From Leucobacter coleopterorum (GTDB lineage: Bacteria > Actinomycetota > Actinomycetes > Actinomycetales > Microbacteriaceae), in contig NZ_CP049933.1 of NCBI RefSeq assembly GCF_011382985.1, positions 2,356,001 through 2,420,000 of the forward strand: a DNA stretch of 64,000 nucleotides. Reading direction: 5' to 3'. Of the stretch, positions 1-64,000 are shown piece after piece. Made by a program: the position numbers and the translations under genes. The notes under the pieces were generated by a model that worked only from the letters and a program-made list of their open reading frames with translations, did not search any database and had not been told where the DNA came from. Within the stretch, counting starts at the first letter, position 1. Every line of letters starts with the position of its first letter.

Positions 1-772
1 TGCAGGCAATCGTCACACCGCGGGCCCCGCTCTTTTTCAGTGCCTCGGCGGCCTTGGCAATGGTGCCGCCCGTGTCGATCATGTCGTCGACAACAACACA
101 CCAGCGATCCTTCACATCACCAACGATCTCGTGAACCGAGACCTGGTTTGGCACGAGCGGGTCACGACGCTTGTGAATGATCGCAAGGGGTGCACCAAGC
201 TTGTCGCTCCAAATGTCGGCAACACGCACGCGACCCATGTCGGGCGAGACAACAGTGAGATCGTCACGGTCGATGGTCTTGCGGAAGTGCTCGAGCAGCA
301 CGGGCATAGCAAAGAGATGATCAACAGGGCCGTCGAAGAAGCCCTGGATCTGCGAGGCGTGCAGATCCACAGACATGATGCGGTGCGCACCAGCAGCCTT
401 GAAGAGGTCAGCGATGAGGCGCGCAGAGATCGGCTCGCGTCCGCGACCCTTCTTATCCTGGCGGGAATAGGGGTAGAACGGCGCCACGACGGTGATGCGT
501 TTTGCCGAGGCACGTTTGAGGGCGTCTACCATGATGAGTTGCTCCATGAGCCACTCGTTGATTGGGAAGGTATGTGACTGGATCACAAACGCGTCGGAGC
601 CGCGCACACTCTCGTCGAAGCGCGCGTACAGCTCGCCATTCGCAAAGGTGCGCGCATCGGTCGGAACAAGTTCAGCGCCGAGTTCGGCCGCCACCTGCTC
701 AGCGAGCTCGGGGTACGCCCGGCCCGTAATCAACACGAGTTTCTTCTGCCCAGTCATCTCGATGTTGCTCAT
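1..772 (-). CDS. prs: ribose-phosphate pyrophosphokinase (partial, runs off left edge)
   Basis: PRPP synthetase transfers pyrophosphate from ATP to ribose-5-phosphate in the cytoplasm, supplying purine, pyrimidine, histidine and NAD synthesis. Reading the minus strand from the ATG at 772 gives 257 codons of an enzyme usually about 320-330 residues long, so the C-terminal fifth lies outside the window. Visible motifs are FYPYSRQDKKGR (about residues 99-110), DLHASQIQGFF (136-146) and the PRPP-binding loop VVDDMIDTGGT (about 227-237). The gene follows glmU by 50 bases in the same direction, a very common bacterial pairing. An in-frame ATG five codons in is an alternative start. Family identity is secure. 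Confidence 0.95.
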   Translation of the reverse strand, partial: MSNIEMTGQKKLVLITGRAYPELAEQVAAELGAELVPTDARTFANGELYARFDESVRGSDAFVIQSHTFPINEWLMEQLIMVDALKRASAKRITVVAPFYPYSRQDKKGRGREPISARLIADLFKAAGAHRIMSVDLHASQIQGFFDGPVDHLFAMPVLLEHFRKTIDRDDLTVVSPDMGRVRVADIWSDKLGAPLAIIHKRRDPLVPNQVSVHEIVGDVKDRWCVVVDDMIDTGGTIAKAAEALKKSGARGVTIAC

Positions 773-822
773 CGGCGCCCGTTTCCCATCTCAGCTATTT
801 TCACCGTGGTTATGTGGAGTTG

Positions 823-2265
823 TTAGAGTTCGTCGTTGTTCGCGTGTTGTGCACGCTCGGCTGCGGCCGCTGTGCTGGTGCCGGGCCGATTCTCGGCGAC
901 CCAACCCTCAATATTGCGCTGCGGTGCAACACTCATGGCGAGGGATCCTGCCGGAACCGTTTTGCGAACAACCGTGCCCGCCGCCGTGTATGCACCATCT
1001 TCAATGGTAACCGGAGCGATAAGCACATTTTTCGATCCAACGCGCACTCCGTCACCAACAACGGTCAAGTGCTTCTTCACACCGTCATAGTTGGCAAAAA
1101 TTGTGCCTGCACCAATGTTGGCATCGGCACCGATCTGGGCGTCTCCAACGTAGGAGAGGTGCGGCACCTTACTGCCATCGCCGATCTTTGCGTTCTTAGC
1201 CTCAACGAACGCGCCGATCTTGCCGCCCTCACCCAGTTCGGTTCCAGGGCGAATGTAGCTGAATGGGCCCACCTGCGAGTTTGCGGCGAATACCGCGAGA
1301 GTTGCCTCGCTGCGGCGAATATGAGCTCCCTCACCAACCTCGCAGTCGACGAGCGTGGTGTCGGGACCGATAATGGCTCCGGTTGCAATGGAGGTGGCAC
1401 CGTGCAGGTAAGTGCCGGGCAGGATCTCGGTATCTGGCTGAATGGAAACGTCTGCGTCGATCCACGTCGTTGTCGGATCTTGAATTGTCACTCCCGCGCG
1501 CTGGTGATCGCGCACGATTCTCGCGTTGAGTTCACGCCCCGCATCGGCAAGCTGCACACGATCGTTTACTCCCGCGATAAGCCAGGGATCATTCGTGGCG
1601 ACCGCCTCGACAAGACCGCCGCTCGCCAGAATACGCGCGGCAGCATCGGTCAGGTACTTCTCACCTTGCGCATTGTTCGTGTCAATCTCAGAGAGTGCGC
1701 GCTCAATGTCTCGGCGCGCGAAGACGTAAATGCCGCCGTTGATCTCGGTGATACGACGCTGGGCTTCGCTCGCATCTTTCTCTTCAACGATGCCGGTCAC
1801 GGCCCCCTCAGAGTCGCGCAGAATGCGTCCAAGACCGGTCGGGTTGTCGTAGATTGCTGAGAGCATGGTCATCGCACGGCCGTCTTCAAGGTGGCCACGC
1901 ACGAGGCGGTCAATCGTCGCGGCATCGATCAGGGGCACGTCGCCCGAAAGCACCACGACGGAACCGTCAAACTCTGCGGGAAGCGCGGCGAGCGCCTGCT
2001 CTACCGCACGCCCGGTTCCCGGCACCTCGTCTTGACCGACCATGACGGTATCCGGTGCGTGATCCAGAATTGCCTCGGTTACACGCTCACGCTCGTGCCG
2101 TACAACCGCAATCACCTGCTGCGGTGAAACCGCTGCAGCGGTGTCGAGCACGTGGGCAATAAGTGAGCGTCCGCCGATGCGATGCAGCACCTTCGGAAGC
2201 GAAGACTTCATGCGTGTTCCCTGCCCCGCTGCAAGAATCACAACCGCGAGTGAGCGTTCTGCCAT
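823..2265 (-). CDS. glmU: bifunctional UDP-N-acetylglucosamine pyrophosphorylase / glucosamine-1-phosphate N-acetyltransferase
   Basis: GlmU acetylates glucosamine-1-phosphate and couples the product to UTP, giving UDP-GlcNAc for peptidoglycan and other glycans. The 480-residue product has the usual family length. The N-terminal uridylyltransferase domain (about residues 1-235) begins with the nucleotide loop LAAGQGTRMKS at 11-21. The C-terminal half carries left-handed beta-helix hexapeptide repeats with the acetyltransferase signature region (for example PGTELGEGGKIGAFVEAKN). The start ATG at 2265 is preceded by AGAGAGG about 9 bases upstream. It lies between tRNA-Gln and prs on the same strand. 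No break is seen. Confidence 0.97.
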   Translation of the reverse strand: MAERSLAVVILAAGQGTRMKSSLPKVLHRIGGRSLIAHVLDTAAAVSPQQVIAVVRHERERVTEAILDHAPDTVMVGQDEVPGTGRAVEQALAALPAEFDGSVVVLSGDVPLIDAATIDRLVRGHLEDGRAMTMLSAIYDNPTGLGRILRDSEGAVTGIVEEKDASEAQRRITEINGGIYVFARRDIERALSEIDTNNAQGEKYLTDAAARILASGGLVEAVATNDPWLIAGVNDRVQLADAGRELNARIVRDHQRAGVTIQDPTTTWIDADVSIQPDTEILPGTYLHGATSIATGAIIGPDTTLVDCEVGEGAHIRRSEATLAVFAANSQVGPFSYIRPGTELGEGGKIGAFVEAKNAKIGDGSKVPHLSYVGDAQIGADANIGAGTIFANYDGVKKHLTVVGDGVRVGSKNVLIAPVTIEDGAYTAAGTVVRKTVPAGSLAMSVAPQRNIEGWVAENRPGTSTAAAAERAQHANNDEL

Positions 2266-2368
2266 TTGAGCTTGCCTCTCTTAGGGTCCTACACCTTGCC
2301 GGAGCTCTCGTTATACCTGCTCCTCAGCTCCCGACGCACTGAGAAGCTTCGCTTTACTGTGTTCTGGC

Positions 2369-2384
2369 GGCGCTTGTGAGCGCC
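2369..2384. other. small inverted repeat between tRNA-Gln and glmU
   Basis: GGCGCT and AGCGCC form a 6-bp perfect stem around a TGTG loop. It sits just downstream of the tRNA terminator on the minus strand and within the probable glmU leader. No T tract follows, so I do not call it a terminator, and no function is assigned. Confidence 0.35.
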
Positions 2385-2394
2385 ACACGGAGCA

Positions 2395-2421
2395 ATAAAA
2401 AAGAGCTTCGCTCTTTTTTAT
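2395..2421 (-). terminator. intrinsic terminator downstream of tRNA-Gln
   Basis: ATAAAAAAGAG and CTCTTTTTTAT form an 11-bp perfect stem with the 5-base loop CTTCG/CGAAG. It lies 2 bases beyond the 3' end of the tRNA on the minus strand, and the stem itself ends in a T-rich run. The symmetry means it could also act on plus-strand transcripts, but no plus-strand gene ends here. Confidence 0.8.
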
Positions 2422-2423
2422 CG

Positions 2424-2495
2424 CTCCGCCCCCAGGACTCGAACCTGGACCTAACAGCTCCAAAGGCTGTCGTGCTGCCATTACACCAAGGCGGA
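2424..2495 (-). tRNA. tRNA-Gln (anticodon TTG)
   Basis: A 72-base cloverleaf reads on the minus strand. The acceptor arm TCCGCCT pairs with GGGCGGA (one G-T pair). The anticodon stem ACAGC/GCTGT encloses the loop CTTTGGA, giving anticodon TTG, which reads CAA. The T arm contains the expected GGTTCGAGTCC. The discriminator base is G and CCA is not encoded. A strong terminator follows at once. Confidence 0.95.
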
Positions 2496-2562
2496 TCGTG
2501 CAGATATTGCACTCGTATAGTCTGCCAGATTCCAGAGGCTCGCGTGGACCACCTCGCACCCG

Positions 2563-2568
2563 GATAAT
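2563..2568 (+). promoter_or_regulatory. possible -10 element of a leaderless MarR transcript
   Basis: GATAAT sits 6 bases before the ATG of the MarR gene, the spacing expected if transcription starts at or next to the start codon, which is common in actinobacteria. No good ribosome-binding site precedes that ATG, and no consensus -35 is visible. This is inference from spacing only. Confidence 0.3.
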
Positions 2569-2574
2569 AGAACA

Positions 2575-3114
2575 ATGAAACACGAGGACGAGGTCGACCG
2601 CATTATTGCCGATTGGAGCAGGGCGCGACCAGACCTAGATCTTGCTCCGCTCTCCGTTTTCTCGCGCCTTTCTCGCATTGCGAAGCACCTCGATCGCGCC
2701 AGAGCACACGCATTTGAGCGTTCAGGATTGAGTTCGTGGGAGTTCGACGTGCTTGCCGTGCTGCGGCGCGGCGGCGAGCCATACCGCCAGAGCCCCAAAA
2801 CCCTCGTGCAGCAGACAATGGTCTCGAGCGGCACGATGACGAACCGGATCGACCGCATGGCCGAGCGGAAGCTCGTACGTCGACTCACCGACCCCAACGA
2901 CGGGCGAGGCGTGCTCGTGGAGATGACACAGCAGGGACAAACTCTCGTAGACGCTGCAATGACCCGTCTCAGCGATGCCGAAGAAAGGCTACTTGCGGGC
3001 CTCCCTCGCTCCGAGAGAGATAGGCTCGCCGCGCTCCTACGGCGCCTTGCAGCGAGCGTTGATCGCTTCGAGTCTCCGGTTACAGAGCCGATCACGCTGC
3101 CTGCCCTGGATTAG
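2575..3114 (+). CDS. MarR-family transcriptional regulator
   Basis: A 179-residue regulator with the MarR winged helix-turn-helix architecture. Helices at about residues 45-75 (SSWEFDVLAVLRRGG) lead into the recognition region MVSSGTMTNRIDRM, then the wing with RLTDPNDGRGVLVEMT (about 105-120), the family's DxRx-type turn. The C-terminal helices would form the dimer interface. MarR proteins usually repress a neighbouring gene and release DNA on binding a small ligand. It stands alone: glmU/tRNA-Gln lie divergently to the left and the amidase converges from the right, so the target may be itself or distant. The upstream region overlaps the tRNA-Gln promoter area. Confidence 0.88.
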   Translation: MKHEDEVDRIIADWSRARPDLDLAPLSVFSRLSRIAKHLDRARAHAFERSGLSSWEFDVLAVLRRGGEPYRQSPKTLVQQTMVSSGTMTNRIDRMAERKLVRRLTDPNDGRGVLVEMTQQGQTLVDAAMTRLSDAEERLLAGLPRSERDRLAALLRRLAASVDRFESPVTEPITLPALD

Positions 3115-3135
3115 GGTGCAGCAGACCGGGGATCG

Positions 3136-4809
3136 CTACGAGTATTGCTCCGGCGCAACACGCATTGATCCCGACCCACCGGCCTCAAAAGCAGCGGCGT
3201 AACCCAGCAGTGTCGGGTCAGAATAGGCTGCACCCGCAAAGGTGAGTCCGATCGGCATGCCGATGTCACGCATCAGCCCCATCGAAACGGTCACCGTCGG
3301 AATGCCCAGGTGGCGCAGCGCATAGTTTCCATTCGAGAAGAACACCCCGTTCGCCCAGGCGCGATCCGCTGCCGCGAGATCAACATCCGCGTTGGCTGCC
3401 CCCACGTCGGCATTCGCAGGAAACACGACAGCGTCGAAGCCGCGCTCAGTCAGCCACGATTCAAATAGCGACTCACGAAGTTGTACGAGCGCCCGCAATC
3501 CGTCAGCAAAATCGCTGCGCTCACGGGGGTCCGAGATGCCCGCGCGCGCGGCAGCCACAGTAGCCCGATAGCGATTCTCGTAGTCCTCGACCTCCTCGTA
3601 GCGGTCGGGCAGCGCGCCGGGAGGCTGCGGGAAGATCTGATCCGGATCCACAACCCCGAGGTTCGGAATCGCGGGATCACCGTTCGCCCGCAGGAAGTCG
3701 TCCCACCCAAACCCAAGAAAGTGGGTGAACTCCGTGTCCATCCACCCCTCAGGCAGCACTCCGAGCTCGCCGACGTTTTCTTGCCCTGGGCGGTCACCCT
3801 CGTAGCGTTCGATGAGCGGAAAATCGGTCACTACCACCTCGGCACCGAGTGCCTCAAGGCGCTCTTTCGCTATCCCGAACTGCTCCAGCGCCGACGGACG
3901 CACCTCGATCGGATAGTTAGAGTCTTGTCCAAGGTACATGGCGGGAACGGCGAAACGCTTGCCACGAAGCGCGTCTTTCTCCACCACGTCGAGGTACGAC
4001 GCGGGACGGTGCTCGCTCGGCTTGGGCAGCGGGACGACTGACTGGTTACGCCAGAAATCGCCGCGCGTCACGTCATCGTCTTGCACGAGCACATCGAGCA
4101 AACGCAGCATGTCGGGCATCGAGCGGGTGTGCGGCACAACCACATCGCGCGCCGGAAACAGCGGCCAATTGCCACGAATCGACAGAATGCCCCACGACGG
4201 CGTGTAGGCGCACAGACCGTTGTTTGAAGCCGGGCTGCGACCCGAAGATACCGTCTCTTCTCCCATGCCAAACACCGCGAGGTTGGCGGCCGTTGAGACG
4301 CCCGAGCCATTGGAGGAACCCGAGGCATAAGCTGCGGCCAGATAATCCCGGTTGTATGGGCTCTCTGCGCGACCGTACACGCCACGCTGCATGCCGCCGT
4401 CGGCCATTGGGGGCATGTTGGTTTTGCCGATCAGCACAGCCCCGGCCTCACGTAATTTGGAAACCGAGAATGCGTCCCACTGCGCAATGAGGTTCTTGAA
4501 CGCGGGTGATCCCGAAGCGACTGTGAGGCCTTTGACCATGTAGGAGTCTTTGACAGTAAAGGGCACCCCCTCCAACGGGCGGGCGGTTCCCGCGCGCCAA
4601 CGGCGATCAGACTCAGCCGCCTGCGCAAGCGCATCAGGGTTCGCGACGGGGATCGCGTTCAGCCCCTCGGGTCCGCGATCAAACGATTCAATGCGTTCAA
4701 GGTAGGCCTCGGTGAGCCAGGTGCTTGTAATGGCACCCGTTCGCAGTGCCTCAAGCACATCTTCGATCGTCGTCTCAATGAGATCAAATCCCGCACCCTG
4801 CTGCCCCAT
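3136..4809 (-). CDS. amidase-signature family hydrolase
   Basis: A 557-residue amidase-signature enzyme, a family that cleaves amide bonds with a Ser-cisSer-Lys triad. Lys87 in GVPFTVKDSY, a cis-Ser in ASGSSNGSG (about 165) and the nucleophile in GEETVSSGRSP (about Ser189) align with the family pattern, although the usual GG before the nucleophile is VS here. No signal peptide is visible, so it is probably cytoplasmic. The substrate is unknown. The start ATG at 4809 has GAGGG just upstream. It diverges from a TetR gene, with a palindrome between them, which suggests substrate-responsive repression. Confidence 0.88.
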   Translation of the reverse strand: MGQQGAGFDLIETTIEDVLEALRTGAITSTWLTEAYLERIESFDRGPEGLNAIPVANPDALAQAAESDRRWRAGTARPLEGVPFTVKDSYMVKGLTVASGSPAFKNLIAQWDAFSVSKLREAGAVLIGKTNMPPMADGGMQRGVYGRAESPYNRDYLAAAYASGSSNGSGVSTAANLAVFGMGEETVSSGRSPASNNGLCAYTPSWGILSIRGNWPLFPARDVVVPHTRSMPDMLRLLDVLVQDDDVTRGDFWRNQSVVPLPKPSEHRPASYLDVVEKDALRGKRFAVPAMYLGQDSNYPIEVRPSALEQFGIAKERLEALGAEVVVTDFPLIERYEGDRPGQENVGELGVLPEGWMDTEFTHFLGFGWDDFLRANGDPAIPNLGVVDPDQIFPQPPGALPDRYEEVEDYENRYRATVAAARAGISDPRERSDFADGLRALVQLRESLFESWLTERGFDAVVFPANADVGAANADVDLAAADRAWANGVFFSNGNYALRHLGIPTVTVSMGLMRDIGMPIGLTFAGAAYSDPTLLGYAAAFEAGGSGSMRVAPEQYS

Positions 4810-4845
4810 TACCGCCCTCGCTTTTTCCTACCCGTGTGAAGTATC

Positions 4846-4861
4846 CTGAAAATAGTTTCAG
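4846..4861. promoter_or_regulatory. candidate TetR operator between amidase and TetR genes
   Basis: CTGAAA-ATAG-TTTCAG is a 16-base inverted repeat with perfect 6-base arms in the 95-base divergent intergenic region. Its size and place fit an operator for the adjacent TetR-family regulator, controlling the amidase and itself. The motif is seen directly; the binding protein is inferred. Confidence 0.55.
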
Positions 4862-4904
4862 TTAATGGTCGCGCATTGTCAAGCGCGGCACACGAGGGAG
4901 CACC

Positions 4905-5482
4905 GTGGCACGGGACAGCATTGAGAGCCGAGAACGCATTCTGGAGGCGTGCGAGCGTTGCATCGCCCGTTCCGGGCTAGCCGCGTTTCGAATGCAGGAT
5001 GTGGCCCGCGAGGCGGGAGTGTCGATTGGCTTGCTCGCTTACCACTTCGGGACCGCGATGGTTTGCTCCAGGCAGCGCTCGATCACGTGAACGCTGGAGC
5101 CGCTGCGCGCGCGGGGCGTGCACCAAGTCACACCAACCCAGCTGGCCGGTTAATAGCGCTTCTCTGCTCAGAGTTTGGTGATGATCCGCAGATTCGTGCG
5201 GGCTCCATCGCGTGGAACGAACTGCGTGCCGCAGCCGTGTTTGAGTCAGCAAGCGCCGATGCTCTCGCACGGTCCACTGCTGAATGGCAGGAAACGGTAC
5301 GTGCGCTGGTTGCCGAGATCGCGCCCGAGTTAGATGCTCCCGCAGTCGCGCTCACGCTCACCGCGCTTGTCGAGGGCCTGTCGGGGCGATGGCTCACTGC
5401 ACAGATTACGTCGACAGAGGCCCAGGCGACCGTACAGCAGGTGCTGATCCAGCTCGGTCTCACTCACACCGAAACGCACTAA
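4905..5482 (+). CDS. TetR-family regulator (frameshift at 5049-5051)
   Basis: The N-terminal helix-turn-helix (about residues 10-50, with MQDVAREAGVSIGLLAYHFG) is a typical TetR DNA-binding domain. Reading then breaks at a GGG run at 5049-5051; adding one G gives FGDRDGLLQAALDHV, the standard continuation, and an uninterrupted product of 192 residues ending at 5482. The C-terminal ligand domain is not recognisable by substrate. The start is GTG at 4905 with GAGGGAG ahead of it. It is divergent from the amidase, its likely target through the 4846-4861 palindrome. I regard the break as a sequencing error. Confidence 0.8.
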
Positions 5483-5490
5483 TCAACGTC

Positions 5491-6396
5491 TCAGCGCAGC
5501 CCGCGCTTCGACACGATCCCCTGCAGAATCTCTGCCAACCACCTCGCGGCGGGCAACACCGAACCACGACGAGTCGCAAACGAAACGTGCCGCTCCCCCA
5601 GGTCCTGCACAGCAGGACGCAGCACAACACCGTAGTCCGTGTCCACCGCAGCGGCCGTGGTGAGTGCACAACCGAGGCCCTCTGCGACCAGCCCATGAAT
5701 CATGGTGAGGTCATCGGTTCGCATCAGTTCTCGCGCGTGGAACCCGAGTGAGTGACAGACGCGGCGAATCACTCGGTCCGGGGCTTCATCGTCGCTCCGG
5801 CTAAACACCCACGAAACCTCGGAGAGCTCAGCAAAATCGAGCACCTCCTGCGCAGCAAGCGTGCTGTTGCGCGCCACCATGACTCGATAGGGCTCAGCAA
5901 TGAGCGTTTCGAGCGACAAATCCGGTGCCACAAACGCGGGCTCATCAGAGACGTCATAAATGAGACCCGCGTGCACCTCACCACTCCGAATCATACGCAC
6001 CACGTCAGTCGGCTCAGCCTCGACCACTTCAACACGCACCAGGGTTCTGTGCTGCAGTTCGGCAATCGCGGCGGGAAGAAGACGTGAACCGATTGACGCG
6101 AAGGTGCCGATGCGCAGGGTGACGACCCCCGCGTCTCGTTGATCAGCCACCAATTGCTCGGCGCGCTGGATACGCCGGAGCGCCGGAGCGATCTCCTCAG
6201 CGAAGGAAACCCCGAGCGGTGTGAGGACGCTGCCGCTTCTGCCGGACTCCACGAGGCGCGCCCCGAGATGGGCCTCTAACCCGCGCAGGTGATGGGTAAT
6301 CGTTGGCACCCCGTACTGCAGCGACTCAGCCGCCCTCGTCAGACTGCCGCACTCACGCACGGCAAGGAGCACTCGAAACTGCTGCAGCGTCATCAT
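5491..6396 (-). CDS. LysR-family transcriptional regulator
   Basis: A 301-residue LysR-type regulator. The N-terminal winged helix-turn-helix spans about residues 1-60 (LQQFRVLLAVRECGSLTRAA, followed by TITHHLRGLEAHLGARL), and a periplasmic-binding-protein-like effector domain follows from about residue 90. ATG at 6396 is chosen; ATG at 6393 and an in-frame GTG at 6402 are alternatives. It is divergent from the PLP decarboxylase and permease genes, which makes that operon its probable target. The effector is unknown but is plausibly an amino acid or amine from the regulated pathway. Confidence 0.88.
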   Translation of the reverse strand: MMTLQQFRVLLAVRECGSLTRAAESLQYGVPTITHHLRGLEAHLGARLVESGRSGSVLTPLGVSFAEEIAPALRRIQRAEQLVADQRDAGVVTLRIGTFASIGSRLLPAAIAELQHRTLVRVEVVEAEPTDVVRMIRSGEVHAGLIYDVSDEPAFVAPDLSLETLIAEPYRVMVARNSTLAAQEVLDFAELSEVSWVFSRSDDEAPDRVIRRVCHSLGFHARELMRTDDLTMIHGLVAEGLGCALTTAAAVDTDYGVVLRPAVQDLGERHVSFATRRGSVLPAARWLAEILQGIVSKRGLR

Positions 6397-6407
6397 ACGC
6401 ACGAGCT

Positions 6408-6449
6408 TATGTCATAGCCAATATGTCACAGATATCTAAATCCTGATAT
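6408..6449. promoter_or_regulatory. candidate LysR binding region in the LysR/decarboxylase divergent promoter
   Basis: Two direct copies of TATGTCA-Y-AG start at 6408 and 6422, 14 bases apart, and are followed by ATATC-N8-GATAT at 6432-6449, an AT-rich dyad. LysR regulators bind dyads near divergent promoters, so this is a natural candidate. The assignment rests on position and symmetry only. Confidence 0.45.
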
Positions 6450-6484
6450 AGCGCAGGTTGCACTGCGTACCTACGATTATCAGC

Positions 6485-8031
6485 ATGTCGCTGAGCTATG
6501 CCCCCGTGCCCACCCCAGAAGCAGTGGAGACCCCGCGCCAAGACCCCGCTTCCAGTGGCATCTCGGCTCGGCAGTTTGAGGCCCCCTATGCCGACGCGCT
6601 TCGCGCTCTTGCCACACACGACTGGCAGCGCATCCACGTTCCCGCCCACCAGGCAAAAGCAGCGAACGCTCCAGGCGTCGCAAGCCTGGTGGGCGAAGAT
6701 GCACTGCGCATGGACTTCCCTATGCTGTTCAGCGGGGTGGATCAGCAGACTTGGAGGCTCGTGACCCCCGGACGAACGACTCCAATCATGCGGGCCCAGG
6801 AGCTTGCGGCGGAAGCCTGGGGTGCAAGCCGGACCTGGTTCATCACCAACGGAGCTTCGGGCGGCAATCACATCGCAACAGCGGTCGTGAAGGGCCTCGG
6901 CAATGAACTCGTTGTGCAGCGCAGCGTGCACTCGAGTGTTATCGATGGCATTACCCGTGTTGGATTGACCCCGCACTTTGTCACGGGTGCCGTTGACACC
7001 GGACTCGGTGCCGCGCACGGCGTGACAGCCTCACAAATCGATGAGGCCCTCACCGCACACCCCACAAGCTCAGCGGTGTACATCGTCACCCCAAGCTACT
7101 TTGGGGCCGTTGCTGATGTCGCCGCGATCGCCGAGGTCGCGCATCGCCACGGGGTGCCGCTTATCGTGGACGAAGCCTGGGATCCCATTTCGGCATGCAT
7201 CCGAAGTTGCCCACAAACGCAGCAAGACTTGGCGCCGACCTCATTATCTCCAGCACGCACAAAGCCGCTGGCTCACTCACCCAGTCCGCGATGATCCAGC
7301 TCGGCCATGGCCCGTTTGCTGAGAGCCTCGACTCACTTGTCGACCGAGTAGTGCGTTCCTTCCAATCCACAAGCAGCAGCGCGCTTCTACTCGCCTCACT
7401 CGATGAAGCACGTCGGCATCTTGCTACCCGCCCCGACGCCATCGAGCTGGCACTCGCCTCAGCCCAGCGCATTCGATCCCTGGTGAGCGCTGATCGCCGC
7501 TATCGCGACGCCACCCCCGACATTCTCGCGAGTCCTGACGCGATCGCACATGATCCTTTTAAGATCGCCATTGATACCCGCGGCGCTGGCATCACCGGCC
7601 CAGACGCCCACTACCAATTGCTGCGCGATCACCGTGTGTACTGCGAACTTTCCACACCGTCAGCTCTGCTCCTGCTCGTTGGAGCGACCTCACCTGTCGA
7701 CGTCGACCGGTTCTGGAGCGCGCTGCAGGCCCTTCCCGAAGCCGAAATCGAACCGGAACGCCCCATCGCACTGCCTGCAAACTGTGAACGGGCAATGGGC
7801 CTCGGAGAGGCGTTCTACAGCCCGGTTGAGACGGTATCCTATTCCGAGGCCATTGGTCGCGTCTCCGCTGATTCGCTGGCTGCCTACCCGCCCGGGGTTC
7901 CTAATGTGCTTCCGGGCGAGATCTTGAGCGCCGAAGTCGTGTCGTTCCTGCGCTCTACCGCAGCTGCGCCATCTGGCTATGTTCGCGGTGCCGCAGACCC
8001 CGCGCTCACAACGTTCCGCGTTGTGGCCTAG
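6485..8031 (+). CDS. Orn/Lys/Arg decarboxylase-like fold-type I PLP enzyme (frameshift at 7179-7181)
   Basis: The restored product has 515 residues and resembles the major domain of Orn/Lys/Arg decarboxylases. TWFITNGASGGNH forms the cofactor phosphate region, IVDEAWG gives the PLP-ring aspartate, and SSTHKAAGSLTQSAMI contains the Schiff-base lysine. The reading frame breaks at a GGG run (7179-7181); one added G yields DEAWGSHFGMHP, the expected continuation. The start is uncertain: I use ATG at 6485, with an in-frame TTG at 6458 as alternative. It leads an operon with a CycA-like permease 58 bases downstream and diverges from a LysR gene. Lysine, ornithine or arginine are likely substrates, but the sequence does not decide between them. 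Confidence 0.78.
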
Positions 8032-8089
8032 CCCTTCCCCAAACAACCCCCAAAAACGCCGTGCACCACGGCAGACACAAAGGAGTGCC

Positions 8090-9529
8090 ATGTCTACTAC
8101 CGAAGTAGCAGCGCCACACGACGAGATGCAGCGGGGACTCAAAAACCGCCATCTCCAACTCATTGCAATCGGAGGGGCGATCGGCACTGGCCTCTTCCTG
8201 GGCTCGGGCAAGCTCATCAGCGTGTCGGGCCCCTCGATCATCTTTGTGTACATGGTGATCGGGTTCTTTGTGTTTTTTGTCATGCGCGCTCTCGGCGAGC
8301 TGCTGCTTTCCAATCTGCACTACAAAACCTTCGGCGACATCGCAAAGGACATGCTCGGACCCTGGGCCGGCTTCTTTGTGTCATGGAACTACTGGTTCTC
8401 GTGGGTTATTGCCTGTGTCGCAGATATTGTCGCTATCACCGCCTACGTGCAGTGGTTCAATCCGAACATTCCCGCATGGCTCCCCGCGCTCATCACAGCG
8501 GTCATCTTGACAGTTCTCAATTTGCAGCCCGTCAAGATATTTGGCGAGACAGAGTTCTGGTTTGCCATTATCAAAATCATTGCGATCCTCGGTCTTATCG
8601 CGGTCGGCCTGATCCTCGTCGTCACCAACTTTCAGAGCCCAGAAGGCGACGTCGCCGCTTTCTCAAATATCTGGAGCCACGGCGGCATGTTCCCAATGGG
8701 TGCGAGCGGATTTGTGCTCGGTTTTCAGATGGGCATCTTCTCGTTTATTGGCGTCGAGCTTGTGGGAACCGCTGCCGCAGAAACCGAGAATCCACGCAAG
8801 ACTCTTCCCAAAGCGATCAACTCGATCGTTGTGCGTATTCTCATCTTCTATGTTGGCGCTCTCGCCATCATCATGAGCGTTACACCGTGGGACAAGATCG
8901 AACCCGACAAGAGCCCCTTCGTGTCTACCCTCGCTGTTGCTGGGTTCGGGCTCGCCGCATTTGCAATCCAACTCGTTGTGCTCACATCAGCCGCTTCGAG
9001 CGCAAACTCTGGCCTGTACTCCGGCACTCGCATGCTATTTGGTCTTTCCAAAGACGCCCACGCGCCCGCAGCTTTCTCGAGGACGAACAACCGCGGGGTA
9101 CCGACCAAGGCGGTGTTCTTCACCTGCGTATTTCTGTTCTCGGCGATCCCACTTCTTTTCGCGGGTGACGGTGTCGTCGCTGCCTTCACGTTCGTTTCGT
9201 CAATGTGCGCCACACTCATTTTGTTCACTTGGGGATCGATCGTCGTGAGCTATATCGTGTATCGCCGCCGCTTCCCAGAGAAGCACGCGGCCTCGAAGTT
9301 CAAGATGCCACTCGCCGCGGTCGCCCCCTGGCTCGTACTCGGGTTCTTCGTGTTTATCGCGGGCACACTGCTCTACGGTGACGACACTCGCCCGCCCTTC
9401 CTCGCGGCCCCCATCTGGTTCCTGATCCTGACCCTGCTGTGGCAGCTACGCAAACGCAAGCTCCTCCGCGACGGACGCCCGCTCACCGCGGCTATCCCCA
9501 CAGTTGCACATCCCTTGGACGAGGAGTAA
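8090..9529 (+). CDS. AAT-family amino acid permease, CycA-like (copy 1)
   Basis: A 479-residue inner-membrane amino acid:proton symporter of the APC superfamily with about 12 hydrophobic segments. The N-terminal LKNRHLQLIAIGGAIGTGLF and the following segments resemble E. coli CycA (D-alanine/D-serine/glycine permease) closely. Longer in-frame starts exist, but ATG at 8090 is directly preceded by AAGGAG and leaves an N-terminus of family length. It lies 58 bases after the decarboxylase gene and 157 bases before a paralogue, so it probably imports that enzyme's substrate or exchanges substrate and product. The exact substrate is not decided by sequence. Confidence 0.88.
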   Translation: MSTTEVAAPHDEMQRGLKNRHLQLIAIGGAIGTGLFLGSGKLISVSGPSIIFVYMVIGFFVFFVMRALGELLLSNLHYKTFGDIAKDMLGPWAGFFVSWNYWFSWVIACVADIVAITAYVQWFNPNIPAWLPALITAVILTVLNLQPVKIFGETEFWFAIIKIIAILGLIAVGLILVVTNFQSPEGDVAAFSNIWSHGGMFPMGASGFVLGFQMGIFSFIGVELVGTAAAETENPRKTLPKAINSIVVRILIFYVGALAIIMSVTPWDKIEPDKSPFVSTLAVAGFGLAAFAIQLVVLTSAASSANSGLYSGTRMLFGLSKDAHAPAAFSRTNNRGVPTKAVFFTCVFLFSAIPLLFAGDGVVAAFTFVSSMCATLILFTWGSIVVSYIVYRRRFPEKHAASKFKMPLAAVAPWLVLGFFVFIAGTLLYGDDTRPPFLAAPIWFLILTLLWQLRKRKLLRDGRPLTAAIPTVAHPLDEE

Positions 9530-9686
9530 ACCCCGGGAGCGCAAGGGCTCACGCACGCGAAGCGGCGCCGATAGGATGAGCTAAGGCGCATCTTCGCACA
9601 GGAAGATGCTGACTGTTGATCAGCGGCCCACCAAGCCAACACAGCGATGGCCGATTCCGCCGCACGCACAGGAAGTAGAAACTGAC

Positions 9687-11144
9687 GTGTCGAACTCCAG
9701 CTCGCAGACAGAGCACGTAAAGCTAGAGCGGGGACTTTCAAACCGCCACCTCCAACTCATCGCTATCGGTGGCGCGATCGGCACCGGCTTGTTCCTGGGG
9801 TCCGGTAAGGTCATTAGCCTTACCGGACCCTCGGTTCTCTTCATCTACGCGGTCATTGGCTGCATGATGTTCTTTGTGATGCGGGCCCTCGGCGAGATTC
9901 TGCTGTCGAACCTGAACTACAAGACGTTCGGCGACATCGCGAAAGATCTGATCGGACCTTGGGCGGGGTTCTTTGTGTCGTGGACCTACTGGTTCACCTG
10001 GGTTGTCATCTGCGTGGCCGACATCATTGCAATCACGGGTTACGTTGCCTACTTCAACCCCTCGATCCCGAGTTGGTTGCCCGCGGTACTCGCCGCGGCC
10101 TTACTCACTCTCCTCAATCTACAGCCGGTGCGATTCTTCGGTGAGTTTGAGTTTTGGTTCGCCCTCATCAAGATCGTCGCGATTCTCGCCCTCATCGCCA
10201 CCGGCATCGTGCTGCTCGTCACCGGATTCCAGAATCCCGATACTGGCACGAGCGCCTCACTCGCGAACCTCTTCAACGACGGCGGTCTATTCCCGTTTGG
10301 TCTCGGTGGCTTTTTGCTCGGCTTTCAGCTCGGGATCTTCTCGTTTATCGGTGTCGAGCTAATCGGAACAGCAGCGGCAGAGACGAAGGACCCACACCAC
10401 AACCTTCCCAAGGCCGTCAACTCAATCGTGCTGCGTGTGCTCATCTTCTACATTGGCGCGCTCACCGTGATCATGGCGATTACGCCGTGGCGGGATCTTG
10501 ACCCCAACGACAGCCCGTTCGTCACGACGCTCGCCTATGCGGGTTTTGGCGCTGCCGCGCTCGCAATCAATTTTGTGGTACTTACCTCGGCGGCCTCCAG
10601 CGCAAACTCCGGGTTCTACTCGGGCACCCGCATGATGCACGCGCTCGCTCGCGATGGTCACGCCCCGCGCAAGTTTGCTCTGACAGACGCGCGAGGGGTG
10701 CCCCGCCGCGCGGTGTTCTTCTCCTGCGTCTTCCTGTTCTCAGCGACCCCGATCCTGCTCGCGGGCGATAGTGTTATCGAGGCGTTCACCCTGGTGAGCT
10801 CGGTGGCGTCAACGCTGATTCTGTTTGTATGGAGCATGATCTTGATCAGCTACCTGATGTACATTCGCAAGTTCCCCGAGCGTCACGCGTCTTCAAGGTT
10901 TCAGGCACCTCTGCCCAAGATCGGCCCCTGGGTGGTACTTGCTTTCTTTGCATTCATCGCGTCCACCCTACTGCTGGCTGACGATACCCGGCTGCCGATG
11001 CTCTGCACCCCCTTGTGGTTCGTCGTCCTCGCTGTCATGTGGCAGCTCCGCAAGCGCACACTCCTGCGGGAGGGCCAGCCAATCACGCACGCTGTTGAGT
11101 TACCGGGCACGGGTGAAGACGCCGAGGACCTCTCAACTCGGTAG
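9687..11144 (+). CDS. AAT-family amino acid permease, CycA-like (copy 2)
   Basis: A 485-residue paralogue of the preceding permease, sharing long blocks such as SNRHLQLIAIGGAIGTGLFL and the SAASSANSGFYSGTRM region. Like its neighbour it should be a 12-helix proton-coupled amino acid importer. GTG at 9687 gives an N-terminus matching copy 1. ATG at 9606 is in frame, but its AGGAAG touches the start codon, so I consider it less likely. AGGAAG lies 11 bases before the GTG. Tandem duplication with divergence suggests two substrate ranges or affinities. Confidence 0.85.
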   Translation: MSNSSSQTEHVKLERGLSNRHLQLIAIGGAIGTGLFLGSGKVISLTGPSVLFIYAVIGCMMFFVMRALGEILLSNLNYKTFGDIAKDLIGPWAGFFVSWTYWFTWVVICVADIIAITGYVAYFNPSIPSWLPAVLAAALLTLLNLQPVRFFGEFEFWFALIKIVAILALIATGIVLLVTGFQNPDTGTSASLANLFNDGGLFPFGLGGFLLGFQLGIFSFIGVELIGTAAAETKDPHHNLPKAVNSIVLRVLIFYIGALTVIMAITPWRDLDPNDSPFVTTLAYAGFGAAALAINFVVLTSAASSANSGFYSGTRMMHALARDGHAPRKFALTDARGVPRRAVFFSCVFLFSATPILLAGDSVIEAFTLVSSVASTLILFVWSMILISYLMYIRKFPERHASSRFQAPLPKIGPWVVLAFFAFIASTLLLADDTRLPMLCTPLWFVVLAVMWQLRKRTLLREGQPITHAVELPGTGEDAEDLSTR

Positions 11145-11154
11145 TGGTCGCCTC

Positions 11155-12381
11155 CTAAGCGAACGCCGAGACTCCTGTGATCTCGCGGCCAATAATGAGC
11201 GCCTGCACTGTTTCTGTGCCCTCGTAAGTGTGGATTGACTCGATGTCTGCGAAGTGCCTCGCCACACGATTTTCGAGCAGAATACCGTTACCACCGAGCA
11301 GGTCTCTCGCGTTGGCACACATGGCACGCGCGGTGCGAGTCGCCGTGTACTTGCCGAGCGATGCGCCGGGACCGGTCAACTCGCCCGCCTCTTCTGCGCG
11401 GGTCAGCTGCATCAGCAAGGTCTGCAGTGAGGTGAGCTGGCTCAGCATCTCAGCAAGTCGGGCCTGCACAATTTGTGACGCCGCGAGTGGACGCCCAAAC
11501 TGAACACGCTGCTTAGCGTAGTGCACGGAGGTCTCGTAGACGGCGGTTGCGTGACCAAGCGCCGCCCAGGCGACACCGAGCCGGGTGGCCCGCAGGATCC
11601 GCGAGGTGTCTTTGAAGCTGTTCGCACCGGGCATCTTGGCGTCCGCGGCGACGCGCACGTTGTCGAGTTCGATCTCAGCCTGCCAGATGGCCCGCAACGA
11701 GGCCTTACCCTCGATCGTCGTTGCGTTGTAGCCGTCGGCATCCTGTGGCACGAGAAACCCCTGCACTTGCCCATCGTCGCCGCGGGCCCAGACCACCGTA
11801 ATCTGGCCGACACTACCCGACCCGATCCACTTCTTGTGTCCGTTGATCAAGAACCCGTCTTCGCTCGACTCGGCGCGGGTCTCAAGAGAGACGGAGTCCG
11901 AGCCGTGACTCGGTTCAGTGAGTGCAAACGCACCCAGTTCTCTTCCGCGGGCAAGAGAGTCGAGCCAGCGGTCGCGCTGCTCCTCGGATCCGCAGGCCGC
12001 GATGGAACGCAGGGCGAGAGCCCCCTGCACTGCGACGATGGTCGCGATTGAGCCGTCTCCCCTGGCGAGTTCCATTGTGGTGAGTCCCGCAGCGAGCAGA
12101 CTCTGCTCTGGAAACCCTGGTACATCGATGCCGTCACGCAGAAGGTCGAGATCTCCGAGACGTTTCGCGAGATCGAGCGGATATTCCGCACGATCCCAGT
12201 ATCCCGCGATCACCGGCCGCACCTCTTGCTGCACAAACTCACGAGCGCGATCACGGTAGGCGCGATCCTCGCTTGAGATACCCCGGAAACTACCCGCGAC
12301 ATCGGCGTCGATGGGCTCCCAGAGCTCGTACTCCGGTTCCTCGGTTCCCTGGGCAATTGTCTCGGTCTTCGTGTGCAGCAC
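11155..12381 (-). CDS. acyl-CoA dehydrogenase, glutaryl-CoA dehydrogenase-like
   Basis: A 408-residue FAD enzyme of the acyl-CoA dehydrogenase family, which oxidises acyl-CoA esters at the alpha-beta bond and passes electrons to electron-transfer flavoprotein. FALTEPSHGSDS is the FAD-binding signature, and the C-terminal HTYEGTETVQALIIGREITG carries the catalytic glutamate (YEGT) typical of glutaryl-CoA dehydrogenases. GTG at 12381 is chosen because GAGAGGAG sits 5 bases ahead; an upstream in-frame start at 12414 lacks such a site. It is divergent from a TetR gene that is its likely regulator. The precise acyl substrate is inferred, not shown. Confidence 0.85.
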   Translation of the reverse strand: MLHTKTETIAQGTEEPEYELWEPIDADVAGSFRGISSEDRAYRDRAREFVQQEVRPVIAGYWDRAEYPLDLAKRLGDLDLLRDGIDVPGFPEQSLLAAGLTTMELARGDGSIATIVAVQGALALRSIAACGSEEQRDRWLDSLARGRELGAFALTEPSHGSDSVSLETRAESSEDGFLINGHKKWIGSGSVGQITVVWARGDDGQVQGFLVPQDADGYNATTIEGKASLRAIWQAEIELDNVRVAADAKMPGANSFKDTSRILRATRLGVAWAALGHATAVYETSVHYAKQRVQFGRPLAASQIVQARLAEMLSQLTSLQTLLMQLTRAEEAGELTGPGASLGKYTATRTARAMCANARDLLGGNGILLENRVARHFADIESIHTYEGTETVQALIIGREITGVSAFA

Positions 12382-12414
12382 GGGCACTCCTCTCTCGGTA
12401 ACCCCGCTTCTCAC

Positions 12415-12545
12415 AAGCGGCTCCTCTCTTGAGAATGCCTGAGACTGCGTTCCAGGTCAAGCCTGCATTGACCAAATTGATCATATTTTTCAATAAATGC
12501 CACTGAAACCGAGTACCAAATCACCCTCTGTGCTAACTTCGCCAT
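12415..12545. promoter_or_regulatory. divergent promoter region of the acyl-CoA dehydrogenase and TetR genes
   Basis: The region is markedly AT-rich around 12465-12500 and contains the palindrome TGATCA (12478-12483) flanked by AAAT and TATTT, a plausible but imperfect operator. TAACTT at 12534-12539 lies 6 bases before the TetR ATG, suggesting a leaderless transcript. Both readings are inferences. Confidence 0.35.
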
Positions 12546-13244
12546 ATGGCCACAAAACAGCCGTCCACAGCAACGATCAGACGCGACGCCCCTGAGAACT
12601 CGGTTGCTGCGATCCGCCGCCTCACGGAGCAGGGTTACGACAGCACCACCGCTGAAGATCTCGCCGACGCCGTTGGTATGAGTCGCAGCACATTCTTCCG
12701 CCGCTTTGGCAGCAAGGACGATGTGGTGTTCGCGGATCACGACCACGCGCTCGCCCAGCTCGAGCATTTTCTTGAGTCAACCTCGCTGCCACCCAGCGAC
12801 GCCGTCGTTGAGGGAACCGCCGATGTACTCCGTCTCCTGGTTCGGGATCCGGAAGCAGCCAGGCTACGCTTCGAGCTCATGCGACTCACACCCGCGCTGC
12901 GCGACCGCGAGCTAGTAATTACTCACCGATACGAGCGAGTGTTTGCCAACTACCTGCGGACAAGCTTGCCCGCCGAGTCAGCAGCCTGGGTGTCAGCGGC
13001 GATTGCTGCGAGTCTCGTCGCCGTGCACAACACGACCCTGCGACAGTGGCTGCGTGATCCTCACCCCGACATTGTGCCTCAGCTCTGTCGCGAGCTGCGC
13101 CAGCTCGTGTCAGCCTTCGCTCCCTGGTTCTTCGCGCCCGGCCCCTCCGAGGGCACCAACCGCGTCATGGTGGCTGTCTACGACACGGCGGCTTCACCCG
13201 AGGGAGTGCTTTCCTCGGTGGCCGCCGTGCTCGATGCTCAGTGA
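12546..13244 (+). CDS. TetR-family transcriptional regulator
   Basis: A 232-residue regulator with an N-terminal TetR helix-turn-helix (about residues 15-60, including YDSTTAEDLADAVGMSRSTFFRRFGSK split over helices 1-3). The C-terminal half is all-helical and unassigned. No ribosome-binding site precedes the ATG, which fits leaderless translation. It diverges from the acyl-CoA dehydrogenase gene and probably controls it, as many TetR proteins near acyl-CoA enzymes respond to CoA thioesters; that is inference. Its last 7 bases overlap the end of the convergent metallo-hydrolase gene. Confidence 0.88.
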   Translation: MATKQPSTATIRRDAPENSVAAIRRLTEQGYDSTTAEDLADAVGMSRSTFFRRFGSKDDVVFADHDHALAQLEHFLESTSLPPSDAVVEGTADVLRLLVRDPEAARLRFELMRLTPALRDRELVITHRYERVFANYLRTSLPAESAAWVSAAIAASLVAVHNTTLRQWLRDPHPDIVPQLCRELRQLVSAFAPWFFAPGPSEGTNRVMVAVYDTAASPEGVLSSVAAVLDAQ

Positions 13245-13864
13245 CCCCGCGCGATCCACTCCTGCAGGTGCGGGGCTTCAGCGCCGATCGTGGTGGTGTC
13301 ACCGTGACCCGTATAGACGACGGTCTCGGGCGCTAGAACGAGCAGTCGATCCCGAATCGAGTCAATGATCGTTGGGAAGTCGCTGTACGAGCGACCCGTC
13401 GCGCCCGGCCCGCCCTGGAACAGGGTGTCTCCGGTGAACACCGCACCGAGCGCCGGCGCAACGAAACTCGTCGAACCTGGCGAGTGCCCTGGCGTGTGCA
13501 CGGCGGTCAGTTCGATCCCCGCAATCGGAATGGTCTGGCCGTCGGCAAGCTCAGCGTCGGGAGCAGCATCGTAGACGGCGTCCCACAGCATCCGATCCGC
13601 AGGATGCAGATAGATCGGTGCCTGTAGCAACTCCGCAGCCTCGCGCGCGGCACGAATGTGGTCGTCGTGTCCGTGAGTGAGCAGGATCGCAGCAACGCGC
13701 CGCGTGCCAACCGCATCCGCGATCTCCGCCGCATCGTGCGCGGGGTCGATAACTACCACCTCAGAGTCGTCACCGACGATCCAAACGTTATTGTCAACAT
13801 CCCAGGTGCCACCGTCGAGCGAAAAAGTGCCGCTCGTAACGTGGCCCTCAATTCTTGCGACCAT
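13238..13864 (-). CDS. MBL-fold metallo-hydrolase (formaldehyde module partner)
   Basis: A 208-residue metallo-beta-lactamase-fold hydrolase. It has the metal motif THGHDDH, a downstream histidine in HTPGHSPGS, the bridging aspartate in FTGDTLF and a final histidine in YTGHGD, the glyoxalase II-like pattern. Its start overlaps the stop of the mycothiol-dependent formaldehyde dehydrogenase gene in a TAATG junction, so the two are translationally coupled. In mycobacteria a similar hydrolase lies next to mscR. A role in cleaving the S-formylmycothiol product to formate and mycothiol is plausible but inferred. Confidence 0.88.
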   Translation of the reverse strand: MVARIEGHVTSGTFSLDGGTWDVDNNVWIVGDDSEVVVIDPAHDAAEIADAVGTRRVAAILLTHGHDDHIRAAREAAELLQAPIYLHPADRMLWDAVYDAAPDAELADGQTIPIAGIELTAVHTPGHSPGSTSFVAPALGAVFTGDTLFQGGPGATGRSYSDFPTIIDSIRDRLLVLAPETVVYTGHGDTTTIGAEAPHLQEWIARGH

Positions 13865-14948
13865 TAGAGCTCCACCACCGATCGCAGTACGTTGCCGTCG
13901 CCCATTCGGGCAAAAGCAGCCTCCACGTCGCCGAGCCCGATGCGCTCAGTCACAAAACCCTCGAGATCAAGTCGGCCCAGCTTGTACTGCTCGATCAGCA
14001 TCGCAAAGTCGCGGCTTGGCAGGCAATCGCCGTACCACGAAGACTTCAGCGATCCACCGCGGCCAAACACGTCGAGCAGAGGCAGCTCAAGCTGCATCTC
14101 TGGTGTTGGAACGCCGACCAGCACCACGCGACCCGCGAGATCCCGCGCGTAGAAGGCCTGCCTGTAGGTCTCGGGGCGACCGACCGCGTCGATCACCACG
14201 TCGGCACCAAACCCGCCAGTGAGTTCGCGAATAGCATCGACCGGGTCGATCGCGCGAGAGTTCACGGTGCGCGTCGCCCCGAAGCGCTTCGCCTGTTCGA
14301 GTTTGGCGTCGTCAATATCAACAGCGATGATCGTCGTGGCACCAGCGAGCTGGGCACCAGTGATCGCTGCCGTACCAACACCACCGCAGCCAATCACGGC
14401 AACAGATTCGCCGCGCTTCACCTCGCCAGTGTTGATCGCGGCGCCGATCCCCGCCATGACCCCGCAACCGAGCAGGCCAACGGCTGCCGCGTCCGATTCT
14501 TCATCAATCTTTGTGCACTGCCCGGCGGCGACAAGCGTCTTCTCAATGAACGCGCCAATGCCGAGCGCGGCAGACAGCTCTGTACCGTCTTCAAGTGTCA
14601 TCTTCTGCTTGGCGTTGTGCGTTGCGAAGCAGTATTGCGGCTGCCCCTTGGCACACGCGCGGCACTGCCCGCACACGGCACGCCAGTTAAGGATCACGCG
14701 ATCCCCACAGCGACCTCGGTCACTCCCTCACCGACCGCCGCAACGCGGCCCGTCGCCTCGTGGCCGAGCAAAAACGGAAACTCATCATTGATGCCGCCCT
14801 GCTGATAGTGCAGGTCGGTGTGGCAGACGCCACTCGTGATGATGTCAACGACGGCCTCGCCCGGACCGGGATCCGGGACCAGCACTGTCTCGATCGTGGC
14901 GGGTGCGTTTTTCTCTCGAACGACTACGCCTTGTACTCGGTACGCCAT
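13864..14948 (-). CDS. mscR: S-(hydroxymethyl)mycothiol dehydrogenase (frameshift at 14703-14706)
   Basis: A zinc-dependent medium-chain alcohol dehydrogenase that oxidises the formaldehyde-mycothiol adduct with NAD. Restoring one base in the C4 run at 14703-14706 joins EVAVG to DRVILNW and gives 361 residues, the usual length. Catalytic zinc ligands appear in [11 protein letters not shown] and GHEATG. The structural zinc site is [15 protein letters not shown], and the Rossmann fingerprint is [12 protein letters not shown]. The product is coupled by a TAATG overlap to an MBL-fold hydrolase. The gene implies that the host makes mycothiol, an actinobacterial trait. I regard the break as a sequencing error. 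Confidence 0.88.
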
Positions 14949-15031
14949 GTGGAGCCCCTTCGGAAAGTTCTGTGCGCGACGACACTGTTCCCTCAGGATA
15001 TCTGAGCGGGCGTGAACCCCGGAGCCACTCC

Positions 15032-16041
15032 CTAGATTCGCACAAGCATCTTGCCGGTGTTCACACCGTGCATCATGCCAAGAAAGGCATCAACCGTATT
15101 CTCGATGCCGTCGACAACGGTCTCGTCGTAAGTGATTTCTCCCGCCGCAAACCACTCGGTCATGCGCGCGTTGAACTCCTGTGACAGGTCCAGATGGGCA
15201 GCGAGCGTGAACCCGCGCAGGGAGAGGGCTCTTGTGATGATGTTCGACATGTTGTCGGGGCCGGGGACCCGATCGGTTGAGTTATAAGCGGCGATGGCGC
15301 CGCAGAGAGCAAGGCGTCCTCCATCGTTCATCACATCGAGAGCCGCTTCGAGGTGGTCTCCGCCCACGTTGTCGAAGTAAACGTCTACTCCCCGGGCACA
15401 GCCTCGGCGAGCTGCTCGCGAATCGGGGTGTCCTTGTAGTTCAGGGCAACGTCGTACCCGTACTTCTCGGTGAGCAGCCGCGTCTTTTCTAAACTTCCCG
15501 CCGATCCGATGACCCGCCTTGCGCCCAGCAGGCGCGCGATCTGCCCGGCTGCTGTACCGACGGCACCGGCTGCACCAGAGATGAACACGGTGTCCCCCTC
15601 ACGCATCTGCGCGATTCTGGTGAGTCCGACGTAGGCCGTCAGCCCGGTCATCCCGAGGATGTGCAGATAGAGGGAATTCGGCACGCCTGTTATTTCGGAG
15701 AGGGCTCGGAAGCTCGCAGCATCGGCCTGGATCGCGTCAGACCAGCCGTGCTGGTGCAGCACCAGCGTTCCCACGGGCAGCGAGTCTGCGGCAGACTCGA
15801 CGACTCGACCAACGGCCCCACCGGTAATCCGCTCGCCGATTGCGTACGGGGCAACATAGCTGCGCACATCGTTCATGCGACCACGCATATAGGGGTCTAC
15901 GGAAACAAACTCGTTGGCGACGCGAACCTCACCCGGTTTAAGTTCCTCCAGCGCAATCGACGCAACGTTGAAGTTGTCGTGAGTTGGCCAGCCCTTCGGG
16001 CGAGCGGCAAGCTGAATTTCCGTGCGCGTGGTGGGCTGCAT
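15032..16041 (-). CDS. NADP-dependent zinc-free medium-chain reductase, alkenal/CurA type (frameshift at 15390-15393)
   Basis: After adding one base in the C4 run at 15390-15393, AEAVPG continues as GVDVYFDNVGG and the product is 336 residues, the normal length for the CurA/prostaglandin-reductase-like group. Features include SVDPYMRGRM near residue 50, the NADP-binding GAAGAVGTAAGQIARLLG, and no zinc-ligand cysteines. Relatives reduce alpha,beta-unsaturated aldehydes and ketones, so it may detoxify reactive carbonyls, in keeping with the formaldehyde module downstream. It is on the same strand as mscR with an 83-base gap; co-transcription is possible. Confidence 0.82.
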
Positions 16042-16091
16042 ACAAACCTCTCTAGCAAGACGCGGTGTGGCTCCGCCTGATGACCCCGAGC

Positions 16092-16210
16092 CTACAGAGC
16101 CAACGAAATAACCAGCAGGATCACCGCTACAAGCGGAATCACCCCTGTTTCACGGCGGCACCGCGCTTATCAGGCGATGACGCGAACAGCACTGTCGCGG
16201 CGGCCACCAT
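16092..16210 (-). CDS. possible small hydrophobic protein (frameshift at 16142-16145)
   Basis: From ATG at 16210 the minus strand reads MVAAATVLFASSPDKRGAAV. With one base restored in the C4 run at 16142-16145 it continues as KQGVIPLVAVILLVISLAL and stops at 16092. The result is 39 residues with two short hydrophobic stretches. The position of the break in a C4 run matches the error pattern of the rest of the window, which is the main reason to take it seriously. The true start may lie further upstream behind another break. No ribosome-binding site or family is recognised. Confidence 0.3.
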
Positions 16211-16289
16211 CGACCCCGTTCCCGCAAACCTGTTCGTCCGTCACCCCTGATTGGGAACGCTGGGTTCAGCGTACCGAACGCACTGGGTA

Positions 16290-18116
16290 CTAGGAAAGCT
16301 GTTCCGAGATCTCCAGCCAGCGCTCCTCAAGCTCGCCGACCTCGGTCTCGGTGAGCCGAAGCTCGTCGCCGATCACACCGAGCCCCTCGTAGTCGCTCTG
16401 GTCGTGCTCGGCCATTCGGGCGTGCAGTTTCTTGACCTCGCCCTCGAGTTTCGCGATTCGGCGCTCCACTGCCTGCTGCTCTTTTTCCACAGCGCGGCGC
16501 TCGGCACCGCCCAGGGCGAGACCGCCACCATCGGCCGTCGTTGATCCTGCCCCTGTCGGCGTTGCCGTGGTCTGGACGGAAGCGGCCTCTGCCGCGCGCT
16601 CCTCCGCATCACGAAGTCTCAGGTATTCGTCGACCCCGCCCGGCAGGTGCTTCAGCCGGTGTGCCAGAATCGCATACTGCTGATCGGTCACGCGCTCCAA
16701 GAAGTAGCGGTCGTGCGACACGACAATGAGCGTGCCCGGCCACGAGTCGAGCAGATCCTCCATCGCCGCGAGCATGTCGGTGTCGAGATCGTTGGTCGGC
16801 TCGTCAAGAATCAGCACGTTGGGCTGGTCGAGCAGAATCAGCAGCAACTGCAAACGGCGCTTTTGCCCACCCGAGAGGTCCTTCACCGGGGTCGACAGCT
16901 GAGCGCTCGAGAACCCCATACGCTCAAGCAACTGGCCGGGTGTCAGTTCTTGCGCTTTCGACCCGGTGCCGACGGTGAAACTGGTGCGCAACCGCGAGAT
17001 GACGACTCGCACCGGTTCGTTGAGGTGCTCCTCAAGCTCGTTGAGCTGCTGGGTGAGCGTCGCAATCTTGACGGTCTTACCGTGCTTCACACGCCCCGAG
17101 GTTGGCTCGACATCGCCCGAAATCAGACCGAGCAGCGTCGATTTACCGGCACCGTTCACGCCCAAAATGCCGGTGCGCTCGCCGGGAGCGAGCAGCCACT
17201 CGATATCTTCGAGCACCACCCGGTCCCCATACGAGACCCCGGCATCAACGATGTTCACAACCTCTTTGCCGAGGCGCGCGACGGCCATCGACTGCAACGA
17301 CACTCGATCCCGAATCTCGGGCACATCGGCGATCAGCTCGTTTGCGGCGTCGATGCGGAACTTCGGCTTCGACGTGCGCGCGGGCGCTCCCCGTCGCAGC
17401 CAGGCCAGCTCTTTGCGCGCAAAGTTCTGACGCTTCTGCTCGATGGTCGCGGCCTGACGATCCCGCTCAACGCGCTGCAAAATGTATGCCGCATACCCGC
17501 CCTCAAACGGCTCGACGATGCGGTCGTGCACCTCCCACGTCGCATTGCAGACCTCGTCGAGAAACCAGCGATCGTGCGTCACAACCAGCAGCGCACCCTG
17601 GCCCTGTGGCCAGCGGCGCTTCAGATGGTTTGCGAGCCAGGCGATGGCTTCGACGTCGAGGTGGTTCGTCGGCTCATCGAGAGCAAGAATTTCCCACTCG
17701 CCCACGAGTAGGCGCGCGAGTGCCACGCGCCGACGCTGCCCGCCCGACAGCGAATCAACCGGAGCTTCCCAAGCAAGATCTTTCACGAGCCCCGCGATCA
17801 CCTCACGCGTGCGCGCGTCCCCCGCCCACTCGTACTCGGGTCGATCACCGACAATCGCGTGGCCAACGGTCTCACCGCTCGCAAACACATCGGCCTGATC
17901 TAGCACCCCAATGGTCGTGCCGCCCCGCATGGTGACCTGGCCGGCGTCGGGATCACGCCGCCCCGCCAGCATCATGAGCAAGCTTGATTTGCCGTCGCCG
18001 TTGCGCCCCACAATGCCAATGCGATCGCCCTCTGCGACGCCCAGCGTCACTGAGTCGAACACGACCTTCGTCGGAACCTCGAGATGTAGGGACTCTGCCC
18101 CAAGAAGATGAGCCAT
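16290..18116 (-). CDS. ABC-F family ATPase (Uup/EttA-like ribosome-associated)
   Basis: A 608-residue soluble protein with two ABC ATPase domains and no membrane segments, the ABC-F plan. Domain 1 has Walker A GRNGDGKSS (about 37-45), signature LSGGQRRR and Walker B ALDEPTNHLD. Domain 2 has GVNGAGKST, LSGGQKRR and LILDEPTNDLD. A linker rich in Arg/Lys lies between them, and the last 80 residues form a probable coiled coil (ERRAVEKEQQAVERR onward), as in Uup. ABC-F proteins bind the ribosomal E site to rescue or regulate translation, and some give antibiotic resistance. Nothing here marks it as a resistance type. Confidence 0.9.
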   Translation of the reverse strand: MAHLLGAESLHLEVPTKVVFDSVTLGVAEGDRIGIVGRNGDGKSSLLMMLAGRRDPDAGQVTMRGGTTIGVLDQADVFASGETVGHAIVGDRPEYEWAGDARTREVIAGLVKDLAWEAPVDSLSGGQRRRVALARLLVGEWEILALDEPTNHLDVEAIAWLANHLKRRWPQGQGALLVVTHDRWFLDEVCNATWEVHDRIVEPFEGGYAAYILQRVERDRQAATIEQKRQNFARKELAWLRRGAPARTSKPKFRIDAANELIADVPEIRDRVSLQSMAVARLGKEVVNIVDAGVSYGDRVVLEDIEWLLAPGERTGILGVNGAGKSTLLGLISGDVEPTSGRVKHGKTVKIATLTQQLNELEEHLNEPVRVVISRLRTSFTVGTGSKAQELTPGQLLERMGFSSAQLSTPVKDLSGGQKRRLQLLLILLDQPNVLILDEPTNDLDTDMLAAMEDLLDSWPGTLIVVSHDRYFLERVTDQQYAILAHRLKHLPGGVDEYLRLRDAEERAAEAASVQTTATPTGAGSTTADGGGLALGGAERRAVEKEQQAVERRIAKLEGEVKKLHARMAEHDQSDYEGLGVIGDELRLTETEVGELEERWLEISEQLS

Positions 18117-18222
18117 AACTTCTCAAGCGTAGTTCACGCGGCTGACACTGAAAGCCGCGCCCACCGTACGCGGCAACTGTGAAAGAGTAAGAGATCTCAG
18201 TGAATCATGAATTGGGGACATC

Positions 18223-19734
18223 GTGAGCGCAGCTGGACGGGGAGCAGACCAGGATCACACACCTACTGAGTCCGGCGGAGAGCGCGAACAGACCCAAGCT
18301 GCCCCAGCCGACGTGGGTTTCTGAAGACCGGCGGGATCCTCGCTGCGGGCATCGCCATGGGCGGCGGTATCGGTGGCGCTGCCGTGCTCGCAGCGCAACA
18401 GCAGACCTCGGGTTCCCATACATTCCCGAGGAGTTCGCCGTTCCGAAGCCCCGCAAAGAGCCGGGATTCGATCACCTCGTTGTGATCATGGGCGAGAACC
18501 GATCGTTTGATAATCTGCTCGGCCACCCCTACACACCCGACTCGCCACCAGCGGGCGGCAGTTTTGAGGGGCGCGAGGGGCGCAAACCAAGCGCGCGCGA
18601 GCGGGACCAGATCATGGGATCATTCACCCCGGAGATGCTTCCCGTGCTGTCCACCCTCGCCCGCGAGTTCGGAGTGTACGACAACTGGCACGCTGCCGTA
18701 CCGAGTCAGACATTCTGCAACCGCAGTTTCTTCCACGCGTCCACGTCTCACGGGTTCGTCACGAACCTGGGCGGTGAGGGCTACCGCAAGTGGCTCAACG
18801 CGGCCCCCACCCCGACTGTCTTTAACCGGCTCGAAGAGGCGGGCCTGACCTGGAAGATCTACTTCGACGAGATGCAGCTTGTCTCCTTTACGGGGTTCAT
18901 TCATGCCCGGTCCTTCGCAAGTACTGGAACACCGAGCATTTCGCGACTATGCGCCAGTTTCACGAGGACGTGAATACCGGAAACCTCCCCGCCTACGCTT
19001 TAATCGAGCCCCGCATGATCTTCGACCACAACGATTTCCACCCGCCCGTGGGCCGCATTCGTGAGAACGGGGTCGACGGTCAGGAGATCTACAACGGCGC
19101 AGTCTCTGACGTGCGCGCTGGCGACGCTCTTATTCACGAAATCTACTCGGCCATCCGCACCTCCACCGCTGAAATCGGCTCTAACTATCTGAATACAGCA
19201 CTGCTCATTACCTTCGACGAGCACGGCGGCACTTACGATCACGTTCCACCACTGGAGGGCACGCCACCAGACGGCAGCGGCGCTGGCGAGATGGGGTTCA
19301 CCTTCGACAGACTCGGCTGCCGTGTGCCCGCGGTGGTGGTGTCCGCTCACACTGAGCGCGGATCCGTGTTCTCCAAGCCGATGCACCACGGCTCGCTCGC
19401 GGCAACGCTCTCAGAGCGCTTCAGTTTCGAGCCGCTCACCCGTCGCGACAACGGGGCACCAACACTGTTTGGCGCTTTCAACCGAAAGGTACCCCGGCAC
19501 ATTGCCGACTGGCCACAGACCTCACCCGCCTATGTGCCGCCGAATCCTGAGGTGGGACCGCACCCCGCTGACGCGGCTCCAGACCGCCCGTTGAGCCCGC
19601 CCGCCCGCGGGCTCATCGGCTTGCTGATTGAGCTGTTTGGCACGTTCGAAGAGAAGTCCCACCCGCCTCAACCCTTCGGAGAGGCTTACAGAGTGCTCAC
19701 CAAGTACGGCAAGGGCCTGTTCGGGCCAGCGTAA
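18223..19734 (+). CDS. Tat-exported phosphoesterase, phospholipase C / acid phosphatase superfamily (three frameshifts)
   Basis: Three single-base losses, in C4 at 18302-18305, G3 at 18410-18412 and C3 at 18906-18908, break a product that is 504 residues when restored. The first repair creates the twin-arginine signal SRRGFLKTGG followed by a hydrophobic Ala/Gly segment. The second gives FPYIPEEFAVPKPRKEPGFD, and the third gives FIHAPVLRKYWNTEHFATMRQ. The catalytic region VVIMGENRSFDNLLG is the metal and nucleophile motif of the phosphoesterase family that includes phospholipase C and AcpA. Later motifs are FDEHGGTYDHV and the C-terminal histidine region. It probably hydrolyses phosphoesters outside the membrane. 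The start is GTG at 18223 behind GGGGA. Confidence 0.82.
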
Positions 19735-19739
19735 GCCGC

Positions 19740-22508
19740 TTATTTCGTGGCCGGCCGAAGCGTGAGCGTGTCATTGGTTACGTCTTTGACAGCTTCCGAC
19801 GAGTATGCCCATGTGTACTGTTCATCGCGAGTCCATCCCTCCGTCTGATCGGTGTAGTTGGGGTGGAACGCATGGCCGCTTTGCCCCGTGAGGTTCTGCC
19901 AGGTGGAGGCATCCCAATCGCTGGGGTCCATGACGGTTCGCATGGACGGCACGGTGGTTGTCTCATAGCCGTCGTCGAGCGACCAACCGGTTGCGTTCAC
20001 AACCCCAGACCCACCACCAACCGGATAGGGTCCGCGGTTGAACAGCCACTCGATCGGAGCAATACCGCTCTGCCCAAATGTACCGCTCGTCAACGACAGC
20101 GCGTGAAGCTTGCCCCAGTTCCAATTTTTGGGGTTGTCGCCCTGTAGCTTAACGAGTTCTTCGTACGCTTGCTTCGCGGCCAGCTCAAAGAACTCCTGCC
20201 GGTTGCTCGCGTTGCCGTGCTGAGCACTCTGCCACCACTTTGAGTCGGGATCATTGAGTTGCTGTTCGAAGACGACGGCAAACCTCGACTGGCTGCTGCG
20301 CGGCACCGTCACATCGAGCTCGTCAACCATCTGCTCGGTAATGCTGTTCCAAAGCACGTTTGCAAACGCCGCAGACGCCGAGTCAGGGTCGTTCTGCCCG
20401 TCCCATTCTTCAAGCATCTTGATGGCCGTGTTCGCACCGTCATCGTCAACAGAGACGTCTGCGTAGGCCTGCTGCAACGACTTTCTGGCTGGGAACTGGT
20501 TATCCATCTGGATCTCTGCCATATCGGCAGCAGTGACGGGGCCATCCTTTATGTGCCCCTCGAGCAGTTCCACGATGCGTGCAGCACGATACCCGTAGTC
20601 CCAGTCTCGACTGAGAAAGTATGGGTAGTCATCGTTGACGATCGCGTTGTTCGCGGTGACGATGTATCCAGACTTTGGGTTGTAAGTGGTGGGCTGATCC
20701 TCGAAGGGGATGAAGCCCTGCCAATCGTAAGCGCTGTTCCACCCGGGCTGCGGTAGCCAACCGTCCCCGGCTCCTCGAATCGGCAGCTTGCCTGGCGCCT
20801 GATACCCAATATTGCCTTCTACGTCGGCATAAATCAAGTTCTGGGCCGGCACGTCAAAGAGTTTTGCTGCGGCTCGGAACTGCGTGAAGTCCGTGGCCGT
20901 GTTCAGTTTGAAGATGGCTTCGGCGGTGGTGGTCACATCTAGGGCCGTCCAGCGCAGGCTAAGCGCGTACTCGTCAGTTGTGATGGCTGCGTCGCTCTCG
21001 GGTTCAACAGCTTTCTCAGCTGAGCCGGTCCCCTGACCGATCCTCGGGTTTTTCGCAATCTCCGTAAAGTCTGGAGTCAGGCCCGAAACGATCGGCCCGT
21101 GCTTAGTTGACCGCACCTCAAGCTGAACGTCATCTGCGCCCGCCACCACAATCGTTTCGTTCCGGCTCTCGATGGGGTGCTCTTTTCCGTCCTGCCAATA
21201 CGTATCACCCGAAATGCGCTCAACGTACAGATCCGCAACGTCAGTCGTGAGATTAGTGAACCCCCAAGCGACCTGCTGGTTGTGTCCAATAACGATGCCC
21301 GGGAGACCCGAAAAGCTGAAGCCTGCAACATCAAAAGGGCACTCGGTAGTGACCGTCTTGCACCGCAATTGCATTTGCGTCCAAACCGAGGGCAGTGCTG
21401 CTCCCAGGTGCGGATCGTTTGCGAGCAGTGGTTTGCCCGTGTCAGTGTACTCACCGCCAACCACCCACGAGTTTGAGCCAATCCCCTCCCCCTGGCTCGC
21501 CACCAGAGCATCAACTTTTTCTACGAGGTCGTTGAGGGGTGTAAGCCCTTCGGCCATGGCAAGCTGCTCGTTCGTCGCTCCCTCAGCCACGGATAACGAC
21601 ACCGCGCTTGTGGCATCGGTACCGTCTTGCGTTGCGTCCCCCTGGCCCGGTTCTGCAGCTGCTGCCTCAGCGGACTTCTTGGTCTCCGCCACGACGGCGG
21701 CGCCCGCAGGGTCATCAGCAAGAATCACCGGGTGCTCTGCAAACGGGTACTCTGGATAGAGCGCGTTCAACGTGGAGGCATCCAGCTTCTGGGCTAGCAG
21801 CGCACGCTCGGTTTCGTCTTCGATGTTGGTGCGCAGGTCCCAAGCCATGGCCTTGAACCAGGCAATGGAATCTGCTGGCGTCCAAGGCTCGGGTGTATAG
21901 TCGGCGTTCTGCAACCCCAGAACGGCATACTCAAGTGATAGCCCAGCTCCTTGCCGCTCTTGCATGTAGGCGTTGACCCCATCGGCGTACGCTTGATAAT
22001 ACGCGAGCGTTTCTGGTGGCAGCGCTGCCGCTTCCTTCTCGGCAATTCGGTGCCAACCGAGGGTCCGCAGGAACTTGTCAGTGCCGAGTTGCGATTCTCC
22101 AAACAGTTCAGAAAGACGGCCAGCCGTCATGTGCCGCCGAAAGTCCATCTCCCAGAACCGATCCTGAGCGTGCACAAACCCCTGCGCGAAGAAAAGATCT
22201 GCGGAGCTTTCTGCGGTGATGGTAGGAATGCCTCGCGAATCGCGCTGCACGGTTACTTCAGCTCGCAGCCCAGCGTTTCCGCCCTTCGGAGCGGACATCG
22301 TGATTTCTCCGGAGCGCTGCGGGAATGACCGCGTGACCGTCCACGTGCCGAAGCCAACAGCGGCGAGCGCGAGCACCACAACGACGCTTAGCGTTACGAA
22401 CAATGCCCGCCGGAGTCGGCGCCTCGGGCGCTTCTTCTTGCGTTTGCTGGGCGTCGCCGTTTCGGGTTGGGTAGATTCGGTCGGTTGGGCTGAACCAGAC
22501 GACTGCAT
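19740..22508 (-). CDS. penicillin-acylase-family Ntn hydrolase, membrane-anchored or secreted
   Basis: A 922-residue penicillin-amidase-family protein. A Lys/Arg-rich N-terminus (residues 22-34) precedes one hydrophobic segment (about 35-58), so the enzyme is exported or anchored facing outward. Autoproteolysis should occur before Ser345 in GIG-SNSWVVGG, matching the beta-chain start SNxW of penicillin acylase; the alpha and beta chains then form the active Ntn enzyme. A low-complexity Ala/Glu/Gly linker (about 277-315) precedes the cut and would be the spacer. Family members cleave penicillins, acyl-homoserine lactones or other N-acyl compounds; the substrate here is unknown. The frame is intact. 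Confidence 0.9.
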   Translation of the reverse strand: MQSSGSAQPTESTQPETATPSKRKKKRPRRRLRRALFVTLSVVVVLALAAVGFGTWTVTRSFPQRSGEITMSAPKGGNAGLRAEVTVQRDSRGIPTITAESSADLFFAQGFVHAQDRFWEMDFRRHMTAGRLSELFGESQLGTDKFLRTLGWHRIAEKEAAALPPETLAYYQAYADGVNAYMQERQGAGLSLEYAVLGLQNADYTPEPWTPADSIAWFKAMAWDLRTNIEDETERALLAQKLDASTLNALYPEYPFAEHPVILADDPAGAAVVAETKKSAEAAAAEPGQGDATQDGTDATSAVSLSVAEGATNEQLAMAEGLTPLNDLVEKVDALVASQGEGIGSNSWVVGGEYTDTGKPLLANDPHLGAALPSVWTQMQLRCKTVTTECPFDVAGFSFSGLPGIVIGHNQQVAWGFTNLTTDVADLYVERISGDTYWQDGKEHPIESRNETIVVAGADDVQLEVRSTKHGPIVSGLTPDFTEIAKNPRIGQGTGSAEKAVEPESDAAITTDEYALSLRWTALDVTTTAEAIFKLNTATDFTQFRAAAKLFDVPAQNLIYADVEGNIGYQAPGKLPIRGAGDGWLPQPGWNSAYDWQGFIPFEDQPTTYNPKSGYIVTANNAIVNDDYPYFLSRDWDYGYRAARIVELLEGHIKDGPVTAADMAEIQMDNQFPARKSLQQAYADVSVDDDGANTAIKMLEEWDGQNDPDSASAAFANVLWNSITEQMVDELDVTVPRSSQSRFAVVFEQQLNDPDSKWWQSAQHGNASNRQEFFELAAKQAYEELVKLQGDNPKNWNWGKLHALSLTSGTFGQSGIAPIEWLFNRGPYPVGGGSGVVNATGWSLDDGYETTTVPSMRTVMDPSDWDASTWQNLTGQSGHAFHPNYTDQTEGWTRDEQYTWAYSSEAVKDVTNDTLTLRPATK

Positions 22509-22598
22509 CGGCTTCTGACCTCCGGGTGTGAGAGAGTGATGCGTTCAGCCTATCTACTCCCTCAGACAATCAAGCGTTGCCCGGCAGAGCCATATTCG

Positions 22599-22781
22599 TT
22601 AGATGCTGCAGCAGCCCCCACCGCAGCAAGCTCCACCCTCGCTGTCGCCGAGCAGATTCAGAATCTCTTGGGTCTCAGCGCTCGCAAAGTCTGCAGCTGA
22701 GGCGAGGCCCGCCTCCGGGTTCAGAACCGGAGTTGTCTCCGTTGCCACCTTGGTATCAACCGTGTTTTTCTGCTCTGTCAT
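22599..22781 (-). CDS. 60-residue peptide with CCGGGCC tail; candidate RiPP-like precursor or metal/thiol peptide
   Basis: The peptide starts at ATG 22781 behind GAGAGGG (4-5 base spacing). It has a polar, acidic N-terminal 48 residues and ends EILNLLGDSEGG-ACCGGGCCSI. The two vicinal cysteine pairs around three glycines fill the last ten residues, and a double glycine directly precedes them, resembling a leader/core layout. The gene begins 19 bases after the stop of the DsbA/FrnE-like gene on the same strand, so the pair is probably one transcript. I do not recognise the family. It could be a cleaved modified peptide, a metal-binding tail or a thiol-redox substrate. Coding is supported by the ribosome-binding site, the spacing and the composition. 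Confidence 0.7.
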   Translation of the reverse strand: MTEQKNTVDTKVATETTPVLNPEAGLASAADFASAETQEILNLLGDSEGGACCGGGCCSI

Positions 22782-22800
22782 GATGCCCTCTCGAGTGTGT

Positions 22801-23480
22801 CTACTGCTGAGCTGTTACTTCTCCGCGCACGAGCCCGAGCACCTGCTCGAATGCCCCGCAAAGGCGTCCGCTGATTGCGCACCAGACACCCCGTACTTCT
22901 CTTCAATTAAGAAGAAAGGTACGCCAGAAATTCCGAGCATCTGCGCTCGAGTAATGTCGCCATCCACGGCTTGGCCGTACTCTTCGCTATCGAGGGCCGC
23001 CCGGACCTCGTCAGCGTCCAGCCCGGCCTCGGCGCCGAGCCGGGCAAGCGCATCGGGATCCGACATGTCTTCCCCCTGCTCAAAGTAGGCGCGAAAGAGC
23101 CGCTCCATCACGGGGGCCTGCAGTCCACGCTCCTTCGCGAGGTGCAGCACCCGGTGCGCCCGCCTGGTGTTTGCGTGCTTCACCTTCCCAAAGTCGAAGA
23201 CGACACCCTCGCCCGCTGCCATCTCGGTCATCTGGCTCAGCATCTGCTCAACCTGCTCGCGGGGCATGCCTTTGTGCTTGACGAGGAAATCAATCTCGCT
23301 GCCCACAAAGTCGAGCGGGGTATCTGGAGCAAGCTCAAAACTGTGGCTCTCCACCACAACATCAACCTCGAGGTGTTGCGCTTGGAACGCTTCAACACCT
23401 CGCTCGAAGCGGTGTTTGCCGAGGTAACACCAGGGGCAGGCAATGTCGGACCAGATATCGACGCGGATCGTTTCACTCAC
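22801..23480 (-). CDS. DsbA-family (FrnE-like) thiol oxidoreductase (frameshift at 22854-22857)
   Basis: A thioredoxin-fold protein with the active site CPWC at residues 15-18 (SDIACPWCYLG) and a helical insertion, as in FrnE and 2-hydroxychromene-2-carboxylate isomerase relatives. No signal peptide is seen, so it acts in the cytoplasm. Without repair the C-terminus turns into an unrelated Ser/Cys tail; one base added in the C4 run at 22854-22857 gives ADAFAGAFEQVLGLVRGEV and a stop at 22801, 226 residues in all, the normal FrnE ending. The gene lies 19 bases before the cysteine-tailed peptide gene, suggesting a functional link. FrnE of Deinococcus is tied to oxidative and cadmium stress. Confidence 0.85.
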
Positions 23481-23522
23481 GCCGGGTGTAACCGTGCGGC
23501 GCGCATCGCTATTCCCGGCGTA

Positions 23523-24458
23523 TCAGTGCGTGTCGAGCACACGAGCACCCACGACCGGACCGGTCACAGTGAGGGCACGGTGACCAGCACGGGTCAGCAC
23601 ACCTCTGAGTTCCGCCGCCTCTTGCGCGTCACTCACGAGAAAGGCCAGGGTCGGGCCCGATCCCGAAACGATACCCGAGAGCGCTCCGCGCGACTCCCCC
23701 AGTTCCAGCACCTCGATCAGTTCAGGTGCCAGCCGCAGTGCGGCAACCTGCAAGTCATTATGCATTGCTTCAGCGAGCGTAGCAGCGTCGCCGACACGCA
23801 CAGCCTGCAACACCTCGGTATCGACCTTTACGTACTCGGGCTGCGGCCCCAGGTCACCATAGTGATCCTCGCGGTGCTGGTCGAGGGTGCGATACACAAC
23901 CGGCGTGCTGAGACCCATGTCGGGGAGGGCGAGCACCCAGTGAAAACTACCCTTCGCAAGTGCGGGACTCAGTTCGTCGCCGCGCCCCGTGCCGACAGCC
24001 GTACCGCCCTCAAGCGCAAAGGGAACATCTGCACCAAGTTTTGCCGCCAGGACATGCAGTGTGGATCGGCCAACCGCTGTACCCCACAACTCGTCGCAGG
24101 CAACGAGGGCAGCCGCGGCATCGGCGGATCCTCCGCCCATACCACCAGCAACCGGAACACGCTTGAGTACACTCAACTCGACACCTCCGGTGTAGCCGGT
24201 GTGTGCTGCAAGCATTTTGGCGGCTCTCAGCGCCAGGTTGGAGTCATCGAGCGGGATCCCGCTCACGTCTACAGAGCCGCCGAACCGAATGGTGAATTCG
24301 TCAGATTCGGTCGCAGTAACTTCTTCAAACAGGGAGACCGCTTGGTAGAGCGAAGCGACATCATGATAGCCATCGTCTTGCAATGCCCCAACTCGAAAGA
24401 ACACATTGATCTTGCCCGGTGCCCTCACGGTAACTGATCGTCGCTGGTTCGTCCCCAT
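23523..24458 (-). CDS. ispE: 4-diphosphocytidyl-2-C-methyl-D-erythritol kinase
   Basis: A GHMP-kinase-superfamily enzyme of the MEP isoprenoid pathway that phosphorylates CDP-methylerythritol with ATP. The 311-residue product has the N-terminal [14 protein letters not shown], the ATP loop [17 protein letters not shown] (about 100-116) and a C-terminal [13 protein letters not shown] motif. ATG at 24458 is used; an in-frame GTG three codons upstream (24467) is equally possible, and neither has a clear ribosome-binding site. It follows rsmA by 29 bases in the standard actinobacterial order metG-tatD-rsmA-ispE. Confidence 0.95.
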
Positions 24459-24487
24459 AACTACCACGCTAGCGCAATGCCGACTGC

Positions 24488-25411
24488 CTAAATGACCAGG
24501 GCGTGCGCCCGGGCGATTGCTAGAAACTCAACGATGCTGAGTTGCTCCGCACGGGCGGTCGGTTCAACCCCCGCGGCCTCCAAAACCGAAACGGTTTGTT
24601 CCATTTGACCGAGTACGGGCTGCAGCGCCTGCCGCAACATTTTGCGTCGCTGCGCGAACGCTGCATTGACGAGCTCAAACGTGAGCTGGCGCTCTGCTTC
24701 AGCGCCGCGCGGCACGCTACGTCGCTCATATGAGACCAGCACTGAGTCAACTCCGGGCACCGGCCAGAAGATACGTCTACTTACGGTTCCAGCGATCCGC
24801 CACTTGCCGTACCACGCTGCTTTTGCGCTGGGCGATCCATATTCTTTTGAGCCGGGACCAGCGGCTATGCGGTGGCCGACCTCGGCCTGCACCATCACGA
24901 GTCCACCCCGAAGCGCGGGGATCAGATCGAGCAGGTGCATCAGGATTGGCACCGACACGTTGTAGGGCAGATTCGCGACGAGAATCTCGGGTCCTGCCGA
25001 GACAGCTTCTTCCGTGGCTTCGAGTCCCAACTGTTCAGCGGTGACTTCTAGCGCATCACTGCGAACAACTCTCAAGCGCTCGACAGCGTCAGGCTGCATC
25101 TGACTCACAGTTGTGGGCAGTTCGGCGGCCAGTCTGTGGTCGATCTCAACCGCGGTGACTTGAGCACCCGCCTCGGTGATGCCAAGCGTGAGCGACCCGA
25201 GCCCCGGCCCTACCTCGATAACTTGGTCACCGGGCTGTACGCCCGCGAGCCGCACAATCTTGCGAACCGTGTTGGGGTCGATAACGAAATTCTGGCCGAG
25301 CTTTTTCGTCGGAGAAACCCCCAAACGCTCCGCAAGCTCACGAACCTCGCGCGGGCCGAGAAGAGCAGCGTGTCCTTCCGCGCCCGCGGCTACGTCCGAT
25401 TGGTCGCTCAT
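24488..25411 (-). CDS. rsmA: 16S rRNA dimethyladenosine transferase
   Basis: RsmA (KsgA) dimethylates two adjacent adenosines near the 3' end of 16S rRNA using SAM, and its action is a late checkpoint of 30S assembly. The 307-residue product contains [12 protein letters not shown], the SAM motif [12 protein letters not shown] and the catalytic NLPYN. The frame stays open upstream to 25555, but ATG at 25411 is chosen because GGGGGAG precedes it and the restored tatD stop overlaps it as ATGA. The frame is intact. Confidence 0.95.
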
Positions 25412-26321
25412 GCGGCGGTCTCCCCCGCCCCGTGGGGTCCCAGTTACCGTATACACGCTCCGTGTTGGCGGCAACACGCGCACACAAGGCCTCAAGGTCT
25501 TCATCGAGGACTTCGGCGATACGCCGGACCGTGTACGGGAGCAGATAGGGAGCATTCGGGCGACCGCGGAACGGTTCAGGCGTCAAGAAAGGCGAGTCGG
25601 TCTCGGTGAGGATCAGCTCGGACTTTGCAACGCTGAGCGCCTCGCGCAATGCGGGAGCGTTCTTGAAGGTCATGGTTCCCGCGAATGACATATACCAGCC
25701 ATTGTCGTTGCAGATACGAGCGAGCTTCGCGTCGCCCGAGAAACAGTGGAATACCGTCTTTTCGGGCGCTCCAACTCGCTTCAGCGTTGCCACGACCTCG
25801 TCGTGCGCATCACGGTCGTGAATCTGCAGGGCAATTTTGTTGGCTTTCGCGATCTCGATGTGCGTCTCGAAGGACTCGATCTGCGCGGCGCGACCGTCTT
25901 CTCCCGTGCGGAAGAAATCAAGGCCGGTCTCTCCCACCGCCCGCACTCGCGGCTGCGCCGCAAGGCGAGAAATCTCGGAGAGATGCGCGCTCAGTTGCCC
26001 TTGTTCGAAGAGCTTTGGAGCTTCGTTCGGGTGCAGTGCAACCGCAGCAAGCACTCGTGGGTCGTGCTGCGCGAGCGCCGCACTCCAGCGGCTCGTCTCG
26101 AGGTCTGTGCCGACTTGCACAACACCGCGAACACCAACGGTAGCCGCCAAGTCAAGAGACTCCGTCGGATCAAGTTGATCGAAACCATCCTCAAATTCGA
26201 GGTGAGCGTGGTTGTCGTAGAGAGCAAAAGGTAACGGCTGAGGGCTGTCGGGCCGGGTCAAGTCCCGGCCCTCCGTCTGGTGACGTTTACGCAGCCCCGC
26301 AGGGGGCATCTCGCTGCTCAC
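25408..26321 (-). CDS. tatD: TatD-family metal-dependent deoxyribonuclease (frameshift at 25428-25431)
   Basis: A TIM-barrel metal hydrolase of the TatD/YcfH family, linked to 3'-5' DNA exonuclease and D-aminoacyl-tRNA editing activities. Metal ligands appear in YDNHAHLEF, in VGETGLDFF, in the HDRDAH and HCFSG segments and in ETDSPFL. Unrepaired, the C-terminus reads into rsmA for about 24 alien residues; adding one base in the C4 run at 25428-25431 gives NWDPTGAGETAA and a TGA that overlaps the rsmA ATG. The product is then 304 residues. The start is GTG at 26321, overlapping the metG stop (GTGA). Both junctions imply translational coupling. Confidence 0.9.
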
Positions 26322-27901
26322 TCTTTCGTCTCGGTTTCAATGCGCGGGAAGAGCACCGCGAGCGAGTGCTGCGCGGTTCCTGGTGAGAGCTTGCCCCAAG
26401 CACCAGCCTCACGAATCGGCTGCGCTGACAGCGCGCCCAGGGCTTCTTCAGCGCCGAGCGCTGCCCAGAGCTTGGACGTTGCCTCGGGTAGCACGGGCGA
26501 AAGCAGCACCGCAAGCACACGGAGCCCCTCGGTGGTCGTGTACAGCACGCGGGCAAGGCGATCACGCTGCGCAGGATCTTTCGCGAGCACCCACGGCTCC
26601 TGCTCGGTGATGTAACCGTTCAGGGCGTCGACCAGTTCCCACACCGCAGCGATGGACTCGTGGATCGCAAACGCCTCGATGTGTGCGTCAGCGCGGGTTG
26701 TGGCGGACGCCGCCAGATCCCGAATCACCCTGTCTGCGTCGAGCTCTTCACCCGGTTCTGGCACACGACCGTCGAAGTACTTCGCGTTCATCGCGAGCAC
26801 ACGACTGGCCAGGTTACCGAAGCCGTTCGCGAGTTCAGCCTGGTAACGTGCCGCCAGGTCTTCCCAACTGAACGAGCCGTCGTGACCAAACGAGATTGCA
26901 CGCATGAAGTAGTAGCGGAACGCGTCAGCCCCAAACGTGTCGGTGATCTCGTTGGGAGCAATGCCCGTGAGCTTCGACTTCGACATCTTTTCGCCGCCAA
27001 CAAGCAGCCAGCCGTGAGCGAAGACGTGATCCGGCACCTCAAGCCCCGCAGCCATAAGCATTGCAGGCCAGATAACCGCGTGGAAACGCAAGATATCTTT
27101 GCCCACGATGTGGGTGCCGGGCCAGCGCCGCGCAAACTCCTCGTCGTTTGCACCGTAACCGGTCGCTGTGACGTAGTTGAGCAGCGCGTCGAACCAGACG
27201 TAGGTGACGTGCGCGTCGTCCCACGGAATCGGGATGCCCCAGTCGAAGGAAGTGCGTGAGATCGAGAGGTCTTCAAGGCCCTGCTGCACAAACGCGACAA
27301 CCTCGTTGCGGGCACTAGCTGGCTGCACAAAGTCGGGACGCTCTTCATAGAGCGCGAGCAGCCGATCCTGAAACGCGCTCATCTTGAAGAAATAGTTCTT
27401 CTCTTGCAGCAATTCAAGCGGCTTTGAGTGGATTGCGCAGACCTTCTGGCCTTCGAACTCCCCCGCGCCATCCACAATCTCGCTCTTCGGCTTGAACTCT
27501 TCGCATCCGACGCAGTAGAGCGCTTCGAACTCACCGGCGTACACGTGGCCGTCGTCGTACAACTTCTGCAAGAACTTTGCGACGCCTTCCTCGTGGCGCG
27601 GTTCGGTCGTGCGAATAAAATCGTCGTTGGAGATGTTGATCGTGTTCAGCAGTGGCTTCCAGGATGACTCAACGAGGCGATCCGCCCACTCCTTCGGCTC
27701 AACACCGTTTGCCGTCGCCGTGCGCAGGATCTTTTGCCCGTGCTCGTCGGTTCCGGTCAAGAACCACGTGTCGTCACCCGCCTGGCGGTGCCAGCGTGCA
27801 AGCACGTCGGCCGCGACCTCCGTATAAGCGTGCCCAATATGTGGGGCATCATTCACGTAGAAGATGGGCGTGGTGAGGAAGAACGAATCGGGCTTGGCCA
27901 T
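26318..27901 (-). CDS. metG: methionyl-tRNA synthetase
   Basis: A class Ia synthetase that charges tRNA-Met with methionine. The 527-residue product has the HIGH motif in DAPHIGHAY (21-24) and GEKMSKSKL (KMSKS at 305-309). A CVGCEEF...C pattern (about residues 130-157) is the zinc-knuckle region. The C-terminal tRNA-binding EMAP domain is absent, as in many actinobacterial enzymes. ATG at 27901 (MAKPDSFF) is preferred over upstream in-frame starts at 27910 and 27931. The stop overlaps the tatD GTG start. Confidence 0.95.
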   Translation of the reverse strand: MAKPDSFFLTTPIFYVNDAPHIGHAYTEVAADVLARWHRQAGDDTWFLTGTDEHGQKILRTATANGVEPKEWADRLVESSWKPLLNTINISNDDFIRTTEPRHEEGVAKFLQKLYDDGHVYAGEFEALYCVGCEEFKPKSEIVDGAGEFEGQKVCAIHSKPLELLQEKNYFFKMSAFQDRLLALYEERPDFVQPASARNEVVAFVQQGLEDLSISRTSFDWGIPIPWDDAHVTYVWFDALLNYVTATGYGANDEEFARRWPGTHIVGKDILRFHAVIWPAMLMAAGLEVPDHVFAHGWLLVGGEKMSKSKLTGIAPNEITDTFGADAFRYYFMRAISFGHDGSFSWEDLAARYQAELANGFGNLASRVLAMNAKYFDGRVPEPGEELDADRVIRDLAASATTRADAHIEAFAIHESIAAVWELVDALNGYITEQEPWVLAKDPAQRDRLARVLYTTTEGLRVLAVLLSPVLPEATSKLWAALGAEEALGALSAQPIREAGAWGKLSPGTAQHSLAVLFPRIETETKE

Positions 27902-27970
27902 GGGGTCCATTGTATTGGGAACCACCGACACGGACGCGCTGTGTTACAAGTGAGGGACTTCCGCCCCCAG

Positions 27971-28444
27971 TCAGGCCCCCGCCACCACGATCTGGGGCTC
28001 GTGACGCACCGGAAAGTTCACGGAGTTCGCGATGAAGCAGTGCTCACGAGCACCGGCGTGAGCGGCACGTGCCGCTGTCACCATTGAAGCGTCGGCGACA
28101 GTGACTCGCGGCCGTAGCACCACCTCTGTGAAGGCACCGCCCAGCCCCTGCTGCTGCATTGCCCCGCTGGCTTCGTCGGTGTAGCCGGTGACCACCACGC
28201 CCGCGCGCACCGCCATGTGCAGGTATGACAGCATGTGGCACTGCGCGAGCGCCGCGACAAGCAGTTCCTCGGGATTCCATCTCTCAGCATTCCCGTGAAA
28301 GGTGGGATCGGCTGACCCTTCCAGCGGTTCTTTGTTTGCGGCGTGGATCAGCAGTTCACGTCCATACTCGCGATACCCGCTGGTTCCGGCACCACGATTG
28401 CCACGCCACTCAACGCCGACCCTATATTCGTGCAGCCCGTTCAT
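27971..28444 (-). CDS. OsmC/Ohr-family peroxiredoxin-like protein
   Basis: A 157-residue OsmC-family protein, a group of thiol peroxidases that reduce organic hydroperoxides with a reactive cysteine pair. The cysteines appear in LVAALAQCHMLSYLH (about residue 71) and in GAREHCFIANSVNFPV (about 135), with WNPEELLVAA, a conserved OsmC block. The start ATG at 28444 begins MNGLHEYRV; the ribosome-binding site is weak. It is upstream of metG on the same strand with a 69-base gap and divergent from gabT. It is of the general OsmC type rather than clearly Ohr. Confidence 0.88.
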   Translation of the reverse strand: MNGLHEYRVGVEWRGNRGAGTSGYREYGRELLIHAANKEPLEGSADPTFHGNAERWNPEELLVAALAQCHMLSYLHMAVRAGVVVTGYTDEASGAMQQQGLGGAFTEVVLRPRVTVADASMVTAARAAHAGAREHCFIANSVNFPVRHEPQIVVAGA

Positions 28445-28532
28445 AATCACAGTGCAAGTATCCCGCGGTGAACGCCACTTTGTAGGAACAAACTCAACTT
28501 CGCTCCCCCTCTCCCAGAGTAGGATCGAACTT

Positions 28533-29893
28533 ATGACTGAAGCGACCCTAAGCCCTACAGTTCCTATCGGCCAAGACACGATCCCCCAGCAGCGTCGTCT
28601 CGTCACCGAGATCCCCGGGCCCCGCTCCCGCGAACTCCAGGAGCGACGCAAAGCCGTTGTGCCGCCGGGTGTGCACAGTGTGCTTCCCGTGTACATTGAC
28701 CGTGCGCACGACTCAATCATCGTCGATGTCGACGGCAACCACATCATCGACGTGTGCGGCGGCATCGGCGTCACCACCGTCGGCCACACCGACGAAGCGG
28801 TGGTCGCGGCGGCTACGGCACAGCTGAACAAGGTTACGCATACCCTATTCACGATGACCCCCTACGAGCCCTACGTACAGGTCGCCGAGCACCTCGCCAA
28901 GAGCATCGCGGGTGGCGAGGGGTACAAGACGCTCCTCATGAACTCGGGTGCCGAGGCTGTCGAGAACGGCGTCAAGATCGCCCGCAAATACACCGGCCGC
29001 CCCGGTGTTGCGGTACTTGAGCAGGCCTACCACGGTCGCACCATGCTGACCTCGACCATGAACTTCAAGGCTGCCCCTACGCACTCGGCTACGGCCCGCG
29101 CGCGAGCGATGTATACAAGGCACCGAACTCGTACCCCCTGCACGATGGGTTGAGTGGCACAGAGGCCGCAAAGCGCACGATTGCATACCTCGAAAAGACC
29201 GCCGGGGCCGAGGATCTCGCCTGCCTCGTCGTCGAACCGATTCAGGGCGAGGGCGGCTTCATCGTTCCCGCCGACGGCTACCTGCCTGCCTTGGCCGAGT
29301 GGTGCCGCGCAAACGGCATAGTGTTCATCGCCGATGAGGTGCAGGCCGGCATGGCCCGCACCGGCACCATGTTCTCCATCGAGCAGTTTGGTGTTACCCC
29401 CGACATCGTGCTCTCCGCCAAGGGCATCGCTGGCGGGCTCCCCCTCGCCGGCATCACCGGCCGTGCAGAAATCATGGACAAGTCGCAGCCGGGCGGCCTG
29501 GGCGGCACCTTCGGTGGCAACCCGGTTTCATGTGCGGCAGCGGTCGCAGTGTTCGAGCAGATCGAAGAACTCGATCTGCTCGCAGAAGCAAAGCGCATCG
29601 AGGAGACCTTCGGGGCGGGACTCCGTGGGCTCCAAGCGAAGTACAACTGCATCGCCGAGGTTCGCGGCAAGGGTGCCATGCTCGCCATCGAAATCGTAAA
29701 GCCGGGCACACTTGAGGCGGATTCTGACCTGGTTGCCAACGTGATCGCCGCCGCTGCACAGCGCGGCGTACTCTTGCTCAGCACCGGCGCCTACAACCAG
29801 GGCATCCGTTTCTTGCCCTCGCTCAAGATGGGTGACGAGTTGATCCACGACGTTATTTCGGTGCTCGACGAGGCATTTGCCGCCAGCGTCTAG
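28533..29893 (+). CDS. gabT: 4-aminobutyrate aminotransferase (frameshift at 29074-29077)
   Basis: A class III PLP aminotransferase that converts GABA and 2-oxoglutarate to succinate semialdehyde and glutamate. One base restored in the C4 run at 29074-29077 joins NFKAAP to YALGYGPRASDVYKAP and gives 453 residues. Motifs are LMNSGAEAVENGVKIARKYT (PLP phosphate region), IADEVQAGMARTG (PLP ring aspartate region) and SAKGIAGG with the Schiff-base lysine. ATG at 28533 has AGGA 8 bases upstream. No gabD succinate-semialdehyde dehydrogenase lies beside it; the gene stands alone and ends at a strong terminator. Confidence 0.88.
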
Positions 29894-29936
29894 TTCACGC
29901 GACGCACCCTCGGCAGTTCAGCCGGTGCTCACACCT

Positions 29937-29969
29937 CAGCCGGTTGGATCCTTCCGATCCAACCGGCTG
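29937..29969. terminator. bidirectional terminator hairpin between gabT and the PP2C gene
   Basis: CAGCCGGTTGGATC and GATCCAACCGGCTG form a perfect 14-bp stem with loop CTTCC. It lies in the 144-base gap between two convergent genes. There is no long T tract on either side, so it is a stable hairpin rather than a textbook intrinsic terminator; position makes a terminator role likely for both genes. Confidence 0.75.
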
Positions 29970-30037
29970 ACTCGTCTGTACAGACTGAAGTGCGCCCGAC
30001 TCCAAGCTCTCAGCCGCACCAAGCCCCAGCCAAGGAG

Positions 30038-30871
30038 CTAGTCAAGCTCTATTCCAGCAGCCTCAATGCTGCCGGTGTCGATTACGTCGCCCACCGCGTG
30101 CACGTCGATCACGATTACGGTCACGTTGTCGCGCCCAGCATTGTCGAGAGCTTGTTTCACGAGCGAACGGGCGGCACCCTCAGCGGTGCGCGCGTTCGCG
30201 AGGAAGTGCTGGATCCCAATATCGGTAAGTTCTTTAGTGAGGCCGTCTGAGCAGATCAGGATGCGTTGGCCAGGGATCAGGGCGAGCGAAGTGTAGTCGG
30301 GTACCGGGGCCTCGTTGAACCCCACGGCACGAGTAATCACGTTAGCGTGCGGGTGAACCTCAGCTTCTTCTTCGGTGATCGCACCGGTGTCAATAAGGTG
30401 TTGCACAACCGAGTGGTCGACGGTGACCTGACTCAGGGCTCCCTTGAAGTATTGGTAGACGCGCGAATCACCGATATTGAAGACCTTCCAGGTAGGCTCA
30501 CTGGCTTCGGTGCCGATAACAACTCCGGTGACGGTTGTGCCCGCCCCCAGCTCAGTTTCGCCGGCGTCAAGCTCGATGTCGTCTACCGCGTCGCCTAGCA
30601 CACCGTCAATGTCCTTCTCAGACACGGTGCGACTTCCGCCAAGCTCGGCGAGGCGTCGCACAACCGCGGCGGATGCAATCTCTCCCGCGGAGTGGCCTCC
30701 CATGCCGTCCGCGACCGCAAAGATCGGCGGAACAGTAACGAAGCTGTCCTGGTTAGTCTCGCGGCGAAGGCCTACATCAGTGAGCCCAAACCACGAAAGC
30801 TCGATCTCAAGATCGCAGTTTTCGCGATAGCGCAGCCGCTTGCGGGTGGCATTCTCACCCCGAGCAGTCAC
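30038..30871 (-). CDS. PP2C-family serine/threonine protein phosphatase
   Basis: A 277-residue soluble PPM/PP2C phosphatase, which dephosphorylates Ser/Thr with two Mg or Mn ions. Metal-binding motifs are VADGMGGHSAG, GDSRVYQY, ILICSDGLTKEL and the C-terminal GRDNVTVIV. There is no membrane segment, unlike mycobacterial PstP, and no kinase gene is adjacent. The N-terminal Arg-rich stretch (residues 1-15) is not part of the catalytic domain. It probably counters actinobacterial Hanks-type kinases. The stop is 68 bases from the hairpin at 29937-29969. Confidence 0.9.
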   Translation of the reverse strand: MTARGENATRKRLRYRENCDLEIELSWFGLTDVGLRRETNQDSFVTVPPIFAVADGMGGHSAGEIASAAVVRRLAELGGSRTVSEKDIDGVLGDAVDDIELDAGETELGAGTTVTGVVIGTEASEPTWKVFNIGDSRVYQYFKGALSQVTVDHSVVQHLIDTGAITEEEAEVHPHANVITRAVGFNEAPVPDYTSLALIPGQRILICSDGLTKELTDIGIQHFLANARTAEGAARSLVKQALDNAGRDNVTVIVIDVHAVGDVIDTGSIEAAGIELD

Positions 30872-30900
30872 TGTAGATTCCCCTTAGACACCCGAGTATC

Positions 30901-31704
30901 CTATCGCGCCCCGGTAGTTGCCCGGTGATTCGCAGCTGAAGCGGGTGCCCCGAGTTCTGTTAGCAGGGTCAATTGCCCGTTCAAACCACGCCTCTTCAGA
31001 TCGATTCCGGCCTCTGCGGCCCAAGCCACGAGGTCGTCTTCCCCTGAGATTTCAGGCCGCGCAACTGCGAGCCGACGCACGAGGTCTCCCTTGGCCGCTT
31101 TGTTGAAATGATTAAGCGCGCGTGCCTCCCCGTTCGGACCACGCTGAGCGACGCGCAACGACGCGCCTGCCCCGTCGGGCAGGGGCGCAAGTTCGGCATA
31201 GTCTTTTGACCGCAGGTCAAGGATCCAGCCCCGCTCCGCCCAGTCGTCATCCGCGTGGGCCACCCGCCAGGCCGCCTTGAGGCTTGTGCCAAGGCCTGGC
31301 AGGCGCGAACTTGCCGAGAGCCTGTACGCGGGGATCGGATCGCCCGCCCCAACGAGTCCAAACAACGCAGATTGCACAAGCACGTGTGTGTCGAGCCACT
31401 CGCGTGCGCCCCCGTCGAGTGTCGCAACATCAAGCGCGTCGTAAAGCACCCCCGTGTAGCGCTCGATCGCGGGCAATACGCCGCTCTCGCCGAGTTCCAG
31501 ATTGTACTCAAGCTCAGCCCGGTTCTTCACCCCCAATTTGAGGGGTTTCGCCGCTGCTTCAGGCTCCCTGCTCAGAGCCTCAAGGGCCGCACGCACTCGC
31601 TCACGCGCGTCTCCCAGGGCGGAAGAGGCACGCAAGTCATTAGGAGTAAGGATCCCGGAGCCACCTACACGCTTCGTTTCAGAGGGTGGGAGCAAGATCT
31701 GCAT
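30901..31704 (-). CDS. yaaA: YaaA-family peroxide stress protein
   Basis: A 267-residue member of the YaaA/DUF328 family. E. coli YaaA lowers free intracellular iron and limits Fenton damage during peroxide stress, and is reported to bind DNA. The family start MQILLPPSETKR is exact, and further conserved blocks are YTGVLYDALD (about 80-90) and LRSKDYAELAPLP. AGGAGA precedes ATG at 31704. It lies 29 bases upstream of the PP2C gene on the same strand, so the two may be co-transcribed. Confidence 0.9.
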   Translation of the reverse strand: MQILLPPSETKRVGGSGILTPNDLRASSALGDARERVRAALEALSREPEAAAKPLKLGVKNRAELEYNLELGESGVLPAIERYTGVLYDALDVATLDGGAREWLDTHVLVQSALFGLVGAGDPIPAYRLSASSRLPGLGTSLKAAWRVAHADDDWAERGWILDLRSKDYAELAPLPDGAGASLRVAQRGPNGEARALNHFNKAAKGDLVRRLAVARPEISGEDDLVAWAAEAGIDLKRRGLNGQLTLLTELGAPASAANHRATTGAR

Positions 31705-31740
31705 GGGTCTCCTATCGGCGTGAGAAGTCTTGAATGGGAG

Positions 31741-31760
31741 ATCCTGCGACCGCGCAGGAT
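31741..31760. other. short perfect hairpin upstream of yaaA
   Basis: ATCCTGCG-ACCG-CGCAGGAT is an 8-bp perfect stem between the atp operon terminator and the yaaA start. It would lie in the yaaA 5' leader or promoter, or act as a second stop for atp read-through. The function is not assigned. Confidence 0.4.
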
Positions 31761-31766
31761 GTCGGG

Positions 31767-31811
31767 AAAGACAAAGGCCGTACGCTCATGGGAGCGCACG
31801 GCCTTGTCTTT
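31767..31811 (-). terminator. intrinsic terminator of the ATP synthase operon
   Basis: AAAGACAAAGGCCGTACGCTC pairs with GAGCGCACGGCCTTGTCTTT, a stem of about 20 bp with one bulge and one mismatch and a short loop. It ends 11 bases past the atpC stop on the minus strand, and the descending arm finishes in TTT. Position and strength support termination of the atp transcript. Confidence 0.85.
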
Positions 31812-31822
31812 ATCGCTAGAGG

Positions 31823-32085
31823 TTAGGCAGCAACAGCAGCTTTACCAGCAACGATTGTCACGGTGTTGTGGTCGACCGAGAGGAATCCCCCGCTGCGTCC
31901 ACGGCGATCTTCTCTCCGCTGGCAGTGGTCACACGAATCTCACCCTCGGCGAGGATCGCAAGCATGGGCTGGTGCCCCGCAAGAATACCGATCTCGCCTT
32001 CAGTGGTCTTCGCAATGATCTGGGTGGCAGCGCCCTCCCAGACACGTCGCTCAGCTGAGACGACACTCACGTTGAGTTCGGCCAT
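31823..32085 (-). CDS. atpC: ATP synthase epsilon subunit (frameshift at 31887-31891)
   Basis: The epsilon subunit of the F1 central stalk couples rotation and can inhibit ATP hydrolysis. One base added in the C5 run at 31887-31891 changes a nonsense Ser/Thr tail to AGGFLSVDHNTVTIVAGKAAV and gives 87 residues. The product is the short actinobacterial form, with a beta-sandwich domain and without the long C-terminal helices. It is the last gene of the operon, 2 bases after atpD, and is followed by a terminator. Confidence 0.9.
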
Positions 32086-32087
32086 GA

Positions 32088-33560
<1,473 letters not shown>

Positions 33561-34451
33561 TTAGCCGGACAGCGCGTCAGCGCCGCCCACAATCTCGGAA
33601 ATCTGCTGGGTGATCTCTGCCTGGCGCGCATTGTTTGCGAGGCGAGTGTAGTCGCGAATGAGCGTGTCTGCGTTGTCGCTCGCGGACTTCATCGCCTTCT
33701 GCGTCGCAGCGTGCTTAGCGGCGGCCGACTCGAGCATCGCGTTGAACACGCGCGACTCGATGTAGGCGGGCAGAAGCTGCCCAAGAACTGCATCTGCGTC
33801 TGGCTCGAACTCGTACAGCGGCTCAGGCGCGTCAGTGGCCTCGGCAACACCCTCGACGATCTGCAAGGGCAGAAGTCGGTGAACCTGAGGCAACTGGCTA
33901 ACCATGCTGATGAGGCGGTTGTACACAAGGTGAATCTCTTGTGCGCCGCCTTCTTCAGCCGGACGCGCGAAGACGTCAAGAAGCGCGTCAGCGACCTCTT
34001 TACCTGTCTCGAAGCCCGGGTTCTCGGTGTCACCAGTCCACACTCGCTCAGAAGCACGACGGCGGAACGAGAAGTACCCCTGGGCCTTGCGACCGATCAG
34101 GTAGTACACAACGTCTTTGCCCTCTTCGCGGAGAAGCTCACTGAGCTCCTCTGCTTCTCGCAAAACCTGCGAATTGAAAGCGCCTGCGAGGCCGCGATCC
34201 GAGGTGAAAATAACGACGGCTGCCCGCTCAACCTTCTCTGCCTCAACGAGCAGAGGGTGTTCGGTGTTCGAGTGTGTGGCGACGGCCGAGACGGCGCGAG
34301 TGATCGCGGTCGTGTAGGGCGTCGAAGCCTCAACGCGTGCCTTCGCCTTTTGAATGCGAGATGCCGCGATCAGCTCCATCGCACGGGTGATCTTCTTGGT
34401 CGTCTGGGCAGAACGAATTTTCTGCCGGTAGACCCGAAGTTGCGCTCCCAT
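33561..34451 (-). CDS. atpG: ATP synthase gamma subunit
   Basis: The gamma subunit forms the rotating central shaft of F1. The 296-residue product has the conserved N-terminal [21 protein letters not shown] and C-terminal [24 protein letters not shown] helices that make the coiled coil. An inserted acidic loop around residues 205-222 ([20 protein letters not shown]) is typical of actinobacterial gammas. It is 21 bases upstream of atpD; a GC hairpin lies between it and atpA. Confidence 0.97.
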
Positions 34452-34500
34452 GTCTCTCCTGTTTCGGTCGGGGCTGGCTGGTTGTTAAGAGTTCGGGGTC

Positions 34501-34522
34501 GGTGGGGGCTTTCGCCCCCACC
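34501..34522. other. intra-operon hairpin between atpA and atpG
   Basis: GGTGGGGGC-TTTC-GCCCCCACC is a perfect 9-bp GC stem 8 bases beyond the atpA stop, within the 79-base atpA-atpG gap. There is no T tract. It may mark an RNA-processing or stability boundary that sets subunit ratios; this role is inferred. Confidence 0.6.
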
Positions 34523-34530
34523 GGGATGCC

Positions 34531-36159
34531 CTACTTCTTGGAAACGACCAGCTGCTCCTGCTTGATCTCGGACTCGTCGATGGCGTCGAACTGCTCGGCC
34601 AGCGACTGTCCAGCCGAAGTGCGGAACTCGCTCTTGAACTTCTCGACCTTTGCCTCGAGTTCAGCGACGATGTCGTCATCGAGCACGTTAGTCTTGCGCA
34701 GCGTGTTCAGAGCTTCTGAGTTGCGCGACAGGTAGTCGAGGAACTCACGCTCGAAGCGGAGAATATCTTCAACCGGAACATCGTCGAGGAAGCCCTTGGT
34801 GCCGGCCCAGATCGACACGGTCTGCTCTTCAACCGGGTACGGCGTGTACTGCGGCTGCTTGAGCAGCTCGGTGAGTCGAGCACCGCGTGCAAGCTGGCGA
34901 CGGCTCGTCGGATCGAGGTCGGATGCAAACATCGCGAAGGCCTCGAGCGAGCGGTACTGAGCAAGCTCAAGTTTGAGCGTGCCGGAGACCTTCTTGATCG
35001 ACTTCACCTGAGCGTCGCCACCAACACGAGACACCGAGATGCCCACATCAACGGCGGGGCGCTGGTTCGCGTTGAAGAGGTCGGACTGCAGGAAGATCTG
35101 GCCGTCGGTGATCGAGATCACGTTGGTCGGAATGTATGCAGAAACATCGTTTGCCTTGGTCTCGATGATCGGCAGACCGGTCATCGAACCCGCGCCGAGC
35201 TCGTCGGAGAGCTTTGCACAACGCTCCAGCAGGCGCGAGTGCAAGTAGAAGACGTCACCGGGGTAAGCCTCGCGGCCCGGCGGACGACGCAGCAGTAGCG
35301 ATACCGCACGGTAGGCCTCAGCCTGCTTGGAGAGATCATCAAAGATGATGAGAACGTGCTTGCCGTCATACATCCAGTGCTGGCCAATTGCCGAGCCGGT
35401 GTAGGGAGCAAGGTACTTGAAGCCTGCGGGGTCTGAAGCGGGAGAAGCCACGATCGTGGTGTACTCCATGGCACCAGCGTCTTCGAGCGCGCCCTTCACA
35501 GAGGCGATCGTCGAGCCCTTCTGGCCGATAGCAACGTAGATGCAACGCACCTGCTTAGTGACGTCGCCGGATTCCCAGTTCGCCTTCTGGTTGATGATGG
35601 TGTCGATCGCGATAGCTGTCTTACCGGTCTGGCGGTCACCGATGATCAGCTGGCGCTGGCCGCGGCCGACTGGGATCATGGCGTCAATCGCCTTGATGCC
35701 CGTCTGCAGCGGCTCGTGAACCGACTTACGCTGCATAACGCCGGGCGCCTGCAGTTCGAGTGCACGACGCCCCTCGATGTTTGCGATCTCACCAAGGCCG
35801 TCAATCGGCTTACCGAGTGGATCAACCACGCGACCGAGGTATCCCTCGCCCACTGGCACCGAGAGTACCTCACCGGTGCGGGTGACGGGCTGGCCCTCTG
35901 CGACGTCGGTGAACTCACCGAGCACCACAACGCCGATTTCGTCTTCGTCAAGGTTCTGAGCAAGGCCGAGCGTGCCGTCTTCAAAGCGGACAAGCTCGTT
36001 TGCCATTACGCCGGGAAGTCCAGCAACGTGTGCGATGCCGTCAGCGGCGTCAACAACGGTGCCGACCTCGGTCTTGTCAGCCTGCGCCGGTTCGTATGAC
36101 GCAGCGAAGTCTTTCAGCGCGTCACGGATCTCGTCCGGGCTGATTGAGAGTTCTGCCAT
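34531..36159 (-). CDS. atpA: ATP synthase alpha subunit
   Basis: The non-catalytic nucleotide-binding F1 subunit, 542 residues. It has the P-loop GDRQTGKT (174-181), the VYVAIGQK segment (as [11 protein letters not shown]) and the conserved [12 protein letters not shown] region. Length and frame are normal. Both its flanking gaps carry hairpins (36179-36197 and 34501-34522), so its message is bracketed within the operon. Confidence 0.98.
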
Positions 36160-36178
36160 TTCGTTTCCTCTGTCTGTT

Positions 36179-36197
36179 CCGGAGGTTTCGCCTCCGG
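36179..36197. other. intra-operon hairpin between atpH and atpA
   Basis: CCGGAGG-TTTCG-CCTCCGG is a 7-bp perfect stem in the 54-base atpH-atpA gap, 19 bases before the atpA start. It could mask or shape the atpA leader or stop exonucleases. It mirrors the hairpin downstream of atpA. Confidence 0.55.
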
Positions 36198-36213
36198 TAT
36201 TTGAAGTAAAGGC

Positions 36214-36990
36214 CTAAGCCGCGAGCTGCTGTCGGAGGTCGTCCAGGCGTGCCCGAACGCTGCCGTCGATCACGTCGTCGGCGAGCTGAATGCGCACACC
36301 GCCGAGGAGTTCAGGATCAATCACAGTCGTGACCTTAACCGGGCGACCTGCGGATTGCTCTAGAAGGCGAGCCAATCGATCCTGCTGTTCCGTGGAAAGC
36401 TGAGCTGCGACGGTAACCGTTGCGAGTTCGAAGCCTTCTTGATCGGCGGCGACCCGAGCTGCCTGACGCAGTGCTACGTCAAGGCGACGACCACGCGGGT
36501 TGGCAGCCAAGTGGCTGACAACCGAGATGGCGGAGGCCGAGGCCTTATCCGCGAGCAGTCGCTGTACGAGGCTGACCTTACCTTCTGCCTCGATCAACTT
36601 GCTGCCGAGGCTGAGCTGAAGCTCGTGGCTGCGATCAACCAGATCTGCCACCGCGAGCAACTCTTCAGGTAGTTCGGCATTGGCGAGAGCCTCGGCACGA
36701 AGGCCAAGCTCTTCGACACCGGCGACAAACTCGTCGGTGTTTGACCAAGCTTCAGTGACCGCTGCGACGAGAACGCCACGCGCGCCAGCTGAGAGCGAAC
36801 CGAATAGGCGCTCCACAAGCTGGGTCTTGCTCTCGGTTGTTGCCGAAGCATCACCCAGCACAGCTACGAGAGCGGGTGCCTTTGCGATGCGGTCGGCAGC
36901 CTCAAGCAATTCGCTGCCGGCAGTCTTGCTCAGCCGTCCCTGCAGTGAAGCCCGGGCCTTGGCGAGAGCCTCGCGTGACGCGCTGCCCAT
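36214..36990 (-). CDS. atpH: ATP synthase delta subunit
   Basis: The delta subunit links the peripheral stalk to the top of F1. The product is 258 residues, longer than the 177-residue E. coli subunit, with an extra N-terminal helical part common in actinobacteria. The C-terminal block (VKVTTVIDPELLGGVRIQ) is the conserved OSCP signature. Its ATG overlaps the atpF stop in TAATG, indicating coupling. Confidence 0.95.
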   Translation of the reverse strand: MGSASREALAKARASLQGRLSKTAGSELLEAADRIAKAPALVAVLGDASATTESKTQLVERLFGSLSAGARGVLVAAVTEAWSNTDEFVAGVEELGLRAEALANAELPEELLAVADLVDRSHELQLSLGSKLIEAEGKVSLVQRLLADKASASAISVVSHLAANPRGRRLDVALRQAARVAADQEGFELATVTVAAQLSTEQQDRLARLLEQSAGRPVKVTTVIDPELLGGVRIQLADDVIDGSVRARLDDLRQQLAA

Positions 36991-37544
36991 TACTTGGCTG
37001 CCTTCTCTGAAGCTTCGAGATCAGCGAGGAAGCGATCAACAAGCGCGGAGGCCTTCTGATCGTCCGAGAGAGACACACCGACAACGCCCGAGGCGAGGTC
37101 GATTGCGAGCGATCCGACATCCTTGCGCAGTGAGACAGCGGCGCTCTGGCGCTCTGCCTCGATCTGGGCCTGGGCGGCCTGGGTGATGCGTGCCTGCTCG
37201 ACAGTCGCATCTTCCTTGGCCTTTGCCACGATCTTGGTGGCGTCGGAGCGAGCTGAATCGCGGATCTCGCCAGCTTCCTGGCGAGCACCTGCGAGCTGCG
37301 CGGTGTACTCCTGCAGCGCGGCCTCGGCCTTAGCCTGTGCCTCGTCTGCCTTGGCGATATTACCTTCGATGGCTTCTGCACGTGCGTCGAGCATCGCCGT
37401 GAGCTTCGGAAGGAAGATCTTCCAGAACGCAACGAGAATGATGACGAAGCAGACTGCCGACCAGACGATGTCGTATGTAGCAGGAAGTAGCGGGTTTTGA
37501 ACCGCACCTTCCTCAGCAGCGGCAAAGATCACTGCGTTGAGCAT
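36990..37544 (-). CDS. atpF: ATP synthase b subunit
   Basis: The Fo b subunit is the membrane-anchored peripheral stalk. In 184 residues, one N-terminal transmembrane helix (about 25-45, with VWSAVCFVIILVAFW) is followed by a long Ala/Glu/Lys-rich coiled coil (about 50-160). It is between atpE and atpH and overlaps the atpH start by one base. Confidence 0.96.
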   Translation of the reverse strand: MLNAVIFAAAEEGAVQNPLLPATYDIVWSAVCFVIILVAFWKIFLPKLTAMLDARAEAIEGNIAKADEAQAKAEAALQEYTAQLAGARQEAGEIRDSARSDATKIVAKAKEDATVEQARITQAAQAQIEAERQSAAVSLRKDVGSLAIDLASGVVGVSLSDDQKASALVDRFLADLEASEKAAK

Positions 37545-37577
37545 CAGTGCCTCCCTTTCGAGACTTGAGGAGGTGGA

Positions 37578-37856
<279 letters not shown>

Positions 37857-38680
37857 TTAGTGCTCTTCAGCCAGCGCGAGCTGGATGTAGACAGCGGTGA
37901 GAAGTGTAAAGACGTAGGCCTGCAGCGCGGCGACCAGAATCTCAAAGAGAGTGAAGGCGAAGCCAAAGGCAAAGGTGCCAACACCGAACAGCTTGAAGAT
38001 ACCGTCTGCGCTGAAGAGGAAGAACTGCGTCGCGGCGAAGAAGAGCACCAACAGGAGGTGACCGACGAGCATGTTCATGAGGAGTCGAAGCGCGAGGGTG
38101 ATCGGACGCATGATGAACGTCGAAAGAAACTCGATCGGGGTCACGATGATGTACATGACCCAAGGCACACCGGCAGGGAACAGCGAGTTCTTGAAGAAGT
38201 TGCCCGGGCTCTTCTTAATACCCGCGTACATAAACATGACGTAGGAGATCACGGCGAGCACAATCGGGAAGCCGACAACCGACGAACCAGCAATGTTCAT
38301 GAACGGTATGATGCCCGTGATGTTGAAGGCCAGGATCAAGAAGAACATGGTCATCAAAAGCGGCAGGAACCGGCGACCATCTTTTTTGCCGAGGAGATCC
38401 TCGGCAATGTTGATGCGCACGAAGTCCATCGCCATTTCGGTGAGGGACTGTCCACGGGTCGGGATCACGCGCATACGGCGGGTTCCGAGCCAGAAAAGTA
38501 CGAGCAGCACCACAGTCATGATGATGCGGATGAGCATGATCCGGTTAATTTCGAAGGGGTGCCTTCAAACCAGAGCGCCTCGGGATAGAACTCGCTCAGA
38601 GACGGTGGGTGAAACTCACCATCCCCAGATGCCAGCAGACTGGAGGTCACGAATTGCGTAGCGTTTGCGAACAGCGCCAT
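37857..38680 (-). CDS. atpB: ATP synthase a subunit (frameshift at 38556-38559)
   Basis: The Fo a subunit forms the proton half-channels. Read from 38537 alone it would lack its N-terminus. Adding one base in the G4 run at 38556-38559 joins the upstream MALFANATQFVTSSLLASGD segment through FEGTPFEINRIMLIRI to the main frame and gives 274 residues. The essential arginine is in helix 4 (TLALRLLMNMLVGH). ATG at 38680 has AGGAGA almost touching it, closer than usual. It is the first core subunit gene of the operon. Confidence 0.92.
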
Positions 38681-38823
38681 TCTCCTGATTCGGGGTACAG
38701 CTCAAGTCTGCACTTCGTCGAACGATGGTCGTGCCCCCGGCACTTCTAGACACACCACTATTCAGCGGCCTGGCAGGGACAAGCACAATCCTAACAATGT
38801 TTTGAGGCCAAACGAAACCGAAA
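38681..38823 (-). promoter_or_regulatory. leader/promoter region of the ATP synthase operon
   Basis: The 143 bases between the AtpI-like gene and atpB are the most likely site of an operon promoter on the minus strand. I see no confident -35/-10 pair, and transcription may also enter from prmC-tsaC-wecA upstream. A CAGGAGA sits immediately before the atpB ATG. Confidence 0.3.
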
Positions 38824-39300
38824 TCAGGATTCGGGTGCGTCAGAAACGTAAGGAATGCGCGATTTTGCAACCACCAGCACGTCAATGATCACTGAAACCA
38901 ACACTCCAGAGATGATCCCAAAGAACATAATCGTCGGATCAAGCCAGGGCTGATCACGCAGAAGAACAACAGCGACGATAAACCCGATGAACTTCACGAC
39001 CCAAGATCCCAGCACAACACTGAAGAAAATAATGATGTACGAGGGGCTCTCGATGAAGCGGTTCGCGAAGGCGATACTGCCGACGGTAATTCCGAGCAGC
39101 ACACCACCAATTGCGGCGCCAAGCACCCCGCCAACGAGCCCACGGGAGTCGGCTACGAGCCATCCAATCACAGCGAACACCACAATGAGCGCGACGGTGG
39201 CAATGATGCCCCAACGCAGCGCACGCAGCAGGATCGGCTGGGAGGTGGGCATCGTCCCGGTTCCCGATTCATTCGATTCGGGCAGCACGGGGTTAGTCAC
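38824..39300 (-). CDS. AtpI-like four-helix membrane protein upstream of atpB
   Basis: A 158-residue protein with four hydrophobic segments (about residues 30-50, 55-80, 88-112 and 123-145) placed directly upstream of the atp genes, the position of atpI. AtpI-type proteins help c-ring assembly or magnesium supply. Sequence identity to atpI cannot be judged by eye, so the assignment rests on context and topology. GTG at 39300 follows AAAGGAAC, and its first 8 bases overlap the restored end of wecA. Confidence 0.75.
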   Translation of the reverse strand: MTNPVLPESNESGTGTMPTSQPILLRALRWGIIATVALIVVFAVIGWLVADSRGLVGGVLGAAIGGVLLGITVGSIAFANRFIESPSYIIIFFSVVLGSWVVKFIGFIVAVVLLRDQPWLDPTIMFFGIISGVLVSVIIDVLVVAKSRIPYVSDAPES

Positions 39301-40485
39301 TCGACGTTCCTTTCGTTTGCGGGCCCGGTAGGGGCTCCGCGATCTTCTTTGGTTTTGCGCGCTTCAACGTTATCAAGCCGCGCTGGGCGGCCGCGTCACG
39401 CACCCGCTCGGCTGGGTAGAGCAATATCAGCAAGGTCGCTACTCCCCAACGACGAGCACAATAATCGGCCAGAGAAAGGCCTGTGTCGTAAACACGAGCA
39501 ACATGGCCACGGAGAGCACCGCAGTGCCGAGGTAGAAGATCAGCACAGCCTGCAGCGGCGAGTGGCCCATATCGAGCAATCGGTGGTGCAGGTGAAGGCG
39601 ATCCGCAGTGAACGGACTCTTGCCCGCTTTCAGACGCCGGATCACGGCGAGCGAGAAATCAATGAGCGGCAACGCGAGGACGGCAATCGGAAGAATGATC
39701 GGCACATAGCTCGCCAGAACAAGCTTCATGTCGAGATCGGCGGGGTTAAGCTGCCCGGTAACTGAAACAGTAGAAGTAGCCATAAGCAGCCCCACGAGAA
39801 GCGCGCCTGTGTCTCCCATGAACATGCGCGCTCTGTGCCAGTTGAACGGGATAAAACCGACACATATACCAACGACAATCGCAGCGATGAGGCTCGCGAA
39901 CGTCACCGATTCAAGTCCGGCTGCCTGTGCGCTGAGCATTCTGGTGTAAACAAAAAATGCCGAGTTGGCGATAATCGCAACTCCCGCTACTAAGCCGTCA
40001 AGTCCGTCAACGAAATTTACCGCGTTCATAACGAGTGTCATAAGGAACACGGTGATAACGAAGTTCACCGCTGGCGAAGCAATGAACACAGTGTTGCCCA
40101 CTGGCAACGACACGATCTGCAGGCCGTTCCAAGCAAGCAATCCGGTTGCAATGAGCTGAGCCGCAAGCTTGATCATCCAGTCCAGGTCGAGCAAGTCGTC
40201 AAGAATGCCAACTCCCGCAACGATGGCGCAGGAGCCAATGAGCGCCCAAATTTCATTGGTGCCCTCAAAAAGTGGGGCAAACTCGCTCTGGGTTGCGGCG
40301 ATCCCGAACGCCGCAAACACCCCCAGCAACATCGCGATGCCACCAAGCCGGGGCGTGGGTGTGCTGTGCACATCGCGCGCTCTCACCTCGGGCGCGAGTT
40401 TGAAGCGTTGGCTGACACGGAGCACCACAAATGATGCCGCCGCAGTCACAACCGCCGCAATCAAAAACGCTATGAGATAGGGCAT
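39293..40485 (-). CDS. wecA: WecA-type undecaprenyl-phosphate GlcNAc-1-phosphate transferase (frameshift at 39444-39447)
   Basis: A polytopic membrane enzyme of the MraY/WecA family that moves a sugar-1-phosphate from UDP-sugar to a polyprenyl phosphate, starting wall-polymer or arabinogalactan-like glycan synthesis. Motifs are GILDDLLDLDW (DD), NAVNFVDGLDGL and HHRLLDMGHS. Unrepaired it stops at VVGE; one base in the C4 run at 39444-39447 restores GGVATLLILLYPAERVRDA and a Lys/Arg/Pro-rich cytoplasmic tail, 397 residues ending inside the start of the AtpI-like gene. The gene order prmC-tsaC-wecA-atp is standard in actinobacteria. Confidence 0.9.
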
Positions 40486-40487
40486 AG

Positions 40488-41153
40488 TTAGGCTTCCATC
40501 GCCACCTCGGGCAGCAACTCAGCGATCGCCTCACGAGTCACGGCTCCCTGACGCAAAATGCGCAGTGTGCCGCCCTCTTCAGTGAGCTTGGTTGCATCGA
40601 TGATCGTGGAAGCGAGACCTTCCCCGTCGCTCTCCCCCGCCTCGAGGTAGACGGCAACCGAATCCCCGAGCATTTGACGGGCGGCCTCGGCGGTTCGCCC
40701 TGCCGGTTCGCCGTTTCTATTTGCCGACGAGACCGCGAGGGGACCAGTTTCCCGCAGCAGTTCAAGGGCAAGGGGGTGATTCGGGATCCGCAGCGCCACC
40801 GTACCGCCGGTGTCACCGAGATCCCAGCTCAGCGACGGGTTCGCCTGCGTAATGATGGTGAGCGCACCGGGCCAGAAGGCCTCAGCGAGCTGGGTCAAAG
40901 GTGTTGTGACCTCGGCCGCGAGCGCTGCAAGTGTCTCCGAGTTTGGGATCAGGACCGGCGGTGGCGACTGTCGGCCACGCCCCTTCGCGTCAAGCAAACG
41001 TTGCACAGCCTCAGGGCTGAATGCATCGGCTGCAACGCCGTAGACAGTGTCCGTTGGTATCACAACGAGTTCACCCCGCCCGAGGGTATGCCGCGCGGTG
41101 CGGGTGCCCGAAAGCAGTTGGGAACTATCAGAGCAGTCAAACACCTCGGCCAT
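40488..41153 (-). CDS. tsaC: L-threonylcarbamoyladenylate synthase
   Basis: A Sua5/YrdC-domain protein that makes threonylcarbamoyl-AMP from threonine, bicarbonate and ATP for the t6A modification of ANN-decoding tRNAs. The 221-residue single-domain product has GELVVIPTDTVYGVAADA (about 27-44), KGRGRQSPPPVLI and the SSANRNGEPAG block (about 140-150). ATG at 41153 is used; a start three codons upstream is possible. It precedes wecA by 2 bases and follows prmC by 39. Confidence 0.94.
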   Translation of the reverse strand: MAEVFDCSDSSQLLSGTRTARHTLGRGELVVIPTDTVYGVAADAFSPEAVQRLLDAKGRGRQSPPPVLIPNSETLAALAAEVTTPLTQLAEAFWPGALTIITQANPSLSWDLGDTGGTVALRIPNHPLALELLRETGPLAVSSANRNGEPAGRTAEAARQMLGDSVAVYLEAGESDGEGLASTIIDATKLTEEGGTLRILRQGAVTREAIAELLPEVAMEA

Positions 41154-41192
41154 AACTCGCAAGTTTAGGGCACGTTGCTTATGTAAACCCCG

Positions 41193-42101
41193 CTAAACCT
41201 CATCGAGAATGGCAGTTGTTGTGCGGTCTCGTCCGGTGAGGTCCGGGTGGGTGGCGGCTGCGTGCCAGCCAGCAGCGGTCAGCAGCCTCTGGATTGCCGC
41301 ACCCTGGGTTTCCGCATGCTCCAACACGAGGAGGCCGCCAGGCAGCAACAGACGCTGAGCCACACGACTGATGATGCGCACGATATCAAGGCCGTCGGCG
41401 CCGCCGTAGAGCGCTAGTTCGGGGTCGTGGTCACGAACTTCAGGGTCCCGGGGCACCATGTCTGCGGGAACGTATGGCGGGTTCGAAACGAGCACATTGA
41501 CCCGACCCCGCAACGGCGTAAAGGCTCGACCAAGCTGCGTGGATTCCCAGTCTGGGCGGTCGAGGTCAGCGATGTCACCGAGCAGCAACTCGACGCGGCC
41601 ATCTCCGAGGTCACCCACATTACGACTCGCCCAAGCGTGTGCCTCCACACTCTTCTCGACGGCCCACACACGAGTGTGGGGCACCTCTTGTGCGAGCGAC
41701 AGGGCAATGGCGCCGCTGCCGGTGCAGAGATCCACAGCGATGGGTTCTGCATCCTGCACTTGTTGCAGAGCATCAATCACGAACTGCGCGACAGACTCTG
41801 TTTCTGGCCTCGGGATAAAGACACCGGGCCCGACAGCAAGCTCGATACCGCGAAATGGCGCCTTCCCGGTGAGATGCTGAAGCGGCACACGATAGGCACG
41901 CTCCCCCGAGAGACCACGAATGGTGTCGGCCTGCTGCTCAGTAATTTCAGAGCCCATCACCGCGAGCGCCTGCACACGACCACGGGGTTCTCGCAGCACG
42001 TGTCCAACAATGAGCTCGGCGTCGGCTGCCGGATCCTCAATGCCGGCGTCAGCCAGTTCAGCGCGGATTTCTTTGAGCAGTGCGTTCAAGTCGTGTGTCA
42101 C
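41193..42101 (-). CDS. prmC: peptide chain release factor N5-glutamine methyltransferase
   Basis: PrmC (HemK) methylates the GGQ glutamine of release factors RF1 and RF2 with SAM. The 302-residue product has an N-terminal helical domain, the SAM loop VDLCTGSGAIALSLA and the catalytic NPPYVP motif near residue 205. In related genomes it directly follows prfA; here about 9.2 kb of other genes separate them. The start is a GTG-type codon region at 42101 (MTHDLNALLKE). Confidence 0.95.
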   Translation of the reverse strand: MTHDLNALLKEIRAELADAGIEDPAADAELIVGHVLREPRGRVQALAVMGSEITEQQADTIRGLSGERAYRVPLQHLTGKAPFRGIELAVGPGVFIPRPETESVAQFVIDALQQVQDAEPIAVDLCTGSGAIALSLAQEVPHTRVWAVEKSVEAHAWASRNVGDLGDGRVELLLGDIADLDRPDWESTQLGRAFTPLRGRVNVLVSNPPYVPADMVPRDPEVRDHDPELALYGGADGLDIVRIISRVAQRLLLPGGLLVLEHAETQGAAIQRLLTAAGWHAAATHPDLTGRDRTTTAILDEV

Positions 42102-42178
42102 CGCTCAACTCTGCCACACTCACGGTCATGCTTCGTCACAGTACATAACATGGGAATAATCCTCAGATAAGCTGACGC

Positions 42179-42184
42179 TATAGT
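42179..42184 (+). promoter_or_regulatory. possible -10 box of cysK-cysE
   Basis: TATAGT lies 40 bases before the cysK ATG in the 123-base divergent gap with prmC. No convincing -35 is seen 16-18 bases upstream. It is a weak call based on the hexamer and position. Confidence 0.3.
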
Positions 42185-42224
42185 TTGTGAAGGATTTTTG
42201 GTCGAGCACTCGAAGGAGCCTCTC

Positions 42225-43159
42225 ATGGCAAGGACGTACGAAAACATTACGCAAGCATTCGGCAACACCCCGCTGGTGCGGCTGAATCGCGTCACTGACG
42301 GGGCGACTGCTGATGTCTACGCGAAGCTCGAGTTCTACAATCCGGCGGGTAGTGTCAAGGATCGTATCGGCATCGCCATCATCGATGCTGCCGAAGCTTC
42401 AGGCGACTTGAAGCCGGGCGGCACGATCGTCGAGGGCACGAGCGGCAACACTGGAATCGCGCTCGCGTTTGTCGGGGCCGCCCGCGGCTACCGCGTGATC
42501 CTGACCATGCCCGAGACCATGAGCGTTGAGCGCCGCAAGCTTCTTGCCGCGTACGGCGCAGAGATTGTGCTCACTGAGGGGCCACTCGGCATGAAGGGTG
42601 CGGTCGCCAAGGCCGAAGAGATTGCCGCGAACACCCCCGGGGCTGTGCTCGCGAAGCAGTTCGGCAACCCCGCGAACCCGGCGATTCACCGCGCCACCAC
42701 AGGGCCCGAGATCTGGAACGACACTGACGGCACCGTCGACATTTTTGTGGCGGGGATCGGCACCGGGGCACCATTACCGGAGCGGGTGGCTATCTCAAGG
42801 AACAGAACCCGAACGTCAAGGTCATCGCGGTTGAGCCCGTCGACTCGCCACTGCTGACCGAGGGCAAGGCTGGCCCCCACAAGATTCAGGGTCTGGGTGC
42901 CAACTTTGTGCCCGACATTCTGGATCGCGACGTCTACGACGAGGTCATCGACGTGACGCTCGCCGATTCCATCGCGAAGGCTCGTGCGCTCGGCACCGAC
43001 GAGGGTATCCTCGCGGGCATCTCGGGTGGCGCTGCTGTATGGGCCGCGACCGAGATTGCAAAGCGTCCCGAAAACGCTGGCAAGAAGATCGTTGTGGTTG
43101 TGCCAGACTTTGGCGAGCGCTACTTCTCGACGGTGCTGTTCGAGGATCTGGCGGTTTAG
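42225..43159 (+). CDS. cysK: cysteine synthase A (frameshift at 42765-42768)
   Basis: O-acetylserine sulfhydrylase, a fold-type II PLP enzyme that makes cysteine from O-acetylserine and sulfide. The PLP lysine is Lys45 in NPAGSVKDR, and TSGNTG (72-77) binds the substrate carboxylate. One base restored in the G4 run at 42765-42768 gives [16 protein letters not shown], the PLP phosphate loop, and 311 residues. ATG at 42225 follows AAGGAG with good spacing. It forms an operon with cysE 21 bases downstream. Confidence 0.93.
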
Positions 43160-43180
43160 TTTCAACTTTAGAAGGACGAT

Positions 43181-43746
43181 GTGAGCATTTTTTCTCGCAT
43201 TCGCGAAGACATCTCAGCGGCCCGCGCGCACGATCCAGCAGCGCGCGGACCGCTTGAGGTGTTTTTTGTGTACTCCGGGCTCCACGCGGTGTGGTGGCAT
43301 CAGGTGTCTCACAAGCTGTGGAATCGCGGCTTCCGCTTTTTGCCGCGCGCCATCTCTCAGATTGTCAGGTTCTTTACCGGGATTGAGATCCACCCGGAGC
43401 AACCATAGGCCGTCGCTTGTTCATCGATCACGGTATGGGTGTGGTGATCGGCGAGACCGCGATCGTTGGCGACGACGTGCTCATTTACCACGGGGTCACA
43501 CTCGGCGGTACCGGCCACCACGGTGGTAAACGCCACCCCACGATTGGGGATCGCGTGATCCTTGGGGCTGGTGCGAAGCTGCTTGGCAATATAGAACTCG
43601 GCCACGACAGCGCCGTGGGCGCAAACGCGGTTGTGGTTCACTCTGCTCCCCCGTGGACGACGCTCGTGGGAATCCCGGCTCACGGTCGCCCTCGCCGCGG
43701 CGCACCGGCCGAGATGCCGGACGCCGCGGACTTTTACGTAATTTAA
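43181..43746 (+). CDS. cysE: serine O-acetyltransferase (frameshift at 43393-43395)
   Basis: CysE acetylates L-serine with acetyl-CoA, the first step of cysteine synthesis, and usually associates with CysK. One base restored in the C3 run at 43393-43395 joins FTGIEIH to [14 protein letters not shown], the start of the left-handed beta-helix, giving 188 residues. Hexapeptide repeats run to about residue 165 with the catalytic HHGGKRHP loop. The N-terminal helical domain is short (about 65 residues), as in Gram-positive CysE. GTG at 43181 is used because the overlapping ATG at 43179 meets a stop at once; GAAGGA precedes it. Confidence 0.92.
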
Positions 43747-43752
43747 GCATCG

Positions 43753-44343
43753 TCACGCGAGCATGCCGCGCCAGACAACTCTGAGCGCGGCTTGGCAGCG
43801 GTCACGTGTTGCGGACTCACTCAGCGAGTCTCCTCGCACCACGATCTGATAGTAAAACACGCCGGTCATCAGATCGCTGCAGGCGTCGAAGTCGAGATCC
43901 GCTCGCAGTTCACCTCTCGCCACTCCTTCCCGCAAGAGCTCCAGGAGGCCTGCTCGACGGCGAGTGATGTGATGTGTCCAGTAGGTCTGCTGAAGCTCAC
44001 GATCCACAAGTGATAACCGCAACCTCGTGCGCAGTCTCTCTTCGGAGTACCCGGCCTCTGCATCATCACTTAATAACGCCTCGAGTAGATTCTCTAAAAG
44101 GTCCCCTGAAAGGCTGATGCCGTAAGGGGTACGACCGCGGTCCAGAGCCGCTGCGATGAGCTCGGTTACCCCGGGCCACCGGCGGTAGATCGCGGCCTTG
44201 CTTACCCCGCTCGTCTCAACAACGCGCCGCACAGAAATGGTCTCGCCCGATTCCAGCAACTGCGAGACAGCCTCAAGCACACGCTCACCGAGCATCTGGG
44301 TTCGAGGCCTTCCCGGGCGGCGCTCAACCGAGGTATCAGCCAC
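43753..44343 (-). CDS. TetR-family regulator of the phosphonate-type transporter operon
   Basis: A 196-residue regulator with an N-terminal TetR helix-turn-helix (about residues 12-55, with TISVRRVVETSGVSKAAIYRRW) and an all-helical ligand domain. GTG at 44343 is chosen: it overlaps the 3' end of the phosphatase gene by 8 bases and gives an N-terminus of family length. It is the last gene of the operon phnD-phnC-phnE-phosphatase-tetR and probably autoregulates it. The ligand is unknown. Confidence 0.85.
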   Translation of the reverse strand: MADTSVERRPGRPRTQMLGERVLEAVSQLLESGETISVRRVVETSGVSKAAIYRRWPGVTELIAAALDRGRTPYGISLSGDLLENLLEALLSDDAEAGYSEERLRTRLRLSLVDRELQQTYWTHHITRRRAGLLELLREGVARGELRADLDFDACSDLMTGVFYYQIVVRGDSLSESATRDRCQAALRVVWRGMLA

Positions 44344-45184
44344 GCTCTGGCGCAAGCGCTCGTTCACGAAGGGCGTCAACGAGCGTGTCAGTGAGGCCCC
44401 CGACGCGCAACGGCTCAAGCGGATCACCGTGACGCTCAGTGAGCGTATCGAGCGCCTCGCGCATCGGCGCATCGGAGAACACTTTGCGGGTCGCCGCTCG
44501 GGCGGCCTCATTGAGGTCAAACCCCATGCGCTGAACAAGCGGAGCAAGCACGGGCGAAATGCGTATCTGAATGGCTTCGGAGTTAGCCCCCGTGGCCACA
44601 TAGTCGGCAACGACGCTTTCCCGGCTCGCGCCGAGCGCTAGCAGCAGCGAAGCTGCCAGCACGCCCGTGCGATCCTGCCCTGCGGCACAGTGGAACGCGA
44701 CGGCCCCCGGCGCATGAGCAATCACCGCGAGCGCAGTCACGATTTGCGGGGCGGCAGTTTCAAACATGCGCAGGTACATGGGCCCATAGGAACTTTGATC
44801 CATCATGGTGTTGCGACTCTCGGTGCCGTCCGAGCCGCTGGCCTTCTCGACCGCGCTCCCGATACTCGCCATGAGTGGCACATGATGGTAGCTCACTGCG
44901 CTTTGTTCGCCAAGCGGGCCTCGCCCGGTAATATCGAGCTCGTCTTGCGAACGCAGATCGATCACGGCCCGCAATCCGCCACTCACGAGCCCTTCGACAT
45001 AGCCCGCACTTGCCGTCGCGAGGTCATCAGCGCGGATCGCGAACCCCTCGCGCACCCGTCCGCCCCACATCGGGATGCCACCCAAATCTCGCAGGTTGAC
45101 GGGTGGGGTGAGTGGGATCGCGCGCGATCCCACAGTTGCGCTTTCGTGCAGCGAGCGTGCGGTGACACTGTCAATGAGGGTCAT
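44336..45184 (-). CDS. tyrosine-type protein/phosphoester phosphatase in the phn transporter operon
   Basis: A 282-residue cysteine-based phosphatase. The active-site loop HCAAGQDRTG (165-174) places the nucleophile at Cys166 and the arginine at 172. The N-terminal NLRDLGG block and Asp/Arg residues match the Tyr-phosphatase group related to lipid-phosphate phosphatases (PF13350-like). No signal peptide is seen, so it is cytoplasmic. Its ATG overlaps the phnE stop (ATGA), so it is made together with the transporter. It may release phosphate from an imported organophosphate ester; that is inferred from coupling. Confidence 0.85.
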   Translation of the reverse strand: MTLIDSVTARSLHESATVGSRAIPLTPPVNLRDLGGIPMWGGRVREGFAIRADDLATASAGYVEGLVSGGLRAVIDLRSQDELDITGRGPLGEQSAVSYHHVPLMASIGSAVEKASGSDGTESRNTMMDQSSYGPMYLRMFETAAPQIVTALAVIAHAPGAVAFHCAAGQDRTGVLAASLLLALGASRESVVADYVATGANSEAIQIRISPVLAPLVQRMGFDLNEAARAATRKVFSDAPMREALDTLTERHGDPLEPLRVGGLTDTLVDALRERALAPERG

Positions 45185-46029
45185 GTGATCTTCCTTCGAA
45201 TAATGGCGCTCAGTTGATCAATGACGGTCACGAGCACAATGATGCAGATAACGATGGCGCTGAGGTGACCGTAGTCATACATCTTCATTGCCGTGGTGAG
45301 TTCGAGGCCTATGCCTCCGGCACCCACCATGCCGAGGATCGTCGCGCCGCGCACATTGCCCTCAAAGAGTAGGAGTGTGTACGACACGAGAAGCGGAGCA
45401 GCCTGTGGGAGCACTCCGTACTGGGTGACCTGGCGAGGAGACGCTCCCACCGCGCGCATCGCGGTCATCGGTCCGTCGTCAACGGACTCCATCGCCTCGG
45501 CGAAGACCTTGCCGATCGAACCGATCGATCCAACTGTCATTGCGAGAATGCCTGCGAAGGGTCCGAGCCCGACCGCCGAGACAAACATCAGCGCAAACAC
45601 CAGGTCAGGCAAGGATCGGATCACGTTCATCAGCCAGCGCGTCGGGTAGTACAGCCATTTCGGCGCAATGTTGGATGCTGCACCAAACGCAACAAACAGC
45701 GACAGCACCGCTCCCAGCGCCGTGCCAACAACCGCCATCTGTAGGGTTTCGATCAGCAACGACACGATAGTGCCGATTTTCTCCCACGTCGGCGGAAACA
45801 TGCGTGAGACGAAGGTCATCATGTTGACAGATCCCTCGCCGAGCTTGGCAAAGTCGAACTTTGCCCCGACAAACGACCAGACGAGGATCAGCACAACCAG
45901 TGGCAACCCGAGCATAAAACGTGCGCGTGGCGCCCGGAACGCGCGCTCGAGCCGTACTCGCTCGGCAGCATCGAGCTGAGGGTGCTGGGGGGTATTCTTC
46001 CGATCCGTGTCAGGCTGCGAGAGCACCAT
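45181..46029 (-). CDS. phnE: phosphonate-type ABC transporter permease
   Basis: An inner-membrane permease, 282 residues with about six hydrophobic segments and the ABC-permease coupling motif near EAMESVDDGPMTAMRAVGAS (the EAA loop). The family is PhnE-like. AGGAGA precedes ATG at 46029, which overlaps the end of phnC by 20 bases. Only one permease gene is present, so it should act as a homodimer. The substrate may be phosphonate, phosphite or a phosphate ester. Confidence 0.88.
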   Translation of the reverse strand: MVLSQPDTDRKNTPQHPQLDAAERVRLERAFRAPRARFMLGLPLVVLILVWSFVGAKFDFAKLGEGSVNMMTFVSRMFPPTWEKIGTIVSLLIETLQMAVVGTALGAVLSLFVAFGAASNIAPKWLYYPTRWLMNVIRSLPDLVFALMFVSAVGLGPFAGILAMTVGSIGSIGKVFAEAMESVDDGPMTAMRAVGASPRQVTQYGVLPQAAPLLVSYTLLLFEGNVRGATILGMVGAGGIGLELTTAMKMYDYGHLSAIVICIIVLVTVIDQLSAIIRRKIT

Positions 46030-46864
46030 CTAGGTCTCCTTCCTCAGCGTCATGGTCATAGAGCGGTTGGAGAATCGCTGCATCCAGCTGACGGGTGGGC
46101 GCCGAGACGAGCACCTCGCCATGACGTAACCCAACAATGCGGTCGGAGTGCTGCAGCGCGAGCGGCAGCACGTGGAGACTCACCAGCACGGGAATGCCGT
46201 CTTCCCTGGCAATCTGGTGCAGCAGTTCAAGCACCGCTTGAGACATCTTCGGGTCGAGCGACGCGACCGGTTCATCAGCGAGAATCAGCTTTGGGCTCTG
46301 CATCAGGGCTCGAGCGATGGCGACCCGCTGCTGCTGGCCTCCTGAAAGCGTTCGGGCCTGATCCTTCGCTTTGTGCGCGATCCCGACCCGATCCAGTAGC
46401 TCCAACGCCCGCTTGCGATGCGCGCTCGTAAAGCCGCCGACAAGATTCAATGGCCCCGCGTTGTGCAGAGCTCCCGTCAACACATTAGTGAGCACACTCA
46501 ATCGCCCAACGAGGTTGAACTGCTGGAACACCTGACCGACCGATGCCCGCACGTCGCGCAGTTGACCACGCTGCAGGTTCTTGAGATCGAACCCCACCAC
46601 CCGAGCTTCGCCACCGCTAACGGGAGCAAACCCGGTGAGGCTCTTCATGAGCGTTGACTTACCAGATCCCGAAGAACCAAGCAGGGCGACCATCTCACCC
46701 GCAAAGAGTTCCAGGTCGACCCCGTCGAGCACTAGAGGGTCATCACCGTAAGCAACCTTGAGGTTGCGCACCGAGACGAGAGGCAACTGCTGCCTGGGAT
46801 CTCCAGTGCTGGAGACCGTGTTGTGCGCGTCGCGAGCCACGGGTTTGCTCAGTGTCATAGACAT
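46010..46864 (-). CDS. phnC: phosphonate-type ABC transporter ATP-binding protein
   Basis: A 284-residue ATPase with Walker [10 protein letters not shown] (63-71), the Q-loop [14 protein letters not shown], signature LSGGQQQR and Walker [14 protein letters not shown], close to PhnC. The H-loop VSLHVL lacks the usual threonine but keeps histidine. Fifteen bases separate it from phnD and it overlaps phnE, so the three are one transcription unit. Confidence 0.9.
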
Positions 46865-46879
46865 CGTTGATCCACCTGC

Positions 46880-47800
46880 CTATTTGAGGTCCGAGATGTC
46901 AACGCCAGCGATTGCGGCGATGTCGACGAACGGCTGGAACATCTCCTTTTCCGGTTCGAGAACCGGTTCGGTGCCCTGCATCGCCTCCATCATCGCTCCG
47001 AGACGCTTGCGGTTTTTCTCGGTGAAAACCTCGGGTAGCCCTTTCAGAAGCAGGTCACGCTTGTCGGCTGCGAGGTTCTGGTCGGCCAGCACCGCCACCG
47101 AAACCGGCATCGAGGCGCTCTCACCGATCGACCGGGTTTCCCCCTTTTCAAAGGGGAACATTGCGTTGCCTTCGCCAGCCATCTTCGGGAAAATTGTTGA
47201 GGTGCAAGCGACATCTGCTTGCCCTTCCTTGAGCGCGGTAAAGCTCATGTCGTGCCCACCAGAGAACATGCCCTTGTAGTCTTTGTCTTTTTCAAGGCCT
47301 GCCTCATGCAGCATCGCCACCGGCATGAAGTATCCCGAGCTCGAAGCCGGGTCCGCGAACGCAACCACTGTTTCGGGAGTGATGTCTTTGAGCGTCTTGA
47401 GCTTCGAGTTGTTCAGCACCAGACAGGTTGACACCGGTTCGTCGTTGCCGGGCCAGGCGATGAGCGCGTCGACCTCACCAGTGTTGACGGCGAGGGCAGA
47501 CGGAAAACCGCTCATAAACCCGATGTCGACGTGGTGATTGCGGATGGCTTCAACGACCGCGGTGTAGTCGGGCACGTCTACGATTTCGACATCACGGCCG
47601 GTTTCTTCTCCAACAAGAGCCGCGAAAGCCTTAATCGGGTTCTCTGCAGTAGGGTCGTCGCCGAGGGGTGTCGCCGCAAAGGTGATCGGCGAGTTCGGGT
47701 CAGAGGCTGTCGGGTCGGCCTCTGCGGGGCTCGAACACGCGGTGAGTGCGAGGGCGCCAATGGCAAGGATTCCGAGGGCGCTCGTGGAACGGATACGCAT
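46880..47800 (-). CDS. phnD: phosphate/phosphite/phosphonate ABC transporter binding lipoprotein
   Basis: A 306-residue solute-binding lipoprotein. The signal peptide with lipobox LTAC (Cys22) is followed by a PhnD-like periplasmic-binding fold, with DVPDYTAVVEAIRNHHVDIGF and ASSSGYFMP as characteristic blocks. ATG at 47800 has AAAGG 7 bases ahead; an upstream in-frame start at 47860 would bury the signal sequence and is rejected. First gene of the operon; its promoter should lie in 47801-47945. Confidence 0.9.
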   Translation of the reverse strand: MRIRSTSALGILAIGALALTACSSPAEADPTASDPNSPITFAATPLGDDPTAENPIKAFAALVGEETGRDVEIVDVPDYTAVVEAIRNHHVDIGFMSGFPSALAVNTGEVDALIAWPGNDEPVSTCLVLNNSKLKTLKDITPETVVAFADPASSSGYFMPVAMLHEAGLEKDKDYKGMFSGGHDMSFTALKEGQADVACTSTIFPKMAGEGNAMFPFEKGETRSIGESASMPVSVAVLADQNLAADKRDLLLKGLPEVFTEKNRKRLGAMMEAMQGTEPVLEPEKEMFQPFVDIAAIAGVDISDLK

Positions 47801-47945
47801 AGGTGTGCCTTTCGGGGAGGCGGGTTTTCCCGCTGTGGTGTCGAAAATTGCGACACTCACAGCACACCAGTTGAAGGTGTCCGGTAATTACGAGAACGGC
47901 ATACTCGGAATAGAACGAATAATGAACAGTCGTTGAACTCGTGAG

Positions 47946-49376
47946 CTAGCGCAGCTTGCGGCCGTGTTCCTGCATCCAGCGTCTGGTCTTGCGCTGCTCC
48001 ACCACAATCATTGTGAGCCCCAGCGCCCAGAGTGGGATCTGAACGGCGAACGCTACTTTAAACGCACCGAGCGAGTAATGCTCGGGTGATCCTGCACCCT
48101 GCCAGTCGAGCACAAGACCGATAAACAAAATCACAAGCAGCGAGGCAGTAAACCCGGCCGTATTGACGAGACCGGTACCGAACCCGGCGAAACTGCGAGG
48201 TGTGTGGGACCGCGACACTTCAAACGCGATCATGGAGGCAGGACCACCCAGGGGCATCACCACGAGCAACACGATCAACAGCCAGACAGGCGGTGTACCT
48301 GCCCAGAGGATCACGGCGACCCAAGCGGCAGCGATTGCGAGCGTAATACCGACGTTGATCCACACCCTGCGCTCAATAAAGCGGGAGCTCATTGGGCCGA
48401 GGATCAACCCGGCAAACATCGATGACAGCACCGTAAGCGAGAGCAGACCACTCGCAGCGGCGGGGCTAAGCCCCACACCACCCGTAAGAAACGGAGTGCC
48501 CCACAGCAGCAAAAACACGTTGGCGGCAAACGGGGAGGTGAAGTGAACCCAGTACGAAAGCCGCACGCCAGGCAGACTCAACAGACGCCGGGTCTTCACC
48601 CAGAACCTCACCGGGGCGTCCCAGACGCGCTTCGGTTTGGGGCGAGCGGCGTCACTGGCCTGGATAGCCATCATTTCTGTGGCGGGAGGTCCGATAAGCG
48701 AGGTGCCGGTGGTCGGCGAGGTGGCCAGCGAACGCGCTTCGTTGGTGAGTCGCCCTCGACGCCCGGTCATACGTTCAAAGGCGGTTCCCTCGCCGGGCCG
48801 ATCCCGCAGCACAACAGTGGCAAGCAGGGTGACCAGCAGGCCTGTTGCCGCGATCCCGCCAAAACCTGTCATCCAGCCGAAAGAACTCACGGCCCAGGCG
48901 AGTGGAATCACCGAAATAAGCTGCCCCGCTTGTCCGATGAGCCCTGTGAGCTGCCCGAGAGTCGCAAGCTGACGCAGTGCAAACCACTCCGGTAGCAACC
49001 GCATCACGCTAATAAAGGTGCACGCATCCCCTGCCCCGACGAGTATGCGGGCGAGGATCGCGAGGCGCACGTCGGCGACGGTCGCCATGACCACCTGCCC
49101 GACAATCATGAGCACACCACCCGACAAGATCAACACCGTCGAACCCCATCGGTCGAGCATGACCCCAACAGGGATCTGCAGGCCCGCATACACAATCAGC
49201 TGGATCACGGGGAACGCCGCGAGTGTGGTTGCGTCGATACCAAAGTGATCCTGCGCCGCAGGACCAAGCGCCGCGAGCGAGGAGCGGTTGATAATCGCAA
49301 CCGCGTACGCGATGGCCGCAACGCCCCAGACCACCCACGGGAGCAGGGGTCTGGTGGCGGTTCGCATTCTGGCCAT
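47946..49376 (-). CDS. major facilitator superfamily transporter
   Basis: A 476-residue protein with 12 predicted transmembrane segments and a long central cytoplasmic loop (about residues 200-255). Residues around MLDRWGSTVLI after helix 2 match the MFS motif A position. It resembles small-organic-acid or sugar-phosphate porters, but the substrate cannot be assigned. It is upstream of phnD on the same strand with a 145-base gap, so it may be separate from the phn operon. Confidence 0.85.
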   Translation of the reverse strand: MARMRTATRPLLPWVVWGVAAIAYAVAIINRSSLAALGPAAQDHFGIDATTLAAFPVIQLIVYAGLQIPVGVMLDRWGSTVLILSGGVLMIVGQVVMATVADVRLAILARILVGAGDACTFISVMRLLPEWFALRQLATLGQLTGLIGQAGQLISVIPLAWAVSSFGWMTGFGGIAATGLLVTLLATVVLRDRPGEGTAFERMTGRRGRLTNEARSLATSPTTGTSLIGPPATEMMAIQASDAARPKPKRVWDAPVRFWVKTRRLLSLPGVRLSYWVHFTSPFAANVFLLLWGTPFLTGGVGLSPAAASGLLSLTVLSSMFAGLILGPMSSRFIERRVWINVGITLAIAAAWVAVILWAGTPPVWLLIVLLVVMPLGGPASMIAFEVSRSHTPRSFAGFGTGLVNTAGFTASLLVILFIGLVLDWQGAGSPEHYSLGAFKVAFAVQIPLWALGLTMIVVEQRKTRRWMQEHGRKLR

Positions 49377-49430
49377 CTTACTCCGCTCGGTCGCCGCTCG
49401 GGGTCCCGCCTGTCATTCACCGCAATCGGG

Positions 49431-49982
49431 TCAGTCACGGGGTGGGAGCGGCGGGCCTTCTGGAAAGTCGCTGCGAGTGAGATCCATGAAGAGCGCGTCT
49501 TCAAGTTGTCCCCCCGAACGCACCTGATAGTCCCGCAGAATGCCAATGCGCCGGAAACCAAGACGCTCGTAACTGCGGATCGCACCAGCGTTGTTTGAAT
49601 TTGGATCGAGGGTGACGCGCGTGATCCCGTCGGCGAACTCGCTGCGGATCGCGAGCGCGAGGGCTTCCTCGCCGATGCGGCGGCCACGAAAGCGGGTGCC
49701 GAGGAACAGATGCATGACCGTCGTCGGATACTCTGGGTCATCTCCCCGCAGCACAAACATGGCGCCCGCGCATTCCCCCTCGACCTCGATGATGCGGGTG
49801 ATTTCTGGCTCATCGATGAACTCTTTTTGCACCCGCTCCGGGGTATAGCCAACCCACCACAGCGATACCTCGGGTTCGGCGAGAATTGCGGTGAGCGGGG
49901 CAAGATCACCGCTGTGCGGGGTTCGGAGTGTGACAAGTGGGCCGACGAGCGGGGCGTTGACCTTTGTAGATGCGTCTGACAT
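49431..49982 (-). CDS. GNAT-family N-acetyltransferase
   Basis: A 183-residue GNAT acetyltransferase that would transfer an acetyl group from acetyl-CoA to an amine. The CoA-binding loop is FRGRRIGEEAL (about 95-105), and SYERLGFRRIGILRDY is the family's last strand-helix block. It resembles aminoglycoside 6'-type and ribosomal-protein acetylating members, so the substrate is open. It is divergent from the S66 peptidase gene across a 200-base gap holding three copies of a short motif. Confidence 0.85.
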   Translation of the reverse strand: MSDASTKVNAPLVGPLVTLRTPHSGDLAPLTAILAEPEVSLWWVGYTPERVQKEFIDEPEITRIIEVEGECAGAMFVLRGDDPEYPTTVMHLFLGTRFRGRRIGEEALALAIRSEFADGITRVTLDPNSNNAGAIRSYERLGFRRIGILRDYQVRSGGQLEDALFMDLTRSDFPEGPPLPPRD

Positions 49983-50029
49983 GGATTCAGCGTAGCTGGT
50001 GGGTGAGGTGTTCGGGAGTCCTTTCTACA

Positions 50030-50088
50030 GAGTGCACCCCTTGCCAGCGAGTGCACCACTTACCCACCTGTTGGAAAGGGGTGCATTC
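50030..50088. promoter_or_regulatory. threefold GARTGCACCMCTT motif in the GNAT/S66 divergent region
   Basis: GAGTGCACCCCTT (50030-50042) and GAGTGCACCACTT (50049-50061) are direct repeats 19 bases apart. A third copy lies inverted as AAAGGGGTGCATTC (50075-50088). Three copies of a 13-base motif within 60 bases between divergent genes look like operator sites for an unidentified regulator. Confidence 0.5.
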
Positions 50089-50182
50089 GTCGCTAACCTG
50101 GACACTCACGGGAAGAAATGGCGACAGTCGGGTCGGCGGGAGCAGAGGAGCCGGGTCAGCCATAGCCGGATAGGGTGACGGT

Positions 50183-51235
50183 ATGAGTTCTCGCGCTTTC
50201 GTCGCCCTTCCAAAAGCGTCGCCCGGTGATCGGGTCGCGATCCTCTCCCCCGCGTTTGCCGCACCCGCGGTGTCGGCGGCAGTGCACGAACAGGCGATGG
50301 TGCGCCTACACGAAATGACGGGGTTGATCCCCGTCGAATCCCCAACCACACGCCAGCTTGGTGCGAGCGCGGAGGCACGGGCAGCCGATTTCACAGCGGC
50401 GTTCGCCGACCCGAGCATCAAGGCGGTGCTCGCGACGGTCGGAGGTGACGACCAAATAACCGTGGTTCCCCACATTGACCAGCGGGTGCTCGCGGCAAAC
50501 CCCAAGCCGTTCCTCGGCTACAGTGACAACTCAAATCTGCACAATCTGCTGTGGCGACTGGGGGTGCCAAGTTACTACGGTGGATCCACGCAGGTACACC
50601 TTGGTGCGGGACCTGGGATCGATGAGGTGCACCTGCGTTCGCTTCGAGCAGCGCTGCTCGATGGCGGAAGGATCCAGCTCACTGAGCCCGGTGAAGCGGA
50701 GGACTTTGGTATTGACTGGGCGGATCCCCGGGCGCTTCACGGTTTTGGTGTTCGTCAGGCCACCGAACCTTGGGGGTGGGCGGGGCCAGAGCGCGTCGCT
50801 GAGGGCCGCAGCTGGGGTGGCTGCATCGAGGTCATCGACCAGCTCGCGATTGCAGGTCGCCTGCCCTCAGCGGTCGACCTGAAAGGCGCTATCTTGCTGC
50901 TCGAAACAAGCGAGGTGCTGCCGGATGCAGACCAGGTAATGCGTTGGGTTCGCGCCCTCGGTGAGCTGGGCATTCTTGAGGTTGTCGCCGGAGTCATGGC
51001 GGCGAGGCCGCCCGTGACCAGTCTGACCGTATCGAACCTGTCAGCGGAAGAACAGGCCGAGCGTCGCAATGCCCAGCGCGACAGCATCATCGAACAGGTC
51101 ACCCGCTACAACCCCGAAGCGGTGATCTGCGTCGGGGTGCCGTTCGGGCACACAAGGCCTCAATGGATCGTGCCCCACGGGGGCAACATTCGCCTCGATG
51201 GCACCACCCAAACGGTGACCGCCGACTACAGTTAG
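50183..51235 (+). CDS. S66-family peptidase (LD-carboxypeptidase / MccF-like)
   Basis: A 350-residue S66 serine peptidase. The nucleophile is Ser114 in LGYSDNSNLH, with the Glu/His residues of the triad expected in the LLLETSE and VPFGHTRPQ regions. Family members cleave the LD bond of muropeptides or, as in MccF, detoxify microcin C-like acyl-adenylates. The length and GYSD motif fit the MccF-like branch better than classic LdcA. It stands alone, divergent from a GNAT gene, and ends before a large hairpin. Confidence 0.88.
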   Translation: MSSRAFVALPKASPGDRVAILSPAFAAPAVSAAVHEQAMVRLHEMTGLIPVESPTTRQLGASAEARAADFTAAFADPSIKAVLATVGGDDQITVVPHIDQRVLAANPKPFLGYSDNSNLHNLLWRLGVPSYYGGSTQVHLGAGPGIDEVHLRSLRAALLDGGRIQLTEPGEAEDFGIDWADPRALHGFGVRQATEPWGWAGPERVAEGRSWGGCIEVIDQLAIAGRLPSAVDLKGAILLLETSEVLPDADQVMRWVRALGELGILEVVAGVMAARPPVTSLTVSNLSAEEQAERRNAQRDSIIEQVTRYNPEAVICVGVPFGHTRPQWIVPHGGNIRLDGTTQTVTADYS

Positions 51236-51258
51236 CCAGACCCCAGGTCAAATCCCAA

Positions 51259-51317
51259 GCGAGAGCTCACTTTTGCATGATCTGCCCGTGCAGAATCATG
51301 TAAAAGTGAGCTCTCGC
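51259..51317. terminator. long bidirectional hairpin between the S66 gene and prfA
   Basis: GCGAGAGCTCACTTTT and AAAAGTGAGCTCTCGC are perfect 16-base arms. The inner GCATGAT/ATCATGT and CTGC/GCAG extend the stem to about 27 bp around CCGT, with a small bulge. Lying between convergent genes, it can stop both transcripts. Its length and symmetry also fit a repeated extragenic element. Confidence 0.8.
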
Positions 51318-51342
51318 AGGAAGTTACAAAGCCTTATGAGGG

Positions 51343-52414
51343 CTAGGAACCCAGGTCCGCGAGTCGAGCCTCTTCGTCAGCCTGTATGCAGGAGTCGATA
51401 ACGGGCCAAGGGCTCCGTCCATCACCGCGTCAAGGTTGTAAGCCTTAAAACCGGTGCGGTGATCCGCGATGCGGTTCTCTGGGAAATTGTAGGTTCGGAT
51501 GCGCTCAGAACGATCCATCGTGCGGATCTGGCTCGAGCGGTGTGCGCTCGCCTCGGCCGCGGCCTCTTCTTGCTTGCGGGCAAGCAAGCGGGCACGCAGC
51601 ACGCGCATGCCAGCCTCGCGGTTCTGCAACTGCGACTTCTCGTTCTGCATGGCCACAACAATGCCGGTCGGAATGTGCGTGATGCGCACGGCGGAGTCGG
51701 TGGTGTTTACGGACTGCCCACCAGGACCGCTTGAGCGGTACACATCGATCTTGAGGTCGTTCTGCGCGATGTCGACCTCTTCGGGGGCGTCCACCTCGGG
51801 GTACACGAGCACACCCGTCGTCGAGGTGTGAATGCGACCCTGCGACTCGGTCACTGGCACACGCTGCACGCGGTGCACACCACCCTCGTACTTCAGGTGT
51901 GCCCAGACGCCCTGCGAGGGTCAGTCGCGTTCGACTTGATCGCGATCTGCACGTTCTTGTAGCCACCAAGATCGCTCTCGTCTTTCTCGAGAATCTCGGT
52001 CTTCCACCCCTTGGACTCGGCGTAATACATGTACATGCGCAGCAGGTCCGCTCCGAACAGCGCCGACTCGGCGCCACCCTCACCGCCCTTAATCTCAAGA
52101 ATCACGTCGCGCGCATCATCAGGGTCGCGCGGGATCAGCAGTCGACGGACCCTCTCCTGTGCTTCAGCGAGCGAATGTTCAAGCTCGGGGATTTCCTCGG
52201 CAAACGCCTCGTCTTCTTTTGCAAGTTCGCGCGCGGCCTCGAGGTCTTCGCCAAGTTGCTGCCAGTTCTCGTGTGCAGCCTTGATTTTACTCAACTCGGC
52301 ATAGCGCCGGTTGACCTTCTTCGCGCGTGCGGCGTCTGCGTGCAGCGCGGGATCGGCGAGCTCTTCCTGCAGTTGAGCATGCTCTGCGAGCAGAGTATCG
52401 ACCTGTTCAAACAT
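51343..52414 (-). CDS. prfA: peptide chain release factor 1 (two frameshifts)
   Basis: RF1 ends translation at UAA and UAG. Two single-base losses (G3 at 51918-51920 and G3 at 51403-51405) break the frame. Repair gives [20 protein letters not shown] in the middle and [21 protein letters not shown] at the C-terminus, 357 residues in all. The codon-recognition tripeptide is PVT ([11 protein letters not shown]), a common actinobacterial form of PxT, and the catalytic GGQ is in [12 protein letters not shown]. It follows rho by 23 bases. An essential gene with two breaks is strong evidence for sequencing error. Confidence 0.93.
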
Positions 52415-52437
52415 TGGTGGCCTCTCTCGTTCTCAGC

Positions 52438-54501
52438 TTAAGAGAGTCGCCCTGAGCGCTGAATGTCAGCGAGCAGCGCAGCGTTCGAGGATGCGGCACG
52501 AACACGCTCAAGCACTTTGGCCGAAGCACCGTTCTCGGCAAGGGCAAGCCGCACTGTACCGAGAGCCTTCGCTTCTTCTTGACCAAGCATCGCGCTGGCG
52601 TGCTGGGTGTGTGATGCCGCAATGTCGACCACCGGGGCCTGTCCCATGGCGGTCTCAACAAAACGAATCTCGCTATTGACTACCTGACGAACCTCGCGCA
52701 GCAGTGCCTTATCGGAGTCGACCTTGGTCTTGGTGAGCGCGGTTGCGAGGATTGTGAGCGATCCACCGTTCTCGACATTACGAGCAGCAGACAGCAGACG
52801 CTTGATCTGGCCAAGCGCGTATTCGTCAGCGGACTCACTCGTGCCACGACCGCCACCGGGCTGGGTCTGCGCGTAAGCCCGAGCCAGGCGGTTGAGCGAG
52901 TCAAACAGAATAACGACGTCGTGGCCAAGTTCAACAAGGCGGCGTGCGCGATCCACCGCAAGTTCAGCAATCGTCGTGTGGTCTTCAGCCGAACGATCGA
53001 ACGTCGCAGCGATCACTTCACCGCGGATCGTGCGCTGCAACTGTGTAACCTCTTCTGGCAACGCGTTGGAGAGCACCATCATCAGGTGAGCATCGGGCTT
53101 GTTCTCGGTAACGGCTGCAGAGATCTCGTCGAATACGCGGGTTGCCGGAATCTGAGCGGGCAGAATGAGTAGCCCGCGCTGGCCAAGACCAATCGGTGCA
53201 ACGAGGTCGATGCTGCGCCCGATCATCTGGTGCGGAGTCAGTTCCATGCGCAGGCGCTCCTGCGGGAAGATGGGCGTCATATCTGCAATGTCGACGCGTT
53301 TCTCGTCTGCGTCAACGGCACGTCCGTTGATCGAGTCAACCTTGACGATCGCGTTGTACTTCTGACGGCTGCTGCCCTCACCCTCGCGCGGCTGACGGAT
53401 CGAACCGACCACAGCGTCACCGCGGCGCAGGCTGTACTTCTTCACCTGACCCAGCGAAACGTAGACGTCGCTTGTGCCGGGCAGGTAACCGCTCGTGCGC
53501 ACAAACGCGTAGTTGTCGAGCACGTCGAGGATACCCGCGATCGGCAGCAGCACGTCGTCTTCTGCGATCTCGGGCTCGAAATCATCGCCCTGGCCGCGGC
53601 GCTTGCGGTCACGCTGGCGGGTGCGGCTTGAGCGCGTCGCGCTCTCGTCCGTTGCTTTGTCAGCGTTGCGGCTCGCGCTACCATTACGGTTACCGTTCTG
53701 GCCCTGGTTGCGGTTCTTGGAGTCGTCTGACTCGCCTGCGTTCTGTTCTGCGTCGGCAGCGGGAGCGTCAGCCTCAGTCTTCTGACCGCGACCGCGACGA
53801 TTGCGGGTACGACCGTTCTCAGAGGCAGCGTCGACCTGCGACTCGTTGGAGTCGCCCTTGGAAGCCGCAGCTTCGCCCTCCGTGTCAGACGTGGCAGCCT
53901 GAGCCTTGTCGGCACCTTCGGTATTCTGCGCAGCCTCGGTAGTCTCGGCTGCATCTGCAGCGGGAACTTCAGCCTGCACGCGGCGACCGCGAGTGCGGCG
54001 CGCGGGAGCGGCTGGAGCTTCTGTGACCTCTGCAGCGGCTGCGGGGTCAGCGGGAGTTTCAGCGGCGGGAGCCTCAACAGGCGTTGCAGCTTCAGCGGCG
54101 GGCTCAGCGGGAGCCTCAACAGCCTTCTTACGCGCACGAGTCACCCGCTTCTTCGGAGCCTCCTCAGCCGCAGGCGCAGCCTCAGCCGCAGGCGCAGCCT
54201 CCGCAGCCTCCGCAGCCTCCTCAGCGGCAGGCTCAGCGGGAGCCTCAACAGCCTTCTTACGCGCACGAGTCACCCGCTTCTTCGGAGCCTCCTCAGCCGC
54301 AGGCGCAGCCTCCGCAGCAGGCGCAGCCTCCGCAGCAGGCGCAGCCTCCGCAGCAGCGGGCTCAGCGGGAGCCTCGGCAGCAGGAGTTCCTGCGGACGCC
54401 GTCGCGCGACGCGACGTACGGCGGCGCGTGGGAGCTGCTTCAGTTGTCTCTCCGTTCTCCGCCGCGGGAGTGGCATTTGTATCTTCGGTAGTTTGTTCCA
54501 T
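52438..54501 (-). CDS. rho: Rho-like protein lacking the ATPase motor motifs
   Basis: The gene at the canonical rho locus encodes 687 residues. Residues 1-310 are a low-complexity Ala/Glu/Pro then Arg/Asn/Gly-rich extension with an internal duplication. An OB-fold RNA-binding domain (about 314-397, including GILDVLDNYAFVRTSGYLPG) is well conserved. The motor domain keeps the fold and Walker B aspartate (ILFDSLNRLARAY, 530-543) but not the chemistry. P-loop PPKAGKT is PAQIPAT (448-454), IDERPEEV is SNALPEEV (catalytic Glu and bicyclomycin Arg lost), and the Q-loop GG, R-loop KGTGN and arginine-finger GTR are replaced. It may bind RNA without translocating. ATG at 54501 follows GAGAGGAAG. Confidence 0.9.
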   Translation of the reverse strand: MEQTTEDTNATPAAENGETTEAAPTRRRTSRRATASAGTPAAEAPAEPAAAEAAPAAEAAPAAEAAPAAEEAPKKRVTRARKKAVEAPAEPAAEEAAEAAEAAPAAEAAPAAEEAPKKRVTRARKKAVEAPAEPAAEAATPVEAPAAETPADPAAAAEVTEAPAAPARRTRGRRVQAEVPAADAAETTEAAQNTEGADKAQAATSDTEGEAAASKGDSNESQVDAASENGRTRNRRGRGQKTEADAPAADAEQNAGESDDSKNRNQGQNGNRNGSASRNADKATDESATRSSRTRQRDRKRRGQGDDFEPEIAEDDVLLPIAGILDVLDNYAFVRTSGYLPGTSDVYVSLGQVKKYSLRRGDAVVGSIRQPREGEGSSRQKYNAIVKVDSINGRAVDADEKRVDIADMTPIFPQERLRMELTPHQMIGRSIDLVAPIGLGQRGLLILPAQIPATRVFDEISAAVTENKPDAHLMMVLSNALPEEVTQLQRTIRGEVIAATFDRSAEDHTTIAELAVDRARRLVELGHDVVILFDSLNRLARAYAQTQPGGGRGTSESADEYALGQIKRLLSAARNVENGGSLTILATALTKTKVDSDKALLREVRQVVNSEIRFVETAMGQAPVVDIAASHTQHASAMLGQEEAKALGTVRLALAENGASAKVLERVRAASSNAALLADIQRSGRLS
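54101..54312. repeat. 83-bp perfect direct repeat inside rho
   Basis: The 83 bases at 54101-54183 recur without change at 54230-54312, 129 bases (43 codons) apart and in frame. They encode a Lys/Arg-rich block (KKRVTRARKKAV) flanked by Ala/Glu/Pro. Shorter 15-base Ala/Glu units (GCAGGCGCAGCCTCC type) repeat between and after them. Recent duplication or slippage in the disordered extension is the likely origin. Confidence 0.9.
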
Positions 54502-54585
54502 GGTTTTCTTCCTCTCGGAACGCCGCCAGAAGAAAGCACTCACTCGGCTTCTCCTCCAGACGGGGTGCACAGATGTGCGTCGGGA

Positions 54586-54607
54586 TCACCGAGCTAATAG
54601 TCGGTGA
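54586..54607. other. hairpin in the rho 5' leader region
   Basis: TCACCGA-GCTAATAG-TCGGTGA is a 7-bp perfect stem in the 219-base gap between thrB and rho, about 85 bases before the rho start. It could end the thrB transcript or act in a rho leader. No T tract is present, and no consensus promoter could be picked out in the gap. Confidence 0.4.
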
Positions 54608-54720
54608 GGAAAACGATTCACCACCCTGAGCGTCAAACAAACACCACATACGTGGAGTTCTTCGCTCTCGCTGACGCCGCCCCAGTGAGGGTTGGCACAC
54701 AACTCATCTTGAGTGCGCAG

Positions 54721-55649
54721 CTACGCGGGAATCGTCTCCACTGTAGCACCCTTGGAGTCAACCGCAAGCAGCAAAACCCGCCAGTCGTCTGCACGAGCGG
54801 CAACCAGGTCGGCCGCGGCTAGGCGCTCGGCCGGCCCGTTTGCCAGCACCAGCACTGACGGTCCGGCGCCTGAGACAACCGCGGGGTACCCGGCTGCACG
54901 CAGCTCAGAAATGAGATCTCGCGTCGGTGGCATGGCCTCACCGCGATAGTTCTGGTGCAGGCGATCCTCGGTTGCTTCAAGCAACAACTCGGGGCTCTGC
55001 GTCAGCGCGGCAATCAGCAACGCTGATCTCGACACGTTGAACACCGCGTCCTCGTGAGGCACCTGCTTCGGCTGCAGGCTGCGCGCGAGCGCGGTCGACA
55101 TCGTAAAGCTGGGAACGAGCACAAGCGGGAAGACTCCACGATGCACCATGAGTCGCTTGAATTTAGGGCCAGTTTCGTTTGTCCAGGCAATTGTGAGCCC
55201 GCCGAAGAGTGCCGGGGCGACGTTGTCGGGGTGCCCCTCAAGTTCGGTTGCAAACGCAAGCAGTTCTTCTTCGCTCAGCACGAGGGGCTGATCCGGCTCG
55301 CTTTCGAGCAACCCCTTTGCGATCATGACACCCGAGACGATGGCGGAACCCGAGGATCCCATGCCACGGCCGTGCGGAATGCGATTGTGGGCAGAGATGT
55401 TGAGCCCGGGCATGTCGCGCCCCAGACGCTCGAACACGTGGGCGGTGGCACGCACCACAAGGTTCGTCTCGTCGGTGGGCACCTCCCCTCACCAACGCCC
55501 GTCACGGTGACGGTGGCCCCGGGTGTGTCGCGGGTGGTCGCGGTCAGCTCGTCACCGTAGGCGAGCGCGATGCCGAGTGTGTCGAAACCGGGTCCGAGGT
55601 TCGCGCTTGTCGCGGGAACGTAGGTTTTGACGGTGCGAGGGGCGCTCAT
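54721..55649 (-). CDS. thrB: homoserine kinase (frameshift at 55485-55488)
   Basis: A GHMP kinase that phosphorylates L-homoserine with ATP on the way to threonine. One base restored in the C4 run at 55485-55488 changes GVGEGRCPP to GVGEGEVPTDETNLV and gives 309 residues. The N-terminus has VPATSANLGPGFD, the ATP loop is IPHGRGMGSSGSAI, and GAGPSVLVL lies near the C-terminus. Its ATG overlaps the hom stop (ATGA). thrC, which often sits between hom and thrB, is not here. Confidence 0.93.
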
Positions 55650-56983
55650 GCCTGGCCCTCGAGACGCAGCATGCTGGTCACTCCAACAACGAAGCTGCTT
55701 GCGCGCAGCGCCTCTACTGTGGCGGCAAGATCGGCCTCGCGTGCGACGTGGGTGCCGATCACCAGTGTTGCCTGGCCAGCGGTGTCTTCGGCAACGGACT
55801 GGGTCACGCTCGCCGCGGAGACACCGTGCTCGGCCAGAATACCGGCGATAGCCGCAAGAACACCGGGCTGATCCTGCACATCAAGCATGATCTGATAGGC
55901 GGTACTCACCTCACCAACCGGCAGGATCGGGAGTTCAGCGTGCAGCGATCCGGGTAGACCAGGCCCGCCGATCACGTGGCGTCGTGCAGCTGAGACGAGA
56001 TCCCCCATCACGGCCGATGCCGTCTCGGCACCACCGGCACCGGCACCGTAGAACATCAGTTCACCGGCGGCCTCGGCCTCAACAAACACCGCGTTTTTGC
56101 CACCGTGCACGGCAGCAAGCGGGTGATCGCGATTGATCAGTGCCGGGTAGACGCGCGCGGATACTCCGTCGGTGCCATCGGCAGAGGTGATGCGCTCAGC
56201 GATCGCGAGCAGCTTAATCACGTAGCCAGCCTGCTTTGCAGTCTCAACCTGGGCCAGGGTGATACTTGCGATCCCCTCGCGGTACACGGCTTCGACCGGC
56301 ACCTCAGTGTGGAACGCGATGCTCGCGAGGATCGTAGCCTTCTGCGCCGCGTCGTAACCCTCAACGTCAAGAGTAGGATCTGCCTCGAGGTAGCCAAGCT
56401 CGGCGGCCACTCGCATGGCGTCTTCGGCGCTGTCACCGAAGCGATCCATGCGGTCGAGAATGTAGTTCGTTGAGCCGTTGACAATGCCGAGCACGCGGGT
56501 GATGTGGTCGCCAGCGAGGCTTTCGCGCAGCGGGCGCAGGATTGGGATCGCCGCGGCGACCGCTGCCTCGTACGAGAGTTGCGCGCCGACCTGCTCGGCG
56601 GCATCCGCGAGCTCGCGCCCGTGCGCGGCAAGCAGCGCCTTGTTTGCAGTGACAACATCAGCGCCTCCCTGCAGCGCCTCAAGAATCAGCGTCTTGGCTG
56701 GTTCGATGCCGCCCATCAGCTCGATGACAATGTCGGCGCTCTGCACGAGCCGCTCGGCGTCAGTCGTGAAGAGTTCCCGCGGCAGATCTACGTCGCGCGG
56801 AGCATCGATGTTACGCACTGCGATGCCGGCGAGCGTCAGCCTGGCCCCGGCGCGAGCGGCAAGCTCGTCACCATGCTCCAGGATCAGCCTGGCCACCTGA
56901 GCACCAACCGAGCCACAGCCCAGCAGCGCCACACGAAGGTCGCGGTATCCGTTCAATTCGTTTCTCCGTTCTTCAACCAGCAT
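55646..56983 (-). CDS. hom: homoserine dehydrogenase
   Basis: A 445-residue NAD(P)-dependent enzyme that reduces aspartate semialdehyde to homoserine for threonine and methionine. The N-terminal Rossmann loop is LLGCGSVGAQVARL (about 19-32). The catalytic domain carries NGSTNYIL and ELGYLEADPTLDVEG, and a C-terminal ACT domain (about 360-440, DQPGVLAAIAGILAEHGVS) allows threonine feedback inhibition. It is 29 bases after lysA and coupled to thrB. Confidence 0.95.
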   Translation of the reverse strand: MLVEERRNELNGYRDLRVALLGCGSVGAQVARLILEHGDELAARAGARLTLAGIAVRNIDAPRDVDLPRELFTTDAERLVQSADIVIELMGGIEPAKTLILEALQGGADVVTANKALLAAHGRELADAAEQVGAQLSYEAAVAAAIPILRPLRESLAGDHITRVLGIVNGSTNYILDRMDRFGDSAEDAMRVAAELGYLEADPTLDVEGYDAAQKATILASIAFHTEVPVEAVYREGIASITLAQVETAKQAGYVIKLLAIAERITSADGTDGVSARVYPALINRDHPLAAVHGGKNAVFVEAEAAGELMFYGAGAGGAETASAVMGDLVSAARRHVIGGPGLPGSLHAELPILPVGEVSTAYQIMLDVQDQPGVLAAIAGILAEHGVSAASVTQSVAEDTAGQATLVIGTHVAREADLAATVEALRASSFVVGVTSMLRLEGQA

Positions 56984-57012
56984 CTGAACTCAGACGCTCT
57001 GCGTAAGTAAAA

Positions 57013-58427
57013 TCAGACGCTTCGTGCGAGTAAATCGTCTTCGGTCTCGCCGCGCACGATCACGCGGGCTTCGCCGTCGCGCACCGCAACAACCGGTGGG
57101 CGGGCACATAGTTGTAGTTGCTCGCGAGCGACCAGCAGTAGGCACCGGTCGTGGCGACCGCGAGGGTATCGCCGGGCTGCACGTCGCCGGGCAGCACATC
57201 ACGCTGCACCACAACGTCGCCGGACTCGCAGTGTTTGCCGACGACCCGCACGAGCGCCGGGGCGGCATCGCTGACACGGTTCGCGATGCGCACCTGGTAA
57301 TCGGCACCGTAGAGGGCAGGGCGCGCGTTGTCACTCATGCCGCCGTCGACGCTCACATATAGACGCTCAGCAAAGTCACGCTCGGCAGGATCCTGTTCGG
57401 CGTCACTTCCAGCAAGTTGCACTGGCTTCGTCGTGCCAACCGTGTAGAGCGTAACGCCAGCTTGCCCAATGACTGCGCGGCCCGGTTCAAAGGCGAGCTT
57501 CGGCAGGGCGATGCCGAGATCCTGTGCGCTCTGCGCCACAATGTCAGCAAGCTCGCGGGCGATCACGGCGACCTCGGGGGCGTTGTCGGCCTCGTCGCTG
57601 GTGTACGCGATACCAAAGCCGCCACCCAAGTTGAGCTCAGGGATCGGGCGACCAGCAATCTCGGCGAGCTCGCCGTAGACGCTGAGCAGGCGACGGGCAG
57701 ACTCGCGAAAGCCCTCCGTTGCAAAAATCTGGGAGCCAATGTGGCAGTGCAGGCCAACAAAGTCGAGACTGCTGTGGTTCAGGATCGCGCGCACCAGGCG
57801 CGGCGCTTCGCTGAGGGGCTGGCCGAACTTCTGATCCTCGTGTGAGGTCGCGAGGAACGCATGTGTCGACGCGTGCACGCCGCTGTTGACGCGCAAACGG
57901 ACCCGCTGCACACGGCCGGCCGCGGCAGCCGCCTCGGCGACGCGCTCGGTCTCTATCTCACTGTCGATCACAATCGTGCCGACGCCCGCTTTGACTGCGC
58001 GGGCGATTTCTTCAACCGACTTGTTGTTGCCGTGGAAGCCGATCCTCGCGGGATCAACCCCTGCTTTGAGCGCAACCGCGAGCTCGCCGCCGCTCGCAAC
58101 ATCGATGGCGAGACCTTCCTCAGCCATCCAGCGTGCAACCTCAACACACAGGAACGCTTTGCTGGCGTAGTACACGGTGGCCTCGGTGCCGACACGACGA
58201 GCCTCAGACTGTAGCGCTTCACGAATCTCGCGTGCGCGGGCGCGGGCCGCGTCTTCGTCAACCACATAGAGCGGTGAGCCGAACTGCTGCGTCAACTCGG
58301 TTGCGCGAATGCCGCCAAGCTTCAACTGCTGGCATTCGCGGCCACGCCGTGCGGTTGGCGGAAACACGCGCGGGTCGATGGTGTTGGGGTCGTTTGCGAG
58401 TTGGACCTGATTGGCTTCAAGAGTCAT
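57013..58427 (-). CDS. lysA: diaminopimelate decarboxylase (frameshift at 57102-57104)
   Basis: A fold-type III PLP enzyme that decarboxylates meso-diaminopimelate to lysine. The PLP lysine is about Lys90 in VYYASKAFL; other motifs are HCHIGSQI, the phosphate-binding LNLGGGFG and CESGDVV. One base restored in the G3 run at 57102-57104 turns the C-terminus from PAHRL to PRPPVVAVRDGEARVIVRGE and gives 471 residues. ATG at 58427 follows AAGGAAA. It heads the lysA-hom-thrB run; argS, a frequent upstream neighbour, is absent. Confidence 0.93.
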
Positions 58428-58627
58428 TGTTTGTGTTTCCTTGGGTGGGATCCCATAATCTCGGCAAGGCAACGCGCTCAGTGCACTGTTTGTGCGGCGC
58501 AGAATTTGGCGAGCGGACCCGGATTGGCCCCTGAAGCCGTGCGAACACGGGGGTCACCCGCGGTCGAACGAAATAATTCTAGTGGATGCTGAGCCCAGAC
58601 CTGGGAATATGAATAGGTGAAGGGTGT

Positions 58628-59902
58628 CTAGCGTTTGATGACAAAGGGCCGCAGGTTGAGTGGCTTACCGTCGACAGCTGGTTCTCGCCCCGCCACGAGA
58701 TCCGCGAGCACCTCACCAGTAACAGGCCCCAATGACAACCCGTGCATGTTGTGTCCAGCCGCAACCAGCACCTCGGGGCGGTTCGGGATCGCGCCCAGCA
58801 GCGGCATGCCGTCGGCGGTCATGGGCCTCGCTCCGACCCACTCGTCGGTGCGGTGCTGCCAGTCGGCACCGGTGATGAGGCCGCTCGCAGCGCGAGTGAG
58901 CACGTCAATTTGGTCAGCATTGAAGCGGTCAGGGCGACCGTCAAACTCCATCATCCCCACGACTCGCAGTCTGTCGTGCATCGGAATCACAACGCAGTGA
59001 CGGTCAATAGAGTGCACGAGCGTCTGCGGCATTCGCTCCACGGGAACGGTGTAGCTGTATCCCTTGCCCGACACAATGCTTGTGCTGCGCACGCCCGAAC
59101 GCTTCAATATCGGCGTTGTCCATGCGCCCGCCGCAACGATGACGCGATCACCGCTCACACTCACCTCAGCACCCGAGGCATTTTCGCAGACAATACTCGC
59201 CCCTTTGCCAAGGCGCAGCGCGGTCATACCGGTGTGCACCTCGGCTCCAGCAGCAGTGACATGACGGATCAGGCTAGCCACAAATGTAACGGGATCCAAG
59301 GATCGTTCGGCTGGCAACATGAACCCGGCCCGGATGCCGGGGGCAACTGTTGGTTCTGCGGCGCGCAGAGCCGAACCCCGCAGGATCGGCTCTGGTTCTT
59401 CGCCCCAGCCCTTCCGGGCTCTGCGGCGATACTTCTCGTGTGCTGCGAGCAGTTCGCCCTCGTCAGAGCAGGTCATCAGATACCCCTCGCTGCCGCCAGA
59501 GGTATCGATCCCGTCAGCAGTCATACGATCCAACGCGGGAAAAATGCCGTGAGCAAACTGCGCGAGCGCAGCCGCACCGTGAGCAGAGCGTTTCTGAGAA
59601 GAGGCCCGCAGAAAACCAAGACCAAATCCTGCAAGCTGCGGCAGTTTGAGAGGGGCGATAGAGAGGTAAGAGGATCGAGTGAAAACCCCAACGGTGACAT
59701 CGCGGGCCGTGTGCGGTGAGGCGAGCGGCGCAACCTGCTGCGGGGTGAGTTCACCAGCATTGCCGGTGGCGGCACCGCTGCCGAGCTTGTCACGCTCGAT
59801 AATTGTGACGCGGTGCCCCTCACGGAGCAGTGCGTACGTCGCGCTCAGCCCAATCAATCCGCCGCCAACGATAACCACGTGCTGGGAGCCCAACTTGTTC
59901 AT
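58628..59902 (-). CDS. FAD-dependent D-amino acid dehydrogenase-like oxidoreductase
   Basis: A 424-residue DadA/DAO-family flavoprotein. The FAD-binding loop VVIVGGGLIGLSATYALL (about 8-25) is followed by IIERD, and the C-terminal block AAGHNMHGLSLGPVTGEVLADL is typical of D-amino-acid dehydrogenases, which deaminate D-amino acids and feed electrons to the respiratory chain. ATG at 59902 with AAAGGAAC upstream is chosen over longer in-frame starts. It is the last gene of the operon with the dipeptide transporter and LD-carboxypeptidase, 11 bases after the serine hydrolase. Confidence 0.88.
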   Translation of the reverse strand: MNKLGSQHVVIVGGGLIGLSATYALLREGHRVTIIERDKLGSGAATGNAGELTPQQVAPLASPHTARDVTVGVFTRSSYLSIAPLKLPQLAGFGLGFLRASSQKRSAHGAAALAQFAHGIFPALDRMTADGIDTSGGSEGYLMTCSDEGELLAAHEKYRRRARKGWGEEPEPILRGSALRAAEPTVAPGIRAGFMLPAERSLDPVTFVASLIRHVTAAGAEVHTGMTALRLGKGASIVCENASGAEVSVSGDRVIVAAGAWTTPILKRSGVRSTSIVSGKGYSYTVPVERMPQTLVHSIDRHCVVIPMHDRLRVVGMMEFDGRPDRFNADQIDVLTRAASGLITGADWQHRTDEWVGARPMTADGMPLLGAIPNRPEVLVAAGHNMHGLSLGPVTGEVLADLVAGREPAVDGKPLNLRPFVIKR

Positions 59903-59913
59903 GTTCGTTCCTT

Positions 59914-60693
59914 TCAGCGAGTGATGCCCGCAGTAATAATGCTTTCGGCCCATTCGCGCACCCACGCCTCGCTCGTCGTTGCTCCCTCGGTGCACACAGC
60001 GAGCACTTCAGCCTGCTCACGACCCGGGCGTATAAACCAGGCAACATCGTGCCGCATGCCGGTAACCCATCCGCTCTTCGATCCCCAGTCCGCAAGATGC
60101 ATCCCTGCGAGTGTTCCCTCATGACTCACGATGAACGGAAAGCGCTGTTTACGCAGATGCATCAAGAGCAGCGAGGTGCTCTCCGGTGTGAGCACCCGGG
60201 CAGTAAGAATCGCGTGCAGCATCACTGCGAGGTCACGAGCAGTCGTTTCGATCGTGAGTCCCGCGTTTCGTGCTGAGTAGTCGCAGATCAACCGCCCCAT
60301 GCGCGAGTTGCGTCCACCCAACTGCTGAAGGGCTCCATTCACCGCGCTGAGACCCACCAACTCCGCGAGCATATTGGTGCCCTCGTTCGAGGACCACTCG
60401 ATCATGCGCTCCAAGCATTCCCCGAGCGAAACTGGGGTGTTCTGCGCGGGAAATCCCTCGTCGACCTCGCCAGCGGGAAAACCAAAGTCGGGGGCACCCG
60501 TCACAGCACTGGCAAAGCGATGCTGGCTCGGCAACACGGTTGTCAGCAACAGCTCACCACAATCGACTCTCTGCAGCACAGCCACCGCGACTCCAAGTTT
60601 CAGCGTGCTCGCTGCGTAGTAGACGCGGTCGCTATCGCGCTCGCTGAGCAGGCGTCCGTCGCTATCCAGATGACAAAAACTGGTGTGTGTCAC
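59914..60693 (-). CDS. class A beta-lactamase-fold serine hydrolase, apparently cytoplasmic
   Basis: A 259-residue protein of the serine beta-lactamase/penicillin-binding fold. SxxK is STLK at 29-32, the SDN position reads SSN (EWSSNEGTN), and KTG is KSG (GSKSGWVTG). No signal peptide precedes the SxxK, so unlike true class A beta-lactamases it should stay in the cytoplasm. A peptidase or esterase acting on imported D-amino-acid peptides fits its operon place better than antibiotic resistance. It overlaps the upstream LD-carboxypeptidase gene by 4 bases (ATGA). Confidence 0.82.
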   Translation of the reverse strand: MTHTSFCHLDSDGRLLSERDSDRVYYAASTLKLGVAVAVLQRVDCGELLLTTVLPSQHRFASAVTGAPDFGFPAGEVDEGFPAQNTPVSLGECLERMIEWSSNEGTNMLAELVGLSAVNGALQQLGGRNSRMGRLICDYSARNAGLTIETTARDLAVMLHAILTARVLTPESTSLLLMHLRKQRFPFIVSHEGTLAGMHLADWGSKSGWVTGMRHDVAWFIRPGREQAEVLAVCTEGATTSEAWVREWAESIITAGITR

Positions 60694-61643
60694 CCCAGCA
60701 CCTCTAGCCGGGGCTGCTGCGCATCAGCGACGAGTTTCGCCTGCACGCCAAGCGGCACGCAGTCAACGCCAAACCCGTGCCCGAAGGGCAGACCCCACAC
60801 GAGCGGGATGCCAAGCGGAACCAGCAGTTCTTCGGCGAGCGCACGAATCTCGGGCAGCGGACTGCACTCGTGCCAGGTGCCAAGAACGATTCCGGCAGCC
60901 CCTTCAAAGTACCCAGATCGCAGCAGATTCACGAGAAAGCCGTCGATCCGATACGTCTGTTCTGAGACATCCTCGATCAACACGATCCTCCCCTTCGCGC
61001 TACGCCCGCCCGGGCGCGAACCCGTGGTCATTGCGAGCAAGCTGAGGTTTCCACCCGTGAGCGTCCCCTCGCCGACGCCCTGAACCATCGTGTCTGCGCC
61101 TGGGGCAGACAGCGTCTTCCCTCGTGTCGGCAAAAATAGCGAGCGTTTCAGCGCCGTGATATTGCGAGGATCATCCATCAGTTCGCCGGTCCCAAGCATG
61201 GGCGCAAACCACGTCGCAACGCCGAGTTCACGCTCCCAGAACTCGTGCAGCGCGGTGATATCGGAAGAGCCGATCAGGGGTTTGGGGCGCGCCGCCCGAA
61301 GCGCCCCGACGTCAAGCAGGTCGAGCAGCCTCACAGCACCGTAACCTCCGCGCATGCAGAACACCGCGGCAAGGGAGTCGTCAGTGTAGGCACGCATCAG
61401 GTCTGCCGCGCGCTGCTCGTCACTGCCCGCCAGATAACTACCAGCCCGCGGGTGCGTGTCGAGCGCATGCTCCCCCACCACCGGCACAAGACCCCAACTC
61501 TCAACGAGAGCAATAGCCTCGCGCATCCGGTCAGCAGGAACCGCGCTTGAGGGCGTGACCAGACCGACTCGGTCACCCACTTGCAGGGGCCGGAGCCCCG
61601 GGGAACCGTGCGGGTGATCCCCCGCAGTGTGTGCAGCACTCAT
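60690..61643 (-). CDS. S66-family LD-carboxypeptidase
   Basis: A 317-residue S66 peptidase. The nucleophile is Ser127 in IGSSDITALH, with RGGYGAVRLL (about 98-107) before it, IVLIEDVSE supplying the glutamate and LPFGHGFG the histidine, the classic LdcA arrangement. LdcA cleaves the terminal D-Ala from tetrapeptides during peptidoglycan recycling in the cytoplasm. It lies 3 bases after the transporter ATPase gene and overlaps the serine hydrolase gene. Confidence 0.9.
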   Translation of the reverse strand: MSAAHTAGDHPHGSPGLRPLQVGDRVGLVTPSSAVPADRMREAIALVESWGLVPVVGEHALDTHPRAGSYLAGSDEQRAADLMRAYTDDSLAAVFCMRGGYGAVRLLDLLDVGALRAARPKPLIGSSDITALHEFWERELGVATWFAPMLGTGELMDDPRNITALKRSLFLPTRGKTLSAPGADTMVQGVGEGTLTGGNLSLLAMTTGSRPGGRSAKGRIVLIEDVSEQTYRIDGFLVNLLRSGYFEGAAGIVLGTWHECSPLPEIRALAEELLVPLGIPLVWGLPFGHGFGVDCVPLGVQAKLVADAQQPRLEVLG

Positions 61644-61646
61644 TCG

Positions 61647-63372
61647 TTACTCAACTTCCTCAACCTCGACCTCGCGCAGTTCTCGGGACGGCACCACCGA
61701 GAGCAGCTTTCGGGTGTACTCGTGCTGTGGATCAAGCAGCACGTCTTCAACCGTCCCGTGCTCAACAATCTCGCCCCGATACATCACCGCGACACGATCA
61801 GCGATGTTCCAGGCAAGACCAAGGTCGTGCGTAATCACGAGCGCCCCGAGCCCCAGTTCACACCGCAATCGCAAGAGCAGCGCGAGCACACCAGCGCGCA
61901 CTGAGGCGTCGAGGCTTGCAACCGGCTCATCGGCAACAATGAACTCCGGCCTCAGGGCAAGCGCCCCGGCAATCACGACCCGCTGACGCTGCCCTCCAGA
62001 TAGCTCCTGCGGAATCGCTTGGAAATACTTTTCTGGTGGGGTCAGTTCAGCATCTGCAAGCGCCTGCGCAACGATCTCACGTTCGTCGCCCCGCATGCGG
62101 TGCAGCCTCGGCCCTCAGCAACCGCTTCGTAGACGCTCTGTTTCGGGTTCAGCGCGGCCGAGGGGTCTTGAAGCACAAATTGCACCCGACGACGGTAGGC
62201 TTTGAGATCTTTTCGTCGTGTTGGCAGAGGTTTTGAGCGATACATGAGTTCACCGGAGGTAGGCTCCTGCAGCCCGAGCACTGTACGCGCGAGCGTCGTT
62301 TTTCCAGATCCTGACTGCCCAACGAGGGCGATAATCTCGCCCGGGCGGCACGTAAGGTTCACATCTTTTACGGCCGCATGCGCACGCTCACCTCGACCAA
62401 ACGTGACGGTCAGGTCTCGCGCCGCGATCACGGCGTCCTCGAGCGAGAGCAGCGTGGTCGGAGTTGCCGACACCGCAGCGGGCTCTGGCATCTCGCGGGA
62501 TCCGGGGCCCTCAGGTCCGGGGGCATCGGGTGCGGTGTAGCTGGGCAATGAGAGCCTCGACGACCAGTCACCAATCGTGGGGAAAGCCGCAGCAAGCGCC
62601 TGCGTGTGCGGGTGCTTCGGTGCTGTCATCACCTCGTGCGAGGGGCCCTGCTCAACGATCTGCCCCTGCTGCATGACCACAATCTGCTCGCACGTTGCCG
62701 CGAGAACAGACAGGTCGTGACTGATCATGATGAGCGAAAGACCGCGCTCCCGAACCTTCTCTTTGAGTAGGTTGAGGATCTGATCCTGCACAATCACGTC
62801 GAGCGCGGTTGTCGGCTCATCGGCAATCAGAATCTCGGGTTCACAGGCGAGCGCGAGTGCAATCATGACGCGCTGCTTCTGCCCACCCGAGAGTTCGTGC
62901 GGGTACGAGCGCGCTTTGAAACGGGGTAGATCAACTTGCTGCAGCAGTTCCACGACACGGCGATCACGCTCCGCCGCTTCACTGTACTTCTTACGTGCGC
63001 CCGTCGCGTGCAGCATGAGCGCCTCAGCGATTTGGTCGCCGATGCGCTGCACCGGGTTCAAGGAGTGCATCGCCCCTTGAAACACAATTGCGGCTTCGGT
63101 CCAGCGAACTGCACGCAGACGCCCCAGCTCATCTCCGCAATCGATTCGTCGCCGAGCATAATGCGACCCTCAATTTTGGCGTTCGGTGGCAGCAAACGCA
63201 GCACACTCATTGCGAGCGTTGACTTGCCGCACCCGGAAGCCCCAGCAAGGCCGATCGTTGAGCCGACCGGCACGTCAAGATTTACTCCGCGCACGGCCTC
63301 TACACGACCGCGCTCTCCCTGCTCGTGAGTGGAGTAGCTGATCCGCACATTCTCAAATTTCAGATTCGGCAT
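61647..63372 (-). CDS. fused double ATPase of a dipeptide/oligopeptide ABC transporter (two frameshifts)
   Basis: A DppD-DppF-type fusion. The first ATPase has GASGCGKST and HELSGGQKQR, and the second has GQSGSGKTT and QELSGGQRQR. Single-base losses in C4 at 63122-63125 and C3 at 62112-62114 break the frame. Repair gives MSWGRLRAVRWTEAAIVFQG and AVAEGPRLHRMRGDEREIVA, and one 575-residue protein. Each half ends in the nickel/oligopeptide-type C-terminal block. The ATG overlaps the permease stop (TAATG). It should energise peptide import through the adjacent permease. Confidence 0.88.
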
Positions 63373-64000
63373 TATCGACCTCGCAGAGTTGGGTTGACCA
63401 CGGCTTCAAGCGCGCGGCCGGCGAGTGTAAAGGAAAGCACCACAATCACAATGGCGATGCCTGGCGGGAGCACAAACCACCAGTACCCCGCGGTCGCGGC
63501 CCCGGTATCAAGCGCCATCTTCAGCATCGACCCCACGAGATCGTGGACGGGTCGCCGAGGCCCAGAAAGGACAGCGTCGACTCAGAAATAATCGCTGAAC
63601 CAACGGTCAGCGTGGTGTTGGCAAGCACGAGAGGCATCACGGCAGGAAGCACGTGTTTCCACAGGATGTGGCCGTCGCCAGCACCGAGCGCCCAGGAACG
63701 CTCAATGTAGCCGCGAGACTCGACCGTGAGCGTCTGTGACCTCACGAGACGCGCGGTCGACGCCCACGAGGTCACCCCGATCGCGATGATGATTGTTGTC
63801 ACCCCGCCCCAGCACGCTGGAGAGCACAATCGCGAGCACGAGTGACGGAACCACAAGGAAGAAATCCACGATGCGCAGCAGAATTGCTTGGGTCGCCCCG
63901 TGAAAGTGACCAGCCGCCATGCCAACTGCCGTACCGATCACCATCGAAACGAGCGTCGCCGCAAACCCAACAAGCATCGAGGCCCTGCCACCCCACACGA
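63372..64000 (-). CDS. DppC-type peptide ABC transporter permease (partial, three frameshifts)
   Basis: A BPD-type inner-membrane permease running off the right edge, so its N-terminus is missing. The visible part begins near GGRASMLVGFAATLVSMVIG and contains the EAA loop (YIERSWALGAGDGHILWKHVLP) and GLGDPSTISWGSMLKMALD, which are hallmarks of DppC/OppC. One base each must be restored at C4 63807-63810, C4 63802-63805 and C4 63531-63534. The restored C-terminus ends LEAVVNPTLRGR at a TAA overlapping the ATPase ATG. Its partner permease and binding protein should lie beyond the window. Confidence 0.85.

What the first reader, a model, noticed from the sequence alone, without database searches (positions are those of the whole stretch)
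52438..54501. Rho at the canonical locus has lost the whole ATPase motor signature
Comparing with the E. coli Rho sequence from memory, the fold aligns throughout the motor domain, but nearly every catalytic or translocation residue is replaced. P-loop PPKAGKT is PAQIPAT (bases 53140-53160). DERPEEV is NALPEEV, losing the catalytic Glu and the bicyclomycin-contact Arg. The Q-loop GG becomes ES, R-loop FKGTGN becomes VRQVVN, and the arginine-finger GTRKEE becomes HTQHAS. The Walker B Asp, the OB-fold RNA-binding domain and the long basic extension are kept. The changes are in frame, spread over about 500 bases and unlike the single-base losses elsewhere. The protein may be an RNA-binding pseudo-ATPase, meaning this lineage either lacks Rho-dependent termination or has a second rho. 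I know of no described case but cannot search.
Basis: partly seen in the sequence, partly recalled or inferred. Interest (0 to 1): 0.93.

Follow-up and report, generated by a model that had tools for sequence, protein, structure and literature searches.

The report
Rho with a dead motor
In most Leucobacter bacteria examined the only gene for Rho, normally an ATP-driven machine that ends transcription, has lost the residues that bind and split ATP while its RNA-binding part stays almost unchanged, so the protein likely works as a motor-less RNA-binding factor and these bacteria would have to end transcription some other way.

The parts
52438..54501 (-). rho gene, 687 aa; relatives are mostly named transcription termination factor Rho
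   Evidence: Open frame; TIGR00767 355 bits, below its cut-off of 509.45; the genome's only other match to that model scores 38.7 bits; names
53560..54501 (-). N-terminal 314 aa, Ala/Pro/Glu-rich with Arg/Lys-rich blocks, presumed disordered; no Rho_N domain found
   Evidence: Sequence; Pfam scan
53320..53559 (-). OB-fold RNA-binding domain (Rho_RNA_bind), strongly conserved
   Evidence: Pfam PF07497 85.6 bits; 46 of 51 positions invariant in 30 canonical Rhos kept in 38 P-loop-lost Leucobacter; six RNA-contact positions kept in 52 of 52
53140..53160 (-). Position of Walker A: PAQIPAT in place of PPKAGKT (Lys to Ala)
53047..53067 (-). NALPEEV in place of DERPEEV (catalytic Glu to Ala, Arg valve to Leu)
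52897..52914 (-). Walker B strand VILFDS, Asp kept
   Evidence: (Asp in 49 of 52 Leucobacter)
52813..52848 (-). Q-loop region, double glycine lost (RGTSESADEYAL)
52675..52695 (-). R-loop EVRQVVN in place of EFKGTGN
52594..52614 (-). Arg-finger segment SHTQHAS in place of SGTRREE (Arg to Gln)
52438..52593 (-). C-terminal region after the Arg finger: 0 of 23 canonical invariant positions kept in P-loop-lost Leucobacter; 10 of 52 Leucobacter end 38-56 residues earlier than this protein
54721..55649 (-). thrB (homoserine kinase) in two overlapping frames, upstream neighbour
   Evidence: NCBIfam scan
51324..52414 (-). prfA (release factor 1) split in two frames, downstream neighbour
   Evidence: NCBIfam scan

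Best explanation
In Leucobacter the single Rho found per genome has, in 38 of 52 species, lost its ATP-binding and ATP-splitting residues while its RNA-binding OB fold is kept under strong selection, so it is likely a pseudo-ATPase that binds RNA without being able to translocate along it. Shown here: residue losses in the rho gene of the thrB-rho-prfA neighbourhood, no second rho found, a sequence compatible with the Rho fold in prediction, joint loss of Walker A Lys and catalytic Glu within the genus, purifying selection on both the OB fold and the dead motor. Inferred: the protein still assembles (ring or other oligomer) and still binds nascent RNA, perhaps at RNA polymerase, as a static clamp, scaffold or RNA chaperone; ATP-driven termination is gone; intrinsic hairpin terminators and other factors carry the load. 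Likely order on the RpoB tree: R-loop Lys first (lost once at the base of the clade holding Leucobacter and five sister genera), Walker A Lys and catalytic Glu later and more than once, C-terminal shortening in some species.
Against: No assay of any kind. The terminator test is inconclusive: hairpin plus T-run at convergent gene ends 22 seen, 10.0 expected, of 122 in 13 genomes with altered Rho, against 4 seen, 4.1 expected, of 53 in 7 canonical genomes, Fisher p = 0.10; hairpins without T-run are enriched over shuffles in both groups (36 against 10.8; 16 against 8.6) and do not differ between them (25 of 86 against 16 of 53, p = 1.0); G+C is uneven. Outside Leucobacter the joint loss is not strict: 5 of 14 altered Rhos keep only one of Walker A Lys and catalytic Glu. 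Fourteen Leucobacter keep Lys, Glu and Arg valve and may still hydrolyse ATP. M. tuberculosis Rho also lacks the R-loop Lys (Thr instead) and is essential (PMC8828861, abstract and passages), so the earliest lesion alone need not inactivate. Codon distances are noisy at this G+C. NusG scores are slightly lower in Leucobacter (163-173 bits) than in canonical relatives (172-181). Oligomer formation and RNA binding were not tested.
Confidence: 0.72

Rival explanations
1. The motor-less Rho still ends or blocks transcription without ATP: it binds the elongation complex and RNA and traps RNA polymerase, the step before translocation in the allosteric model of Rho action (model recalled).
For: Dead motor under purifying selection (dN/dS 0.064), OB fold kept, nusG kept, fold matches chains of Rho bound to RNA polymerase such as 6xas and 8hsr.
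Against: RNA polymerase contact residues were not mapped. No functional data. The C-terminal region is not conserved and is shortened in 10 of 52.
Confidence: 0.25
2. Rho is on its way out: selection on the motor has been relaxed and the gene is decaying toward loss.
For: Graded series from near-canonical to fully altered to C-terminally shortened; Leucobacter-wide motor dN/dS 0.406 against 0.082 in canonical relatives.
Against: In all 52 the OB and motor core lie in one open frame, one copy (G007) being cut by a contig end; recent dN/dS in the dead motor is 0.064, far below 1; six OB contact positions are invariant; the gene is present in 45 of 45 good-quality genus genomes.
Confidence: 0.15
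3. It is still an ATPase, using other residues for nucleotide binding and hydrolysis.
For: RecA fold and Walker B Asp are kept.
Against: [quoted passage not shown] Lys and Glu are lost together in the 52 Leucobacter and the 120 listed proteins, though 5 of 14 Rhos of other genera are mixed.
Confidence: 0.04
4. Sequencing or assembly error in this strain.
For: Neighbours prfA and thrB are split into two frames and the genome scores 89.6% complete.
Against: rho is in one frame; L. viscericola has the same replacements; 38 of 52 genomes lack the same residues.
Confidence: 0.01

Closest known systems
Transcription termination factor Rho, canonical (E. coli 1pv4 and others; M. tuberculosis 7oqh)
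   Same: Same OB fold plus RecA motor by sequence and predicted fold; RNA-contact positions of the OB fold kept
   Different: Walker A Lys, catalytic Glu, Arg valve, Q-loop glycines, R-loop Lys, Arg finger replaced; TIGR00767 score 355 against a cut-off of 509.45
M. tuberculosis Rho, weak NTPase and bicyclomycin-resistant (PMC8828861)
   Same: Actinobacterial Rho; R-loop Lys also absent
Bacteroides Rho with a disordered region that phase separates (Krypotou et al., seen only as described in PMC10284900, passages)
   Same: Long low-complexity, presumably disordered stretch before the OB fold
   Different: There it regulates an active Rho; here the motor itself looks dead
NCBIfam NF041509 paralog_Rho2, short form
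   Same: Aligns over the whole model
   Different: 330 bits against a cut-off of 628; no second Rho was found here

Membership tests
Transcription termination factor Rho (TIGR00767) | Rho RNA-binding OB domain | tested here: met
   PF07497 85.6 bits against 27; contact positions 52 of 52 in the genus
Transcription termination factor Rho (TIGR00767) | Score over the curated family cut-off | tested here: not met
   355 against 509.45 bits
Transcription termination factor Rho (TIGR00767) | Walker A with Lys, catalytic Glu, Arg finger (needed for the ATPase) | tested here: not met
   Ala, Ala, Gln at these positions
Transcription termination factor Rho (TIGR00767) | Secondary RNA site: Q-loop glycines and R-loop | tested here: not met
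   ES for GG; EVRQVVN for EFKGTGN
Transcription termination factor Rho (TIGR00767) | Rho fold | tested here: met
Transcription termination factor Rho (TIGR00767) | Hexameric ring, RNA-dependent ATPase, termination | not testable with these tools
   Needs purified protein and transcript end maps
Pseudo-ATPase (pseudoenzyme) class | Catalytic residues absent, gene maintained by selection | tested here: met
   dN/dS 0.064 in the dead motor of nine close pairs; gene in 45 of 45 good-quality genus genomes
Pseudo-ATPase (pseudoenzyme) class | No ATPase activity | not testable with these tools
   Inferred from residues only
paralog_Rho2 (NF041509) | Score over the curated cut-off | tested here: not met
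   330.3 against 628 bits

The most novel reading that the evidence does not exclude
A family of bacteria has repeatedly turned Rho from an ATP-driven RNA translocase into a motor-less RNA-binding protein, six separate starts by R-loop loss on our Microbacteriaceae tree, and the dead Rho still acts on RNA polymerase: nature has separated the ATP-independent part of Rho action from translocation, which would test the allosteric against the torpedo model in living cells.
Probability: 0.25. Interest if true: 0.93.

Novelty: new variant of a known kind. Interest (0 to 1): 0.85.

Why it matters
Rho is essential in relatives such as M. tuberculosis (PMC8828861, abstract) and its motor residues are described there as highly conserved (passages). 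A genus in which most species' only Rho cannot, by sequence, be expected to bind and split ATP gives a natural experiment on what Rho does besides translocate, on how a GC-rich actinobacterium terminates transcription without it, and on the evolutionary route: the graded series of relatives lets each step be tested. Most named database copies carry the label transcription termination factor Rho, which would mislead anyone inferring function or drug targets from it.

Tried and rejected
Second rho: searched and not found. Error or single-strain decay: rejected. Dependence on intrinsic terminators: a first crude scan looked positive at convergent ends; with shuffled controls the contrast with canonical genomes was p = 0.085, and with four more genomes with altered Rho 22 of 122 against 4 of 53, p = 0.10. 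Against shuffles alone the altered group is enriched (22 against 10.0) and the canonical group is not (4 against 4.1), but hairpins without T-run are enriched in both. The gene caller was home-made, G+C differs, and four planned canonical genomes could not be fetched, so I do not lean on it. The first RpoB tree was discarded because I had taken the longest frame, apparently antisense in some; redone by homology. Genus-wide dN/dS uses non-independent, partly saturated pairs; the nine pairs were hand-picked as close sisters. Three pieces from two genomes (G137 in two, G119), broken by contig ends, were dropped before counts; their visible motifs are canonical. The 30 family and 22 order controls are the top-scoring loci, so they show what canonical looks like, not how common it is; of 23 out-of-family genomes one (G051) had no canonical match. 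The examined members of g37, g41 and g94, and two Leucobacter (G018, G021), pass the family cut-off although their R-loop Lys is lost, so the cut-off undercounts. With weak tree nodes collapsed, irreversible counts are 7, 8 and 8, but polytomies could be resolved with fewer events. Literature: Rho with Brevibacterium (my first, wrong guess at the genus), Leucobacter or Microbacteriaceae gave 0 papers; a search for degenerate Walker A gave 4 papers, none with the phrase termination factor Rho; some searches were seen only as listings with abstract starts, apart from passages of PMC8828861 and PMC10284900. The 2013 survey of Rho conservation by D'Heygere et al. is not held, so I cannot exclude that it mentions such a case; no bioRxiv is held.

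Full report
What is there. The minus-strand ORF 52438-54501 encodes a 687-aa protein whose last 373 residues align with Rho. The gene sits between thrB (after a homoserine dehydrogenase gene) and prfA. The best solved relative is M. tuberculosis Rho, 7oqh.

No second rho found. A search of the 3,215,551-base single-contig genome with the Rho family model gives this gene (357 bits) and one match of 39 bits, which I take to be an ATP synthase subunit. The genome scores 89.6% complete, and prfA and thrB are split in frame, so it probably carries base-calling errors, but rho itself is in one frame.

The genus. Contig lengths, record titles and source names identify the genus as Leucobacter. Of 54 genus genomes searched, 52 have exactly one match, including 45 of 45 of good quality; the two misses are 72% and 76% complete. 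In those 52: Walker A Lys 14, catalytic Glu 14 (the same 14), Arg valve 23, Walker B Asp 49, R-loop Lys 0, Arg finger 27. In 30 controls from other genera of the family and 22 from other families of the order all six are present in every one; these controls were the top-scoring loci, so canonical by choice. Of the 38 without catalytic Glu, 37 have Ala there. Ten of 52 end 38-56 residues earlier than the window's protein.

Second sample. The 120 best-scoring relatives of the window's Rho listed from a protein database (7,996 scored) give 55 without both Lys and Glu, 65 with both, none mixed. Many of the 55 are named transcription termination factor Rho, some hypothetical protein.

RNA binding. 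By alignment to E. coli Rho (residue labels F62, F64, R66, Y80, R102, Y110 are recalled) the primary-site positions are Y, F, R, Y, R, Y in 52 of 52 Leucobacter. Among positions at least 95% conserved in the 30 family controls, the 38 P-loop-lost Leucobacter keep (at 95%) 46 of 51 in the OB fold, 48 of 189 in the motor and 0 of 23 after the Arg finger.

Selection. Nine close sister pairs, all without Walker A Lys, hand-picked: OB 10 nonsynonymous differences per 1,597 sites and 167 synonymous per 536 (dN/dS 0.016); motor 144 per 4,480 and 612 per 1,644 (0.064). So the altered motor is constrained now, after much faster change than RpoB: motor distances are 7.44 times RpoB distances in 21 Leucobacter and 0.62 times in 12 canonical genomes; OB distances 1.90 and 1.12 times. 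Over all usable pairs the motor ratio dN/dS is 0.406 in Leucobacter (1,098 pairs) and 0.082 in canonical relatives (435 pairs), while the OB ratio is 0.128 and 0.193.

Beyond the genus. In 398 Microbacteriaceae genomes, 343 have a Rho over the family cut-off; at least two of the rest (G137, G119) are only broken by contig ends, and most of the rest were not read. I read the motifs of 14 more Rhos from 11 other genera chosen for low scores: R-loop Lys 0 of 14, Walker A Lys 8 of 14, catalytic Glu 7 of 14; five keep one of the last two without the other. They range from G148 and G095 (Walker A and DERPEEV intact, R-loop Lys and Arg finger lost) to wholly altered (G081, G163, G142). G088 and G169 keep Walker A Lys but have Ala for catalytic Glu. 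On a 50-taxon RpoB tree rooted on other families Leucobacter and five other genera form one clade (support 90) without R-loop Lys; five further losses lie elsewhere. Counting irreversible losses: R-loop Lys 6, Walker A Lys 8, catalytic Glu 8 (7, 8, 8 with weak nodes collapsed). Several nodes are weak, so fewer events are possible. In a class-wide sample 376 of 394 pass the cut-off.

Function. [quoted passage not shown] Inferred: RNA binding through the OB fold, assembly, and a role as static RNA-binding or polymerase-associated factor. nusG is kept: over cut-off in 41 of 42 genomes, including all 18 Leucobacter, with slightly lower scores there (163-173 bits) than in the 12 canonical ones (172-181); the exception, G088, shows only a fragment. 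Hairpins with T-runs at convergent gene ends are enriched over shuffles in 13 genomes with altered Rho (22 against 10.0 of 122) and not in 7 canonical ones (4 against 4.1 of 53), but the direct contrast is not significant (p = 0.10), and hairpins alone do not differ between the groups.

Novelty. Searches for Rho with Leucobacter or Microbacteriaceae returned no paper. [quoted passage not shown] The 2013 survey it cites could not be read. I file this as a new variant of a known kind: a Rho pseudo-ATPase.

Noticed in passing
51324-52414, minus: prfA (release factor 1) lies in two frames, 51893-52414 and 51324-51878; likely a base-calling error in this assembly, not tested.
   Followed up: partly
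54721-55649, minus: thrB (homoserine kinase) is likewise split in two overlapping frames; with 89.6% completeness this suggests an error-prone assembly.
   Followed up: partly
   Followed up: partly
   Followed up: partly
L191, L192 (G088, G169): Rho keeps a Walker A Lys but has catalytic Glu to Ala, which would be predicted to bind ATP without splitting it.
   Followed up: no
G113 and G051: Genomes of 93% and 96% completeness with no Rho match beyond weak ones (E 5.5e-4 and 1.2e-13 at best); both are in hundreds of contigs, so absence is not shown.
   Followed up: no
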